Assembly: GCA_013140715.1 (NCBI GenBank)
Contig: JABFSG010000021.1
Location: 1 to 52,068, forward strand
From: Nitrospiraceae bacterium
Lineage (GTDB): Bacteria; Nitrospirota; Nitrospiria; Nitrospirales; Nitrospiraceae
Direction: 5' to 3'
Length of the DNA: 52,068 bases
A model generated the notes under the pieces. That model had not been told where the DNA came from. It saw nothing but the letters and a program-made list of their open reading frames with translations, and made no database searches. The translations under genes and the position numbers were made by a program. This document shows positions 1-52,068 of this stretch, in pieces (within the stretch, counting starts at the first letter, position 1; each line of letters starts with the position of its first letter).

Positions 1-136
1 CTCTCATCGCCCTATCTTTCCCCCCCCCATGTGTTGCGTGCTCTCCCCGTGAATCCGTAGCCCCTGCCGGTGTTTCCTGTCAAATTCCGTAATTTCCATG
101 GCATTCGCGTTGAGATAAGCGTAAAAGATTCATCGT

Positions 137-1141
137 ATGCGTATTCTTATTACGGGCGGAGCTGGGTTTCTTGGGAGTCATCTGTGCGATGTGCTCCTGC
201 AGTCTGGACACTCCATAATCTGCATCGATAATCTTCTCACGGGACGGGTTGAAAACGTTGCCCATTTGCTCGCGCACGAACAATTTTCTTTCGTTAAATA
301 TAATGTCTGCGACTATCTGCATATCGAAGGCCCCCTGGATGCTGTCATGCATTTTGCCTCACCTGCGAGCCCGCAAGACTACCTTGAATATCCCATTGCC
401 ACGTTGAAGGTCGGCGCCTTGGGTACCCATAAGGCTCTCGGTCTAGCCAAGGCAAAGGGCGCGAGGTTCCTCTTGGCCAGCACGTCGGAAGTCTATGGGG
501 ATCCGCTGGTGAGCCCTCAACCTGAATCCTACTGGGGGAACGTCAATCCAATTAGCCCTCGGGGCGTGTACGATGAAGCCAAGCGTTTTGCAGAAGCCCT
601 CACGATGGCCTACCACCGCTACCATGCGGTGGATACAAGGATCGTGCGTATCTTCAACACATTTGGGCCGCACATGCGTCCGAAAGACGGACGTGTCGTA
701 TCGAATTTTATTGTTCAGGCGCTCCAGGGGAAACCATTGAGTGTCTTCGGCGATGGATCTCAAACGAGGAGTTTCTGTTACGTAGACGACCTTGTCCGCG
801 GTATCACCGGGTTGCTTCTTTTGGACTCAGACAGGACGGTAGAACAACGGACAGACCGCAAGTTCCTCGTCACGAGGGATAAAGACGCCGACGGATCCAC
901 GATGCATGAACCGGTGAATATCGGGAATCCGCAGGAGCTGACTGTGTTGGAGATTGCGAAACTGGTATTGAAACTGACCCGCTCTGCGAGCCACATCACC
1001 TATCATCCACTCCCAGCAGATGATCCAAAAGTCAGACAGCCCGATATCAGCCGGGCACGCGCGCTCTTGAAATGGGAGCCTCAAGTCCAGCTTGAGGAAG
1101 CACTCCGTCGCACGATCGAGTACTTCAGGAAAGTGATCTAG
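137..1141 (+). CDS. UDP-glucuronate decarboxylase (UDP-xylose synthase type)
   Basis: Extended short-chain dehydrogenase that would convert UDP-glucuronate to UDP-xylose for surface polysaccharide. The N-terminus carries the NAD-binding [10 protein letters not shown] motif (about residues 7-16). [10 protein letters not shown] supplies the catalytic serine/threonine, and YDEAKR holds the Tyr-Lys pair. The blocks [11 protein letters not shown] and [15 protein letters not shown] are hallmarks of the UXS branch rather than of epimerases. At 334 aa it is somewhat longer than usual because of a charged insert (about residues 233-256) just before the HEPVNIGNP block. The ATG at 137 starts directly at the Rossmann fold. 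Family is firm; the exact sugar substrate is inferred. Confidence 0.85.
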
Positions 1142-1220
1142 CGACAGTCCCGCCTTGACCAGGTTGAAACTCCCACTGTATCCTGTCTCTGTTTTAACAG
1201 TACGAGCGAAGAGTTTTTGT

Positions 1221-2555
1221 ATGCTGTCTGAAGAAAATAGCCGGGCGGAAGCGTTGGACAAACCTACCGAGTCGTCGGCAGTGGAAGCAATTACGCCCAT
1301 GCCGCTTACGGAGTATGTCAGTGAATTGGTCATGCGGGCCAAACAGGCCGCGGGCCGACTGGCTGCGCTTTCGACGACAGTGAAGAATCGGGCGCTCCTT
1401 GCAATGGCAGAGGCGTTGGAAGAGCAAAAGGATGCGCTATGCGCCGCGAACGAACTGGACCTGGAGGCCTTCGGAACTGCGCCGGAGAAGAAGGCGATGG
1501 CGGATCGGTTGCGTCTGACGGCTGGGAGAATCGCTGAAATGGCTGCGGGTCTGCGCGAGGTGGCTGCGCTTCCCGATCCGCTCGGCGACATGTCGAAGAT
1601 GTGGACAAGGCCGAACGGAATGCAGGTGGGGCGTGTGCGGGTTCCGATCGGTGTGATAGGAATCATCTATGAATCCCGCCCGAATGTCACAGCAGACTCC
1701 GCTGCCCTCTGTTTGAAATCAGGAAATGCCTGCGTGCTTCGTGGAGGGAGCGAGGCGATCCACTCGAATACGGCGATTGCAGCGGTCCTCTCGGAGGCGG
1801 CAGAGAAAGCCGGTATTCCAGCCGGGGCGATCAGTTTTGTTGCGCGGCCCGATCGTGAACTGGTACCTCTTCTCTTGAAGCAAGATCGCTATATCGACCT
1901 AATTATCCCGCGTGGCGGTGAATCCCTGATGCGCGTCGTGACCGAGCATGCCACGATCCCTGTCATGAAGCACGATGCCGGTGTCTGTCATGTATACGTC
2001 GATGCCGATGCCGATCCGGCCATGGCGGAACGGGTCTGCTTCAACGCCAAGGTGCAGCGGCCGTCGACCTGCAATGCCATGGAAACCCTCCTCGTCCATC
2101 AGAACATTGCGCGGAATTGGCTCGCTCCCTTCATCGATAAGTTGGTGGCAGCCAAAGTCGAGGTCCGCGGCTGTGCGAAAACCTGCCAACTCTCTCCGTC
2201 GGCCAAGCCTGCGAGCGACGATGATTTTGGAAAGGAATTTCTCGATCTCACCGTGGCGGTGAAGGTGGTCAAAAACGTCGATGAAGCAATGGAGCACATC
2301 GCCAAATATGGCTCGCACCATACAGAAGCCATTGTGACCTCCGACTATCCCAAGGCCATGCGGTTTCTGCGTGAGGTTGACGCCAGCGCCGTGTTGGTGA
2401 ACGCCTCAACCAGATTGAACGACGGCTATCAATTCGGGCTGGGGGCGGAAATCGGGATCAGCACGTCCCGCATCCATGCCCGAGGTCCGATGGGGCTGGA
2501 AGAATTGACCTGCTTCAAGTATATCGTGATGGGGAGCGGGCAAGTCCGCGAGTAG
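1221..2555 (+). CDS. proA: Gamma-glutamyl phosphate reductase (proline biosynthesis)
   Basis: NADPH-dependent reduction of gamma-glutamyl phosphate to glutamate semialdehyde, the second step of proline synthesis, in the cytoplasm. The ALDH-like fold is clear: GVIGIIYESRPNVTAD, CVLRGGSEA, IPRGGESL, the region around the catalytic cysteine (VQRPSTCNAMETLL), and the C-terminal FGLGAEIGISTSRIHARGP. The frame opens upstream at a TTG (1155). ATG 1221 has a modest GAAGAG seven bases upstream. ATG 1299 would give about 418 aa, closer to the usual family length, and is a real alternative. The stop abuts the start of the next gene, so the two are probably co-transcribed. No proB is in the window. Confidence 0.93.
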   Translation: MLSEENSRAEALDKPTESSAVEAITPMPLTEYVSELVMRAKQAAGRLAALSTTVKNRALLAMAEALEEQKDALCAANELDLEAFGTAPEKKAMADRLRLTAGRIAEMAAGLREVAALPDPLGDMSKMWTRPNGMQVGRVRVPIGVIGIIYESRPNVTADSAALCLKSGNACVLRGGSEAIHSNTAIAAVLSEAAEKAGIPAGAISFVARPDRELVPLLLKQDRYIDLIIPRGGESLMRVVTEHATIPVMKHDAGVCHVYVDADADPAMAERVCFNAKVQRPSTCNAMETLLVHQNIARNWLAPFIDKLVAAKVEVRGCAKTCQLSPSAKPASDDDFGKEFLDLTVAVKVVKNVDEAMEHIAKYGSHHTEAIVTSDYPKAMRFLREVDASAVLVNASTRLNDGYQFGLGAEIGISTSRIHARGPMGLEELTCFKYIVMGSGQVRE

Positions 2556-4337
2556 ATGCCTTCCGATCCATCTCGTGCCGCATTGACAACTCCCGGTCAT
2601 CTTCGATTTTCATCCAATCTTCCCTTTGCAGGCAATCTCGATCAGGCGGGTGGGCGAGTCGTTCGACGACCCACCGGGCATCTTGTCTTCTATCGCTCAG
2701 ATGGTCGACGGTTTCTGTCAACCGATCCAGCTGGAAACCCATTACATGAATGCGAATGGGGGGTCGATGCCGGAGGCAATGGGGTTCTCCTTCGTGCTCG
2801 GGTACGGTTGGATTGGGGGCAATGGGTTGGGTTGAAGCCGGCTGGTTTGGTGCATGAAGCCAACCTCAATCTTGCAGGCAAGCCCGGTTGGCAACGGCTT
2901 AAAGCCGACGACCTACGTGCAATGGCTGCGCAAGCGCTCCGGGTTCCGGTCGAGGAAATACGATTCTTCTATCGGGATGAGGATCTCCTAATCGAGCAGA
3001 CCGGTCGGGCGACAATCCGTCAGCGAAAGGACGCTTTCTATGTGCTCCAGGATGGGGATTTCGAGCGGGCCGGTTTCATGTCCTGTATGGGGGCCATGAA
3101 TTGGTCCTCTATCGATTTCCTGCCGGTCGTTGAACTGTTTCAATCGCTATTGCCGGGAACTGGCTCAGCGGTCTTTGAATTGATTCGTGGACTCTACGAC
3201 GACCAGAATGAGGGGAAGCCGACATCCAGATCCTTACGGTACAGGGGTATTCCGCCCTATCCATCAGAAGCAGCCTTCCGCTTGTTTAGTAGCTTCTTTA
3301 CCCCTCAGGCGTTTGAGGGGAATAATCCCTTCACGCTCTTCATGAATCCTGAACGATCCAATCAAGTCATATGGCTGCCGTCGGCTACCCAGCCGATTCG
3401 ATATTTCGATCAGAGCACGGAGGCTTGTCTGACCTTCCAGGGAGACAGGTTGCACAAGGTAACGGTGGCGCCGGATTCCTCAGGGCTATCCTATATGAGC
3501 CGGAAAGGCCGTCGATTTGCTCCCTGTGATAGGAGCGCGGAGATTGTCGGAACCCATGTCATGCTGAAGGATCGAGATCGTGAGACCCTGTTAACCATAT
3601 CTCTGCCGCAAGGGAGTTCGGAACAATCCGGTGAGCCACTGGCCATGAGCCCGGTCGACTGGCGGTCGGTTTTTGTCGAGGGAGTTCCAGCCATCCTTCC
3701 TGCGGACGCCTATGGAGCAGTGTTGTTCTATCCGGAAGACGAATCTGAAATCGATGAATATGCCGCGCAACCCTTCGTAGCCGATTACATACAAGATCTT
3801 GGCGAACAGGATCGGGAGATCGGTACGATTCTTTCGCGAGCCGAGCGCGTGCTCATCGAGAATGGCGATGCCGTGGCTGCAACCTGCATCACGTTCGATC
3901 GACCGAGGGACTATACTGTGCTGGTGCGGCATCCAGCCTTTGCGCAAAAACAGGCGCAACGACTTTGGGGTGTTTGCGCCGAGTTGCGACGATGGGATTG
4001 GCTCGCGAACATTCGGTTTGTTTCACGCGAAGGACTGCAGAATCAGAAATCGTCCGATTCCTATGACTTGGTCTACCATTGGGTGCCCTACGACAGACGA
4101 GATCCAACCGTCAGTCTGGCCGAATGTCTCAATGGGATCAGTCGAATGCTTCGGGGAGGCGGCAATGCGTTCGTCATTGGCCTAGCACCACTGGGTCGCC
4201 TGGCCTTATCTAATGGACTCCAGGTCTGTTGGGAAGAGCCGGTCGAACAACTTCCCACGTTTCGGATGCATCGCACGATACTACCGAAGGCGAGGCTCAG
4301 GGCCGGTTTGACATTGTTCCACATGAAGAAGGTGTAG
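2556..4337 (+). CDS. Unrecognised 593-aa protein with a methyltransferase-like C-terminal end
   Basis: I do not recognise this protein. Its ATG follows the proA stop with no gap, so it is probably translated from the same message. No signal peptide or clear membrane segment is visible. The middle is a mixed alpha/beta sequence without known motifs. Near the C-terminus, YDLVYHW (residues 503-509) followed by LNGISRMLRGGGNAFVIG (about 523-541) resembles the motif after strand 4 and the L-x-P/G-G-G turn of class I SAM methyltransferases. However, I see no glycine-rich SAM-binding motif I, so this may be a degenerate fold used for binding only. Function is unknown. Confidence 0.75.
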   Translation: MPSDPSRAALTTPGHLRFSSNLPFAGNLDQAGGRVVRRPTGHLVFYRSDGRRFLSTDPAGNPLHECEWGVDAGGNGVLLRARVRLDWGQWVGLKPAGLVHEANLNLAGKPGWQRLKADDLRAMAAQALRVPVEEIRFFYRDEDLLIEQTGRATIRQRKDAFYVLQDGDFERAGFMSCMGAMNWSSIDFLPVVELFQSLLPGTGSAVFELIRGLYDDQNEGKPTSRSLRYRGIPPYPSEAAFRLFSSFFTPQAFEGNNPFTLFMNPERSNQVIWLPSATQPIRYFDQSTEACLTFQGDRLHKVTVAPDSSGLSYMSRKGRRFAPCDRSAEIVGTHVMLKDRDRETLLTISLPQGSSEQSGEPLAMSPVDWRSVFVEGVPAILPADAYGAVLFYPEDESEIDEYAAQPFVADYIQDLGEQDREIGTILSRAERVLIENGDAVAATCITFDRPRDYTVLVRHPAFAQKQAQRLWGVCAELRRWDWLANIRFVSREGLQNQKSSDSYDLVYHWVPYDRRDPTVSLAECLNGISRMLRGGGNAFVIGLAPLGRLALSNGLQVCWEEPVEQLPTFRMHRTILPKARLRAGLTLFHMKKV

Positions 4338-4364
4338 CAGGATGCTCAAAAAGGCTGCCAACCT
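4338..4364. repeat. Truncated end of the dispersed hairpin repeat
   Basis: Directly after the stop at 4335-4337 lies CAGGATGCTCAAAAAGGC. This matches the terminal arm of the repeats at 27415-27540 and 29400-29523, read in the opposite orientation (GAGATGCTCAAACAGGC and AGAATGCTCAAAATG). No core or second arm follows, so this looks like a half copy. Like the full copies, it begins immediately after a stop codon. Confidence 0.5.
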
Positions 4365-4458
4365 GGCTGGTTTGTTTCGTTTATTTAGTTTGTTTGGTTA
4401 ATTTTGGATTGATGGATATGAACCAAATAAACCAGACAGACCAGATGAACCAGATAAC
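4364..4458. repeat. Imperfect inverted repeat built from short GTTT/AACC units
   Basis: The left arm (4364-4400) is made of GTTTGTTT/GTTTATTT-like units. The right arm (4421-4458) is made of AACCAGAT/AACCAAAT-like units. The arms are roughly reverse complementary, with differences that are mostly transitions, so many become G-U pairs in RNA. The spacer is 20 bp. The low complexity is unlike the flanking genes. It separates the 593-aa gene from the next ORF and could form a long weak hairpin; a role is not known. Confidence 0.55.
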
Positions 4459-4488
4459 CTTCTTTGCACCTGGTGTTCCTGATCGATT

Positions 4489-5196
4489 ATGGTTGGTCAA
4501 ATGAGTGAGCCGATTCCAGAACAGGTTGCAGGCGAAGAGCCGAACGAGAAGATCGTTATCTATTGGGAACGGGAGTATTCGACTGCCATTGCACCGGAGC
4601 GACTGAAGCTCGATTTTATGCCGCATCGGCCATTGTTGTCCGGGATGTCGCTGGACGAGCAGAGAGCTGTGGCGGGTGACGGTTATAAAGTAGTTCCCGA
4701 CGATTGTGGGCCCGTGCGAACGGTGGGCCAATACGGCTGGCTCGTTCGTTCTCCGGCTGATTGCAAGATTCGCCGTACAGCCGATGGGGTCAAGTGGCAG
4801 GCGCCACCGATCTTGCCGGAAGAGAGGATTCTTGGCTACAAGTCGTTTTCAGGAACCTATGTCGATTCGATCTTAAACAGCGGTTACCCCAAACTTTGTT
4901 GCGGGATCCGGTTCTACTACCCCAAGCAAGTCGGATTGATGATGAAGGATCTGCCGAACCACTTTTACCAGTATCCTGAGCGGACATTCTGTGTGTGGGA
5001 GGGGATAAAGACCCAAGAGTATAAACGCACGCCGAATATGTACGACTGGCTCCCGGACTACGACGCCTTCACTGCCAATTTTCTGTTACAACTCACGAAA
5101 CCGACGACCATCAAGCGTGGCGACCCCATCGGCATTGTTGTTCCAGTGCTCCTCCCGAAACAATTTACATTAGAAGAACTCAAGCCGCACAGGTGA
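4489..5196 (+). CDS. Unrecognised 235-aa cytoplasmic protein
   Basis: An open frame with no signal peptide or membrane segment and many aromatic and proline residues. Blocks such as GQYGWLVRSPADCKIRR, LCCGIRFYYPKQVGL and TKPTTIKRGDPIGIVVP suggest a beta-rich fold. The layout reminds me of the DUF6065 type, but I hold that loosely. Two starts are possible, ATG 4489 and ATG 4501 (MSEPIPEQ), and neither has a good Shine-Dalgarno. The gene lies downstream of the GTTT/AACC inverted repeat and is followed by the pyrimidine-operon leader. Function unknown. Confidence 0.7.
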   Translation: MVGQMSEPIPEQVAGEEPNEKIVIYWEREYSTAIAPERLKLDFMPHRPLLSGMSLDEQRAVAGDGYKVVPDDCGPVRTVGQYGWLVRSPADCKIRRTADGVKWQAPPILPEERILGYKSFSGTYVDSILNSGYPKLCCGIRFYYPKQVGLMMKDLPNHFYQYPERTFCVWEGIKTQEYKRTPNMYDWLPDYDAFTANFLLQLTKPTTIKRGDPIGIVVPVLLPKQFTLEELKPHR

Positions 5197-5225
5197 TTTT
5201 TTTGCCGGGAATGGTTTCCATCCGA

Positions 5226-5396
5226 TCATGTAGACTCAAACGAGACGGGCGGGACTTGAGGGAAAAGTGCCACTTGAAAGTCGGGGTTCGAAGTTCCGAA
5301 GACTCCAGCCTTCAGTTTAAACACCTGAGTAGGCACTTCTTCCGGCTTGACAGGGCCATGTGAGCTCAGTAAGATCTGGCTGCCTTTAACGCTCAT
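5226..5396 (-). CDS. Possible small protein or gene remnant (56 aa)
   Basis: The frame reads MSVKGSQILLSSHGPVKPEE and ends with a proline-rich QVALFPQVPPVSFEST. The composition looks protein-like, but there is no Shine-Dalgarno before the ATG at 5396. The start also overlaps the pyr promoter and PyrR hairpin on the other strand. It could be a 5'-truncated remnant, a real small gene, or chance. Confidence 0.25.
   Translation of the reverse strand: MSVKGSQILLSSHGPVKPEEVPTQVFKLKAGVFGTSNPDFQVALFPQVPPVSFEST
5347..5375 (+). promoter_or_regulatory. Sigma70-type promoter of the pyr operon
   Basis: A perfect -35 TTGACA (5347-5352), a 17-base spacer and TAAGAT (5370-5375, four of six consensus bases). 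Transcription would begin near 5382, so the transcript would open almost directly with the PyrR-type hairpin. The position fits a leader of about 170 nt before pyrR. Confidence 0.55.
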
Positions 5397-5418
5397 CCAG
5401 TGAGGTGAGCAAGGAGCC
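5378..5418 (+). promoter_or_regulatory. PyrR-binding RNA hairpin overlapping the leader-ORF Shine-Dalgarno
   Basis: GCTCATC (5391-5397) pairs with GGTGAGC (5404-5410) around the hexaloop CAGTGA (5398-5403). This matches the known PyrR target pattern, a UC-CNGNGA-GG loop on a short stem. Below it, a 5'-side bulge TAAC (5387-5390) and a lower stem CCTT (5383-5386) with AAGG (5411-5414) complete the expected shape. A further GGCT/AGCC pairing is possible only if transcription starts upstream of 5378. The AAGG is part of AAGGAG, the Shine-Dalgarno of the ORF at 5423, so PyrR-UMP binding should hide that ribosome site. Confidence 0.8.
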
Positions 5419-5422
5419 AATC

Positions 5423-6098
<676 letters not shown>

Positions 6099-6111
6099 AG
6101 CGGAGGATACC

Positions 6112-7032
6112 ATGAGTCTCAAACGCAAAGACCTCCTGAGCCTCGCCCCTCTGTCGGCGGATGAAATCCGGTTGATCCTACAGACGGCCGATTCGTTCAA
6201 GGAAGTCACCGGTCGAGAAATCAAGAAGGTTCCGGCCCTTCGAGGCCGCACCGTGGTCAATCTGTTCTTTGAACCCAGCACCAGGACACGCACCTCGTTC
6301 GAATTGGCGGCGAAACGGCTGAGCGCGGATGTGATCAACTTTTCGCCCTCGTCCAGCAGCGTCGTCAAAGGGGAAACATTGCTCGATACCGCACGTAATA
6401 TCGAGGCGATGCAGGCAGATATTATCGTGCTGCGTCACCCCTCGGCCGGCGCGGCAGAGGCCCTGGCGCGCGGGGTAAAGTCATCCGTGATCAATGCGGG
6501 AGACGGGTGGCACGAGCATCCGACGCAGGGCCTCTTGGACTTGTATACGATTCGCGAGCGTGGATTGTCGTTCGAGGGGCTTCGGGTGGCGATCGTTGGC
6601 GATGTCGCTCATAGCCGTGTAGCCCGTTCGAATATCCATGCATTGGTGAAGCTGGGAGCGGAGGTCCGCCTCGTAGGGCCACCGACGATGATGCCCTCTG
6701 GAGTGGACAGACTGGGCGTGCGCATCTACTACAATCTCGACGAGGCTCTGCAGGGTGTGCAGGTCATTATGATGTTGCGTCTGCAGCTCGAACGGCAGGG
6801 GATTGCGTTGTTTCCGACGATCCGTGAATATGCGCGGCTCTATGGGTTGACGGCTGAGAGGGTCAAGTCGGCCGATCCTGGGGCGATTGTGATGCATCCT
6901 GGTCCGATCAATCGCGGCGTCGAGATTGCGCCAGAGGTGGCCGATAGTTTGTCGTCAGTGATCTTGGATCAGGTCGCGAATGGCGTGGCGGTCCGTATGG
7001 GTATTCTCTATCTTTTATCAGGAGCAAACTGA
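6112..7032 (+). CDS. pyrB: Aspartate carbamoyltransferase catalytic subunit
   Basis: Condenses carbamoyl phosphate and aspartate to carbamoyl aspartate, the committed step of pyrimidine synthesis. It shows the carbamoyl-phosphate motif [18 protein letters not shown], the [10 protein letters not shown] segment, and [15 protein letters not shown] 6112 has GGAGG upstream and fits the family N-terminus; the frame also opens at 6091 inside pyrR. No pyrI regulatory subunit is present, which is usual in PyrR-controlled operons. Confidence 0.96.
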
Positions 7033-7047
7033 ATGGGCAGGTCGCAG

Positions 7048-7135
7048 GATGCAGGTCGATAGGCAGGAGGCCGGTAGAAATCTCTCACAGCCTGCATCAA
7101 ACGATTCAACTAAACGCCTTCAGCCTATCAACCTG
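7048..7135 (+). repeat. Overlapping inverted repeats in the pyrB-pyrC gap
   Basis: Two pairings compete in the 145-base gap. GATGCAGG (7048-7055) is complementary to CCTGCATC (7091-7098). CAGGTCGATAGGC (7052-7064) pairs with GCCTATCAACCTG (7123-7135), with a single mismatch. They share 7052-7055, so both cannot form fully at once. No T-run follows, so neither is an obvious terminator. Confidence 0.45.
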
Positions 7136-7177
7136 AGTTACAATGCGTATCGAATCATTGAAGGAAGCAGCGAACCT

Positions 7178-8482
7178 ATGAAGCCATTGTCCAATCAGAC
7201 TATTCTCATTACGGGCGGGCACGTGATCGATCCTGGGCGGTTCAATGACGTGGCCGATGTACTGATCGATGGGGGGCGAGTCGTCGCAGTGGGGCCTCAC
7301 CTCACTGTTCCCGCGGACGCCAGAAAGATCGATGCCAAGGGGAAATTGGTTCTTCCCGGCTTCGTCGATCTCCACGTCCATTTCCGGGAACCGGGATTCG
7401 AGTATAAAGAGTCGATTCAGAGCGGTGCAGCGGCGGCGGTGGCCGGTGGCTTTACCTCGGTCTGTTGTATGCCCAATACGAATCCGGTGAATGACAATCA
7501 AGCGATTACGGAATTCATCATTGATCGTGCGCGAACGGCAGGTTTGGCAAATGTGTATCCGATCGGCGCGATTACCAAAGGCTCAGAAGGGAAGGAGCTG
7601 GCTGAAATCGGCGACTTGCGCCGTGCCGGTTGTGTCGCGATCTCGGACGATGGGAAACCGGTGATGAACAGTCTGGTCATGCGGCGAGCGATGGAGTATG
7701 CATTGGCCTTCGACGTGGCGGTGGTCGATCATTGTGAAGACCTACATCTTGCCGAGGGGGGCTGTATGAACGAAGGCGCCATTTCGACTGAATTGGGGCT
7801 TCCCGGGATGCCGGCTGCCGCAGAAGATGTCATGGTGGCTCGCAACGTCGCGCTGGCAGAGCTGACAGGGGCTCGGCTCCACCTGGCTCATATCAGCACA
7901 GAAGGGTCGGTCCGTATGGTGCGGGAGGCCAAGTCACGAGGACTCAAAGTCACGGCTGAAGCCTGTCCCCACCACTTTACCATCACCGAAGAGGTGGTCC
8001 GAGGCTATAATACCTATGCCAAAATGAACCCTCCCCTTCGGACTTGGAAGGACGTGCAGGCGATCAAAGAAGGTCTCTCCGACGGTACGATCGATGTCAT
8101 TGCGACGGATCATGCGCCCCATGCTTCTCAGGAAAAACAACTGGGATTCACCGAAGCGCCCTTTGGGATTGTCGGGTTGGAGACGGCTTTGCCATTGACC
8201 CTTGCGCTGGTCGACGAGGGAGTTTTATCGTTGGAATCGGCGGTCGATAGGTTGAGTACGGCTCCGGCAAAAGTGTTTGGGTTGGCTAAAGGCACCTTGG
8301 CAGTCGGGGCCGATGCCGATGTGGCGATTGTCGATCAACAGGAACAGTGGGAGGTCGATCCATCCAAGTTTTTTTCGAAGAGCCGAAACACTCCGTTTGC
8401 CGGATGGAAGATGAAGGGACGAGTGACGACGACGATCGTGGGCGGTCGCGTCGTGTTTGAGACCAGTCCGGCGGAGCCTTAG
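7178..8482 (+). CDS. pyrC: Dihydroorotase
   Basis: Zinc amidohydrolase that cyclises carbamoyl aspartate to dihydroorotate. DLHVHFREPGFEYKE carries the first metal-binding His pair. GGFTSVCCMPNTNPV and ATDHAPHA are standard type I dihydroorotase blocks. The frame stays open upstream to 6980 within pyrB. ATG 7178 matches the usual N-terminus (MKPLSNQTILITGG) and follows GAAGGAAGC. About 434 aa, a normal length. Confidence 0.95.
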   Translation: MKPLSNQTILITGGHVIDPGRFNDVADVLIDGGRVVAVGPHLTVPADARKIDAKGKLVLPGFVDLHVHFREPGFEYKESIQSGAAAAVAGGFTSVCCMPNTNPVNDNQAITEFIIDRARTAGLANVYPIGAITKGSEGKELAEIGDLRRAGCVAISDDGKPVMNSLVMRRAMEYALAFDVAVVDHCEDLHLAEGGCMNEGAISTELGLPGMPAAAEDVMVARNVALAELTGARLHLAHISTEGSVRMVREAKSRGLKVTAEACPHHFTITEEVVRGYNTYAKMNPPLRTWKDVQAIKEGLSDGTIDVIATDHAPHASQEKQLGFTEAPFGIVGLETALPLTLALVDEGVLSLESAVDRLSTAPAKVFGLAKGTLAVGADADVAIVDQQEQWEVDPSKFFSKSRNTPFAGWKMKGRVTTTIVGGRVVFETSPAEP

Positions 8483-8486
8483 GACC

Positions 8487-9008
8487 GTGCGGCACGCATC
8501 CCGTTGGGGGCTGGTTTGTTGCTCGACGCTTGAATGGCTGGCGCTTGGAGTATGGGTCGGTGGGTTGCTGGTACTGGTTGGAGCAGTCATTCCAGCCGTC
8601 TTTAACACGTTCGGCGGGCAGGATTCAGGCGGCTTGTTTCTGACACAAACGTTCGAGGGCTATAATCGCTTTGTCATCGGTGCGGTGGCGATTATGTGTG
8701 CCGCCGCATGGTACCGCTGGTGGAGTGGAGAGCAGGCGGTAGCGGTCAGTCGGGTCGAGCTGACAATATTGGCGGTGATGGTGGTGATCGCCGGCATAAT
8801 TATTGTCTTTCTGCATCCCTATGCTGCGGCGCTTCAAGCCGAGGCCTTTGCAGTGAAAGAAGAAGTAGCAAGGAAGGCGGCCTTCGAAGCATTGTTTCGG
8901 GTCCTAATGCCGGTTCGGTCGATCTATATGGTCAATCTTGTACTGGGAATTGTATTGATGGGGCTCAAGGCGAAACGGTCTCTATCCCGTGACGGAGTAC
9001 TCGCGTGA
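8487..9008 (+). CDS. DUF4149-like integral membrane protein
   Basis: Four hydrophobic segments are visible: [50 protein letters not shown] and [15 protein letters not shown]. The gap between the third and fourth is alanine/lysine-rich. The spacing and the early WxGG and P residues fit the DUF4149 family of small inner-membrane proteins of unknown role. GTG 8487 follows the pyrC stop; a TTG at 8457 would overlap pyrC. The end overlaps the carA start by four bases, so it is translated within the operon. Its link to pyrimidine synthesis is unknown. Confidence 0.75.
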
Positions 9009-10180
9009 GAAAAGCCTTGTTGGCATTGGCAGATGGCACGCTTTTCGAAGGCCGTGCTCTCGGATACGAAGGGGAAACGGTGGGGGAAGTCGTGTTTAAC
9101 ACGGCAATGACCGGCTACCAGGAAGTCTTAACCGATCCTTCCTATAAGGGGCAGATCATCACGATGACGTCTCCCCACATTGGAAACTATGGCGTGACGC
9201 CGGAGGATGCCGAGTCTCGGCGAATTTGGGCTGAGGGATTCATCGTGAAGGAAGCCAGCCAGCTGGCCAGTAATTGGCGCAGTCGACAGCAGCTACAGGA
9301 CTATTTGCACGAAGCGAAGATCGTGGCTATCGAGGGATTGGATACGAGAGCCCTTACCCGACACTTGCGCGAACATGGCTCACAGCAAGGCATCATTACC
9401 CATGTTGCCGAGGATTCAAATCATGCCGTCGAAAAGGCACGGGCAGCTCCGAGCATCGTGGGACGCGATCTGGCGGCAACCGTTACCTGTGGAATGTCCT
9501 ATCGGTGGACAGAGGGATCAAGAGAATGGGCTCTTTCGCCGGGCGACAAGATCGGGGTCGCTTCGAAAAGGAGGTGGCATGTTGTCGCCTATGATTTCGG
9601 TGTGAAGCTGAATATTCTTCGCCGATTGGTGGATGTCGGCTGTGACGTGACAGTCGTGCCTGCTTCGACTACTGCGAGCCAGATTGAGACCCTCAACCCC
9701 GATGGGATCTTCCTGTCGAACGGTCCTGGTGATCCGGAGGGAGTGCCCTACGCAATCGAGGCAGTACGCCAATTGATCGGACAGCGTCCGATCTTCGGTA
9801 TTTGTCTGGGGCATCAGATTCTCGGTCTCGCGTTGGGGCTGAAGACCTACAAGCTGAAGTTCGGTCATCATGGGGCGAATCACCCAGTCATGGATCTCCG
9901 TACAAGGAAAGTGGAAATCACATCTCAAAACCACAATTTCGCGGTACAGGTCGAGCATCGAATCGACGCGATTCCCGATCGACCGCCTATGGTAGGCACG
10001 GCATTCGGCCAAGTTGCCGTGACACATCTGAGCCTGAACGACAACTCAATTGAAGGATTGGGCTGTGTAGATCACCAGGTGTTTTCTGTGCAGTATCATC
10101 CCGAGGCGTCTCCCGGTCCCCATGACTCCGCCTACTTATTCACCGAATTCATTCAGTTGATGGAGAAACGGCATGTATAG
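9005..10180 (+). CDS. carA: Carbamoyl-phosphate synthase small subunit
   Basis: Class I glutamine amidotransferase subunit that supplies ammonia to CarB. The N-terminal CPSase domain has the typical [13 protein letters not shown] and [19 protein letters not shown] blocks. The C-terminal amidotransferase keeps the nucleophile in [10 protein letters not shown] (Cys about residue 267) and the [10 protein letters not shown] His/Glu pair. The length (391 aa) is normal. It starts at GTG 9005 within the end of the preceding gene and overlaps sppA at its own end. Separated from carB by two protease genes. Confidence 0.96.
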
Positions 10181-11141
10181 AGTTTACTCAATGCTCGCGC
10201 TGCTCTGTATCTTGGTAGTGGGCAGTCTGCAGTCCGGGTGTGTGACGGTGAATCTCATCGAGCCATCCGGGCCGATCCAGGAAGTACAACTGAGCGGCAC
10301 GGGCGCTGGAAAGGTGTTGTTGCTCGATCTGTCCGGGGTCATCAGCTCACAAGGTAAAGACGGGATCGTTCCGCAGCCCAACATGTTGGCCACGTTCAAG
10401 GAAGAGCTGATGCGGGCCTCGAAGGACGACAAGATCAAAGCTGTGGTCGTTCGCATCAACAGTCCCGGGGGAACCGTGACCGCATCGGACATCCTCTATC
10501 ATGAGTTACGGGAATTCAAAGCCAAGAAAAAGATTCCCGTGGTTGCCTCGATGATGGATGTGGCGGCGTCGGGGGGCTACTACCTTGCCATGGCAGCGGA
10601 CAGCATTTTGGTCCATCCCTCCACTGTGACGGGCAGTATCGGCGTCATCATGTTGACCGTCAATGCCAGAGGCCTGCTTGAAAAAGTAGGGGTCGAGGCC
10701 AGCGCCATTACGTCCGGGCCGCGCAAGGACATGGGCTCGCCCTTTCGAGTCATGACGGCTGAGGAGCGAGGGATCTTCCAAAGTGTGATCGATTCCTTCT
10801 ATCAGCGGTTCCTCGCTGTGGTACAGGAGGGGCGTCCAAATTTGACGTCCGATCAAATTAAGAAACTTGCCGACGGGCGAATCTATTCCGGAGATCAGGC
10901 CAAGGCGGCAGGCCTCATCGACGAGATTGGATATCTGGATGACGCGATTGAAATTGCCAAGAAGAAGGCCGGTCTGACGGAGGCCCGGGTCGTGACCTAT
11001 GGCCGCCGGGGTGAATATCACAACAATATCTATTCGCGCCTCTTTGGGGCGAGTGCTGGTATCCCAGGGCTGGCCGATTTCGATTTGCTGTCCATGGTAC
11101 GGGGTGGGACGCCGCAATTCATGTACCTCTGGATGCCATGA
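10173..11141 (+). CDS. sppA: Signal peptide peptidase SppA, lipoprotein form
   Basis: Membrane-anchored serine protease that degrades cleaved signal peptides. The N-terminal hydrophobic stretch ends in a lipobox LQSGC (Cys 23), so it is probably a lipoprotein rather than a transmembrane protein. The peptidase S49 core is intact: AASGGYYLA with nucleophile Ser133, the GSIGV block, and Lys185, which lies 52 residues later as in short bacterial SppA. Overlaps carA by eight bases. Confidence 0.85.
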
Positions 11142-11193
11142 CCGAAACATCAGCATGGTGATCGATCGATGTATCCAATAATGTAATCCTGAA

Positions 11194-12159
11194 ATGATGC
11201 AAACGCCGGATCGCACAATCGATGCATGTTTGGCGACGCCTGTCGGGCGTCGGGCGATGTTGGCTCTGGGTGCCCGGGGGGCGATGGGACTCTATATGGC
11301 CCTTGGGGTCGGAGCAGCCATGAGTCTGTTCGGCAGCTTGACCGGTTGCTATCGAGCGCCCGGCACAGCTCGCGATCAAGTGATCTTTTTTTCAGAAGAG
11401 AAAGAACTGCAATTCGGGTTGAGCGCATTCCGCCAGGTCTTACGGGCTGCTCCCCTCAGTGACAACGCGGAAGTGAATGATTTGGTGCATCGCGTGGGAC
11501 AAAAGATCGCTGAGGCAGCCAACAAGCCGGAGTATCAGTGGGAGTTTGCGGTTATTCAAGACGACAAGATGGTCAATGCCTTCGCGCTTCCAGGCGGGAA
11601 GGTGGCGATCTTCACCGGGATTCTCAAACATACAAAAGACGATGCGGGATTGGCGACGGTGATGGGGCATGAGGTTGCGCACGCACTTCAGCGTCACGGG
11701 GTGGAGCGGATGAGCCGGAGTATTTTGGACCAAATCGCACAATTGGGCGCATTGGGGGCGGCGGCGACCGGAAACGTCAATGCCGGGGCGGTCCAAGGCC
11801 TGTTAGGGGCCTATGGGGTCAATGTATCGTTGCCGTTCAACCGGAAACAAGAATCGGAAGCCGACTACGTCGGACTCCGGTTGATGGCGCAGGCTGGATA
11901 CGATCCACGCGCAGCCGTGCCGTTCTGGGAGCGCATGAGCGGCTGTCCCAGGCAGATGATCGGAAAACTCTGTTTTCGCTCGCAGCAGGCGGTGCCCGAG
12001 TTCCTTTCCACCCATCCATCCGATTTAACACGTATCAACCAGATCGAAGCCTGGTTGCCCGAGGCGCTCCAGCACTATCATGGCCCAGGGGGTGGGCCGG
12101 TTCCGCCGCCGCCAGCCCCCTACCGGCCTGAAATTGGGCCGATGCCGCAAACCAGCTAG
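11194..12159 (+). CDS. M48-family zinc metalloprotease, probable lipoprotein
   Basis: The zinc motif HEVAH (residues 159-163) and the third ligand in ESEAD (Glu221) mark an M48 peptidase of the periplasmic BepA/LoiP type, which process or quality-control outer-membrane proteins. The N-terminus has an arginine pair and a hydrophobic stretch ending in SLTGC (Cys52), a likely lipobox after an unusually long leader. The C-terminus is proline-rich. No TPR repeats are seen, so it is the short form. Sits between sppA and carB. Confidence 0.82.
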   Translation: MMQTPDRTIDACLATPVGRRAMLALGARGAMGLYMALGVGAAMSLFGSLTGCYRAPGTARDQVIFFSEEKELQFGLSAFRQVLRAAPLSDNAEVNDLVHRVGQKIAEAANKPEYQWEFAVIQDDKMVNAFALPGGKVAIFTGILKHTKDDAGLATVMGHEVAHALQRHGVERMSRSILDQIAQLGALGAAATGNVNAGAVQGLLGAYGVNVSLPFNRKQESEADYVGLRLMAQAGYDPRAAVPFWERMSGCPRQMIGKLCFRSQQAVPEFLSTHPSDLTRINQIEAWLPEALQHYHGPGGGPVPPPPAPYRPEIGPMPQTS

Positions 12160-12181
12160 CCGATCCTGAAACGAGGTTACT

Positions 12182-15100
12182 GTGCCCAGGCGAACAGACA
12201 TTCAGTCCATCTTGTTGATCGGGTCCGGACCGATTGTGATCGGCCAGGCCTGTGAGTTCGACTATTCCGGCACGCAAGCCTGCAGAGCGCTCAAAGAAGA
12301 AGGCTACCGGGTCATTCTCATCAACAGCAATCCGGCGACGATCATGACCGATCCCGAGTTGGCGGATCGGACTTATGTGGAGCCGATTACGGTCGAGGTG
12401 GTGGAGAAAGTCATCGAGCGCGAACGTCCGGATGCCCTGCTCCCGACCATGGGGGGACAGACCGCGTTGAACACAACGATGGGGTTGGTCAAGCGAGGGA
12501 CGCTCGAAAAATACGGAGTTAAGCTGATCGGCGCTTCCGCCGAAGCGATTCATAAGGCCGAGGATCGCGAAGCTTTCAAACATGCCATGCAGCGGATTGG
12601 GCTGCGAGTGCCGGCCAGCGGCACGGCTCATAATCGTGAAGAGGCCATCAAGATTCTCGAACAGATTGGATTTCCCTCGATCGTTCGACCGTCGTTTACC
12701 ATGGGCGGGACCGGTGGGAATATTGCGTACAACCGGGAAGAATTCGAGAAGATTGTCGAATGGGGTCTTGCCATGAGTCCTGTGGGCCAACTCTTGATTG
12801 AAGAATCCTTGATCGGGTGGAAAGAGTACGAACTGGAGGTCATGCGGGACCTCAAAGACAATGTCGTCATTGTCTGTCCGATTGAAAATGTAGATCCCAT
12901 GGGAGTGCACACGGGCGACAGCATCACAGTTGCGCCGGCCATGACTCTCTCGGACAAAGAATACCAGCGGATGCGGGATGCCGCGGTTCGGATCATGCGT
13001 GAGATCGGCGTCGATACCGGCGGATCGAACGTCCAATTCGGTCTGAACCCTCAGAATGGCGAAATGGTCGTCATAGAAATGAACCCCCGGGTGTCCAGGA
13101 GCTCTGCGCTCGCCTCGAAAGCGACGGGGTTTCCTATCGCTAAAATTGCCGCGAAACTAGCCGTGGGCTATACATTGGATGAAATCACCAACGACATTAC
13201 CGGGGTGACGAAGGCCTCATTCGAACCGACAATCGACTATGTTGTGGTGAAGATTCCCCGGTTTGCCTTCCAGAAATTCCGAGGGGCGGATCCTACCCTG
13301 ACGACCCAGATGAAGTCGGTGGGTGAAGTGATGGCGATTGGACGCACTTTTAAGGAGTCCCTGCAGAAGGCGATTCGTTCACTGGAGCTGAACATGAACG
13401 GGCTTTCGTCGCGTGAGGGGTTAGATCGTGGCATCCCCGAAGGGATCGATCGACAACTAGTGGTGGAACGGGTACGCCAACATCTGCGGACTCCGATTGC
13501 CGAACGACTCTGGCATGTCGCAGACGGCATACGTCTTGGCCTGTCGAATGACGACTTGTTTGCCCTCACCAAGATCGATCCTTGGTTCCTGGAGCAGATC
13601 CGGGAGTTGATACAATTTGAAGCCTTGCTGGCCGGGCAGGGGGGAAAGAAGCCGATTGTCCTTGAGATGTCCCTTCTATGGCAGGCCAAGGAGCTTGGTT
13701 TTTCAGACGACCGTATCGCACAACTCACCGGCGTGGCCTCAGCCTCTGTCCGGCTGCAGCGGACGGAGGCCGGCGATGGACGAAGAGGGGTGACCTATAA
13801 ACGTGTCGATACCTGTGCGGCAGAGTTTGAAGCCCATACTCCCTATCTCTACTCGACGTACGGAAGCGAATGCGAGGCTCGCCCAACGGAAAGAAAGAAA
13901 GTGATCATTCTCGGTGGCGGGCCGAATCGGATCGGGCAGGGAATCGAATTCGACTACTGTTGTGTCCATGCGGCTATGGCGCTTCGTGAAGAGGGCATCG
14001 AATCGATCATGGTGAATTGCAACCCCGAAACGGTGAGCACAGACTACGACATTTCAGACCGACTCTATTTCGAGCCGTTGACTGAGGAAGACGTCCTGAA
14101 TATTGTGGAGCGCGAACAGCCCTTGGGAGTTGTGTTGCAGTTCGGCGGGCAGACGCCTCTCAAGCTCGCGCTGCCTTTAGCGAAAGCCGGAGTCGAAATT
14201 CTGGGCACGAGTCCCGAGGCCATCGATCGCGCGGAAGATCGAGAACAATTTCGCGACCTCTTGAATAAGCTCGGTCTCCGCCAAGCGGAGAGCGGCATGG
14301 CCCGATCCGTGGAAGAGGCCCTGAAGATTGCCTCGCAGATTAGCTATCCGGTTATGGTGCGGCCTTCCTATGTGCTGGGCGGACGATCCATGCAGATTGT
14401 CTACGACGAATCGGGGCTGCTGGAGTATATGACGTCGGCGGTCAAGGCTTCGCCGAAACATCCGGTGCTGATCGATAAGTATCTGTCGGATGCAATCGAA
14501 GTGGATGCCGACGCCATTTCAGATGGGACGAATGTCGTGGTGGCCGGGATCATGGAACATATCGAAGAAGCCGGGGTCCATTCAGGAGACTCGGCCTGTT
14601 CATTGCCGCCCTATTCGCTCGGTCGTGAGGTGGTCGAAGAGATTCGTCGGCAAATGAAACTGTTGGCGTTGGAACTGGGTGTGATCGGTCTGATGAATGC
14701 CCAATTTGCCGTCAAAGACCGAACGATCTACGTCCTAGAGGTCAATCCTCGGGGTTCCCGCACCGTGCCGTTTGTCAGTAAAGCCATCGGTGTACCGCTT
14801 GCCAAGTTGGCCATGAAGACGATGGTCGGCAGGAGCCTGCCGGAGCTGGGGTTGATCGAAGCTCCTGCACCCACTCATTTGTCTGTCAAAGAATCCGTGT
14901 TCCCCTTCAATAAGTTCCCGGGTGTGGATGTGCTGCTGGGGCCTGAGATGAAGTCCACCGGGGAAGTGATGGGCATCGACCAGGATTTTGGATGGGCCTT
15001 TGCGAAAGCCCAAGCAGGAGCCGGTGCGTCGCTGCCGAAGGGAGGCACGGCATTCATCAGTGTAAAGGAGAGCGACCGTCCTGCAGCCCTGGAAGTCGCG

Positions 15101-15442
15101 CGACAGCTTCAGCGGCTTGGGTTTAACGCTCAAGCGACGAGTGGAACTGCGGCCTATTTGCGGAGCCACGGGGTACATGTGGAAACCGTGAACAAAGTCA
15201 TGGAAGGCAGACCCCATATCGTGGACCATATTAAGAACGGGCAGGTGGCCTTGGTTGTGAACACTGTGAGTAACGCGTCGTCGCATGCCGACTCATTGTC
15301 GATCCGACGAGAGGCTCTGAACAAAGGCCTAGCCTATTATACGACCATACGGGGGGCGCGGGCGGCGGTCATGGGCATTGAAGCGATTCTCAAGAAAGAA
15401 CTTACCATTCGTTCACTTCAGGAATATCACCACCATCCATAG
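12182..15442 (+). CDS. carB: Carbamoyl-phosphate synthase large subunit
   Basis: Makes carbamoyl phosphate from bicarbonate, two ATP and ammonia delivered by CarA, feeding PyrB and arginine synthesis. Two ATP-grasp halves are evident: the first with [20 protein letters not shown] and [18 protein letters not shown], the second with [19 protein letters not shown] and [20 protein letters not shown]-terminal MGS-like domain (about residue 950 on) is the usual site of allosteric control. Full length at 1086 aa. The start GTG 12182 opens at the family N-terminus. Confidence 0.97.
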
Positions 15443-15457
15443 AGGACGTTATAGACT

Positions 15458-15934
15458 ATGCCGACACCGATCACGAGGAAGGGACACGAGGCGCTCATGG
15501 CAGAGCTCGATCGTCTGCGCAAGGTCGAACGTGCTAAAAACATCGAAGCGATCGCTGAAGCTCGTGCCCATGGAGATCTGAGTGAAAATGCGGAGTACGA
15601 TGCGGCCAAAGAACGCCAAGGATTCATCGAATCGCGCATTGTAGAATTGCAGTCGAAGCTGGCCGACGCCAGAATTATCGACACCGCCGGGAGGATCTCA
15701 GAAACCGTCGTGTTTGGCGCCACCGTGCTTGTGATTGAACAGGAGTCGCAGTCGAAACGGGAATACACGCTGGTGGGACAAGATGAAGCTGATATGAAAG
15801 TGAATCGTATCTCGATCCAGTCTCCTGTCGGCAAGGCGCTGATCGGGAAGCGAGTCGGCGATTTCGTCGAGGTCAAGACACCGGTCAAAATGGTCGAATA
15901 TGAAGTAGTGGAGATTCGCTTCGAGGAGCTCTAG
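15458..15934 (+). CDS. greA: Transcription elongation factor GreA
   Basis: Rescues backtracked RNA polymerase by stimulating transcript cleavage. The N-terminal coiled coil (about residues 1-75) holds the acidic tip in GDLSENAEYDAAKERQ. The C-terminal FKBP-like domain ends in VKMVEYEVVEIRFEEL. Normal length, 158 aa. It lies 15 bases after carB and one base before the next gene. Confidence 0.95.
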   Translation: MPTPITRKGHEALMAELDRLRKVERAKNIEAIAEARAHGDLSENAEYDAAKERQGFIESRIVELQSKLADARIIDTAGRISETVVFGATVLVIEQESQSKREYTLVGQDEADMKVNRISIQSPVGKALIGKRVGDFVEVKTPVKMVEYEVVEIRFEEL

Positions 15935-15935
15935 C

Positions 15936-16736
15936 GTGCCGCAGCCTCTGGGGCTTATCACGCTGTTGACCGATTTCGGCGATCAGGACTCTTTCGTGGC
16001 GAGCATGAAGGGGGCGATCCTCACCATCAACCCCCACGCGAGCATCGTCGATATCTCTCATCATGTGCCGGCCCACTCGGTTGAAGCCGCCGCCTATCTC
16101 CTGAACTCCTGCTATCGGTATTTTCCTGAGGGCACAGTTCATGTGGCCGTCGTCGACCCTGGTGTCGGCAGCGCCCGTCGCCCACTTCTAGTTAAAACGG
16201 AAAGATGTTTCTTCGTTGGCCCTGACAATGGAATATTTTCAAGTATTTACAATCTTGAAGATGAAGTAGATATTCGTGTAATTGAGGGAGTGAAATATCG
16301 TCTTGAGTCTGTTGGCCATACGTTCGACGGGCGGGACCTCTTTGCGCCCTCCGCTGCCTGGCTGACGAAGGGTGAGCCGCTGTCATCGTTCGGACGAATC
16401 ATTGACGATCCCATCGCATTGCCGATCCTTGAGCCAAGCAGGCAGGGCAATAGACTGGTGGGCCTGATCGAACATGTCGATCGATTCGGCAATCTCATTT
16501 CCAACCTGACCCTGCAGCACCTTGAAGAGGTGCATTCGATCATGAAACACCGGCAATTGTCCGTTCGGATCGGCGAACAGATCATCGAAGGCCTTGTCGT
16601 CAATTACAGCGAAGGAATGGCGGACCAGCCGTCCGCACTCATCAACAGCGACGGCAGACTTGAAATCTTTGTGAAGGAAGCACCCGCCGCCGATCTTCTC
16701 AAGGTAGGGAAAGGGGCGCGAATCGAAGTTTCGTGA
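15936..16736 (+). CDS. SAM hydroxide adenosyltransferase (DUF62 family)
   Basis: Homotrimeric family that splits S-adenosylmethionine with water to adenosine and methionine; relatives include fluorinase and chlorinase. ITLLTDFGDQDSFVASMKG, VVDPGVGSARRPLLVKT and FVGPDNGIFS are the defining blocks. Asp/Arg/His residues typical of the hydroxide group appear present, so halogenation is not expected. Start GTG 15936 directly follows greA. It is the last gene of the long plus-strand run and converges with the antitoxin gene. Confidence 0.9.
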   Translation: MPQPLGLITLLTDFGDQDSFVASMKGAILTINPHASIVDISHHVPAHSVEAAAYLLNSCYRYFPEGTVHVAVVDPGVGSARRPLLVKTERCFFVGPDNGIFSSIYNLEDEVDIRVIEGVKYRLESVGHTFDGRDLFAPSAAWLTKGEPLSSFGRIIDDPIALPILEPSRQGNRLVGLIEHVDRFGNLISNLTLQHLEEVHSIMKHRQLSVRIGEQIIEGLVVNYSEGMADQPSALINSDGRLEIFVKEAPAADLLKVGKGARIEVS

Positions 16737-16794
16737 GTGGGAATCGCGAAATAGAATGCCCCCGTTGTTTGGCCCGAGATGGTCTGACGATAGC

Positions 16795-17115
16795 TTAGCT
16801 GGCTTTTGCGGTCACGTGCAGTTTCACGTGGGCCTTCTTCTGGAGGGCACACACGATACTGAAAAAGTTTTCCGTGCTCGGGTTGCCGCGTGGAGCCAGC
16901 ATCCGGTGCAGGCTCTTGCTCGGTTTTTTGAGCGTCGCAGCTAACTCTTCAAACCCAATGGTGGCGTTGACAAGATCCCGCAGAATTGTTTTGCCCACTG
17001 CGGTATCGCCCGAGAAATAGGCATTGAGCGCATCGGTGAAGAGGGCTTCGCGAAATCGAGGGTCTCGCTGTGCCCGTGCCGCGACCGTGTTCTTGAATTC
17101 CCGTGTGAGTGCCAT
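16795..17115 (-). CDS. Antitoxin-like HTH protein (HigA/COG3636 type)
   Basis: A 106-aa protein with a C-terminal helix-turn-helix (about residues 53-92: GFEELAATLKKPSKSLHRML and NPSTENFFSIVCAL). This layout is shared by antidotes paired with small RelE/ParE-like toxins. It lies 17 bases downstream of a toxin gene that is broken, in the toxin-first order of such modules. The gene itself looks complete. It may now act alone as a repressor or neutralise toxins encoded elsewhere. Confidence 0.8.
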   Translation of the reverse strand: MALTREFKNTVAARAQRDPRFREALFTDALNAYFSGDTAVGKTILRDLVNATIGFEELAATLKKPSKSLHRMLAPRGNPSTENFFSIVCALQKKAHVKLHVTAKAS

Positions 17116-17132
17116 GGTGTCTCCGTTCCGCG

Positions 17133-17460
17133 TTACGTCTTCTCTTTGACCTTGCGACGACGGTAGTCAGCCCAGCGCTTCTGCGCCGTTTCAATGGCTT
17201 GTTGCTGGCGTTGCTTGGTGCTGCCACCCAGAAGAATCACCAAACGATCACCATCCTTGCCGAAATAGATCCGGTACCCTGGTCCCACATCGATTTTCAG
17301 TTCGAATACGCCTGCCCCGATGCCTTTCACGTTCGACCAGTTGCCGGCGGCTAGTTGATAAAGTGCTACCGTACCACGTGGCGAACGGAGAGCGGGCTTG
17401 TAGATCGAGATATTCGAGCACCGGTATGTCAGGTATAGACGGTAACGTAAATATTACCAT
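17133..17460 (-). pseudogene. RelE/ParE-type toxin gene, frameshifted with an internal deletion
   Basis: Two frames together make one toxin. From ATG 17460 the first frame reads MVIFTLPSIPDIPVLEYLDL and then RSPFATW. The other frame continues with TVALYQLAAGNWSNVKGIGA and VGPGYRIYFGKDGDRLVILL to 17133. Relatives have about a dozen more residues between the SPFA-W block and the TVAL block. The junction near 17371-17375 therefore looks like a deletion plus frameshift. The remaining 65-aa frame lacks the N-terminal helices, so an active toxin is unlikely. Confidence 0.75.
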
Positions 17461-17621
17461 CGCTTATTAGAGGATGCAATTGTGTCGAGATAAGGCCAGG
17501 GGAGGGGCTGGCGTATGCGAATGATGAATGTTGAGCGATGAACGATACGAGGTGTCGGGTGGCAAGCCCCTTACTCTTAGTCTAAAATCGCCGCGCCCCT
17601 GTGTTTATTTGAGGTGCGGCG

Positions 17622-17810
17622 TAATGGCGTGGGGCTGGTGCTCATCCGCTCCCGCGCCTCCCGGAGCGACCCGTTCGGGGTCCGCTGAGCGGCAGCCTTC
17701 GGAAATTCCTTCGCAGACTCAGTCAGTTTCCGCGTTCCTTCTCAGCGGACCCTCGACGGGTCCCCGCTCCTCCGGCGACGTCCGCTCCGAGCCCCAGCCC
17801 CGCGCCTTAT
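17622..17810. repeat. Large GC-rich palindrome, possible structured RNA or mobile-element end
   Basis: The arms 17622-17689 and 17741-17810 are reverse complements with small mismatches. They include a perfect inner stem GGGTCCGCTGAG (17678-17689) with CTCAGCGGACCC (17741-17752), an ACCCG/CGGGT pair, and an outer GGGGCTGG/CCAGCCCC pair. The loop of about 50 bases contains the near-palindrome CCTTCGGAAATTCCTTCG. No T-run follows. It dominates the 420-bp stretch 17461-17883, in which I find no gene. Only this copy is seen in the window. Confidence 0.7.
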
Positions 17811-17883
17811 TAATTCGCTGACTTTTGAAAATTATTTTGGATAAGAGCGCTCCTGACCGCTTTTCTGCTCTCTCCTGTAACCC

Positions 17884-19605
17884 TTACCCCTCAGCTGCTG
17901 GAACCAGCTCTCGACAACGTCGCGTCACTGCTTCAGTAAAAGGCTGGGTCCGTATATTGTCCCGATCAAGATTGCCCTGCGCCATTTCGTCAATCACCTC
18001 AACAGCGCGAGCGAAAAGATGTTCGGCGGCAACTTGATCCCAGAACTTTTCGGCCAGCTCATCAGCAAATTTCGCTATCTCATTTGAGTTGGGTCGAGGA
18101 GGCTTTCCTCCTGAGGCCAGAAGGCGTGCTGCCATGAGGATGTGATAACGTGCTGGCTTATACTTCGCTTCAATTGAACCACTGCGAAATAAAGACTCTA
18201 AGCGATAGAGCGCTGACGCAGCAGCATAATACGGTTCCGACTTGTGGTCTGCGCCAAAAATCGTGGTGCCCACTTTATCTAGTAGGGCCTTGAAGTTACG
18301 TGTTGTGCGATGAGGTTCATTCAACACAAATGCAGCATAAGCCCTGATTAAATTCGTAAGGGTAATAATACGTGTTTTCTCGATACCAGCCATTGTATTG
18401 TACTGCCGAGAGCGACGTTCGTAATACAGACGACGTGGTTCGTCAAAGCTAGCGAAATAGGCCTCAAGTTTTTTTTGAACGTCATTTAGCGCCAGCAATT
18501 GCTCTTCTTTGACTTGCGTTTGCCGATTGGTAGCTTTCACAATCGAGGCAATAATTTCGTCGTCTTGAGTCGCGATGAGTCTCAGCGGAATTATCACCGA
18601 GTCATCGAGTGTTATGCCCTGGTCATACAAGACATGACTCGTCTGACAGCCATTGACAATCTGATAGTCTTCAATATGAAAGCGGTTCCCCGTTGCACGT
18701 AGCGTCTTCGCGATGATGGTGACGCCATTATTCATGAGGGCGAAACGTTTACGCTGAGCTTGAGCAGCCAAGGTTTGGCGAATCTCGCTGTTCACGGCAT
18801 TGTAATCCTGCCAATCCCGAACGTTGTCGTAGAAGATGGTCTTAAGAAGAACACCACTTTCGTCTCTCAAGAGAGCAAGAAATTCCAGAGCTGGCAAAAA
18901 CCCCAAATATGCTTCTGTTACACCTGGCATCTCAGGAATAAGCGTGCGGTTGGCAAAGGTGAAGTCTCTGGCAATTGCATTCTTTGATTGATTGTAAAGG
19001 CGCTGAACGGAGTCCGCGTCAAGAGGTATAAAGTCAACTTCACGAAAGAGTCGGGTACTATTTAGGTCATCCAATACGGTTTGCCTACGCGCAACAAGAT
19101 TGGCATCTCCCACCCACTTACCTGTTGTTACATAGTAGAGTCTGCAGACAGGATTCCCACGTGTGAACTTCGAGGAGTGGGCATAGATCGCACTCATTAT
19201 GGCGGCAGCCTCCTTAACCTCCTCATTTCGTGGCAGAGTTGGTGCTTCTTTGAAAAAGTCCATAATGCCATATCCGAATGTTCCAATCTTCGAACCCTCG
19301 AAACTGGACGAGCGCTCTGCTTGAACGAAAACGAAGGTTACATCCAGATAGCCGTTCGTCTCAGCCAGTTCTTTTACTAGCTCCTGATCAGTAACCAACG
19401 TCCCGTTAACAACAATAGCAATGGCATCTATCCCAGTGTCACCTCCAGAACCAGTAGCGATATCGGCTGTGTCAAAGGAGTCTGCAAGATGGGGAGATAC
19501 AACGAGATACGAGGCAAAACGTTCAAAGCGTTTCGCCTCGGGTAAAGATTGGATGCCATTATCTTGTGAAAACTCCGTAAGCAATGCATTAGTAATGCGG
19601 TCCAT
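17884..19605 (-). CDS. AIPR-family protein (abortive infection phage resistance)
   Basis: Large cytoplasmic protein of the AIPR family, members of which give abortive phage defence. The diagnostic centre is present: NNGVTIIAK (residues 292-300), DYQIVNGCQTSHVLY (313-327) and KATNRQTQV (357-365). The N-terminal part resembles a PD-(D/E)xK nuclease: GGDTGIDAIAI with Asp60, then FVFVQAERSSSF. There the expected catalytic lysine after QA is a glutamate (Glu97), so cleavage activity is doubtful. ATG 19605 has GGAGG just upstream; a TTG at 19620 is the longer option. Base composition is more AT-rich than its neighbours and no operon partner is present, suggesting acquisition. Confidence 0.85.
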   Translation of the reverse strand: MDRITNALLTEFSQDNGIQSLPEAKRFERFASYLVVSPHLADSFDTADIATGSGGDTGIDAIAIVVNGTLVTDQELVKELAETNGYLDVTFVFVQAERSSSFEGSKIGTFGYGIMDFFKEAPTLPRNEEVKEAAAIMSAIYAHSSKFTRGNPVCRLYYVTTGKWVGDANLVARRQTVLDDLNSTRLFREVDFIPLDADSVQRLYNQSKNAIARDFTFANRTLIPEMPGVTEAYLGFLPALEFLALLRDESGVLLKTIFYDNVRDWQDYNAVNSEIRQTLAAQAQRKRFALMNNGVTIIAKTLRATGNRFHIEDYQIVNGCQTSHVLYDQGITLDDSVIIPLRLIATQDDEIIASIVKATNRQTQVKEEQLLALNDVQKKLEAYFASFDEPRRLYYERRSRQYNTMAGIEKTRIITLTNLIRAYAAFVLNEPHRTTRNFKALLDKVGTTIFGADHKSEPYYAAASALYRLESLFRSGSIEAKYKPARYHILMAARLLASGGKPPRPNSNEIAKFADELAEKFWDQVAAEHLFARAVEVIDEMAQGNLDRDNIRTQPFTEAVTRRCRELVPAAEG

Positions 19606-19764
19606 AGCGCCTCCGGTCAAAGATCAGATAGTCACAGAAGAGGGCAAAGAAATAGAGACATTCTAAGTTTTCGTTATCGGCTGGTCCATGGCTATGTGAG
19701 GCTGTCTACCTATACCCCCTCTTTCTCAGTCTTGGGAGGCACCTGGCCACTCCCTCCTCCTGTT

Positions 19765-21153
19765 TCATGACCTCGGTCTGGAATCAGGGAGTATGGTAAC
19801 GGCCTCAATGGCTTCCCTCAGAATCTCAACCATCCGTCTCAGTTTCAGAAGCGACGTGCTGAGCGGCGGCATGAGGATCATGACGTTGCCGATGGGGCGG
19901 AGCAAGAGCCCTCGGTTGCGTGCCTCCATCGATACTCGATGTCCGACCCGCATTTCGAGCGGATAGGGCTTCTTCGTCTGCTTGTCCTCCACCAACTCGA
20001 TAGCCACGATGAATCCCTGCTGCCTGATCTCCCCCACATGGGGCAGTTGCCGGAGTGGCTGGAGTAGCCGCGCCATTGCCTTAATCTTAGGTTGCAGCCT
20101 GGCGAGCGTCTTCTCCTTTTGGAAGATGTCGATGTTGGCGAGCGCCACGGCGCAGCCGAGTGGGTTGCCTGTATAGCTATGGCCGTGGAAGAAGGTTTTG
20201 AAGTCTGCATATCTGCCGAGAAAGGCCTGGTAGATCTCGTCGGTGGTGAGCGTTGCGGCCAACGGCATGTAGCCGCCCGTCAACCCTTTGCTGATCGCCA
20301 TCAAGTCTGGCGTGACTTTCTCATGCTGGCAGGCGAACATCTTGCCCGTGCGGCCGAATCCTGTGGCCACCTCGTCGGCTATGAGGAGGACATTGTATTT
20401 CGTGCAGAGTTCCCGTATTCGTTTCAGATAGCCGGGAGGGGATGTCAGCATGCCTGCTGCTGCCTGCACGAGCGGCTCGATGATGAACCCGGCCAACTCG
20501 CGGTGACGCTCTTTGAGGATCCGTTCAATTGGGTCGAGGCAGGCCATCTGGCAGGAAGGGTAGGTCAGACTGAGCGGACAACGATAGCAGTAGGGCGGGT
20601 CTGCTTCGGCGGTAGGAAATAGCAGCGACTTGAATCGTCCATGGAAGAGGTCGATGTTGCCCACGCTCACGGCGCCGACTGTATCGCCATGGTAGGCCAG
20701 CTTCAGATGCAGAAAGGTATTCTTGGGGCCTGCCTCTGGCCGTCGGAGCTGCCAGTACTGGACTGCCATCTTGAGCGCGATCTCGACCGCGGTCGATCCA
20801 TCGTCGGAGTAAAACACCCTCGTGAGGCCTTTGGGAACGATCTTGATCAAGGCTCGTGCGAGTTCAATCGCCGGTGGATTGGAAAGTCCAAACAGCGATG
20901 AATGGGCGATCTTATCCAGTTGCCGTTTGATCGCTCGGTCGAGTGCCGGATGGCGATGACCATGGAGATTGACCCAGATGGAGGAGGTTCCGTCAAGATA
21001 CCTCTTGCCTTCCGTGTCGATCAGATAGGCTCCTTTTCCTCTTTCGATAATGAGTGGCTCCTCCTGTTCCCATTCCTGCATTTGGGTAAAGGGGTGCCAG
21101 AGGTACGATCGATCCCAGTCGCGCAATTGTTTTGATGAAGGTGGTCGCGCCAT
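19765..21153 (-). CDS. bioA: Adenosylmethionine-8-amino-7-oxononanoate aminotransferase
   Basis: PLP enzyme that transfers an amino group from SAM to KAPA to give DAPA in biotin synthesis. Clear blocks are YLWHPFTQMQEWEQEEPLII at the N-terminus, SSIWVNLHGHRHPAL, FYSDDGSTAVEIALKMA, LIADEVATGFGRTGKMFACQ and the PLP lysine in ISKGLTGGYMPLA. 462 aa, normal for BioA. It stands alone here with no other bio gene. Divergent from lepA across a 209-bp gap. Confidence 0.93.
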   Translation of the reverse strand: MARPPSSKQLRDWDRSYLWHPFTQMQEWEQEEPLIIERGKGAYLIDTEGKRYLDGTSSIWVNLHGHRHPALDRAIKRQLDKIAHSSLFGLSNPPAIELARALIKIVPKGLTRVFYSDDGSTAVEIALKMAVQYWQLRRPEAGPKNTFLHLKLAYHGDTVGAVSVGNIDLFHGRFKSLLFPTAEADPPYCYRCPLSLTYPSCQMACLDPIERILKERHRELAGFIIEPLVQAAAGMLTSPPGYLKRIRELCTKYNVLLIADEVATGFGRTGKMFACQHEKVTPDLMAISKGLTGGYMPLAATLTTDEIYQAFLGRYADFKTFFHGHSYTGNPLGCAVALANIDIFQKEKTLARLQPKIKAMARLLQPLRQLPHVGEIRQQGFIVAIELVEDKQTKKPYPLEMRVGHRVSMEARNRGLLLRPIGNVMILMPPLSTSLLKLRRMVEILREAIEAVTILPDSRPRS

Positions 21154-21302
21154 AGCAGTTGGGTAGGGGCGTTATTGGTTAATCGTCAACCGCTAATCGT
21201 TGGGGCCAACAAGAGTCTTTCATTCGATGACGGATCACGAATAACGATTAACGGGCACAGGGAGTGCCGATGCGATGGGGAGTATACGAGGGGGCGATTG
21301 CT

Positions 21303-21331
21303 TTGACAACTTCGGGGGCAGTAACTATAAT
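21303..21331 (+). promoter_or_regulatory. Consensus sigma70 promoter for the lepA-lepB group
   Basis: TTGACA (21303-21308), exactly 17 bases, then TATAAT (21326-21331): both hexamers match the consensus perfectly. Transcription should start about 25 bases before the lepA start at 21363, so the leader is short. Upstream, GTTAATCGT (21178-21186) and ACGATTAAC (21244-21252) form an inverted repeat of unknown meaning. Confidence 0.85.
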
Positions 21332-21362
21332 GAACCGATTTTATTGGGAAATGAGTTAGGAT

Positions 21363-23162
21363 TTGCAAAGCCTTATACGCAATTTCTCGATTATTGCCCA
21401 TATCGATCACGGCAAATCAACTCTCGCTGACCGGTTCCTCGAAGCCACGGGCGCTGTCACGGCCCGCGAATCGAAAGACCAGATTCTCGACGCGATGGAC
21501 TTGGAGCGTGAACGGGGGATCACGATCAAGGCCCATTCGGTCGCGGTCAAGTATCGGGCGAAGGATGGGAAGACCTACGCCTTGCATTTGATCGATACGC
21601 CGGGCCACGTCGACTTTACCTATGAGGTCTCCCGTAGTTTGGCGGCATGTGAAGGAGCCCTCTTGCTCGTCGATGCGACCCAGGGGGTTCAGGCCCAGAC
21701 CATCGCCAATGTGAATCTGGCAATGGCCAATAACCTGACGATCATTCCAGTCATCAACAAGGTCGATCTTGCAAGCGCCGATGTGGAAGGCACCAAACAG
21801 TCGATTTCCGACGTGTTGATGCTGGACTCCACGGAGGCATTGCTGATCAGCGCGAAAGAGGGGCGGGGTGTGCCGGAGGTGCTGGAGGCGGTTATTGCCA
21901 AAATCCCTCCGCCATCTGGCGATTCCCAGGCGCCGCTCAAGGCGCTCATTTTCGACTCCTGGTTCGACAATTATCAGGGAGTCATCGTGTTGACAAGAGT
22001 CGTAGACGGATCCCTACGGCCAGGGATGAAGATCAAAGTCATGTCGAATGAACGGACGTTCGAAGTGATGGAAGTCGGCCAATTCACCCCGAAACGGACT
22101 AAGAAGACCGAGTTGCTGACGGGCGAAGTCGGCTATCTCTGTGCGAACATGCGGGAAGTCGCAGACGTCAAGATCGGCGATACCCTGACGGATGCGGTAT
22201 TGCCGACGACGGTTCCCTTCCCCGGGTACAAAGAAGTGAAACCGCTCGTCTTTTGCGGGCTTTATCCCACCGACACAGGCCGGTACGAAGATTTGCGGGA
22301 TGCGCTGGTCAAGCTACGGTTGAACGATTCCTCCTTCGTGTACGAGCCGGAGACATCCCTCGCCCTTGGGTTCGGGTTTCGCTGCGGTTTCTTAGGCCTT
22401 CTGCACATGGAAATTATTCAGGAACGACTTGAGCGCGAATATAATCTGACGCTTCTTACCACCGCCCCGACGGTTGTCTACCGTGTGCTGACGACCAAGG
22501 GCGAGGTATTGGAGGTCAATAATCCGTCGCAGCTGCCTCCTCCAAGCAGTATCGACTCATTTGAGGAGCCATTCATCCTGGCCTCGGTTATTACGCCCGA
22601 GCGGTATATGGGGGCCATTCTCCAGCTTTGCCAGGAGCGCCGGGGTATTCAACGGAGCATGCATTTCCTCGATCCGACACGGGTGATGATCAGCTATGAG
22701 TTGCCGCTCAACGAAGTGATTCTCGATTTCTACGACAAACTCAAGTCGCGCACGCAGGGCTATGCGTCGCTCGACTATGAGGTGCTTGGTTATCGCGTGT
22801 CCGATCTTGTGAGACTCGATATTTTATTGAACGGCGAGGCGGTCGATGCCCTGTCGTTTATCACCCATAAGGACCGTTCGATTCAGCGCGGGCGTCAGCT
22901 TGCCGAGAAAATGAAGGAGCTGATTCCCAGGCAGATGTATGAGATCGCTATTCAGGCGGCGATTGGGAGCAAGATCATCGCGCGTGAGACGATCGGTGCG
23001 ATGAAGAAGAACGTGCTTGCAAAATGCTACGGCGGCGATATTACGCGGAAACGCAAGCTCCTCGAAAAGCAGAAAGAAGGAAAGAAGCGTATGAAATCCG
23101 TGGGAAGCGTAGAAGTGCCGCAAGAGGCTTTTCTCGCCATCTTGAAAGTCGGTGAGGAATGA
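21363..23162 (+). CDS. lepA: Elongation factor 4 (LepA)
   Basis: Ribosomal GTPase able to back-translocate stalled ribosomes. G1 [15 protein letters not shown]2/switch region [13 protein letters not shown]3 DTPGHVDF and G4 NKVDL are all intact. The LepA-specific C-terminal domain is seen in [20 protein letters not shown] and [20 protein letters not shown]. 599 aa, full length. The start is TTG 21365-side of the frame (codon at 21363), preceded by GAGTTAGGA, and there is no better start at the [17 protein letters not shown] terminus. The stop overlaps lepB by four bases. Confidence 0.96.
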
Positions 23163-23938
23163 GCGGGGAGACGAAACTTCCTCCATCGGACGACCTCAGG
23201 CCCACGGTCCAACCGAGGCGGGCGGATGTTCCGGGAGCGCCGGCGGTCTTCGCCGAACCGTCGGCTGTGTCGCCTTCCGGCAGGAAGTCTCTCTTCCGCG
23301 AGTATGCAGAGGCCATTGTCGTAGCCATGCTCTTGGCCTTTGCCATTCGGGTATTCGTTGTCCAGGCCTTTAAGATTCCTTCCGGCTCGATGATTCCAAC
23401 GTTATTGATCGGGGACCATATCCTAGTCAGCAAATTGTCCTACGGCATTCAATGGCCCAGCCAGTGTAAGTTCCAGGCGGTCTTCCCACCCATCAATTGC
23501 TTCGCCTCGCAGGCTCTCGTCGAATTCGGCAAGCCGCAGCGGGGAGACATCATTGTATTTCGGTTTCCCGAAGACGAAGAAAAGGATTTCATCAAACGGA
23601 TTGTCGGGACTCCGGGCGATACGGTCCAGCTTCGTAATAAGGCCGTGTTGGTGAACGGGGTCGAGCTCAATGATAAACCCTTCACTCAGCGCATTGACCC
23701 TGGGGTCATCGACGGTACGATCAATCCACGCGACAATTTTGGACCGGTAACCGTGCCCGATGGCGCCTATTTTGTGATGGGTGACAATCGCGACCAAAGT
23801 CTGGACAGCCGGTTTTGGGGATTCGTGCGCGAGGAGAAGATCCGTGGGAAGGCTTTCCGTATTTACTGGTCATGGAATGGGCAGGGACAATTGACGGAGT
23901 GGGTCAGATGGGATCGATTCGGCAAAGCAATCCAATAG
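23159..23938 (+). CDS. lepB: Signal peptidase I
   Basis: Inner-membrane serine protease that removes signal peptides of exported proteins. One membrane segment (about residues 51-69) follows a proline-rich cytoplasmic tail. The catalytic serine is in [10 protein letters not shown] (Ser77) and the general-base lysine in [12 protein letters not shown] (Lys146). [16 protein letters not shown] is box E. An insert with two cysteines (about residues 103-120) is typical of Gram-negative members. Overlaps lepA. Confidence 0.95.
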
Positions 23939-24969
23939 GGAAAGTCACGCGCCCGGCATCGGGTTCCGGTTCTCAGGTCGGGATTGTGGCGTCCCCTAAA
24001 GTGCTTCGGCAATATATCGCGAGGTTTTCGCAAGCCTCCGTGCTCGTGATCGGCGACCTGATTCTCGACCATTACATATGGGGCCGAGTGAGCCGCATTT
24101 CGCCGGAAGCCCCGGTGCCGGTGGTTCATGTCGATTCCGAGTCCTTCAAGCTCGGTGGCGCCGCGAACGTCTTCAATAACATCCTAGCTCTGGGGGGGAA
24201 GGCGGATCTCTGCGGCGTCATCGGTTCGGATGAAAGCGGCAGGATGCTCCTCAAAGAGTTGGGAACGACCCGTGCTGCGCGTGGAGGGGTCGTGATCGAC
24301 CAAGACCGCCCGACCACCAGAAAGTCTCGTGTTATTGCGCATAATCAGCAAATTGTGCGGTACGACGTGGAGCGACGCGCGGAACTTAAACCGGCGATGC
24401 AACGGCGGATTCTCCGTTACGTGGAGTCGCGATTGCGCGAATTGTCCTGTCTCGTGGTCTCGGACTATGCCAAGGGAGTGGTAAGTGCCACGCTGATGTC
24501 GGAGATCATCAGGCTTGCGACAGCCCGTGGAATACCGGTGGTCGTCGATCCGAAAGTCGAACACTTCAGCTACTACAAAGGGGCGACGATTATTACGCCG
24601 AACCATCTTGAAGCGACACAGGCTGCCGGTGTGCATGGCGACGACGATCAGGCCAACAATGAAGCAGGCGCCATCATACGGCAGCGTTTAGGGTGCCAAG
24701 CGGTGCTCATCACACGTGGTGAAAAAGGGATGAGTCTATACGAGGGGGAAGGTGTCTCCTGGCACATTCCGACGCAGGCCCGCCAAGTATTCGATGTCAC
24801 CGGCGCCGGCGATACGGTGATCGGGACATTGGCCCTCGCTCTGTCGACCGGCGCTTCGGTGAGAGATGCAGCGACATTAGCCAACCATGCAGCCGGCATC
24901 GTTGTCGGTATGGTCGGCACGGCAACCCTTTCGGCGCAACAGCTCTCGGAGGTTCTCGGCGATGTCTAA
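23908..24969 (+). CDS. D-glycero-beta-D-manno-heptose-7-phosphate kinase (single-domain HldE/RfaE1)
   Basis: PfkB-type sugar kinase that phosphorylates heptose-7-phosphate for ADP-heptose, used in the LPS inner core. VLVIGDLILDHYIWG, GGAANVFNNILALGG and the ATP/anion-hole signature DVTGAGDTVIGTLALAL are intact. Only the kinase half is present; the cytidylyltransferase-like half of E. coli HldE is absent, so a separate adenylyltransferase is expected elsewhere. The frame opens inside lepB (23815). ATG 23908 overlaps the lepB end by 31 bases and is the most likely start, though later starts are possible. Confidence 0.85.
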   Translation: MGSIRQSNPIGKVTRPASGSGSQVGIVASPKVLRQYIARFSQASVLVIGDLILDHYIWGRVSRISPEAPVPVVHVDSESFKLGGAANVFNNILALGGKADLCGVIGSDESGRMLLKELGTTRAARGGVVIDQDRPTTRKSRVIAHNQQIVRYDVERRAELKPAMQRRILRYVESRLRELSCLVVSDYAKGVVSATLMSEIIRLATARGIPVVVDPKVEHFSYYKGATIITPNHLEATQAAGVHGDDDQANNEAGAIIRQRLGCQAVLITRGEKGMSLYEGEGVSWHIPTQARQVFDVTGAGDTVIGTLALALSTGASVRDAATLANHAAGIVVGMVGTATLSAQQLSEVLGDV

Positions 24970-25762
24970 GGCTTCACCGTCCGTTACGGTGGTGATTCCG
25001 GCCCGCTACGGGTCTTCTCGCTTTCCGGGAAAGCCCCTTGTCATGCTCGACCGGAAACCTATGATCCAGCATGTGTATGAACAGGCGGCGGCCTGCCGCC
25101 TCGTGACGGATGTTATAGTCGCTACCGACGACGAGCGGATCAAACAGGCGGTGGAAGGATTCAAAGGGCGTGTTGTGATGGTAGCCGGAGACTATCGGAC
25201 CGGCACCGATCGCGTAGCCGCTGTGGCGCGCATGTTCGAGGGGAACTATTTTGTAAACCTACAAGGGGACGAGATCCCGTTGCAGCCTGATTTGCTGGTG
25301 GATCTTATCGATCCGTTTATCGCAAGCGGCGTAGGAATGGGCACGTTAAGACGTACGATGGATGCAACCGAGGATGTCCAGAGTCCATCGGTGGTGAAAG
25401 TGGTGACAGATCATGCAGGCAATGCAATCTATTTCTCCCGCGCGCCGATTCCAATGGTGCGGGATGACGCCAGCCGTCGAGCCGTCGGAGGGTTGCATTA
25501 TATTCACATCGGTCTTTATATGTTCCGGCGGGATATTTTGTTGAAGATGGCGTCCCTCCCTACCGGACGGTTGGAAGATGCGGAAAAGCTTGAGCAATTG
25601 CGCGCGTTGGAGCATGGCATTCCGATCAGAGTGTGGGAAACCCAACATGCCTCCTTGCGAGTGGATACGCCTGAAGATGTGGAGCCGGTAGCAGAAAAGA
25701 TCCGGGAGTTCGAAGCCATCAAGCGAGAGTTAAGCGCGATGAAGTCAGTCCCTTCCAGGTAA
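24962..25762 (+). CDS. kdsB: 3-deoxy-manno-octulosonate cytidylyltransferase
   Basis: Activates Kdo with CTP to CMP-Kdo for lipid A glycosylation. [17 protein letters not shown] is the nucleotide-binding signature, [21 protein letters not shown] and the C-terminal DTPEDVEPV follow in the family order. ATG 24962 overlaps the previous gene by eight bases and gives 266 aa, a normal length. It lies directly before pyrG, which makes its CTP substrate. Confidence 0.95.
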
Positions 25763-25811
25763 GGGTGGCATGCGTGTCAGAATCGTACGATCCGATAAGA
25801 TGGAGGCCACG

Positions 25812-27413
25812 ATGAGCAAGTTCATATTCGTCACCGGTGGCGTCGTCTCATCCCTGGGGAAGGGGTTGGCTTCGGCGTCGATCGGCAATCTGCTGGAGAG
25901 CCGCAGCCTCAAGATCACCTTTCTGAAACTCGATCCCTATATCAACGTCGATCCCGGCACGATGAATCCCTACCAGCATGGGGAAGTCTACGTGACGAAC
26001 GACGGTGCAGAAACAGATCTGGACTTGGGCCATTATGAACGGTACACCTCTCTGACTCTCACCAAGGAAAACAACTATACGACGGGCAGGATCTACCATT
26101 CGGTCATCACGAAAGAGCGCCGCGGCGATTATCTCGGCGGGACCGTGCAGGTGGTCCCGCATGTCACCGACGAGATTAAACAGTGCATCATGCGTATTTC
26201 TCAGGGAATGGACGTGACGATCGTGGAGATTGGCGGTACGGTCGGCGATATTGAGAGCTTACCCTTTCTCGAAGCGATTCGTCAGATGCCCTACGACGTG
26301 GGCCGTGAGAACGTGCTCTATGTTCATCTCACGCTGGTGCCCTACATTGGCACAGCCGGTGAGCTGAAGACTAAACCGACACAGCATTCTGTCAACAAGC
26401 TCCGGGAGATCGGTATTCAGCCTCACATCCTTCTCTGCCGGACCGACCGCTATCTGCCGCCGGAACTCAAAGGCAAGATCGCGATGTTTTGTAACGTCGA
26501 GAAAGATGCGGTCATCACGGCTAAGGACGTGGAGACGATCTATGAAGTGCCGATCGTGTTCCGGAAGGAAGGGCTGGACGAGCTGATCGTGCGGCTGCTC
26601 CAGCTTAAGACCGGTCCACCGAATCTGCGCGAATGGGATGCGATGGTTCAGAAGATCAAGTATCCCAAGCATGAAGTCTCGGTCGCGCTGGTCGGCAAGT
26701 ATGCGGGGTTGAAGGAATGTTACAAGAGTCTCTCTGAATCGTTGGTCCATGGCGGTATCGACCATGAAACGCGGGTGAACATCCAGTGGATCGAATCGGA
26801 GGAGATTGAGCGGGAGGGGACCGAGCGTATCCTACGCGAGGTCGATGGCATTCTGGTTCCCGGCGGGTTCGGCACGCGTGGGATCGAAGGGAAAATCGCC
26901 GCCATTCGCTACGCACGGGAACACCAGATTCCATTTCTTGGCCTCTGCCTGGGTATGCAGTGCGCCACGATCGAGTTTGCGCGGAATGTCGCAGGGCTGG
27001 CCGGCGCAAACAGCGCCGAATTCGATGAAGCTTCACCCTATCCGGTCATCCATTTGATGTCCGATCAACAGTCCGTCAGCGACAAGGGCGGGACGATGCG
27101 GCTGGGGTCCTATGTCTGTACGCTCGGAGAGGGAACGCTGGCCCAAAAGATGTATGGGGTCAGCGAAGTGCGAGAGCGTCATCGGCACCGGTACGAGTTC
27201 AACAACCAGTATCGCGAGGCATTACTCGCCAAGGGATTCGTGTTGAGCGGGCTTTCGCCGGACGGACGACTTGTCGAGATCATCGAATTGAAAGACCATC
27301 CCTGGTTCCTGGCGACACAGTTCCATCCGGAATACAATTCGCGGCCACACCATCCGCATCCCTTGTTCAGCGGATTTGTGGGTGCGGCTTTGCGGCGCAA
27401 GTGCGGCCACTGA
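25812..27413 (+). CDS. pyrG: CTP synthase
   Basis: Aminates UTP to CTP with ammonia from glutamine. The synthase domain starts [20 protein letters not shown] and contains [19 protein letters not shown]. The glutamine amidotransferase domain has [15 protein letters not shown] (nucleophile Cys) and [19 protein letters not shown] 25812 follows TGGAGG and gives 533 aa, a normal length; the frame opens earlier at 25770. A hairpin repeat begins two bases after the stop. Confidence 0.96.
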
Positions 27414-27414
27414 G

Positions 27415-27540
27415 GTGAGATGCTGAAACCAGCTTTCAGCGTCGTTCTCGGTTCGTCGAAATCCTCAACGTACCCAGAGGGTACGCTTCCGGTTTCGACT
27501 CGCCTGCGGCCTTGTTGGATAGCCTGTTTGAGCATCTCAC
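27415..27540. repeat. Dispersed intergenic hairpin repeat, copy 1
   Basis: The outer arms GTGAGATGCT (27415-27424) and AGCATCTCAC (27531-27540) are perfect reverse complements. The core includes CGTTCTCGGTTCGTCGAAAT, an inner hairpin GTACCC-AGA-GGGTAC, and GGTTTCGACTCGCCTGCGGC. The core is almost identical to copy 2 at 29400-29523, but the outer arms differ. It fills most of the pyrG-kdsA gap and produces spurious ORFs. No T-run, so it is not a classic terminator. Confidence 0.85.
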
Positions 27541-27591
27541 GGGGAGCTGAAAGTTAACTTTGAGTACCACGTATAGCGGAGAAGTGAGAAG

Positions 27592-28419
27592 ATGACGCAC
27601 GAGGTCCATATCGGCTCATTCATAGTCGGTGCAGGCAACCGGCCGTTTTTGATTGCTGGACCCTGTGTTATTGAGAGTGAGCAGCTTGTGCTGGAGACGG
27701 CAAGGGGTATTGCGGCAATTGCCAAGTCTCTGGGGATGCCCTATATCTTCAAATCGTCCTTCGATAAGGCGAACAGAACTTCCATCAATTCATATCGCGG
27801 ACCGGGTCTTGAACAGGGTCTGACAGTTCTGAGGAAGGTGAAGGACCAGCTGGGCCTTCCTGTGTTAACCGATGTCCATACGGAAGAGCAGGCGACCGAG
27901 GCAGGGAAGGTGGTGGATATACTGCAGATCCCTGCGTTTCTGTGCCGGCAGACGGACTTGCTTATTGCCGCGGCAAAGACCGGCAAAGTGGTGAATGTGA
28001 AAAAGGGGCAGTTTCTCTCCCCGCAAGAAATGGGTAACGCGGTAAAGAAAGTCGAAGAGGCAGGTAGCAAACGGATTATCCTGACCGAACGAGGGTCCTC
28101 CTTCGGCTATAATAATCTCGTCGTCGATATGCGGTCGTTTCCTGTTCTGCGGAGTTTTGGCTACCCGGTCGTTTTTGACGCCACCCATAGTGTGCAGTTG
28201 CCGGGCGGCGGAGGAACAAAATCCAGCGGCCAGCGAGAATTTGTCGAGCCACTGGCTTGTGCGGCGGCCGGTGCGGGAGTGGATGGCTTCTTTATGGAGG
28301 TCCATCCCAATCCAGACGAAGCTCTGTCGGACGGGCCTAACATGGTGCCGCTCCATCAATTGCACGCTCTGCTAGAACGGGTCATACGGATATGCGACGC
28401 GGCTCAACCTCGAAACTAA
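27592..28419 (+). CDS. kdsA: 3-deoxy-8-phosphooctulonate synthase
   Basis: Condenses arabinose-5-phosphate and phosphoenolpyruvate to Kdo-8-phosphate. [39 protein letters not shown] and [13 protein letters not shown] are signature blocks. The cysteine in AGPCVIES at the metal site points to the metal-dependent class. 275 aa, normal. Start ATG 27592 follows GGAGAAGTGAG. The end overlaps kdsD by 28 bases. Confidence 0.96.
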
Positions 28420-29396
28420 CCAAGTCGAAGAATGGCAGCAGCCTCGACGTAGGCCGGCGTGTGCTGGATATCGAAGCCCGCGCGGTTCAGGCCCTCGTTC
28501 AACGACTCGACGGCGAGTTTTCAGATGCTGTGGATTTGCTCTATCGTTGCAAGGGCAAGGTCGTTGTTTTGGGCATGGGTAAGTCCGGATTGATCGGGCA
28601 GAAGATTGCCGCCACACTGGCGAGCACCGGGACGCCGTCGTTTTTTCTCCATCCAGCCGAAGGGCTCCATGGCGATCTCGGTATGCTGGCGCGCCGCGAT
28701 GTATCCATTGCCATTTCGAATAGCGGAGAGACACAGGAAATTTTACAGCTTCTGCCCTTCATGGATCGCATGGGCATTCCGGTTGTGTCGATCGTCGGCC
28801 GCATGAGCTCCACATTGGCTAAGAATAGCGCTGTTGCGCTGGATGTTTCCGTTGCAGAAGAGGCCTGCCCCATGGGTCTTGCGCCGACGGCGAGTACGAC
28901 CGTGTCGTTGGCAATGGGCGACGCTTTGGCCGTCGCGTTGCTCGAAAAACGCGGATTCAAGGAGCAGGATTTTGCTCAGTTTCATCCAGGTGGATCCCTT
29001 GGGCGCCGATTGCTGGTGAAGGTGCGGGATCTTATGCACAAGGGGCAGGAGATGCCACAAGTAGCGGAGACGGTCTCAGCCACGGCGGCCATTCTCGAAA
29101 TGTCGGCCAAGAAACTGGGTATGACGACGGTGGTCGATCGAGCCGGAGTGCTACTCGGGATCATTACCGACGGCGATCTTCGTCGCTTTGTCCAGGAAGG
29201 CGGGGATTTCTCCAAGGTCACCGCTGGGTCTTTGGCCTCGCGCCGTCCCAAGTTAATCGGGCCGGATGAACTAGCAGCCAAGGCGGTTGAAATGATGGAG
29301 CGCTATACGATCACCACACTCGTCGTTGCGGACAATACCAAGCGAATGATCGGGGTCGTGCATCTGCATGACTTGCTGAAACACGGAATCGTCTAA
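28392..29396 (+). CDS. kdsD: Arabinose-5-phosphate isomerase (KdsD/KpsF family)
   Basis: Converts ribulose-5-phosphate to arabinose-5-phosphate, the KdsA substrate. An N-terminal SIS domain contains [38 protein letters not shown] and [10 protein letters not shown], followed by two CBS domains (about residues 210-330) that usually sense nucleotides or sugar nucleotides. 334 aa. ATG 28392 lies inside kdsA; the tight overlap fits coupled production of two consecutive enzymes. Repeat copy 2 starts three bases after the stop. Confidence 0.93.
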
Positions 29397-29399
29397 TTG

Positions 29400-29523
29400 C
29401 AGAATGCTGAAAATGTTCGCTAGCTTCGTTCTCGGTTCATCGAAATCCTCAACGTACCCCAGAGGGTACGCCTCCGGTTTCGATTCGCCTGCGGCCTTGC
29501 GATCGAACATTTTGAGCATTCTG
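29400..29523. repeat. Dispersed intergenic hairpin repeat, copy 2
   Basis: The outer arms are CAGAATGCTGAAAATGTTCG (29400-29419) and CGAACATTTTGAGCATTCTG (29504-29523). They are reverse complements over 20 bases with one mismatch. The core repeats copy 1 nearly base for base, including the GTACCC/GGGTAC inner hairpin and GCCTGCGGCCTTG. The arms differ from copy 1 yet remain paired. It fills the kdsD-pgsA gap. Confidence 0.87.
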
Positions 29524-29593
29524 TGATGGAATACTCTTCCATGCTGCTAGGATAGAACTCTTTTTGTTGACCGGATAACGGAGTGGGTTACTG

Positions 29594-30190
29594 ATGAATC
29601 GCGTAGTGGCGGCATGGAAATCGGTCGGGCAGGAATCGTTCAACCTGCCGAATGCTATTACGCTTACACGTATCCTTTTAATTCCTGTTTTCGTGGTGTT
29701 GTTTGTCGTACCGACTCCAGACCGGTCCCTTAGCGCAGCGCTTGTCTTTGTCGTGGCGGCTGTCACGGATTTATTGGACGGTTATCTGGCCCGCCGTAAT
29801 GGACAAGTGACCACACTCGGGAAGTTGCTCGACCCTATCGCAGATAAGCTCTTGGTTCTCTCCGCCTTGATTCTGCTGGTCAATGTCGATCGCGTGAGTG
29901 CGTTAGTTGCGATCCTGATCATCGCGCGCGAAGTTGCGGTTACTGGCGTTCGCGCTATTGCGGCAGGCGAAGGGATGGTCATCTCGGCTGAGACGACAGG
30001 TAAATACAAAATGGCGCTGCAGGTCGTGGCAATCGTGCTGTTGATTCTTGAGGACACGTTCCTGTCCAACCTCGGGAATCTACACCTCGCCGGTATTGTG
30101 ACGCTTTATCTCTCGCTGGTGCTTGGCTACGTCTCAGGCGGTCAATATGTCTGGAGCTTTTGGAAGCAAGTCGTGGCAAAGGGGCTCTGA
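29594..30190 (+). CDS. pgsA: CDP-diacylglycerol-glycerol-3-phosphate 3-phosphatidyltransferase
   Basis: Inner-membrane enzyme making phosphatidylglycerol phosphate. The CDP-alcohol phosphatidyltransferase signature D-G-x2-A-R-x8-G-x3-D-x3-D is complete in LLDGYLARRNGQ followed by GKLLDPIADK. About five hydrophobic segments flank it. NAITLTRILLIPVFVVL is the usual N-terminal block. 198 aa. The start is ATG 29594, though a nearby downstream start is possible. Confidence 0.92.
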   Translation: MNRVVAAWKSVGQESFNLPNAITLTRILLIPVFVVLFVVPTPDRSLSAALVFVVAAVTDLLDGYLARRNGQVTTLGKLLDPIADKLLVLSALILLVNVDRVSALVAILIIAREVAVTGVRAIAAGEGMVISAETTGKYKMALQVVAIVLLILEDTFLSNLGNLHLAGIVTLYLSLVLGYVSGGQYVWSFWKQVVAKGL

Positions 30191-30271
30191 TAGTACGCGG
30201 ACCTTTCATCATCTCCTGCTAGTGTGAATACCCTATAGTTCATTGGGTCTGACTTCCTCAGGCAATTTTTC

Positions 30272-30877
30272 ATGGATCATCCAGGGTTGGTCGCAGTGTT
30301 CGCGGTCGTCGGCTATCTGCTGGGGGGCGTTCCCTTCGGCGTGGTCGTCTCGAAGGCGATGGGCCTGCCCGATCCACGAACAGTCGGGAGTAAGAACGTC
30401 GGTTTTACCAATGTGTTGCGTGTATCCGGCAAAACCGCAGGCATCCTCACCCTTCTCGGCGATCTGGGCAAGGGATGGGTGCTGGCCTGGGCTGCGATGC
30501 ACTGGCTCACCGTTGAGTCCTTCATCATGGTTGTGGCGATTTCACCGATCCTCGGGCATGTCTTTTCGCCATTTCTGGGTTTTAAAGGAGGGAAGGGTGT
30601 GGCGACAGCTGTGGGAGCTGTGCTGGGTCTGTCTCCCTCCATTGGACTCCTCGTCTTATTAATCTGGCTGGGAACCGTCGCGATCTGGCGCTATTCATCC
30701 GGCGGCGCGTTGGCAGCCTTTGCATGCCTTCCAGTTGTGGCGATTGTGAATGAACAGCGACAGGAGTTTTTTATCTTTTCCCTGATCGTCAGCGCGCTGA
30801 TCTGGATTAAGCATAAGGATAATATTGTCAGGCTCTGGAAGGGGACGGAAAGTAAGATCGGGCAGCGGAAGGACTGA
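30272..30877 (+). CDS. plsY: Acyl-phosphate glycerol-3-phosphate acyltransferase
   Basis: Membrane enzyme that adds the first acyl chain to glycerol-3-phosphate. GYLLGGVPFGVVVSKAMGL, GSKNVGFTNVLRVSGKTAG and FLGFKGGKGVATAVG are the three conserved PlsY motifs, set among five hydrophobic segments. 201 aa, normal. It ends the envelope cluster and complements pgsA in phospholipid synthesis. Confidence 0.94.
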   Translation: MDHPGLVAVFAVVGYLLGGVPFGVVVSKAMGLPDPRTVGSKNVGFTNVLRVSGKTAGILTLLGDLGKGWVLAWAAMHWLTVESFIMVVAISPILGHVFSPFLGFKGGKGVATAVGAVLGLSPSIGLLVLLIWLGTVAIWRYSSGGALAAFACLPVVAIVNEQRQEFFIFSLIVSALIWIKHKDNIVRLWKGTESKIGQRKD

Positions 30878-31289
30878 CAGCTATGCCGGTTCTTTGCTCC
30901 CGGAATGCGCACAATGAGAATGTGCTCGTTCGACGGCCGCAGTAGAACCAACACAGCCGCCAGTCCATCGCGCGCTATCTTATTGTGGAGGGTGTGGAGG
31001 GTAAGGGGAGATTAAGTAGCTTAGCCGTCCTTCTTGTTCGTGGAACAGGGAAGGGGATGGAGCCTAATGATCTCCTGTGCTCGCGCAACGCGCGGCTTCA
31101 GAAGGCGGTCGTGGGATGCGCGCAGTGGAAGATCAACATGCCCCATTCCTTGCTCTATTTCGGGCGCGGGATCTTCTTGGGTTTCGGTCCGGGTCCCTGC
31201 CATTGACACATCGCTTTGGACGGACTACCTTGCGACAAAACGCTTGGCGCTCTTGCGAACTCTGCGGATTATTTTGAGGAGGTAGGACG
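30878..31289. other. Intergenic stretch with no supported gene; possible promoter near its end
   Basis: Short frames on both strands lack ribosome sites and protein-like composition. TTGACA (31203-31208), 17 bases, TACCTT (31226-31231) could be a weak promoter for the lipoprotein gene. A GCACA/TGTGC hairpin near 30907-30923 has no T-run. Nothing else is recognised. Confidence 0.3.
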
Positions 31290-31856
31290 ATGAACGGTAC
31301 GGCATGTCATTCGTATCTGGTTCGGTTTGGATTTCCTGTATCCATTGTCGTCCTGGGTTTTTCCTTGCTTGGCTGTCCTCAGCCGATACCCAGGGTTTCG
31401 ATTCCAGGTTCTGATGCCACTCCGCCGACCATGGTCTGGCAGACATACAACATGCTGACGAAGGAGAGTGGACAGATTATGAAAGACGGTCAGTCTCTTG
31501 ATGTGCCGGCTGGTGAGCAGTACGTGTTGACGCTGGCGGTTGAAGATCTCAACAGTGGTGTGAAGGATGTCACTTTAAATGGCAACGTCCAATACACATG
31601 CGAGCAGGGTGGCCAAGTCGAAAATAAAAAGTTCCCTCTTGAAGCACAGGAAACGAAGCCGACTCCCGACCAGGAGAATAAAGTGCCTGTGACAGCCGCA
31701 CTCGTTTATGCCGTGGAATTCGGCAAGATGGGTTGTAAGGAAAATTGGACATTTGGCGGAGGAAAACTATCGTTGGCGGGCAAGGCGCATAATTTCGTCG
31801 GCGGAGCTGAGCTGAGGACGTTGCATCTGAATTTGAAGAAACAACTCTCAAAATGA
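31290..31856 (+). CDS. Unrecognised lipoprotein (188 aa)
   Basis: The N-terminus has a hydrophobic stretch ending in the lipobox SLLGC (Cys at about residue 29), so the mature protein is probably membrane-anchored in the periplasm or outer membrane. Two further cysteines (VQYTCEQGG and KMGCKENW) could form a disulfide. The body is beta-rich and hydrophilic with no domain I recognise. GAGGTAGGACG precedes the ATG. Isolated, with no clear operon partner. Confidence 0.75.
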   Translation: MNGTACHSYLVRFGFPVSIVVLGFSLLGCPQPIPRVSIPGSDATPPTMVWQTYNMLTKESGQIMKDGQSLDVPAGEQYVLTLAVEDLNSGVKDVTLNGNVQYTCEQGGQVENKKFPLEAQETKPTPDQENKVPVTAALVYAVEFGKMGCKENWTFGGGKLSLAGKAHNFVGGAELRTLHLNLKKQLSK

Positions 31857-32159
31857 GTGCCCGAGGAGGGCTGCCCAGCTGAATGGTGGGTAAGCCGCCA
31901 ACGTTTTCAGAAGGTGCAAGTTCAGGTTCAGGTTAAGATTGAGATAACAAGAGTCTGCCTGTTAATACAGCTTGACCGGGCTCTCCGTGGCCGTCTAGCA
32001 TAGAGGCGTTGTATTGAGCCTCGCTGACTGTCCTATCCCTCGCGCTGCCGTTTCTTTCCTGCGCGTCTGATTCTCCAGTCTCCGCTGCTCCTGTGCCAGA
32101 GTATTTCTAATGTGTCTGGATCGATCAGCCAGTATCCTCAACCTATAAGGAGACACCCA
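31857..32159. other. Intergenic stretch with a possible promoter
   Basis: No gene seen. TTGACC (31972-31977), 18 bases, TAGCAT (31996-32001) could drive the small gene at 32160 with a long leader. A short direct repeat TTCAGGTTCAGGTT lies at about 31920-31933. Confidence 0.3.
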
Positions 32160-32354
32160 GTGACGGAAGCAGAACAGATTGCAAAGATGAAGAAAGCGAT
32201 GACGCAGGCCATCAAGGTAATGGGAGATCGGTTTGGATCGACGGAATTGGATGTGGAGAAGGCGATTGAGGATCTCAAGGCTTCCATGCAGACGACGCCT
32301 GCCGCTGTTGCCAAGCCTGCGCAGAGTGCTGTCGCCGTGACAGCTGGGGTATAG
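32160..32354 (+). CDS. Small helical protein of unknown function (64 aa)
   Basis: GTG 32160 follows a strong ribosome site, ATAAGGAGAC. The frame reads MTEAEQIAKMKKAMTQAIKV and continues as an amphipathic helix, ending in an alanine/proline-rich tail. No cysteine and no signal peptide. An upstream start at 32112 exists but lacks a ribosome site. I do not recognise the family. Confidence 0.6.
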   Translation: MTEAEQIAKMKKAMTQAIKVMGDRFGSTELDVEKAIEDLKASMQTTPAAVAKPAQSAVAVTAGV

Positions 32355-32490
32355 TGGCGGCAGGCTCGGTAGGACTGATCATTGCCGCAGCCTGCACGAG
32401 GCAAACGTATGCTGGTCGTATTCCATCAACCGTTCCCGGTAATGTGTCGTTCGCAGCGGGACATACTCACGGAGAAGGAGGATTGCCATC

Positions 32491-32691
32491 ATGACGGACG
32501 CTGCAAAAGATAAGAAGGCTCATGCCGCAGCCAAGCCTGTTGGCAATCCGTCACGGATTCCAGCAAATAGCGAGCTCACGTGTAGCGAATCGCAGATGGA
32601 AGATATCCTCTCTCAGGGCGAGTCCAGCAGGCCAATGAGCAAGAGCGACAAGGGCCTGCATCCGAAACGCCAACCGAAATCATCGTCATAA
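32491..32691 (+). CDS. Small hydrophilic protein of unknown function (66 aa)
   Basis: ATG 32491 lies a good distance after AGAAGGAGGA, a near-perfect Shine-Dalgarno. The product is rich in lysine, serine and alanine and is probably disordered; LTCSESQMEDILSQGES is the only part likely to fold. It follows the other small gene by about 140 bases. Function unknown. Confidence 0.6.
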   Translation: MTDAAKDKKAHAAAKPVGNPSRIPANSELTCSESQMEDILSQGESSRPMSKSDKGLHPKRQPKSSS

Positions 32692-32896
32692 GACGCTCAG
32701 GGTGGAGGTCGGTATATTCAGTCACGACCTGCCGAATTTGCGGTGATATTCGTTTCACTGCGGCCCATAGAAGCACACTCAAAGAGTTCCTGCCACAATC
32801 ATTTGAGTGCTCAGCCGTCCTTCCATCCTGTCCTGTCAGCTGGTTCTCAGTAGCTGGCGGAATAAGATTTTCCGGGATCTCGAAAAGGAATAGCTG

Positions 32897-33697
32897 ATGA
32901 TCGAAGAACGAGGTAATAAGGGCCTTCATTGGCCTCTCCCGATCCACGATTATTGGTCTACTCCCTTTGCTGAATCGCTCCTGTTGCACCTGGATGTTTG
33001 TTCCGGGGCGTCCATTTTTGATATTGCCTCTGGTCATGGAATCCCGGCCTTCTATCTGGCGGAGCAGGTGGGGTCCACGGGGCAGGTTTTGGCCATCGAT
33101 TTGAGTGAACGTCAAGTCGAGAACGCGCGAGCGATTCAAGGGGCGTTACTCCCGTGGTTGCGGTTCGAATGTCTGGATATGCGCGCTCTGCCTCAGGAAC
33201 TGCCTTGTTTCGATCGTATAACCGGCAATCTTTCCGTTATGTTTCTCCGCCCCAACCGCTTCGACGCAGTCCTAGGGTTGGTAGGACATCTCAATCCTGG
33301 TGGCCAAATGGTGCTGACCTTTCCTTCGCTCGGTACGTTCGATTCGCTCTGGCGTCGGATCGATCGGGAAATGGCAGTGCATGGCCTCCTGGTGGAACGC
33401 CGCCGACTTGAGGCCTATCTCGCCGAACGGCCGTCGGCGGAAGAGGGGTACGGATGGCTGGACAAGCTTCGACTCACGCGCATTGTCGTGACCGAGTATC
33501 CGTTGACCGTGGCGACCGGCCCAGGCCAAGCGTTTCTCCACCATCCACTGCTCCGGGGTGGCTTTCTTGACGATGCTTATGAATGTTTCGATGATCAGGG
33601 GCTGGCAGATGAGATTATGACAAGGGTCTCGGAAGATGTGGAGAGCTTCACACCGCTGATTGCGCAGCGGTGTGTGTTGTCAGGGTGGAAACCATAA
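32897..33697 (+). CDS. Class I SAM-dependent methyltransferase
   Basis: Motif I is FDIASGHGIP (residues 41-50), followed by an acidic strand end in VLAIDLSERQVENARA. The middle has FECLDMRALP and the later LVGHLNPGGQMVLTFPS, all typical of UbiE/COQ5-like small-molecule methyltransferases. The C-terminal third is lineage-specific. The substrate cannot be told from the sequence, and no neighbouring pathway genes help. Confidence 0.78.
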   Translation: MIEERGNKGLHWPLPIHDYWSTPFAESLLLHLDVCSGASIFDIASGHGIPAFYLAEQVGSTGQVLAIDLSERQVENARAIQGALLPWLRFECLDMRALPQELPCFDRITGNLSVMFLRPNRFDAVLGLVGHLNPGGQMVLTFPSLGTFDSLWRRIDREMAVHGLLVERRRLEAYLAERPSAEEGYGWLDKLRLTRIVVTEYPLTVATGPGQAFLHHPLLRGGFLDDAYECFDDQGLADEIMTRVSEDVESFTPLIAQRCVLSGWKP

Positions 33698-33900
33698 CAG
33701 GTCCCGTGAAACGTGAATCGAGGATTCGACTTGGGGTTGCAGCGCTGATCGGAATAAGGCGTGTCTATGGGCAAAGAGACTGTCGTGAAAGACTCAGGGT
33801 GGGCAGGTGCGATGGCAGTTTTTTGAGTATCCTGCGTTAGAGAAGTAGGATGGCGTGCGATTCTTTGGCGCGAAGGGATAGCTCGTCTGGTCCGCCCAAG

Positions 33901-34476
33901 CTAGAATCGGTATCCGATTTCTACGATGTACATGTCCACGCCTAGGCTGGATGGCCCATACAGGCCTGCGTCGGAAAAGTGTTGGGCACGAAGTCCTGTA
34001 TAGGCATGTGCGAATGGATTCAGGCGAATCCCCGCAGTCGCCACAATTTGAACCGGACCTCCGAAGTCTTGCACACCGAATTTATAATTGCTGAAAAACC
34101 CTGCTCCTGCTCCAGCATCGAAGGTGACGAGCTCTCCCCAGCCGTTTAGAGCAAGAACTGGCACGACTGTCACGATCAGACCGCTTTCATCGGCCGCCTG
34201 TAGTAGCCCGGCACTTGCGATCAATCTGCTCTCCAGTCCCCACGAATCTCCACCGAGAGGCCATGCCCAGGGGAGTCTGAAGACTGCTGCGACATCAGCC
34301 ATGTGGAAAAAATACCGTTGCTCTTTTCCTAATATGGGGGTTTTCCCACTGAAGCCAATGCGAGGGCCGATACTCAGGAGGGTGATGTCTCCTGCGAGGC
34401 TGGGTGTGCAGAACAATATGGAACACCCCAGAGTGAGCAATACATAGGCGAAGCCTGTTTGTCGACGATAGCGCAT
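33901..34476 (-). CDS. PagL/acyloxyacyl hydrolase-like outer-membrane protein
   Basis: A Sec signal peptide ends near SLAG (about residues 26-29). The rest is a beta-barrel pattern ending in an aromatic residue (EIGYRF), as outer-membrane proteins do. LRAQHFSDAGLYGPSSLG carries the His-x-Ser pair and following G/P of PagL-type lipid A 3-O-deacylases. The acidic member of the triad appears as Asp in GVDM rather than the expected Glu. It may trim lipid A, which fits the LPS genes nearby. The family call is moderate. Confidence 0.6.
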   Translation of the reverse strand: MRYRRQTGFAYVLLTLGCSILFCTPSLAGDITLLSIGPRIGFSGKTPILGKEQRYFFHMADVAAVFRLPWAWPLGGDSWGLESRLIASAGLLQAADESGLIVTVVPVLALNGWGELVTFDAGAGAGFFSNYKFGVQDFGGPVQIVATAGIRLNPFAHAYTGLRAQHFSDAGLYGPSSLGVDMYIVEIGYRF

Positions 34477-34827
34477 GTGCAGTTTTCAGGTGGTAGGCCT
34501 ATTGTGACGTGGTTCAATGGCTTCACCAAGTATTCTTGTCTATTCAGACCTCGTGGTTGCAGCATGTGAGGCTGTCGTGCGGTTCCACCGAGTGGGCAGG
34601 TCTTTGCTTTCATACAGATATGGCCGTAATAGAGTCAGGCGAGAGCATTTTGCAGAGCAGGGGTGTGGCAGTGTAATCCGGTTCGAGCTACGAGCAGTGG
34701 AAGCAGTAGGGGCTCGTAGTTATCTGTTACGATTGACTGAATGCGCGGTTGGGGAAGTCGGGACAATAAAAAGGGGCGCTTCGGTTGAAGCGCCCCCTCC
34801 TGCAGATATAGCTTGCTGGCGCTTGGT
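34477..34827. other. Intergenic stretch between the PagL-like and RRM genes
   Basis: Apart from the terminator at 34766-34796, which serves the RRM gene, I see no supported gene. A 104-codon plus-strand frame here has no ribosome site, has an implausible composition and runs through the terminator. Upstream signals for the PagL-like gene probably lie near 34480-34560. Confidence 0.4.
34766..34796 (-). terminator. Intrinsic terminator of the RRM gene
   Basis: Ten-base perfect stem GGGGCGCTTC (34773-34782) with GAAGCGCCCC (34787-34796), a four-base loop, and on the minus strand a following T-rich run (34766-34772). It lies about 30 bases downstream of the RRM gene at 34828. Confidence 0.9.
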
Positions 34828-35163
34828 TTAGAAGCGACCGCGACCGCCGCGATCCCCGCCGCCACCACCGCCACCGAAACGACCGCCGCCACCGCCGCCG
34901 CCGCCCGTGCGAGGTTCTTGTGGCTTGGCCTCGTTGACAGTCAGTGGACGTCCGTCCATCTGTGAGCCGTTCAGCGCGGTAATCGCAGCCTTGGCTTCTT
35001 CCGGTGTGGCCATTTCAACGAAGCCGAAGCCTCGCGATTGGCCGGTGAACTTATCCGTGATCACACGCGCAGACTCGACGGTGCCGTGCGCGGCGAAGAG
35101 GGTGGTGAGCTGTGATTCAGTTGCCGCATAGGGCAACCCGCCGACATATAGTTTTGAACCCAT
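34828..35163 (-). CDS. Glycine-rich RRM RNA-binding protein
   Basis: A single RNA recognition motif: RNP2 is LYVGGLPY (residues 4-12) and RNP1 is RGFGFVEM (about 44-51), with all key aromatic residues. A glycine/arginine-rich tail (about 85-111) resembles cold-induced glycine-rich RNA-binding proteins of cyanobacteria and plants. GGAGG lies upstream of ATG 35163. Probable RNA chaperone. It has its own terminator and so is probably monocistronic. Confidence 0.9.
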   Translation of the reverse strand: MGSKLYVGGLPYAATESQLTTLFAAHGTVESARVITDKFTGQSRGFGFVEMATPEEAKAAITALNGSQMDGRPLTVNEAKPQEPRTGGGGGGGGRFGGGGGGGDRGGRGRF

Positions 35164-35480
35164 GGGGGTTCCTCCTTCTGAAATTGATATTGTCTGAAAC
35201 TCGAGAAGGACTCACGAGGGGAAGGAACGGGCCGAAGACGCGAACGATGGAGCGGCTTGGGTCGAGCTTCCGATCAGATTCTCGGTACCAGCAATATCGG
35301 TGATAGGCCGTTCTGTTTGCCGTTTCATGCGAGGCCCGCCGCGTGAAACGAGAATATGGTAACAGAGGCGTACATGAAAAGCTATAGCTCTAATTTTGTC
35401 GAGCATGCAGGGCAAGCGCTACTTGGACAGTCAGGTCCAGGATCGAGTCCATTTTCTGGCGGGAGACGGTCTGGTTTCCC
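35164..35480. other. Upstream region of the RRM gene, no gene seen
   Basis: This 317-bp stretch should contain the promoter and a possible long 5' leader of the glycine-rich RRM gene. I see no convincing promoter pair, riboswitch or ORF. Confidence 0.3.
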
Positions 35481-35783
35481 CTACACATCTGCATTGCCAG
35501 TGGGGCCAGGGCCTGGCCAGATAAGGTAGGGCGGCTTTTTCATCGTTTCGGCTGAGCGAGGATAGAGACGTTGGGCATAGCTGTAGGCATCTTCTTGTGC
35601 GATCAAGCAGGTGGCTGCTGAGAGGTGGTTGGATACGACGCGGAAGGCCCCTTGATCGTCCGCTGCGATGGTTGCCGTGTAGAGGGCACAGGAAAAGCTG
35701 CCCTCTTTTGAGCAGGCGGTGCTAATCAAGAGGTGTGATCCATCCGGAAATGTCATGATTGGGTCCAAGTTGGTACGACTCAT
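35481..35783 (-). CDS. Unrecognised small protein (100 aa)
   Basis: ATG 35783 is preceded by AAAGGAGTAATAC, a strong ribosome site. The frame reads MSRTNLDPIMTFPDGSHLLI and contains three cysteines, two of them in STACSKEGSFSCAL, and a C-terminal proline-rich tail. No signal peptide. It sits between two RRM genes and may share their message with the downstream side of 35812. Family unknown. Confidence 0.65.
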   Translation of the reverse strand: MSRTNLDPIMTFPDGSHLLISTACSKEGSFSCALYTATIAADDQGAFRVVSNHLSAATCLIAQEDAYSYAQRLYPRSAETMKKPPYLIWPGPGPTGNADV

Positions 35784-35811
35784 GTATTACTCCTTTTTCC
35801 TGATGCACGAC

Positions 35812-36075
35812 TTATACAGCGTGGTTTGCGTAGGGAGTGACATAGAGTCTGAGGAGATGCCCTTCCCATTTGGTTCCTTCAAGGGTGTCCACCGCATGTA
35901 AGGCCTGTTCGCCGGAACCCATTTCGACGAACCCATATCCGGCTGACTTACCCGTATGTTTGAAGCGGACCACGTAGGCTCTGGCGACAAGGCCATAGGG
36001 AGTGAAGATACCGCGCAGCTCGCAGTCCAAGACATTGTCCGGAAGTCCCCCCACATATAGGATGCGTTTCCCCAC
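35812..36075 (-). CDS. Second RRM RNA-binding protein (87 aa)
   Basis: RNP2 is ILYVGGLPD and RNP1 is AGYGFVEM, so RNA-contacting aromatics are kept. It lacks the glycine-rich tail of its neighbour at 34828. The start is GTG 36075, seven bases after GGAGG; an overlapping frame from 36080 is a shadow. Only 19 bases follow the desaturase stop, so it is probably co-transcribed with it. Confidence 0.85.
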   Translation of the reverse strand: MGKRILYVGGLPDNVLDCELRGIFTPYGLVARAYVVRFKHTGKSAGYGFVEMGSGEQALHAVDTLEGTKWEGHLLRLYVTPYANHAV

Positions 36076-36094
36076 GGCATTTCCTCCCGACTCG

Positions 36095-37036
36095 TCAGGT
36101 CATTGGAGCGGGTGAGGTTTCGACATATGTGCCTCTCCGCAATGATGTCGCGAGTCTTAGCCTATAGAGCCCGAGGATAAGCCATTTCGAGGGATCAAAG
36201 TGATACCAGTGAATCCCATTTCGAAAATCGGTTGGATACATGTGATGGTAATTATGGTAACCCTCTCCAAATGTCATGAGGGAAACCAGCCAACTATCTC
36301 GACTGGAATCTGAAGTTCCGTGTGGTTGTCGCCCCCACAGATGACAGACGGAGTTGATGCAAAAGGTTGAATTGAGCACGGCGAATGTGCGTCCCACACC
36401 GGCGAGCAGAAAACATCCCACTCCGCCCATCAGACCGTTGTGGATGAAACCGATGAGAAAAGTGCCGCCCAGGCCTGTGAGGACTAGGAGGGGGTAGTAC
36501 TTTTGTTGCCAGACCGCGACGGGATCGTTTGCGATGCGCGTCGCATACTTTGGATCCTGGTGCTGATCGGGAGTAAAGAGCCATCCGCAGTGGCTATGCC
36601 AGAATCCCAATTGCGCATTGTAGGGATCTTTTTCCTCGTCACAGTGAGCGTGGTGGCGCAGATGGTCGGAGGCCCATTTGATGGCGGAGTTTTGCAGCGC
36701 CCAGGCGCCGGCGATCAAGAGTATGCCTTTAACCCAATTCGGACAGTCAAAGCTCCGGTGTGATGCCAATCGATGATACCCGACCGTGATGCCCAGCCCG
36801 CTGATGATATATAGCAGGCCAAACAGTGACCAGTCTAGCCACGTGTAGTGGTACAGATATCCATAGAGAGGGACTCCAATCATCACGCACAGACCGATGA
36901 CGCAAAACAGCACGATATTCCAGATTGCGTGGCGTCGTTTTCCCATCGAGATCGGTATGTCTGCGGAGGAGTTAAAGACCGTCGGTGGTGGGGGAGCCAT
37001 CCGCTGTTGCGCTGTTTGGGACATTGGGCCTCTCAT
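36095..37036 (-). CDS. Acyl-CoA/acyl-lipid delta-9 fatty-acid desaturase
   Basis: Membrane di-iron desaturase with the three histidine boxes: HRLASH (88-93), HLRHHAHCD (from about 125) and GEGYHNYHHMYP near residue 259. Four or so membrane segments are present. Such enzymes introduce double bonds into membrane fatty acids, often on cooling. ATG 37036 or the later ATG 37024 (MSQTAQQ) could start. The downstream RRM gene follows directly, linking lipid unsaturation with RNA chaperoning. Confidence 0.9.
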   Translation of the reverse strand: MRGPMSQTAQQRMAPPPPTVFNSSADIPISMGKRRHAIWNIVLFCVIGLCVMIGVPLYGYLYHYTWLDWSLFGLLYIISGLGITVGYHRLASHRSFDCPNWVKGILLIAGAWALQNSAIKWASDHLRHHAHCDEEKDPYNAQLGFWHSHCGWLFTPDQHQDPKYATRIANDPVAVWQQKYYPLLVLTGLGGTFLIGFIHNGLMGGVGCFLLAGVGRTFAVLNSTFCINSVCHLWGRQPHGTSDSSRDSWLVSLMTFGEGYHNYHHMYPTDFRNGIHWYHFDPSKWLILGLYRLRLATSLRRGTYVETSPAPMT

Positions 37037-37627
37037 CCAGGATAGGCGTCTAATAGCCGTACGCCGCTAATAACTACCAACTGCAATTCTGTATTGATCA
37101 ATGCCCGCACCGTCATTTCATGTCTGCCGGTCGAACTGTTTGCACAGGGCCGAGCGAGGAGGGACAGGAGAGCTTCGGCGATCTTCCTGACAAAACTTGT
37201 GTTTATAGTAGGGCGGAAACTAGAGAATCGGTCGCGCAAAAATTAAAGGAGGGGAGGGAAGGCGCGAGGGATAGAGTAGTGACCGGACTTTGTTTAGAGA
37301 TACTTTAGCACAGCCTGGCTGGGATAGCGAATGTGTCAGCTCTTTCATCTGAATATATGCCCATAATCTGAAGGCCGAAACCAACTTGCACCTTCGTTAT
37401 ACAGCTTCGGATGTCTTTCTACTTCAAAAGAGTTGACGCATAGGAGGGTATGCTGTAGAGTCACGCTACATCGTTGTCGCAGTAGTCCGGCGGTACGACT
37501 GTATACACCATAACGGACTTCGCGATCGCATCGCGACCAGGTCCTGTCGGAGTTGATGCCTTCTCGGTTTCTCCCCCCGCGGCTCTCTGATCCCGTCTTA
37601 ATGCGATCACACTGAAAGGATAGTGTA
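37037..37627. other. Divergent upstream region with a probable leader of the helicase gene
   Basis: A 590-bp gap between the divergent desaturase and helicase genes. TTGACG (37433-37438), 17 bases, TAGAGT (37456-37461) is a fair promoter for the helicase. It would give a leader of about 160 nt containing a TCGCGA-TCGCA-TCGCGA hairpin near 37522-37538. Long leaders are common for cold-regulated helicases. A 68-codon minus-strand frame at 37033-37239 lacks support. Confidence 0.4.
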
Positions 37628-38881
37628 GTGGATACGTCTGTTCACACGAATTTTCACACCCTTGGTTTGTCTGAACCGCTCGTGCGGGACTTGACGACAG
37701 CAGGCCTGCTGGTTCCCACTCCCATTCAAGCCCAGGCCATTCCGCCAGCTCTTGAGGGGCGAGATGTTATCGGTTGTGCGCAAACCGGTACGGGAAAGAC
37801 TGCGGCATTTGTGATTCCTATGATCGAGCGCCTCGCGGCCTTACCAAAAGGCCAACCGCAGGCCTTGATCCTTTCGCCGACACGTGAGCTGGCCTTGCAG
37901 ATTCTTGGTACGATCGAAAAACTCGGTCGAAGCCATGGTATTTCCGCCACGGTTATTGTTGGAGGGAGCGATATGCAGGCCCAGATCAGAGGATTACGCC
38001 AGCAGCCTAATATACTGGTTGCCACACCGGGGCGCTTGTTAGACCATATGTGGAACGGCACGGTCAATTTGGCCCCGATTAAGATCCTGGTTCTGGATGA
38101 GGCAGACCGCATGCTCGATATGGGGTTTGCTCCACAGATTAATCAAATTCTTGACGCATTGCCGATTGAGAGACAGACATTGCTGTTTTCCGCTACGATT
38201 CCGACGGATGTCACCCGCCTAGTTCAAGCAAGTCTGAATAGCGCCGTTCACGTGATGATTACGCCGGCTTCAACAACCGCTGAAGGTGTGTCCCAGGTGG
38301 TGTATCATACCACCTCCCATGAGAAGACCAATTTGTTGGTGTCGTTGCTGGCAGTGGAACGAGGGACAGTTCTCGTATTTGCCCGGACGAAGAGTCGGGT
38401 CGATCGACTCGGTCAGACGCTTGAGCAGGCCGGTCAGCGCGTCGCAGTTATCCACGGAGATCTCAGTTTACCTCAACGTCTCCGTGCTCTCAACGGATTT
38501 AAACGAGGGCAGGTCAGAATTCTTGTCGCAACAGATATCGCAGCTCGTGGGATCGATGTGGCGAATATCGGCCATGTGGTGAATTATGACTTACCGAACT
38601 GTCCGGAGGATTATATCCATCGTATCGGGCGGACTGCCCGGATGAAGATGACCGGGCGAGCCAGCAGTTTTGTGACGTTCGAGGACCATGATCAGTTGCG
38701 TGCGATTGAAACATTGCTGGGACATCCTGTGCCGTTGGCTGAGGGGAGCTCCCGTTCAAGTGATCGTCCCCATTCCAGGGCCGGGACTGAAGGATCTGGA
38801 AATGGTCGACAGCGGTGGGGGCGTCCAGGTGAGGGGCGGCGTCAGTATCAGCCGAGTCTTCCCGTACGGGAGAGAGTCTAG
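37628..38881 (+). CDS. DEAD-box ATP-dependent RNA helicase
   Basis: All core motifs are present: Q motif PTPIQAQA (30-37), AQTGTGKT (51-58), PTRELA, TPGRLLD, DEAD (157-160), SAT (188-190), then TDIAARGID and HRIGRTAR in the second RecA domain. The tail (about residue 375 on) is short, basic and glycine/arginine-rich, as in RhlE/CsdA-like helicases. Start GTG 37628 follows GAAAGGATAG. Probably unwinds structured RNA in ribosome assembly or decay. Its exact subfamily is uncertain. Confidence 0.93.
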   Translation: MDTSVHTNFHTLGLSEPLVRDLTTAGLLVPTPIQAQAIPPALEGRDVIGCAQTGTGKTAAFVIPMIERLAALPKGQPQALILSPTRELALQILGTIEKLGRSHGISATVIVGGSDMQAQIRGLRQQPNILVATPGRLLDHMWNGTVNLAPIKILVLDEADRMLDMGFAPQINQILDALPIERQTLLFSATIPTDVTRLVQASLNSAVHVMITPASTTAEGVSQVVYHTTSHEKTNLLVSLLAVERGTVLVFARTKSRVDRLGQTLEQAGQRVAVIHGDLSLPQRLRALNGFKRGQVRILVATDIAARGIDVANIGHVVNYDLPNCPEDYIHRIGRTARMKMTGRASSFVTFEDHDQLRAIETLLGHPVPLAEGSSRSSDRPHSRAGTEGSGNGRQRWGRPGEGRRQYQPSLPVRERV

Positions 38882-39011
38882 ATTTCTCAGGCAAAGTTTA
38901 TGGTTGGCAATGACGGCCAGAGGCGTCTTTGATACTGCTCAGGCTGTCAGTCCTGATGCTTGTGCTAAGCGGGGAATGATTTGAAACGTGAGTCGCCATG
39001 TACAGCATTCC

Positions 39012-39200
39012 CTAATACAGCGGTTCTTGTGGACCCCATTGAAGTCCTGCCAAATCAGGATCTTCTCCCTCAGGGCTTGAGGGGCGAGCGGGCTTCTCGG
39101 TTTTGCGCTGTTCTCGGCGGGTATCTTTTTCGCGCCGCTGCATTTGCTTTGCTTTTTCGCGGTCTCGTTTTGCAATAGTTGTTTTTCCTGCTCGTCCGAT
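39012..39200 (-). CDS. Small basic protein, apparent AUC start (62 aa)
   Basis: The frame reads xGRAGKTTIAKRDREKAKQM, then an arginine/lysine-rich helix, then EGEDPDLAGLQWGPQEP before the stop. It looks like a conserved small protein with a basic coiled helix and a GxDPDLAG tail, which I recall only vaguely. AAAGGAGG sits five to six bases before ATC at 39198-39200. The frame has a stop about 11 codons further upstream and no ATG, GTG or TTG between. So either AUC initiates or a normal start was mutated. A rival frame at 38939-39226 has no ribosome site. Confidence 0.5.
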   Translation of the reverse strand: MGRAGKTTIAKRDREKAKQMQRREKDTRREQRKTEKPARPSSPEGEDPDLAGLQWGPQEPLY

Positions 39201-39265
39201 GATGCCCTCCTTTGCCGGCGACTCATAGGAGTCGCGAATCGCCTGCTATTTAAGGTTAGGTAGCC

Positions 39266-39553
39266 CTAGGATTTTGACGATTCCGTTGCTCCACGACGTC
39301 TCTTGCCGCCCGGCGCAGGAACGTAGCTGGTGGTCTTTGCTTCTCGTTCTGCTGTGCGCGCGCGGGTACCCTGGCCGAACCCGCGGCTTGCCATATTTGA
39401 GACCTGTTGGCGAATGTCTTCCATTGACGTTGTCAGACTGGTATCCAAAGGGCCTGGAAGTCCAAGCACTTCCCATCGGATTTTTGGCTTCCGTGTCGCC
39501 CGGGCTCGGTTCTTTCTCGTCTTGTCGGCACGCCACCCAGTGGATAGCTTCAT
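39266..39553 (-). CDS. Unrecognised small basic protein (95 aa)
   Basis: ATG 39553 follows TTAAGGAGCACAC, a good ribosome site. The product begins MKLSTGWRADKTRKNRARAT and is basic throughout, with a short less-charged middle (VLGLPGPLDTSLTTSMEDIR). It may bind nucleic acid or ribosomes. It lies just upstream of the AUC-start gene on the same strand, so the two may share a message. Confidence 0.6.
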   Translation of the reverse strand: MKLSTGWRADKTRKNRARATRKPKIRWEVLGLPGPLDTSLTTSMEDIRQQVSNMASRGFGQGTRARTAEREAKTTSYVPAPGGKRRRGATESSKS

Positions 39554-40192
39554 GTGTGCTCCTTAATAGAACCTGGCATCTCCAAGCGTGTACATAGAAC
39601 CGATGGAGATGTGGACATCAGATTAAAAGGCCAAAACCATTCCACCCATCTTCCTGCCATATACGCAGATGCAAGAAATAGAGGAACGTTGAGGAACATT
39701 TACTGCAAGATCGCGCTGAGACAGTCGAGTGAAACTAGAGGCGCGCGCGGGGTAATGCTAGCTCATTTAGCTCGTCACACTACCATGGGCTATGGTGATG
39801 AGTCAAATAGGGTAGTTAATTAAGTATATAAACTTTTATGGCGAATTTGCCGTTAACAGTATCGATCCTTGCGTTGTTCTTGGTTCCGTTGATGGTCCAA
39901 GCTGATTCAAACGTTAGAATACTTGCACGAAGGCTGGTAAGTAATATTTATGATTTCGTGGTTAGTGAATGGTAAGAGCGTAATTACCAAGGTAACGGGA
40001 GTTGAAACGATTGAGGAGGAGGAGCCCAGGAGCCAAATTTAGTGAAGGGGAATCCCTGTGAGTAGAGACTCGGAACGAGTGGCCTGCACAGGAGTTGATG
40101 ACAATATGCCAATAATCGATTGTTTTATTTGAGATTTATTTTTGTGAATAGCGGCTCTTGATGTACGGTAAAAGCATGGTAGGGAACTCTTG
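39554..40192. other. AT-rich accessory stretch with little coding support
   Basis: Base composition falls well below the neighbours, most clearly from 39780 to 40190. Apart from a possible 45-aa exported peptide (39838-39975) I see no gene. AGGAGGAGGAG at about 40014-40024 is a purine run without a matching ORF. It looks like decayed or recently acquired DNA. Confidence 0.4.
39838..39975 (+). CDS. Possible small exported peptide (45 aa)
   Basis: The frame starts MANLPLTVSILALFLVPLMV and then QADSN, which reads as a complete signal peptide with an AxA-like (VQA) cleavage site, leaving a mature peptide of about 23 residues (RILARRLVSNIYDFV within it). No clear ribosome site precedes the ATG. 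Could be a truncated exported-protein gene or chance. Confidence 0.3.
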   Translation: MANLPLTVSILALFLVPLMVQADSNVRILARRLVSNIYDFVVSEW

Positions 40193-40573
40193 ATGGAACA
40201 GACCTCACAGCGATCTATTGCGTTGAATAGGTTTCGCAAGCATCCTCGTGTCCGTATCTCTGCTCCGTTTGTTTGTGCCCTGTCTCATTGCCAGCCTCGT
40301 CGTTGGTTAAGGAGGACTGGTATCGACTTGGGCGTGGTCTATGATCTTTCCATACGAGGCGCCCGGGTGAGTACGGAAGCCGAGATCAGACCAGGAGATG
40401 AAGTCACATTGAGCCTGCATCTTCCCAAGCAAATCAGGCCTGCGGATATCGCAGTTGCCACAGTGCGGTGGACAAAGGATCAGTTCTGCGGTCTGGCTTT
40501 TACGGAATTGTCCCCTGCCGCACACAACCGCCTGAAGAAGTACGTGGCCATCATTTCAACGGCTGCTGTGTAG
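40193..40573 (+). CDS. PilZ-domain protein
   Basis: A stand-alone PilZ domain, which usually binds cyclic di-GMP. The arginine motif is in RKHPRVRISAP near the N-terminus, and DLSIRGARVS is the D-x-S-x2-G motif about 40 residues later. The rest forms the expected beta barrel ending in a helix. 126 aa from ATG 40193; a TTG at 40190 precedes it. Convergent with a GspE/PilB-type ATPase, so it may tune pilus or secretion function. Confidence 0.85.
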   Translation: MEQTSQRSIALNRFRKHPRVRISAPFVCALSHCQPRRWLRRTGIDLGVVYDLSIRGARVSTEAEIRPGDEVTLSLHLPKQIRPADIAVATVRWTKDQFCGLAFTELSPAAHNRLKKYVAIISTAAV

Positions 40574-40681
40574 CCTCCGTCCTTCTATTCCCGAATACAT
40601 CGTGTTTTCCTGACAGGGTAGGCGGTACTGCGCTGGCGGGCTCTGAGGATCAGTGAGCAGAGAATCGATCAGGTCGCAACG

Positions 40682-43006
40682 TTATTTGATTGCCACGGCC
40701 TTCACTTCCTTGAACGTGGTCTGGCCGAGTAGGGCCTTCTGCACTCCATCTTGCATGAGAGTCGTCATGCCTTCCTGAATAGCGGCCTGCAGCATTTCTT
40801 CAGTCTTCGCTTTCGCCTGTATCATGCGTTTAACATTGTCAGATCCCAGGAGCAACTCGTGCAGGGCCACGCGTCCTTTGAAGCCGGTGCGATTGCAGGT
40901 TTCACATCCCTTGCCACGGGCCAGGCGGAATGTATTGTCTTGTGGGATGCCGAGCTTGTCCCAGTGTTCTGGCCCATAGCCCTGGCGGATTTCTTCATAT
41001 TCTATTGCCGTCCCAACGTACTGTTCCTTGCAGTCTTTGCAAACCCTTCTGGTAAGGCGCTGGGCAAGGACTCCCAACATTGCATCGGCAAAACTAAATG
41101 AGTCGCAGCCCATATCCAACAGTCGAGTGACGGTCTCGACCGCGCTGTTTGTATGGAGGGTGCTCATGACAAGGTGTCCGGTCAATGAGGCCTCGATGCC
41201 GATCTCGGCGGTTTCTTTATCTCTCATTTCACCGACCATGATCACGTCAGGGTCGGCCCGGAGAAATGCGCGCATTGCTTTGGCAAAAGTGAAATCGATT
41301 TTCGGCTGAACTTGAACCTGCCGGAGTCCGTATTGCGTGATTTCGACGGGATCTTCCGCCGTCCAGATCTTAATGTCGGGTGTGTTGATGAACCCGAGTA
41401 CGGAGTGCAGGGTGGTGGTTTTCCCTGACCCAGTTGGCCCGACGCAGAGAATGATACCGTAGGGTTTCGCGGCGATGACCTTGATTGCTGCGAGATTCCG
41501 GTCCGAGAACCCCATCTTGTCGAGGGGTAGAGGCTCGCTCGCCGCGAGGAGACGCATGACGACGTCCTCGTTATAGCCGGCGGTTGGAATCGTCGCGACG
41601 CGCAACTCGATTTCCTTGCTATCCGACAGTTTGAATTTGATCTTGCCGTCCTGGGGTTTACGCCGTTCTGCGATGTCGAGGCTGGCCATAATTTTCAGTC
41701 GCGACACGATGGCGCGCCGATAGCTTTGGGGAATCTTCATGTATTCGAAACAGTCGCCGTCTACACGGAAACGGACAAGCGTCTCACGCTTCTCGCCATA
41801 GGGTTCGACGTGAATATCGGAGGCGCCCTGTCGATAGGCATCGGCGATGATCTGATTGGCCAAGCGCACGATGGCATTGTCGTTTTCGTCAAGCCCGCCT
41901 CCTGACTCATCCGCAGCGGATGCTTCCTGGGCTTCGTTGACGAGTTCGCCCAGAATATCGGAGACATTCTCGTCTAACTTCCTTGTGTTGCTTGTATCAC
42001 TCTGCCCTTGCCCTGTGGCGGAGCCGAGGAATTGGGAAATATCGCGGCGGAGGCTGATGGCAAAGCGAATGTTAAGGCCGGGGAAGGTTCGCTTAATATC
42101 CGCCACGCGATCGAGATCGCTTGGGTCGTCCGTCAAAATTTCAATGGCGGTTCGGTCCCGCTTGAGAGGCATCCAGTGATTTTTCTTGAGGTAGTCGACG
42201 TTCAGGTTTTTCAAGAGTTCGATATCGACTATGGTTCGATCGCTGTACTCAATGTACGGGCATCTGTGAAACTGAGCGAGCGACTTGCCGATTTCGAGTT
42301 TCGGCACCTTATATCGCTCAATCAGAATGCTTTCGAAATCCGACACGCCTTTCTTGGACTCGGCAATCGCCTGGTCCAAGTCGTTTTGCGTAATGCGGTT
42401 GCTCGTGACGAGAAGATCGAACTTGGTCGGGTTTTTCTTTGCGGCTTTTCGTAAATTGAAGAGGGCGATACCAAGCGCCTTGGAGATCTCCGCGACCGAT
42501 TCTTCATCTTTGCGTGTGAATCGTGTGCCGCTCTTCTTGTTAAGAAGCTGAAACACACCCATTAAATACTTGTTATCCGCTACGATCGGGTAGGTCAGGA
42601 CTTGTTTCGTCTTGAATCCTGTTCGTTTGTCGTAAGAACTGTCATGGATGAGAGAGGGATGGACTCCTTGGAGCTCAGCCATGTTATATGCGTCGGCAAT
42701 ACTCACAGGGCGGAGATACTTTGCACAGAACCCGGCTAGGCTTTGTTCGGTAATGGGAATGCGAAATTCTTCGACACTGTCGATATGTGTCACCTTTGAA
42801 AAAATCTCTTTTTTGTCAGGATCGAAGGCAAAGATGTTGACGGCTTCGGCATCGAATATGCTGAGAATTTCTTTGCGCATATCGAGAAGAATGTGGTCAA
42901 GATCGCTGGCCGCGAGGATTTGTTCCGTAATGCGTTTGACGTTTTCGGCGAATGCCACTTTCTGCTGAAGTTCTTGAAGGTTTTGCGGGATGGGATTGGC
43001 CTGCAT
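40682..43006 (-). CDS. GspE/PilB-family secretion or pilus ATPase with N-terminal GAF domain
   Basis: Hexameric ATPase family that powers type II secretion or type IV pilus assembly. The N-terminal 170 or so residues look like a GAF sensor domain (YPIVADNKYLMGVFQLLNKK). Next comes a GspE N-terminal/MshE-like region (about 180-330) that may bind nucleotide. The ATPase has Walker A GPTGSGKTTTLH (about 522-533), RADPDVIMVGEMRD, and a CxxC pair (CKDC, CETC) for zinc. ATG 43006 follows AGGAGCCC. No other pilus or secretion gene is nearby. Confidence 0.9.
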   Translation of the reverse strand: MQANPIPQNLQELQQKVAFAENVKRITEQILAASDLDHILLDMRKEILSIFDAEAVNIFAFDPDKKEIFSKVTHIDSVEEFRIPITEQSLAGFCAKYLRPVSIADAYNMAELQGVHPSLIHDSSYDKRTGFKTKQVLTYPIVADNKYLMGVFQLLNKKSGTRFTRKDEESVAEISKALGIALFNLRKAAKKNPTKFDLLVTSNRITQNDLDQAIAESKKGVSDFESILIERYKVPKLEIGKSLAQFHRCPYIEYSDRTIVDIELLKNLNVDYLKKNHWMPLKRDRTAIEILTDDPSDLDRVADIKRTFPGLNIRFAISLRRDISQFLGSATGQGQSDTSNTRKLDENVSDILGELVNEAQEASAADESGGGLDENDNAIVRLANQIIADAYRQGASDIHVEPYGEKRETLVRFRVDGDCFEYMKIPQSYRRAIVSRLKIMASLDIAERRKPQDGKIKFKLSDSKEIELRVATIPTAGYNEDVVMRLLAASEPLPLDKMGFSDRNLAAIKVIAAKPYGIILCVGPTGSGKTTTLHSVLGFINTPDIKIWTAEDPVEITQYGLRQVQVQPKIDFTFAKAMRAFLRADPDVIMVGEMRDKETAEIGIEASLTGHLVMSTLHTNSAVETVTRLLDMGCDSFSFADAMLGVLAQRLTRRVCKDCKEQYVGTAIEYEEIRQGYGPEHWDKLGIPQDNTFRLARGKGCETCNRTGFKGRVALHELLLGSDNVKRMIQAKAKTEEMLQAAIQEGMTTLMQDGVQKALLGQTTFKEVKAVAIK

Positions 43007-43219
43007 TACATGGGCTCCTGACCATCGACAGGAAGGGCGACGCCTGATTCCGATGCCCAATGAGGATTGCGTGTGATCCACGCGACCGCATGGATCCTAA
43101 GGCACCGATCGAAATTCAGTCTAGCTGATCAGGGGTGGAAGGCAAGCAAAAGGCAGTTTCAGACTGGCAATATTATTGAATCGGCAGGATGGATAAATCC
43201 GCTCTGGCCAATGGGATTC

Positions 43220-44920
43220 TTATATCATCTGTGTTCGGGTGAGATGGGCTGCAACTTGAGCGGGAGGCAGCTTGAGCTTCATCCCGTCTTTACGGGTCTT
43301 GACCTCTACGACTCCGTCGACAAGGCCCTTATCTCCGACGACGACTTGGAAGGGAGCTCCCATAAGATCCGCATCGTTGAATTTCACCCCAGCTCGTTCG
43401 TCCCGATCGTCCCAAAGTACTTCGAGCCCTGCTGCCTGCAGTTCGGCATAGAGTTGCGCGGTGACTTGAGCCGTCTGGGCTGACTGAGTGAGAGGAAGGA
43501 GATGTACGTGGAACGGTGCAATTGGGAAGGGCCACATAATGCCTTTTGCGTCGTGATTTTGCTCGACTGCCGCTGCCGCAGTACGTCCGACACCGATGCC
43601 GTAGCAACCCATGACGGCGAGGCACTCCTTGCCGTGCAGATCCAGGAAAGAAGCGTTCATGCTTTCGCTGTACTTGGTTCCAAGCATAAAGACATGTCCG
43701 ACTTCAATGCCTCTTGTTGCGCGTAATGTTCCGTCTTTTCTCGGAGACGGATCTCCGGCGCAAGCGCTACGGAGATCGGCAAACTGCTCTATCTGAAAAT
43801 CGCGATCCCAATTCGCATCGGCATAGTGCGTATCGTTCCGATTACCGCCGATGACCACGTTGCGTAAGGCTTTGATCGCGTGGTCGGCAATAATTCGAAT
43901 GTCTTTGAGGCCGATGGGCCCCGCAAACCCGGCTGGCGCGCCAGTGACCTGTTCGACGACGGTGGGAGTCGCGAGTTCAAGATCCGTCACTCGGAGGAGT
44001 CGTCGAATTTTCACCTCGTTTGCCTCGTGGTCCCCCCGTAGCAACAGGGCAATCGTGGTTTTCCCTGTTGAATAGAGAAGTGTTTTGACGAGGCGCGCAG
44101 GAGAGACGTTTAAAAACTTTGTGACTTCTTCGACCGTCCTGCAGCCGGGCGTCTGTACCGTGTGTAGGGGGCGAGGGGCTTCGGTGTCCATATCAGTGGG
44201 GGGTAGCACTTCAGCCTGTTCAACGTTAGCAGCATAGGTGCCGCCATCGCTGTAGACGATGGTGTTTTCGCCGGTATCGGCAAGCACCATGAACTCATGC
44301 GATGAACTGCCACCGATCAAACCAGTGTCGGCCTCCACTGCGCGAAACGTCAGGCCGCAGCGTGTAAAAATACGATGATAGGCGTCGTACATCTTCTGAT
44401 AGCTGAGCTTGGCGCTCGCTTCGTTTTGGTCAAAGCTATAAGCATCCTTCATGATAAACTCGCGCCCCCGCATGAGACCGAAGCGAGGGCGTATTTCGTC
44501 ACGAAATTTCGTTTGAATCTGATAGAAGTTCAGCGGCATCTGCCGATAGGAACGGACCTCACGACGAAACAGGTCCGTAATGACCTCTTCATGGGTCGGC
44601 CCTAAACAGAAGTCCCGATCATGGCGATCCTTAAAGCGCAGCAATTCTTTGCCATAGAAGTTCCATCGACCGGTCTCCTGCCACAGTTCTGCCGGAGAGG
44701 CAATGGGCATGAGGAGTTCCTGCGCGCCAGCCCGGTTCATCTCCTCTCGGATGATCTGTTCGACTTTTCTGATGACCCGGAGGCCAAGCGGAAGATAGGT
44801 ATAGATGCCGGCTGCTACCTTACGAATGAGACCGGCTCTGAGCATGAGCTTATGGCTGGCGGTTTCCGCCTCACCCGGGTCTTCCCGCAATGTAGGGATT
44901 AACAGTTGAGAGGTTCGCAT
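43220..44920 (-). CDS. proS: Prolyl-tRNA synthetase
   Basis: Class II aminoacyl-tRNA synthetase charging tRNA-Pro. [20 protein letters not shown] and the motif 2 region [20 protein letters not shown] are standard. The editing (INS) domain is present between motifs 2 and 3 (about residues 225-400), marking the bacterial-type enzyme that clears alanine mischarging. [13 protein letters not shown] is motif 3. 566 aa, normal. It ends the uppS-cdsA-dxr-rseP-proS run. Confidence 0.96.
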
Positions 44921-44962
44921 GGGCTATGGATGGAGTGATCTAGCGTGGGGTTGTGGCATCTG

Positions 44963-46357
44963 CTAACGGATGAAGATTCGCTCAAGGTCGTTCCAAAATG
45001 CAAAAATCATGACGCCCACTAAGAGCACGAGACCAGCTTGCTGGGCGAGTTCTCTCTGCCTTTCGCCGAGAGGTTTCCGGAGAATGCCCTCTATCAAGAA
45101 AAATAACAGATGCCCGCCGTCGAGAATAGGGATGGGGAGCAAGTTAAGGACGCCCAAATTGATACTCAGAATGGCAATGAGATAGATGACATTGGAGGCT
45201 CCTTGCGCCGCAGCTTCTCCGGATATATTGGCGATTGTCAGGGGGCCGCCGATGTTTTTGCTAGAGATGTCCCCCACGATCATCTTGTAGAGGCCGACGA
45301 CGGTCAGTTCAGTCAGGCCCCATGTGGCTCTAAATCCGTCATAAAGCGACAGTAAAGGGGTGCTTGAGCGCATGATCGAGCGGCCGCCGGGTCCTGCAAT
45401 TCCGATCTTGCCCACTTCGACCGACTGGCCATTGACCGTTGTCTTTTCAGCAGAGGGCGTCACCGTCAGAGAGATTCGATGCCCTTCCCGCAACACCTCT
45501 ATCGGTAGCTCGCGGTTGGGACTTTCTTTCACAATACCGGTCATCTGGGACCAGGTATGGATCGTCTGGTCTCCGATCTTGACCACATGGTCTCCGGCTT
45601 CAAGCCCAGCTTTCGCTGCAGGAGAATTTTGTGCGACTGAGGTGACGAGAGGAGGTGTTTCTTCCACACCGAGATAGTATCCAGGCTCCTGTCCAGCGGC
45701 CTGTGGTCCGGGGGCGGCTGAGGGCGTAACTGTCAGCGTCTTGACCTGCTCGCCACGTTTGATCTCAAGGGTGAGCGCCTGCCCTTTGCTTTTTGCCACG
45801 GCGTCGAACAGCTCCCCCCGAGTTGAAATGTCCTGTCCGTTGATTCGACTGATTCGGTCTCCGACCTGGATGCCTGCGGTGTCGGCCGGAGAACCGGGGG
45901 CCATGGCTTCGATATCCGGGGTGAGATCCTGGAATGTCGGAATGGGAAGTGGCGCCCCTGTTGCGAGCCACCCAGCAAAAATAAGATAGGCCAGAATGAA
46001 GTTAAACCCTGGACCTGCGGCGACGATCAATACTTTGCCCCACAAGCCTTTGTGCGCAAACGATCGCGCCCGATCTTCCTGTGTGGTCGCCTCCGTTTCA
46101 TCTTCGCCGAACAGTTTCACATACCCGCCGAGTGGAATGGCTGAGAGGAGATATTCGGTTTCCCCCATCTGGCGGCCAAATATTTTTGGTCCGAACCCCA
46201 GCGAAAACTTGAGAACCTTCACACCGACCCAGCGGGCGGCCAAGAAATGCCCGAGTTCATGGAATGCGACGAGCACGCCCAGAACGATCAGGAACCACCA
46301 CGCCTTCTGTAACAACAACCAGATGGTATCGGGGGACCAGGTGAATGCCATGAACAC
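44963..46357 (-). CDS. rseP: RseP site-2 intramembrane metalloprotease
   Basis: Cleaves anti-sigma factors and leftover signal peptides within the inner membrane. The zinc motif HELGH sits in the first membrane segment (VLVAFHELGHFLAARWVGVK), and the second zinc segment is NLLPIPILDGGHLLFFLIEG. Two PDZ domains lie between. 464 aa. The start is GTG 46357 with GAAGGAGC eight bases before it; an ATG at 46351 is less well placed. Confidence 0.94.
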   Translation of the reverse strand: MFMAFTWSPDTIWLLLQKAWWFLIVLGVLVAFHELGHFLAARWVGVKVLKFSLGFGPKIFGRQMGETEYLLSAIPLGGYVKLFGEDETEATTQEDRARSFAHKGLWGKVLIVAAGPGFNFILAYLIFAGWLATGAPLPIPTFQDLTPDIEAMAPGSPADTAGIQVGDRISRINGQDISTRGELFDAVAKSKGQALTLEIKRGEQVKTLTVTPSAAPGPQAAGQEPGYYLGVEETPPLVTSVAQNSPAAKAGLEAGDHVVKIGDQTIHTWSQMTGIVKESPNRELPIEVLREGHRISLTVTPSAEKTTVNGQSVEVGKIGIAGPGGRSIMRSSTPLLSLYDGFRATWGLTELTVVGLYKMIVGDISSKNIGGPLTIANISGEAAAQGASNVIYLIAILSINLGVLNLLPIPILDGGHLLFFLIEGILRKPLGERQRELAQQAGLVLLVGVMIFAFWNDLERIFIR

Positions 46358-46380
46358 GGTGTATGCTCCTTCGTGTAGAC

Positions 46381-47541
46381 CTAGGGTGCTAACGATACGA
46401 CCAATGATTCGGCTTTTTCTCTGGCCCAGCGATCTGCCTGCAGCGCGTCTTCCAACGTTTCGATCTCTCTGGGGCTGTGGTCGTCCATCGTACTGCGGAT
46501 AATTTCTACAATGTTGGTAAACCGGATGCCGCCATTCAAGAAGGCCTCGACCGCGATTTCGTTCGCAGCATTCATTGTGGCAGGCATCGTACCACCGATG
46601 CGGAGTGACTCATATCCAAGGCTCAAACAGGGAAACCGTTCATGATCCGGTTTGCAGAAGGTCAATTTTGCGATTTCCGTGAGATCCAAGGAAGGGAGAT
46701 CGAGCGGCAGTCGTCCCGGGTGGTGCATGGCGTAAGAAATAGGTGTTCTCATATCCGGCAATCCCAATTGTGCGATCATTGAACGGTCCTGATATTCTAC
46801 CAGAGAGTGAATGATGCTTTCCCGGTGGATCATAACCTCGATCTGGGATTCAGGGATGTCGAAGAGCCACCGGGCCTCCACGACTTCAAGCCCCTTGTTC
46901 ATCAGGGTAGCGGAATCGATCGTGATTTTGGCGCCCATTTTCCAGTTAGGATGTTGGAGCGCCCGCTCCGGCGTGACATCCTGCAACTCCTCCCGGCCCA
47001 GGGTCCAGAGAGCCCCTCCGGAAGCGGTCAAGATCAATCGGCGGACATCCTCCTTGCGATGACCCTCCAATGACTGGAAGATCGCGCTGTGTTCACTATC
47101 GACTGGGAAGATACGAACGCCATGCCGCCGCGCCTCGTCCTGCATCAGTTTTCCGGCCATGACCATCGGCTCTTTATTGGCCAAGGCGATTTGTTTCCCG
47201 CTTCTAATTGCCGCAAGGGTCGGCACAAGACCGGCTCCACCGACGATAGCGGAGATGACAAGTTCCGCTTCCGGCGCAGAAGCGACCTGAACCAAGCCCT
47301 CTTCTCCAGATAAGATTTCGACGGGCAGATCTGTACAACGTTTCCGGAGCCTGGCAGCAGCAGAAACATCCGATAGAGCGACTATGCGGGGTTTGAACAG
47401 ACGGATCTGGTCCTCAAGTTTTTCATCGTTGCAGCCGGCAGTCAGCCCTGCGACGCAAAACTCTTCTGGAAACCGTTCTACAATATCGAGGGTGTTGGTT
47501 CCGATCGACCCGGTAGATCCGAGAATAACGATTGTTTTCAT
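46381..47541 (-). CDS. dxr: 1-deoxy-D-xylulose-5-phosphate reductoisomerase
   Basis: Second step of the MEP isoprenoid pathway, making MEP with NADPH. ILGSTGSIGTNTLDIV is the NADPH site, ANKEPMVMAG and PVDSEHSAIFQSL follow, and the C-terminal helical region ends the protein. ATG 47541 follows GAAGGAGC and fits the family N-terminus; the frame also opens at 47565. 386 aa. It supplies the C5 units used by UppS two genes upstream. Confidence 0.96.
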   Translation of the reverse strand: MKTIVILGSTGSIGTNTLDIVERFPEEFCVAGLTAGCNDEKLEDQIRLFKPRIVALSDVSAAARLRKRCTDLPVEILSGEEGLVQVASAPEAELVISAIVGGAGLVPTLAAIRSGKQIALANKEPMVMAGKLMQDEARRHGVRIFPVDSEHSAIFQSLEGHRKEDVRRLILTASGGALWTLGREELQDVTPERALQHPNWKMGAKITIDSATLMNKGLEVVEARWLFDIPESQIEVMIHRESIIHSLVEYQDRSMIAQLGLPDMRTPISYAMHHPGRLPLDLPSLDLTEIAKLTFCKPDHERFPCLSLGYESLRIGGTMPATMNAANEIAVEAFLNGGIRFTNIVEIIRSTMDDHSPREIETLEDALQADRWAREKAESLVVSLAP

Positions 47542-47551
47542 AGGCGCTCCT

Positions 47552-48448
47552 TCACTCACTGACACGTAGCCGGCTTGCCAAGGTTACATAGTAGTAGAAG
47601 GCAGGGGCGGCGAACAAGAGACTATCGAGACGATCGAGCATACCGCCATGGCCAGGCAAGATCCCGCCGGAGTCTTTCATGCCGACGCTGCGTTTCATGA
47701 CTGACTCGGTCAGGTCGCCCCAGAGGCCTGTCACGGTCAATAGGATAGCCAAAATCAAACAGTCAAGACCTGATAGCTCGGGGAGAAACCACCAACGAGC
47801 GATATACCCGACGATTATGGCACCAATTAAGCCGCCGACCAAGCCCTCAACGGTTTTTTTTGGACTAATTCTGGGAGCCAAGCGATGCCGTCCGAAAAGT
47901 GTGCCGACATAGTATGCGCCGGTATCGGAAGCCCAGGTTACCAGTAGAAGGAAGAAGATCAGCCATTCTCCCTCTGGTAGGAGCCTCGTCATGGAGAGCG
48001 TACCGAGCGTGAGGCCCAAGTAGAGAACGCCAAACAGGGTCAGGGCTCCATCCTTCAGGCTCTGTTCGAGGGGCGAGCGGCTAAAGAGTGGGACCGAAAC
48101 GATACAGACCAGCGTGGCCAGAAGGGCGGGGCCGATGATGTCCGGCCTGTGTGTTCCAAGAATCACAGCGGTGAATCCTGTCATGCCGATTCCTGTCAGC
48201 CATGCGTGACCTCGGTCGCCGAAGCATATTCGGTAGAACTCGAAGAGGGCGAGTGCTCCAGCCAGCACCACGACACCGGAAAATGCGAGGGGCGGGAGGT
48301 AGCGAATGACGGCATACACGAGCGGGGCCAGGACCAGAATGGTATAGATTCGACGTGGATCGAACCGAGGTGCGGTTACCGGAGTTGGGTCAGCCTGCTG
48401 TTGGCCGGTGGTTTTATATTCCTGCATGGAGAGGTTGAGGTCTACCAC
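47552..48448 (-). CDS. cdsA: Phosphatidate cytidylyltransferase
   Basis: Polytopic membrane enzyme making CDP-diacylglycerol from phosphatidate and CTP. The signature is SPKKTVEGLVGGLIGAIIVG and MKRSVGMKDSGGILPGHGGM, followed by LDRLDSLLFAAP. About seven to eight hydrophobic segments are seen. GTG 48448 overlaps the last base of uppS; an ATG at 48427 is an alternative. Its product feeds PgsA, encoded in the other cluster. Confidence 0.93.
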   Translation of the reverse strand: MVDLNLSMQEYKTTGQQQADPTPVTAPRFDPRRIYTILVLAPLVYAVIRYLPPLAFSGVVVLAGALALFEFYRICFGDRGHAWLTGIGMTGFTAVILGTHRPDIIGPALLATLVCIVSVPLFSRSPLEQSLKDGALTLFGVLYLGLTLGTLSMTRLLPEGEWLIFFLLLVTWASDTGAYYVGTLFGRHRLAPRISPKKTVEGLVGGLIGAIIVGYIARWWFLPELSGLDCLILAILLTVTGLWGDLTESVMKRSVGMKDSGGILPGHGGMLDRLDSLLFAAPAFYYYVTLASRLRVSE

Positions 48449-49233
48449 TATGTAGAAACGGTGCTGAGTACGCGACCGAATCGCCGTTCGCGTCGCTGGT
48501 ATTCCAGCAAGGCCAGCAAGAGTTCACGGCGGCGGAAGTCGGGCCACAGGGTTGGCGTGAAATAGAGTTCGGTATAGGCGAGTTGCCAGAGGAGAAAGTT
48601 ACTGATTCGCGTTTCGCCGCTGGTACGAATCAACAGGTCCGGGTCGGGCAGTTCATGGGTGTACAGATATTGTTGAATACGGGACTCGTCCACGTCGTCC
48701 GGTCGAAGATTTCCGTCTTGTGCTTCATGCAGGAGTTCGCGCACCGCGTCTACGATCTCAGCCCGGCCGCCATAGCTAAGGGCGACTGTGAGATGTAGTC
48801 TGTCGAGGTGGGAAGTTTCCTGTTCGGCAGTCCGAACCCATTGGAGAGCAGATGCTGGGAGGGAATCCAGCCGACCGATTGTGCGTAACCGGACGCCCTG
48901 CTCAATGAGTTTGGCTCGTTCCGTCGAGAGGTAGTACTCGAGCAAACCCATGAGCGAGGAAATTTCCTGAACGGGACGGTTCCAATTTTCCTGTGAAAAC
49001 GCATAAATTGTGAGGGCGTTGATGCCGAGCTCCAAACAGACCGTGATCATCTCCCGGACAGACTTGATCCCTTCCTGATGGCCGGCAACGCGCGAGAGAT
49101 GTTGCATTTCTGCCCAGCGTCCATTGCCATCCATGATAATAGCGATGTGCTTGGGTAAGAGGTCTGGTTCGAGTTTTGCGGTTAGCTCTTCGATGGATAG
49201 CTGATCTACGGACGGCAAGTCTTTTGTGTCCAT
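48448..49233 (-). CDS. uppS: Isoprenyl transferase (undecaprenyl diphosphate synthase)
   Basis: Cis-prenyltransferase that makes undecaprenyl diphosphate, the lipid carrier for peptidoglycan and LPS. HIAIIMDGNGRWAEMQ and the later RTSGETRISNFLLWQLAYTE are defining motifs. 261 aa with a short N-terminal extension. First gene of the run uppS-cdsA-dxr-rseP-proS; the promoter candidate at 49289-49317 lies just upstream. Confidence 0.95.
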   Translation of the reverse strand: MDTKDLPSVDQLSIEELTAKLEPDLLPKHIAIIMDGNGRWAEMQHLSRVAGHQEGIKSVREMITVCLELGINALTIYAFSQENWNRPVQEISSLMGLLEYYLSTERAKLIEQGVRLRTIGRLDSLPASALQWVRTAEQETSHLDRLHLTVALSYGGRAEIVDAVRELLHEAQDGNLRPDDVDESRIQQYLYTHELPDPDLLIRTSGETRISNFLLWQLAYTELYFTPTLWPDFRRRELLLALLEYQRRERRFGRVLSTVST

Positions 49234-49288
49234 AAAAGTACTGTCGGTAAAGATTCCCTTTCACAGGGGTCGTATGGTAGGTGGCCAA

Positions 49289-49317
49289 AGTCTACTGATG
49301 AGGAGAAGGAATGTCAA
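49289..49317 (-). promoter_or_regulatory. Probable sigma70 promoter of the uppS-proS operon
   Basis: Read on the minus strand: TTGACA (49317-49312), exactly 17 bases, then TAGACT (49294-49289), four of six for the -10. Transcription would start near 49282, about 50 bases before the uppS ATG. Confidence 0.55.
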
Positions 49318-49441
49318 ATTATTTTTCGTAAAACTCCTGTAAAAGCGAAGAGTTGGATGAATTCTCATTGCGCCTTTGGAAATCGATCAGCTATACTTCC
49401 TCGTCTATTTGTATGCCAGCCATCGCGAGGATCTATCGACC

Positions 49442-50872
49442 ATGGGTGAACTTGTTCAGCTGACGTCCTTTGGTCTCACTGAAGGAGATGTGATTGGGGC
49501 GCTTGGGCGAGTCAAAGTTCGTGCTGTTGACTATGCAGATCTCTACTTCGAGTCCTGTGTGTCGGAATCGGTCTCGATGGAAGAATCTCTCGTTAAGCGG
49601 GCGACGAAAAATGTGTCGCAGGGGGTAGGAATACGAGCGACAGCGGGGGAGAAAACCGGTTTTGCCTATTCGGATGAATTGACAAAATCGGCGCTTGAAC
49701 TCGCGGCCGATACAGCCAGATGTATCGCCAATTCACCGAGTGGGACAGATCCGGTTCCAGTACCGACCGGTCGACGCCCAACGAGAGATCTCTATCCGAT
49801 TGAACGGGCTCAAGCGGAAGTCGCCACGGCGGATCGTGTGTCCTTACTGAACGCCATCGACGCCGAGGCGCGTCGATACGACTCACGCATCAAGAATGTC
49901 ATGGCCTCGTTCAATACGGAATATAAGGTGATAGTGGTGGCCACGTCGGATGGAACGCTGATCGGGGATGTGCAGCCGCTTTCGAGACTGCAAGTGACCT
50001 GTATCGCCGAAGAGAATGGCCAGCGCCAGTCTGGCTCGTTCGGCGGGGGGGGACGTATTGGATTTGAGTTCTATCATGAGGGCGGTCGGTATCTGCGATT
50101 TGCTCGGGAAGCGGCACGTGAAGCGATTCTCAACCTCTCTGCCGTCGAAGCGCCGGCGGGTGTGATGCCGGTCGTGCTGGGTGGAGGTTGGCCGGGAATT
50201 TTACTACACGAAGCCATTGGCCATGGCTTGGAGGCGGACTTCAATCGCAAGAAAACTTCGGCCTTCTCTCACCTTCTCGGCAAACGGGTGGCGTCGGATG
50301 TCTGTACGATCGTCGATGATGGCACCTTGCCGGGCCGGCGTGGTTCCCTCAACATGGACGACGAAGGAACTCCGACTGCCCGCACGGTGCTCATTGAAAA
50401 CGGAATTCTGCGTGGCTACATCACCGACAAGTTAAATGCGCGTCTCATGGGTATTCCTGTGACCGGCAACGGGAGGCGTGAAAGTTACCAAAGCGTGGTG
50501 CTGCCGCGAATGACGAATACATTTATGTTGGCTGGAACGTCGGATCCCGAGGAGATTATCCGTTCGGTCGATCGCGGGTTGTATGCCGTGTCGTTCGGTG
50601 GCGGGCAGGTGGATATTACCAACGGGAAATTTGTGTTTTCCGCCAGCGAAGCTTACTTGATCGAGGGAGGGAAGGTGACGAGGCCGGTCAAGGGAGCTAC
50701 ATTGATCGGTAGCGGTCCAGAGATTCTCACCAAAGTCTCGATGGTCGGGCGGGATCTCAAACTCGACGAAGGCATCGGTACCTGTGGCAAGGAAGGGCAG
50801 TCCGTTCCTGTGGGTGTCGGTCTGCCGACGATTCGAATCGACGAGATCACTGTAGGCGGGACGCAGCAATGA
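49442..50872 (+). CDS. tldD: TldD metalloprotease subunit
   Basis: TldD pairs with PmbA (TldE) as a heterodimeric zinc protease that degrades unfolded peptides and matures ribosomal peptides such as microcins. The zinc motif is HEAIGHGLEAD (His-Glu-x3-His form), and GGGGRIGFEFYHEGG and the C-terminal GGGQVDITNGKFVF blocks agree. ATG 49442 is chosen over TTG 49376 because it fits the family length (476 aa). The stop overlaps the pmbA ATG by two bases. Confidence 0.93.
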   Translation: MGELVQLTSFGLTEGDVIGALGRVKVRAVDYADLYFESCVSESVSMEESLVKRATKNVSQGVGIRATAGEKTGFAYSDELTKSALELAADTARCIANSPSGTDPVPVPTGRRPTRDLYPIERAQAEVATADRVSLLNAIDAEARRYDSRIKNVMASFNTEYKVIVVATSDGTLIGDVQPLSRLQVTCIAEENGQRQSGSFGGGGRIGFEFYHEGGRYLRFAREAAREAILNLSAVEAPAGVMPVVLGGGWPGILLHEAIGHGLEADFNRKKTSAFSHLLGKRVASDVCTIVDDGTLPGRRGSLNMDDEGTPTARTVLIENGILRGYITDKLNARLMGIPVTGNGRRESYQSVVLPRMTNTFMLAGTSDPEEIIRSVDRGLYAVSFGGGQVDITNGKFVFSASEAYLIEGGKVTRPVKGATLIGSGPEILTKVSMVGRDLKLDEGIGTCGKEGQSVPVGVGLPTIRIDEITVGGTQQ

Positions 50873-52068
50873 ATCGACCGATACGACAAGGCGACGGGTA
50901 TAGCCAGCTTGCTATAGATCTCTTGGCCAAGGCAAAGAGCAGTGGGGCAACAGAGGCAGACATCATTATTGCCGACGGCGAAACGTTATCGGTGCAAGTT
51001 CGGTTGGGTGCGGTCGATCGGCTTACCAAGGCGCGGGAAAAACATCTCGGCTTACGTGTGTTTGTCGGCAAACGTTCCGCCAGTACCTCCACTTCCGATT
51101 TCTCAGCTGATTCTTTGAATCGACTGGTTGCCGAGACCTGTATTTTGGCAAAGGCCGTAGTAGAGGATCAAGTATCCGGTTTGCCGGCGGGGGATCAGAT
51201 GGCCGGAGAGAGGCCGGACTTGAATCTGTACGATCCCACCAAATTAGATACGGAGCAGCAGATCGAATTGGCAAAACGTGTAGAAGCTGCCGCCATGTCT
51301 ACGGACGAGCGTGTCACAAATTCTGAGGGAGGGGACTTCGACTCTTCAGCGGGGCGTGTCGTACTGGGCAACAGCCATGGATTTCTAGGGGAGTACCAGA
51401 GTTCCAGCTTTTCGATGTCGGTGTCGCCCGTCGCAACCGATCCGGCGAGCGGGGCCATGCAGCGTGATCCGTGGTATGCGGTACAAAGGATATTTGCCAG
51501 GCTGGATTCTCCGGAAGCGGTAGGATTGGAAGCAGCGCGGCGGGTGGTCCGAAAGCTCGGAGCGAGAAAAGTCGCCACCCAACGAGTTCCTGTCGTGTTC
51601 GAATCCGAGGCGGCGGGAAGTCTCATGGGAAATCTCTGCAGCGCTGTGTCGGGTTACTCGCTTTACAAAGGAGCGTCGTTTCTGGCCGGCCAATTGAATA
51701 AACCACTGGCCCCTGAATTTGTGACAGTTTATGACGATGGACGAATGGCTGGAGGCTTGGGTTCCCGACCGTTCGATGGCGAAGGTCTGCCGACTAGAAA
51801 AACGACCGTCGTGGAACGAGGGGTGTTGAAGAGCTATCTTCTCGACACCTATTCAGGAAGGAAACTTGGGTTGGCATCGACCGGGAATGCTTCGCGTAGC
51901 GTCGGTGAGAATCCGTCAGTCGGTCCTACGAATTTCTATCTTGCACCTGGGACGAAGACGGCGCACGACATTATCAAGACGGTGAAGCAGGGGCTGTATG
52001 TTACGGACCTTATCGGCTTCGGCATCAACATGGTGACCGGGGATTACTCACGAGGGGCTGCGGGGTTT
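50869..52068 (+). CDS. pmbA: PmbA/TldE family protein, cut by the window end
   Basis: The open frame from ATG 50869 runs 400 codons to the end of the window with no stop. Typical PmbA blocks are seen: VRLGAVDRLTKAREKHLGL, VTNSEGGDFDSSAG, FESEAAGSLMGNLCSAVSG and STGNASRSVGENPSVGPTNF. It lacks an HExxH-type motif, as expected for the non-catalytic partner. Overlaps tldD (ATGA), so the two subunits are co-translated. The last 40 or so residues are missing. Confidence 0.92.
   Translation, partial: MNRPIRQGDGYSQLAIDLLAKAKSSGATEADIIIADGETLSVQVRLGAVDRLTKAREKHLGLRVFVGKRSASTSTSDFSADSLNRLVAETCILAKAVVEDQVSGLPAGDQMAGERPDLNLYDPTKLDTEQQIELAKRVEAAAMSTDERVTNSEGGDFDSSAGRVVLGNSHGFLGEYQSSSFSMSVSPVATDPASGAMQRDPWYAVQRIFARLDSPEAVGLEAARRVVRKLGARKVATQRVPVVFESEAAGSLMGNLCSAVSGYSLYKGASFLAGQLNKPLAPEFVTVYDDGRMAGGLGSRPFDGEGLPTRKTTVVERGVLKSYLLDTYSGRKLGLASTGNASRSVGENPSVGPTNFYLAPGTKTAHDIIKTVKQGLYVTDLIGFGINMVTGDYSRGAAGF

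Follow-up and report, generated by a model that had tools for sequence, protein, structure and literature searches.

Conserved AUU, AUC or AUA start codons outside infC are, to our knowledge, few. The pcnB gene of E. coli, which begins with AUU, is an example of a gene other than infC with such a start. These three codons are the start codons against which IF3 discriminates (PMC4611024), and initiation pairs mismatched at the third position give low yields that IF3 cuts further (PMC10158994). The closest described systems are cvfC1 (AUU) and ccpN (AUA) of S. aureus. Both have conserved starts and a strong Shine-Dalgarno (SD) sequence; ribosome profiling and reporters showed that these starts reduce expression, and in ccpN the non-AUG start makes expression medium-dependent (PMC13009471).

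Here, we describe a small gene, designated B, with an AUC start. It lies in a window of 52,068 nucleotides, the whole stretch of Nitrospiraceae DNA that was analyzed. B resembles cvfC1 and ccpN in combining a conserved, IF3-discriminated start with a strong SD; in S. aureus the start was demonstrated by ribosome profiling and reporters, and in B it is supported by sequence comparison. The cvfC1 product is also similarly small (61 aa versus 62 codons in B). The S. aureus genes differ from B in belonging to another phylum, in using AUU and AUA instead of AUC, and in their extended SD pairing. With infC, which starts with AUU, AUC or AUA, B shares the ATC start in the same genomes and the same expected discrimination by IF3, but B is no initiation factor by sequence and its SD is the stronger one. 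The pcnB gene likewise has a non-canonical start outside infC, although it encodes an unrelated protein and uses AUU. This kind of conserved non-AUG start is already known from infC and cvfC1/ccpN, and B itself appears to be new as far as the searched literature shows.

Organization of the B locus

Gene B is located on the minus strand at positions 39012-39200 and consists of 62 codons, counted from the ATC, and a stop. In the direction of translation, the SD AAAGGAGG (39213-39206) is followed by the five nucleotides GCATC, the ATC start codon (39200-39198), 61 further sense codons and a TAG stop (39014-39012). The nearest upstream in-frame stop is a TAG at 39248-39246, which gives an open frame of 77 codons, and no in-frame ATG, GTG or TTG was read between this stop and the ATC. 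This confirms the earlier note, in which a 62-codon frame with an ideal SD and without a canonical start back to the stop was reported. B is present in a single copy in its own genome, which its named relatives place among Nitrospira-like bacteria. In the same genome, 48 AAGGAGG-N3-6-ATC sites were found, and B alone combined an open frame of at least 60 codons with the lack of a canonical start nearby or upstream in frame; this survey for further AUC genes covers AAGGAGG sites, and genes with a weaker SD, e.g., infC, fall outside it.

A hairpin (39217-39236, minus strand) is located just 5′ of the SD in this genus. It shows some covariation, with 93.8% of cells paired and 7 cells changed on both sides, compared with at most ~60% paired in the slid controls. 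The region as a whole is not unusually stable (z of −0.44).

The usual upstream partner of B is gene A, a 95-aa basic ORF with an ATG start (39266-39553, minus strand) and without a match in Pfam. Its homologue was found upstream of B in most loci of Nitrospiraceae (family f1) and in some loci of family f3, and it was not found in g5, f2 or the outgroups. Since B keeps its non-AUG start where gene A was not found, coupling to gene A is not the reason for the AUC. On the other side, a DEAD-box RNA helicase, named from its sequence motifs, is encoded convergently (37628-38881, plus strand). The named B loci drawn from the genome collection numbered 80, and a helicase homologue was present at 45 of the 80 loci tabulated; an RRM protein is another frequent neighbor. 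Some genera also have, next to the helicase, an uncharacterized protein of ~115 aa without a Pfam match; in other genera it is encoded upstream of gene A (in locus L072, for example, this protein lies between +228 and +573 relative to the start).

The product of gene B

The B product begins with (I/M)GRAGKTTIAKRDREKAKQ, continues as a basic helix and ends with the conserved tail GEDPDLAGLQWGPQEPLY. Searches of Pfam, NCBIfam and PDB sequences gave no significant match to any family, initiation factors included, and tblastn against plasmids returned nothing. The predicted structure is a single helix spanning residues 9-35, with a mean pLDDT of 72.5 and a low pTM of 0.35. This basic helix with its conserved tail is probably an RNA- or ribosome-binding protein. 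The frequent presence of the DEAD-box helicase and the RRM protein near B is a hint in the same direction.

Conservation of the AUC start in Nitrospiraceae

The first search detected B homologues in 47 of 61 genomes; across the order Nitrospirales, 166 of 196 genomes have one. The cultured species N. defluvii and N. moscoviensis are among the carriers of the AUC form, and codon 2 encodes Gly or Ala. The start codons were aligned for 88 distinct f1 sequences, and codon 1 was ATC in all of them. In the window, this codon is the second of a tandem ATC pair. In the 30 loci first examined, the second codon (39200-39198) was always ATC, while the first was ATC, ACC or GCC among relatives, which identifies the second ATC as the start of B. 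The motif GGAGG is placed exactly 5 nt from the ATC in 85 of the 88 sequences, and the SD core columns are invariant in alignment A3. A strong SD with constant spacing accompanies, and would offset, the weak start codon.

The other Ile codons in B genes were ATC in 49 cases, ATT in 23 and ATA in 5 (64% ATC), and codon 9, which is often Ile, was found as ATC, ATT, CTC, GTT and others. Codons 2-4 nearly always end in A, which indicates that the initiation region itself is constrained. From codon 5 on, synonymous variation indicates that the frame is translated. Third codon positions vary far more than first and second ones, and the homologue set has a pN of 0.042 and a pS of 0.504 (pN/pS ~0.08). 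By these substitution rates, the set is under strong purifying selection at the protein level. Canonical in-frame starts farther upstream occur in 8 of the 88 sequences, and none of them is conserved.

Start codons in other families and evolutionary history

In family f2, B starts with ATC and once, in one genome, with ATT; in the three f4 genomes it starts with ATA. An SD is present a few nucleotides upstream in every non-AUG B of these other families. In f3, the start is ATG at the same aligned residue, and ATG is also used in the class-level outgroups f5 and f9. Inside f1, ATG starts were found in genera g19 and g20 and in one of the G134 paralogues, and a divergent subtype (MPTHPKVTAAKRQRERDK...) in g18, g24, g28 and g29 starts with GTG or ATG. 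The occurrence of ATG at the aligned position in f3, f9, f5, two f1 genera and one paralogue fixes the position of the B start. The earlier note had proposed a homologue search and a comparison of start codons as a check on the AUC start, and the outcome, a family-wide ATC in f1 with aligned ATG in homologues elsewhere, strongly supports that start.

A tree of IF3 placed f3 as sister to f1 + (f2+f4), with f5/f9 as the outgroup (SH-aLRT 82-92, computed without bootstrap). From the distribution of start codons, the simplest history would be an AUG ancestor, one switch to a non-AUG start before the split of f1, f2 and f4, and a few returns to AUG or GUG. A non-AUG start older than the split of three families refutes the recent loss of ATG, which had been offered as the alternative to an AUC start, and excludes a sequencing error as the source of the ATC. 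The use of AUG by some f1 genera (G101 and G114, both with an ATC infC) and by one G134 paralogue shows that AUC is dispensable for B.

Two further kinds of B-related copies were noticed. In genome G071 (L211, contig C21), a copy whose start position reads AAC instead of ATC has a degenerate C-terminus and has lost the tail, which fits a gene in decay. Several f1 genomes (L150, L206-L208, L210 and L333) also carry a second, divergent paralogue family (MSTTIKKRHREQTRQERQQ...EDPDLAGMVAGPQ), which probably starts at an ATG located a few codons within the aligned region.

Comparison with infC

The start codon of infC was compared at loci that include L177-L198 and L219-L248. In the genomes examined, f1, f2, f4, f5 and f9 have an ATC start in infC; f3 has ATG there, and its B starts with ATG as well. 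The infC gene of the genome studied here (L247, G000:C8:8420-8626) has an ATC start. Since infC starts with ATC in most Nitrospirota genomes examined, its non-canonical start seems to have been lost in family f3. A non-AUG B together with an AUG infC was found in none of the genomes examined, and this link between the two genes rests on very few independent evolutionary events. The reverse combination, an AUG or GUG B with an AUC infC, occurs in several genomes, namely in some f1 genera, e.g., G101 and G114, and in outgroups. The idea of strict co-switching of the two starts was dropped for this reason. The AUC of B is thus compatible with, and not dictated by, the codon used for IF3.

Proposed mechanism and alternative explanations

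We consider it highly likely that B is a real gene started at AUC by the CAU initiator tRNA, with an output limited by IF3 and a product that probably binds RNA or the ribosome. The strong SD would draw in the 30S subunit, and the ordinary CAU initiator tRNA would read the AUC with a third-base mismatch. Discrimination by IF3 would then keep the output low and dependent on the IF3 level or on initiation fidelity, as for infC. The family-wide conservation of the AUC suggests that a low or regulated level of the B protein is maintained deliberately.

By likeness to infC, with its ATC start in the same genomes, autoregulated translation of B is plausible. The product might alter initiation fidelity or bind the ribosome and thereby repress its own translation from the AUC, in the manner of IF3. 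The invariant AUC in f1, the start codon common to B and infC, the basic helix, and the helicase and RRM protein among the neighbors fit this explanation; against it, the product has no homology to an initiation factor or a known family, and some orthologues and a paralogue use AUG or GUG. We regard such direct feedback as rather unlikely.

Far less probable is that ribosomes enter the B frame upstream of the AUC, having started in gene A or at an out-of-frame ATG at 39226 and arrived by readthrough or frameshift, with the AUC being an internal Ile codon. Gene A does lie directly upstream, and the ATG at 39226 is present, but it is ACG in most relatives. Moreover, the AUC is kept in g5 and f2, where gene A was not found, an in-frame stop stands immediately ahead of the SD in many genomes, and AUG orthologues start exactly at the position of the AUC. 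The comparison of homologous sequences already contradicts this explanation.

Translation from an internal ATG at codon 20, giving a 43-aa product, is scarcely credible: it corresponds to an ORF (39012-39143) listed mechanically from canonical starts only, but codons 2-19 are conserved as protein, the internal ATGs are not conserved, and only 25 of the 88 sequences have a canonical start at codon 20. Equally hard to credit is a dedicated initiator tRNA with a GAU anticodon that would make AUC effectively canonical, as the invariant ATC, never ATT, of both B and infC in f1 could suggest, but f2 and f4 use ATT and ATA in B, the initiator-type tRNA genes found in four genomes (G000, G020, G066 and G134) by pattern search and ARAGORN carried only the CAU anticodon, and the GAU pattern hits in these genomes were non-tRNA according to ARAGORN.

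Implications

ORF callers that accept only ATG, GTG and TTG miss or truncate genes with starts of this kind, and mis-annotation in nitrifiers can therefore affect B as well as infC. It is conceivable, though we hold it doubtful, that Nitrospirales have a small AUC regulon made up of infC and B, in which B would be a new initiation-linked regulator, associated with the ribosome or RNA, under its own feedback and tied to the level of IF3 and to initiation fidelity. Because the start of B can be dated on a tree that also holds its AUG ancestor, relatives with AUU or AUA and revertants to AUG, the reason for such starts becomes open to testing. The codon common to B and infC points to a defined set of genes sensitive to IF3.
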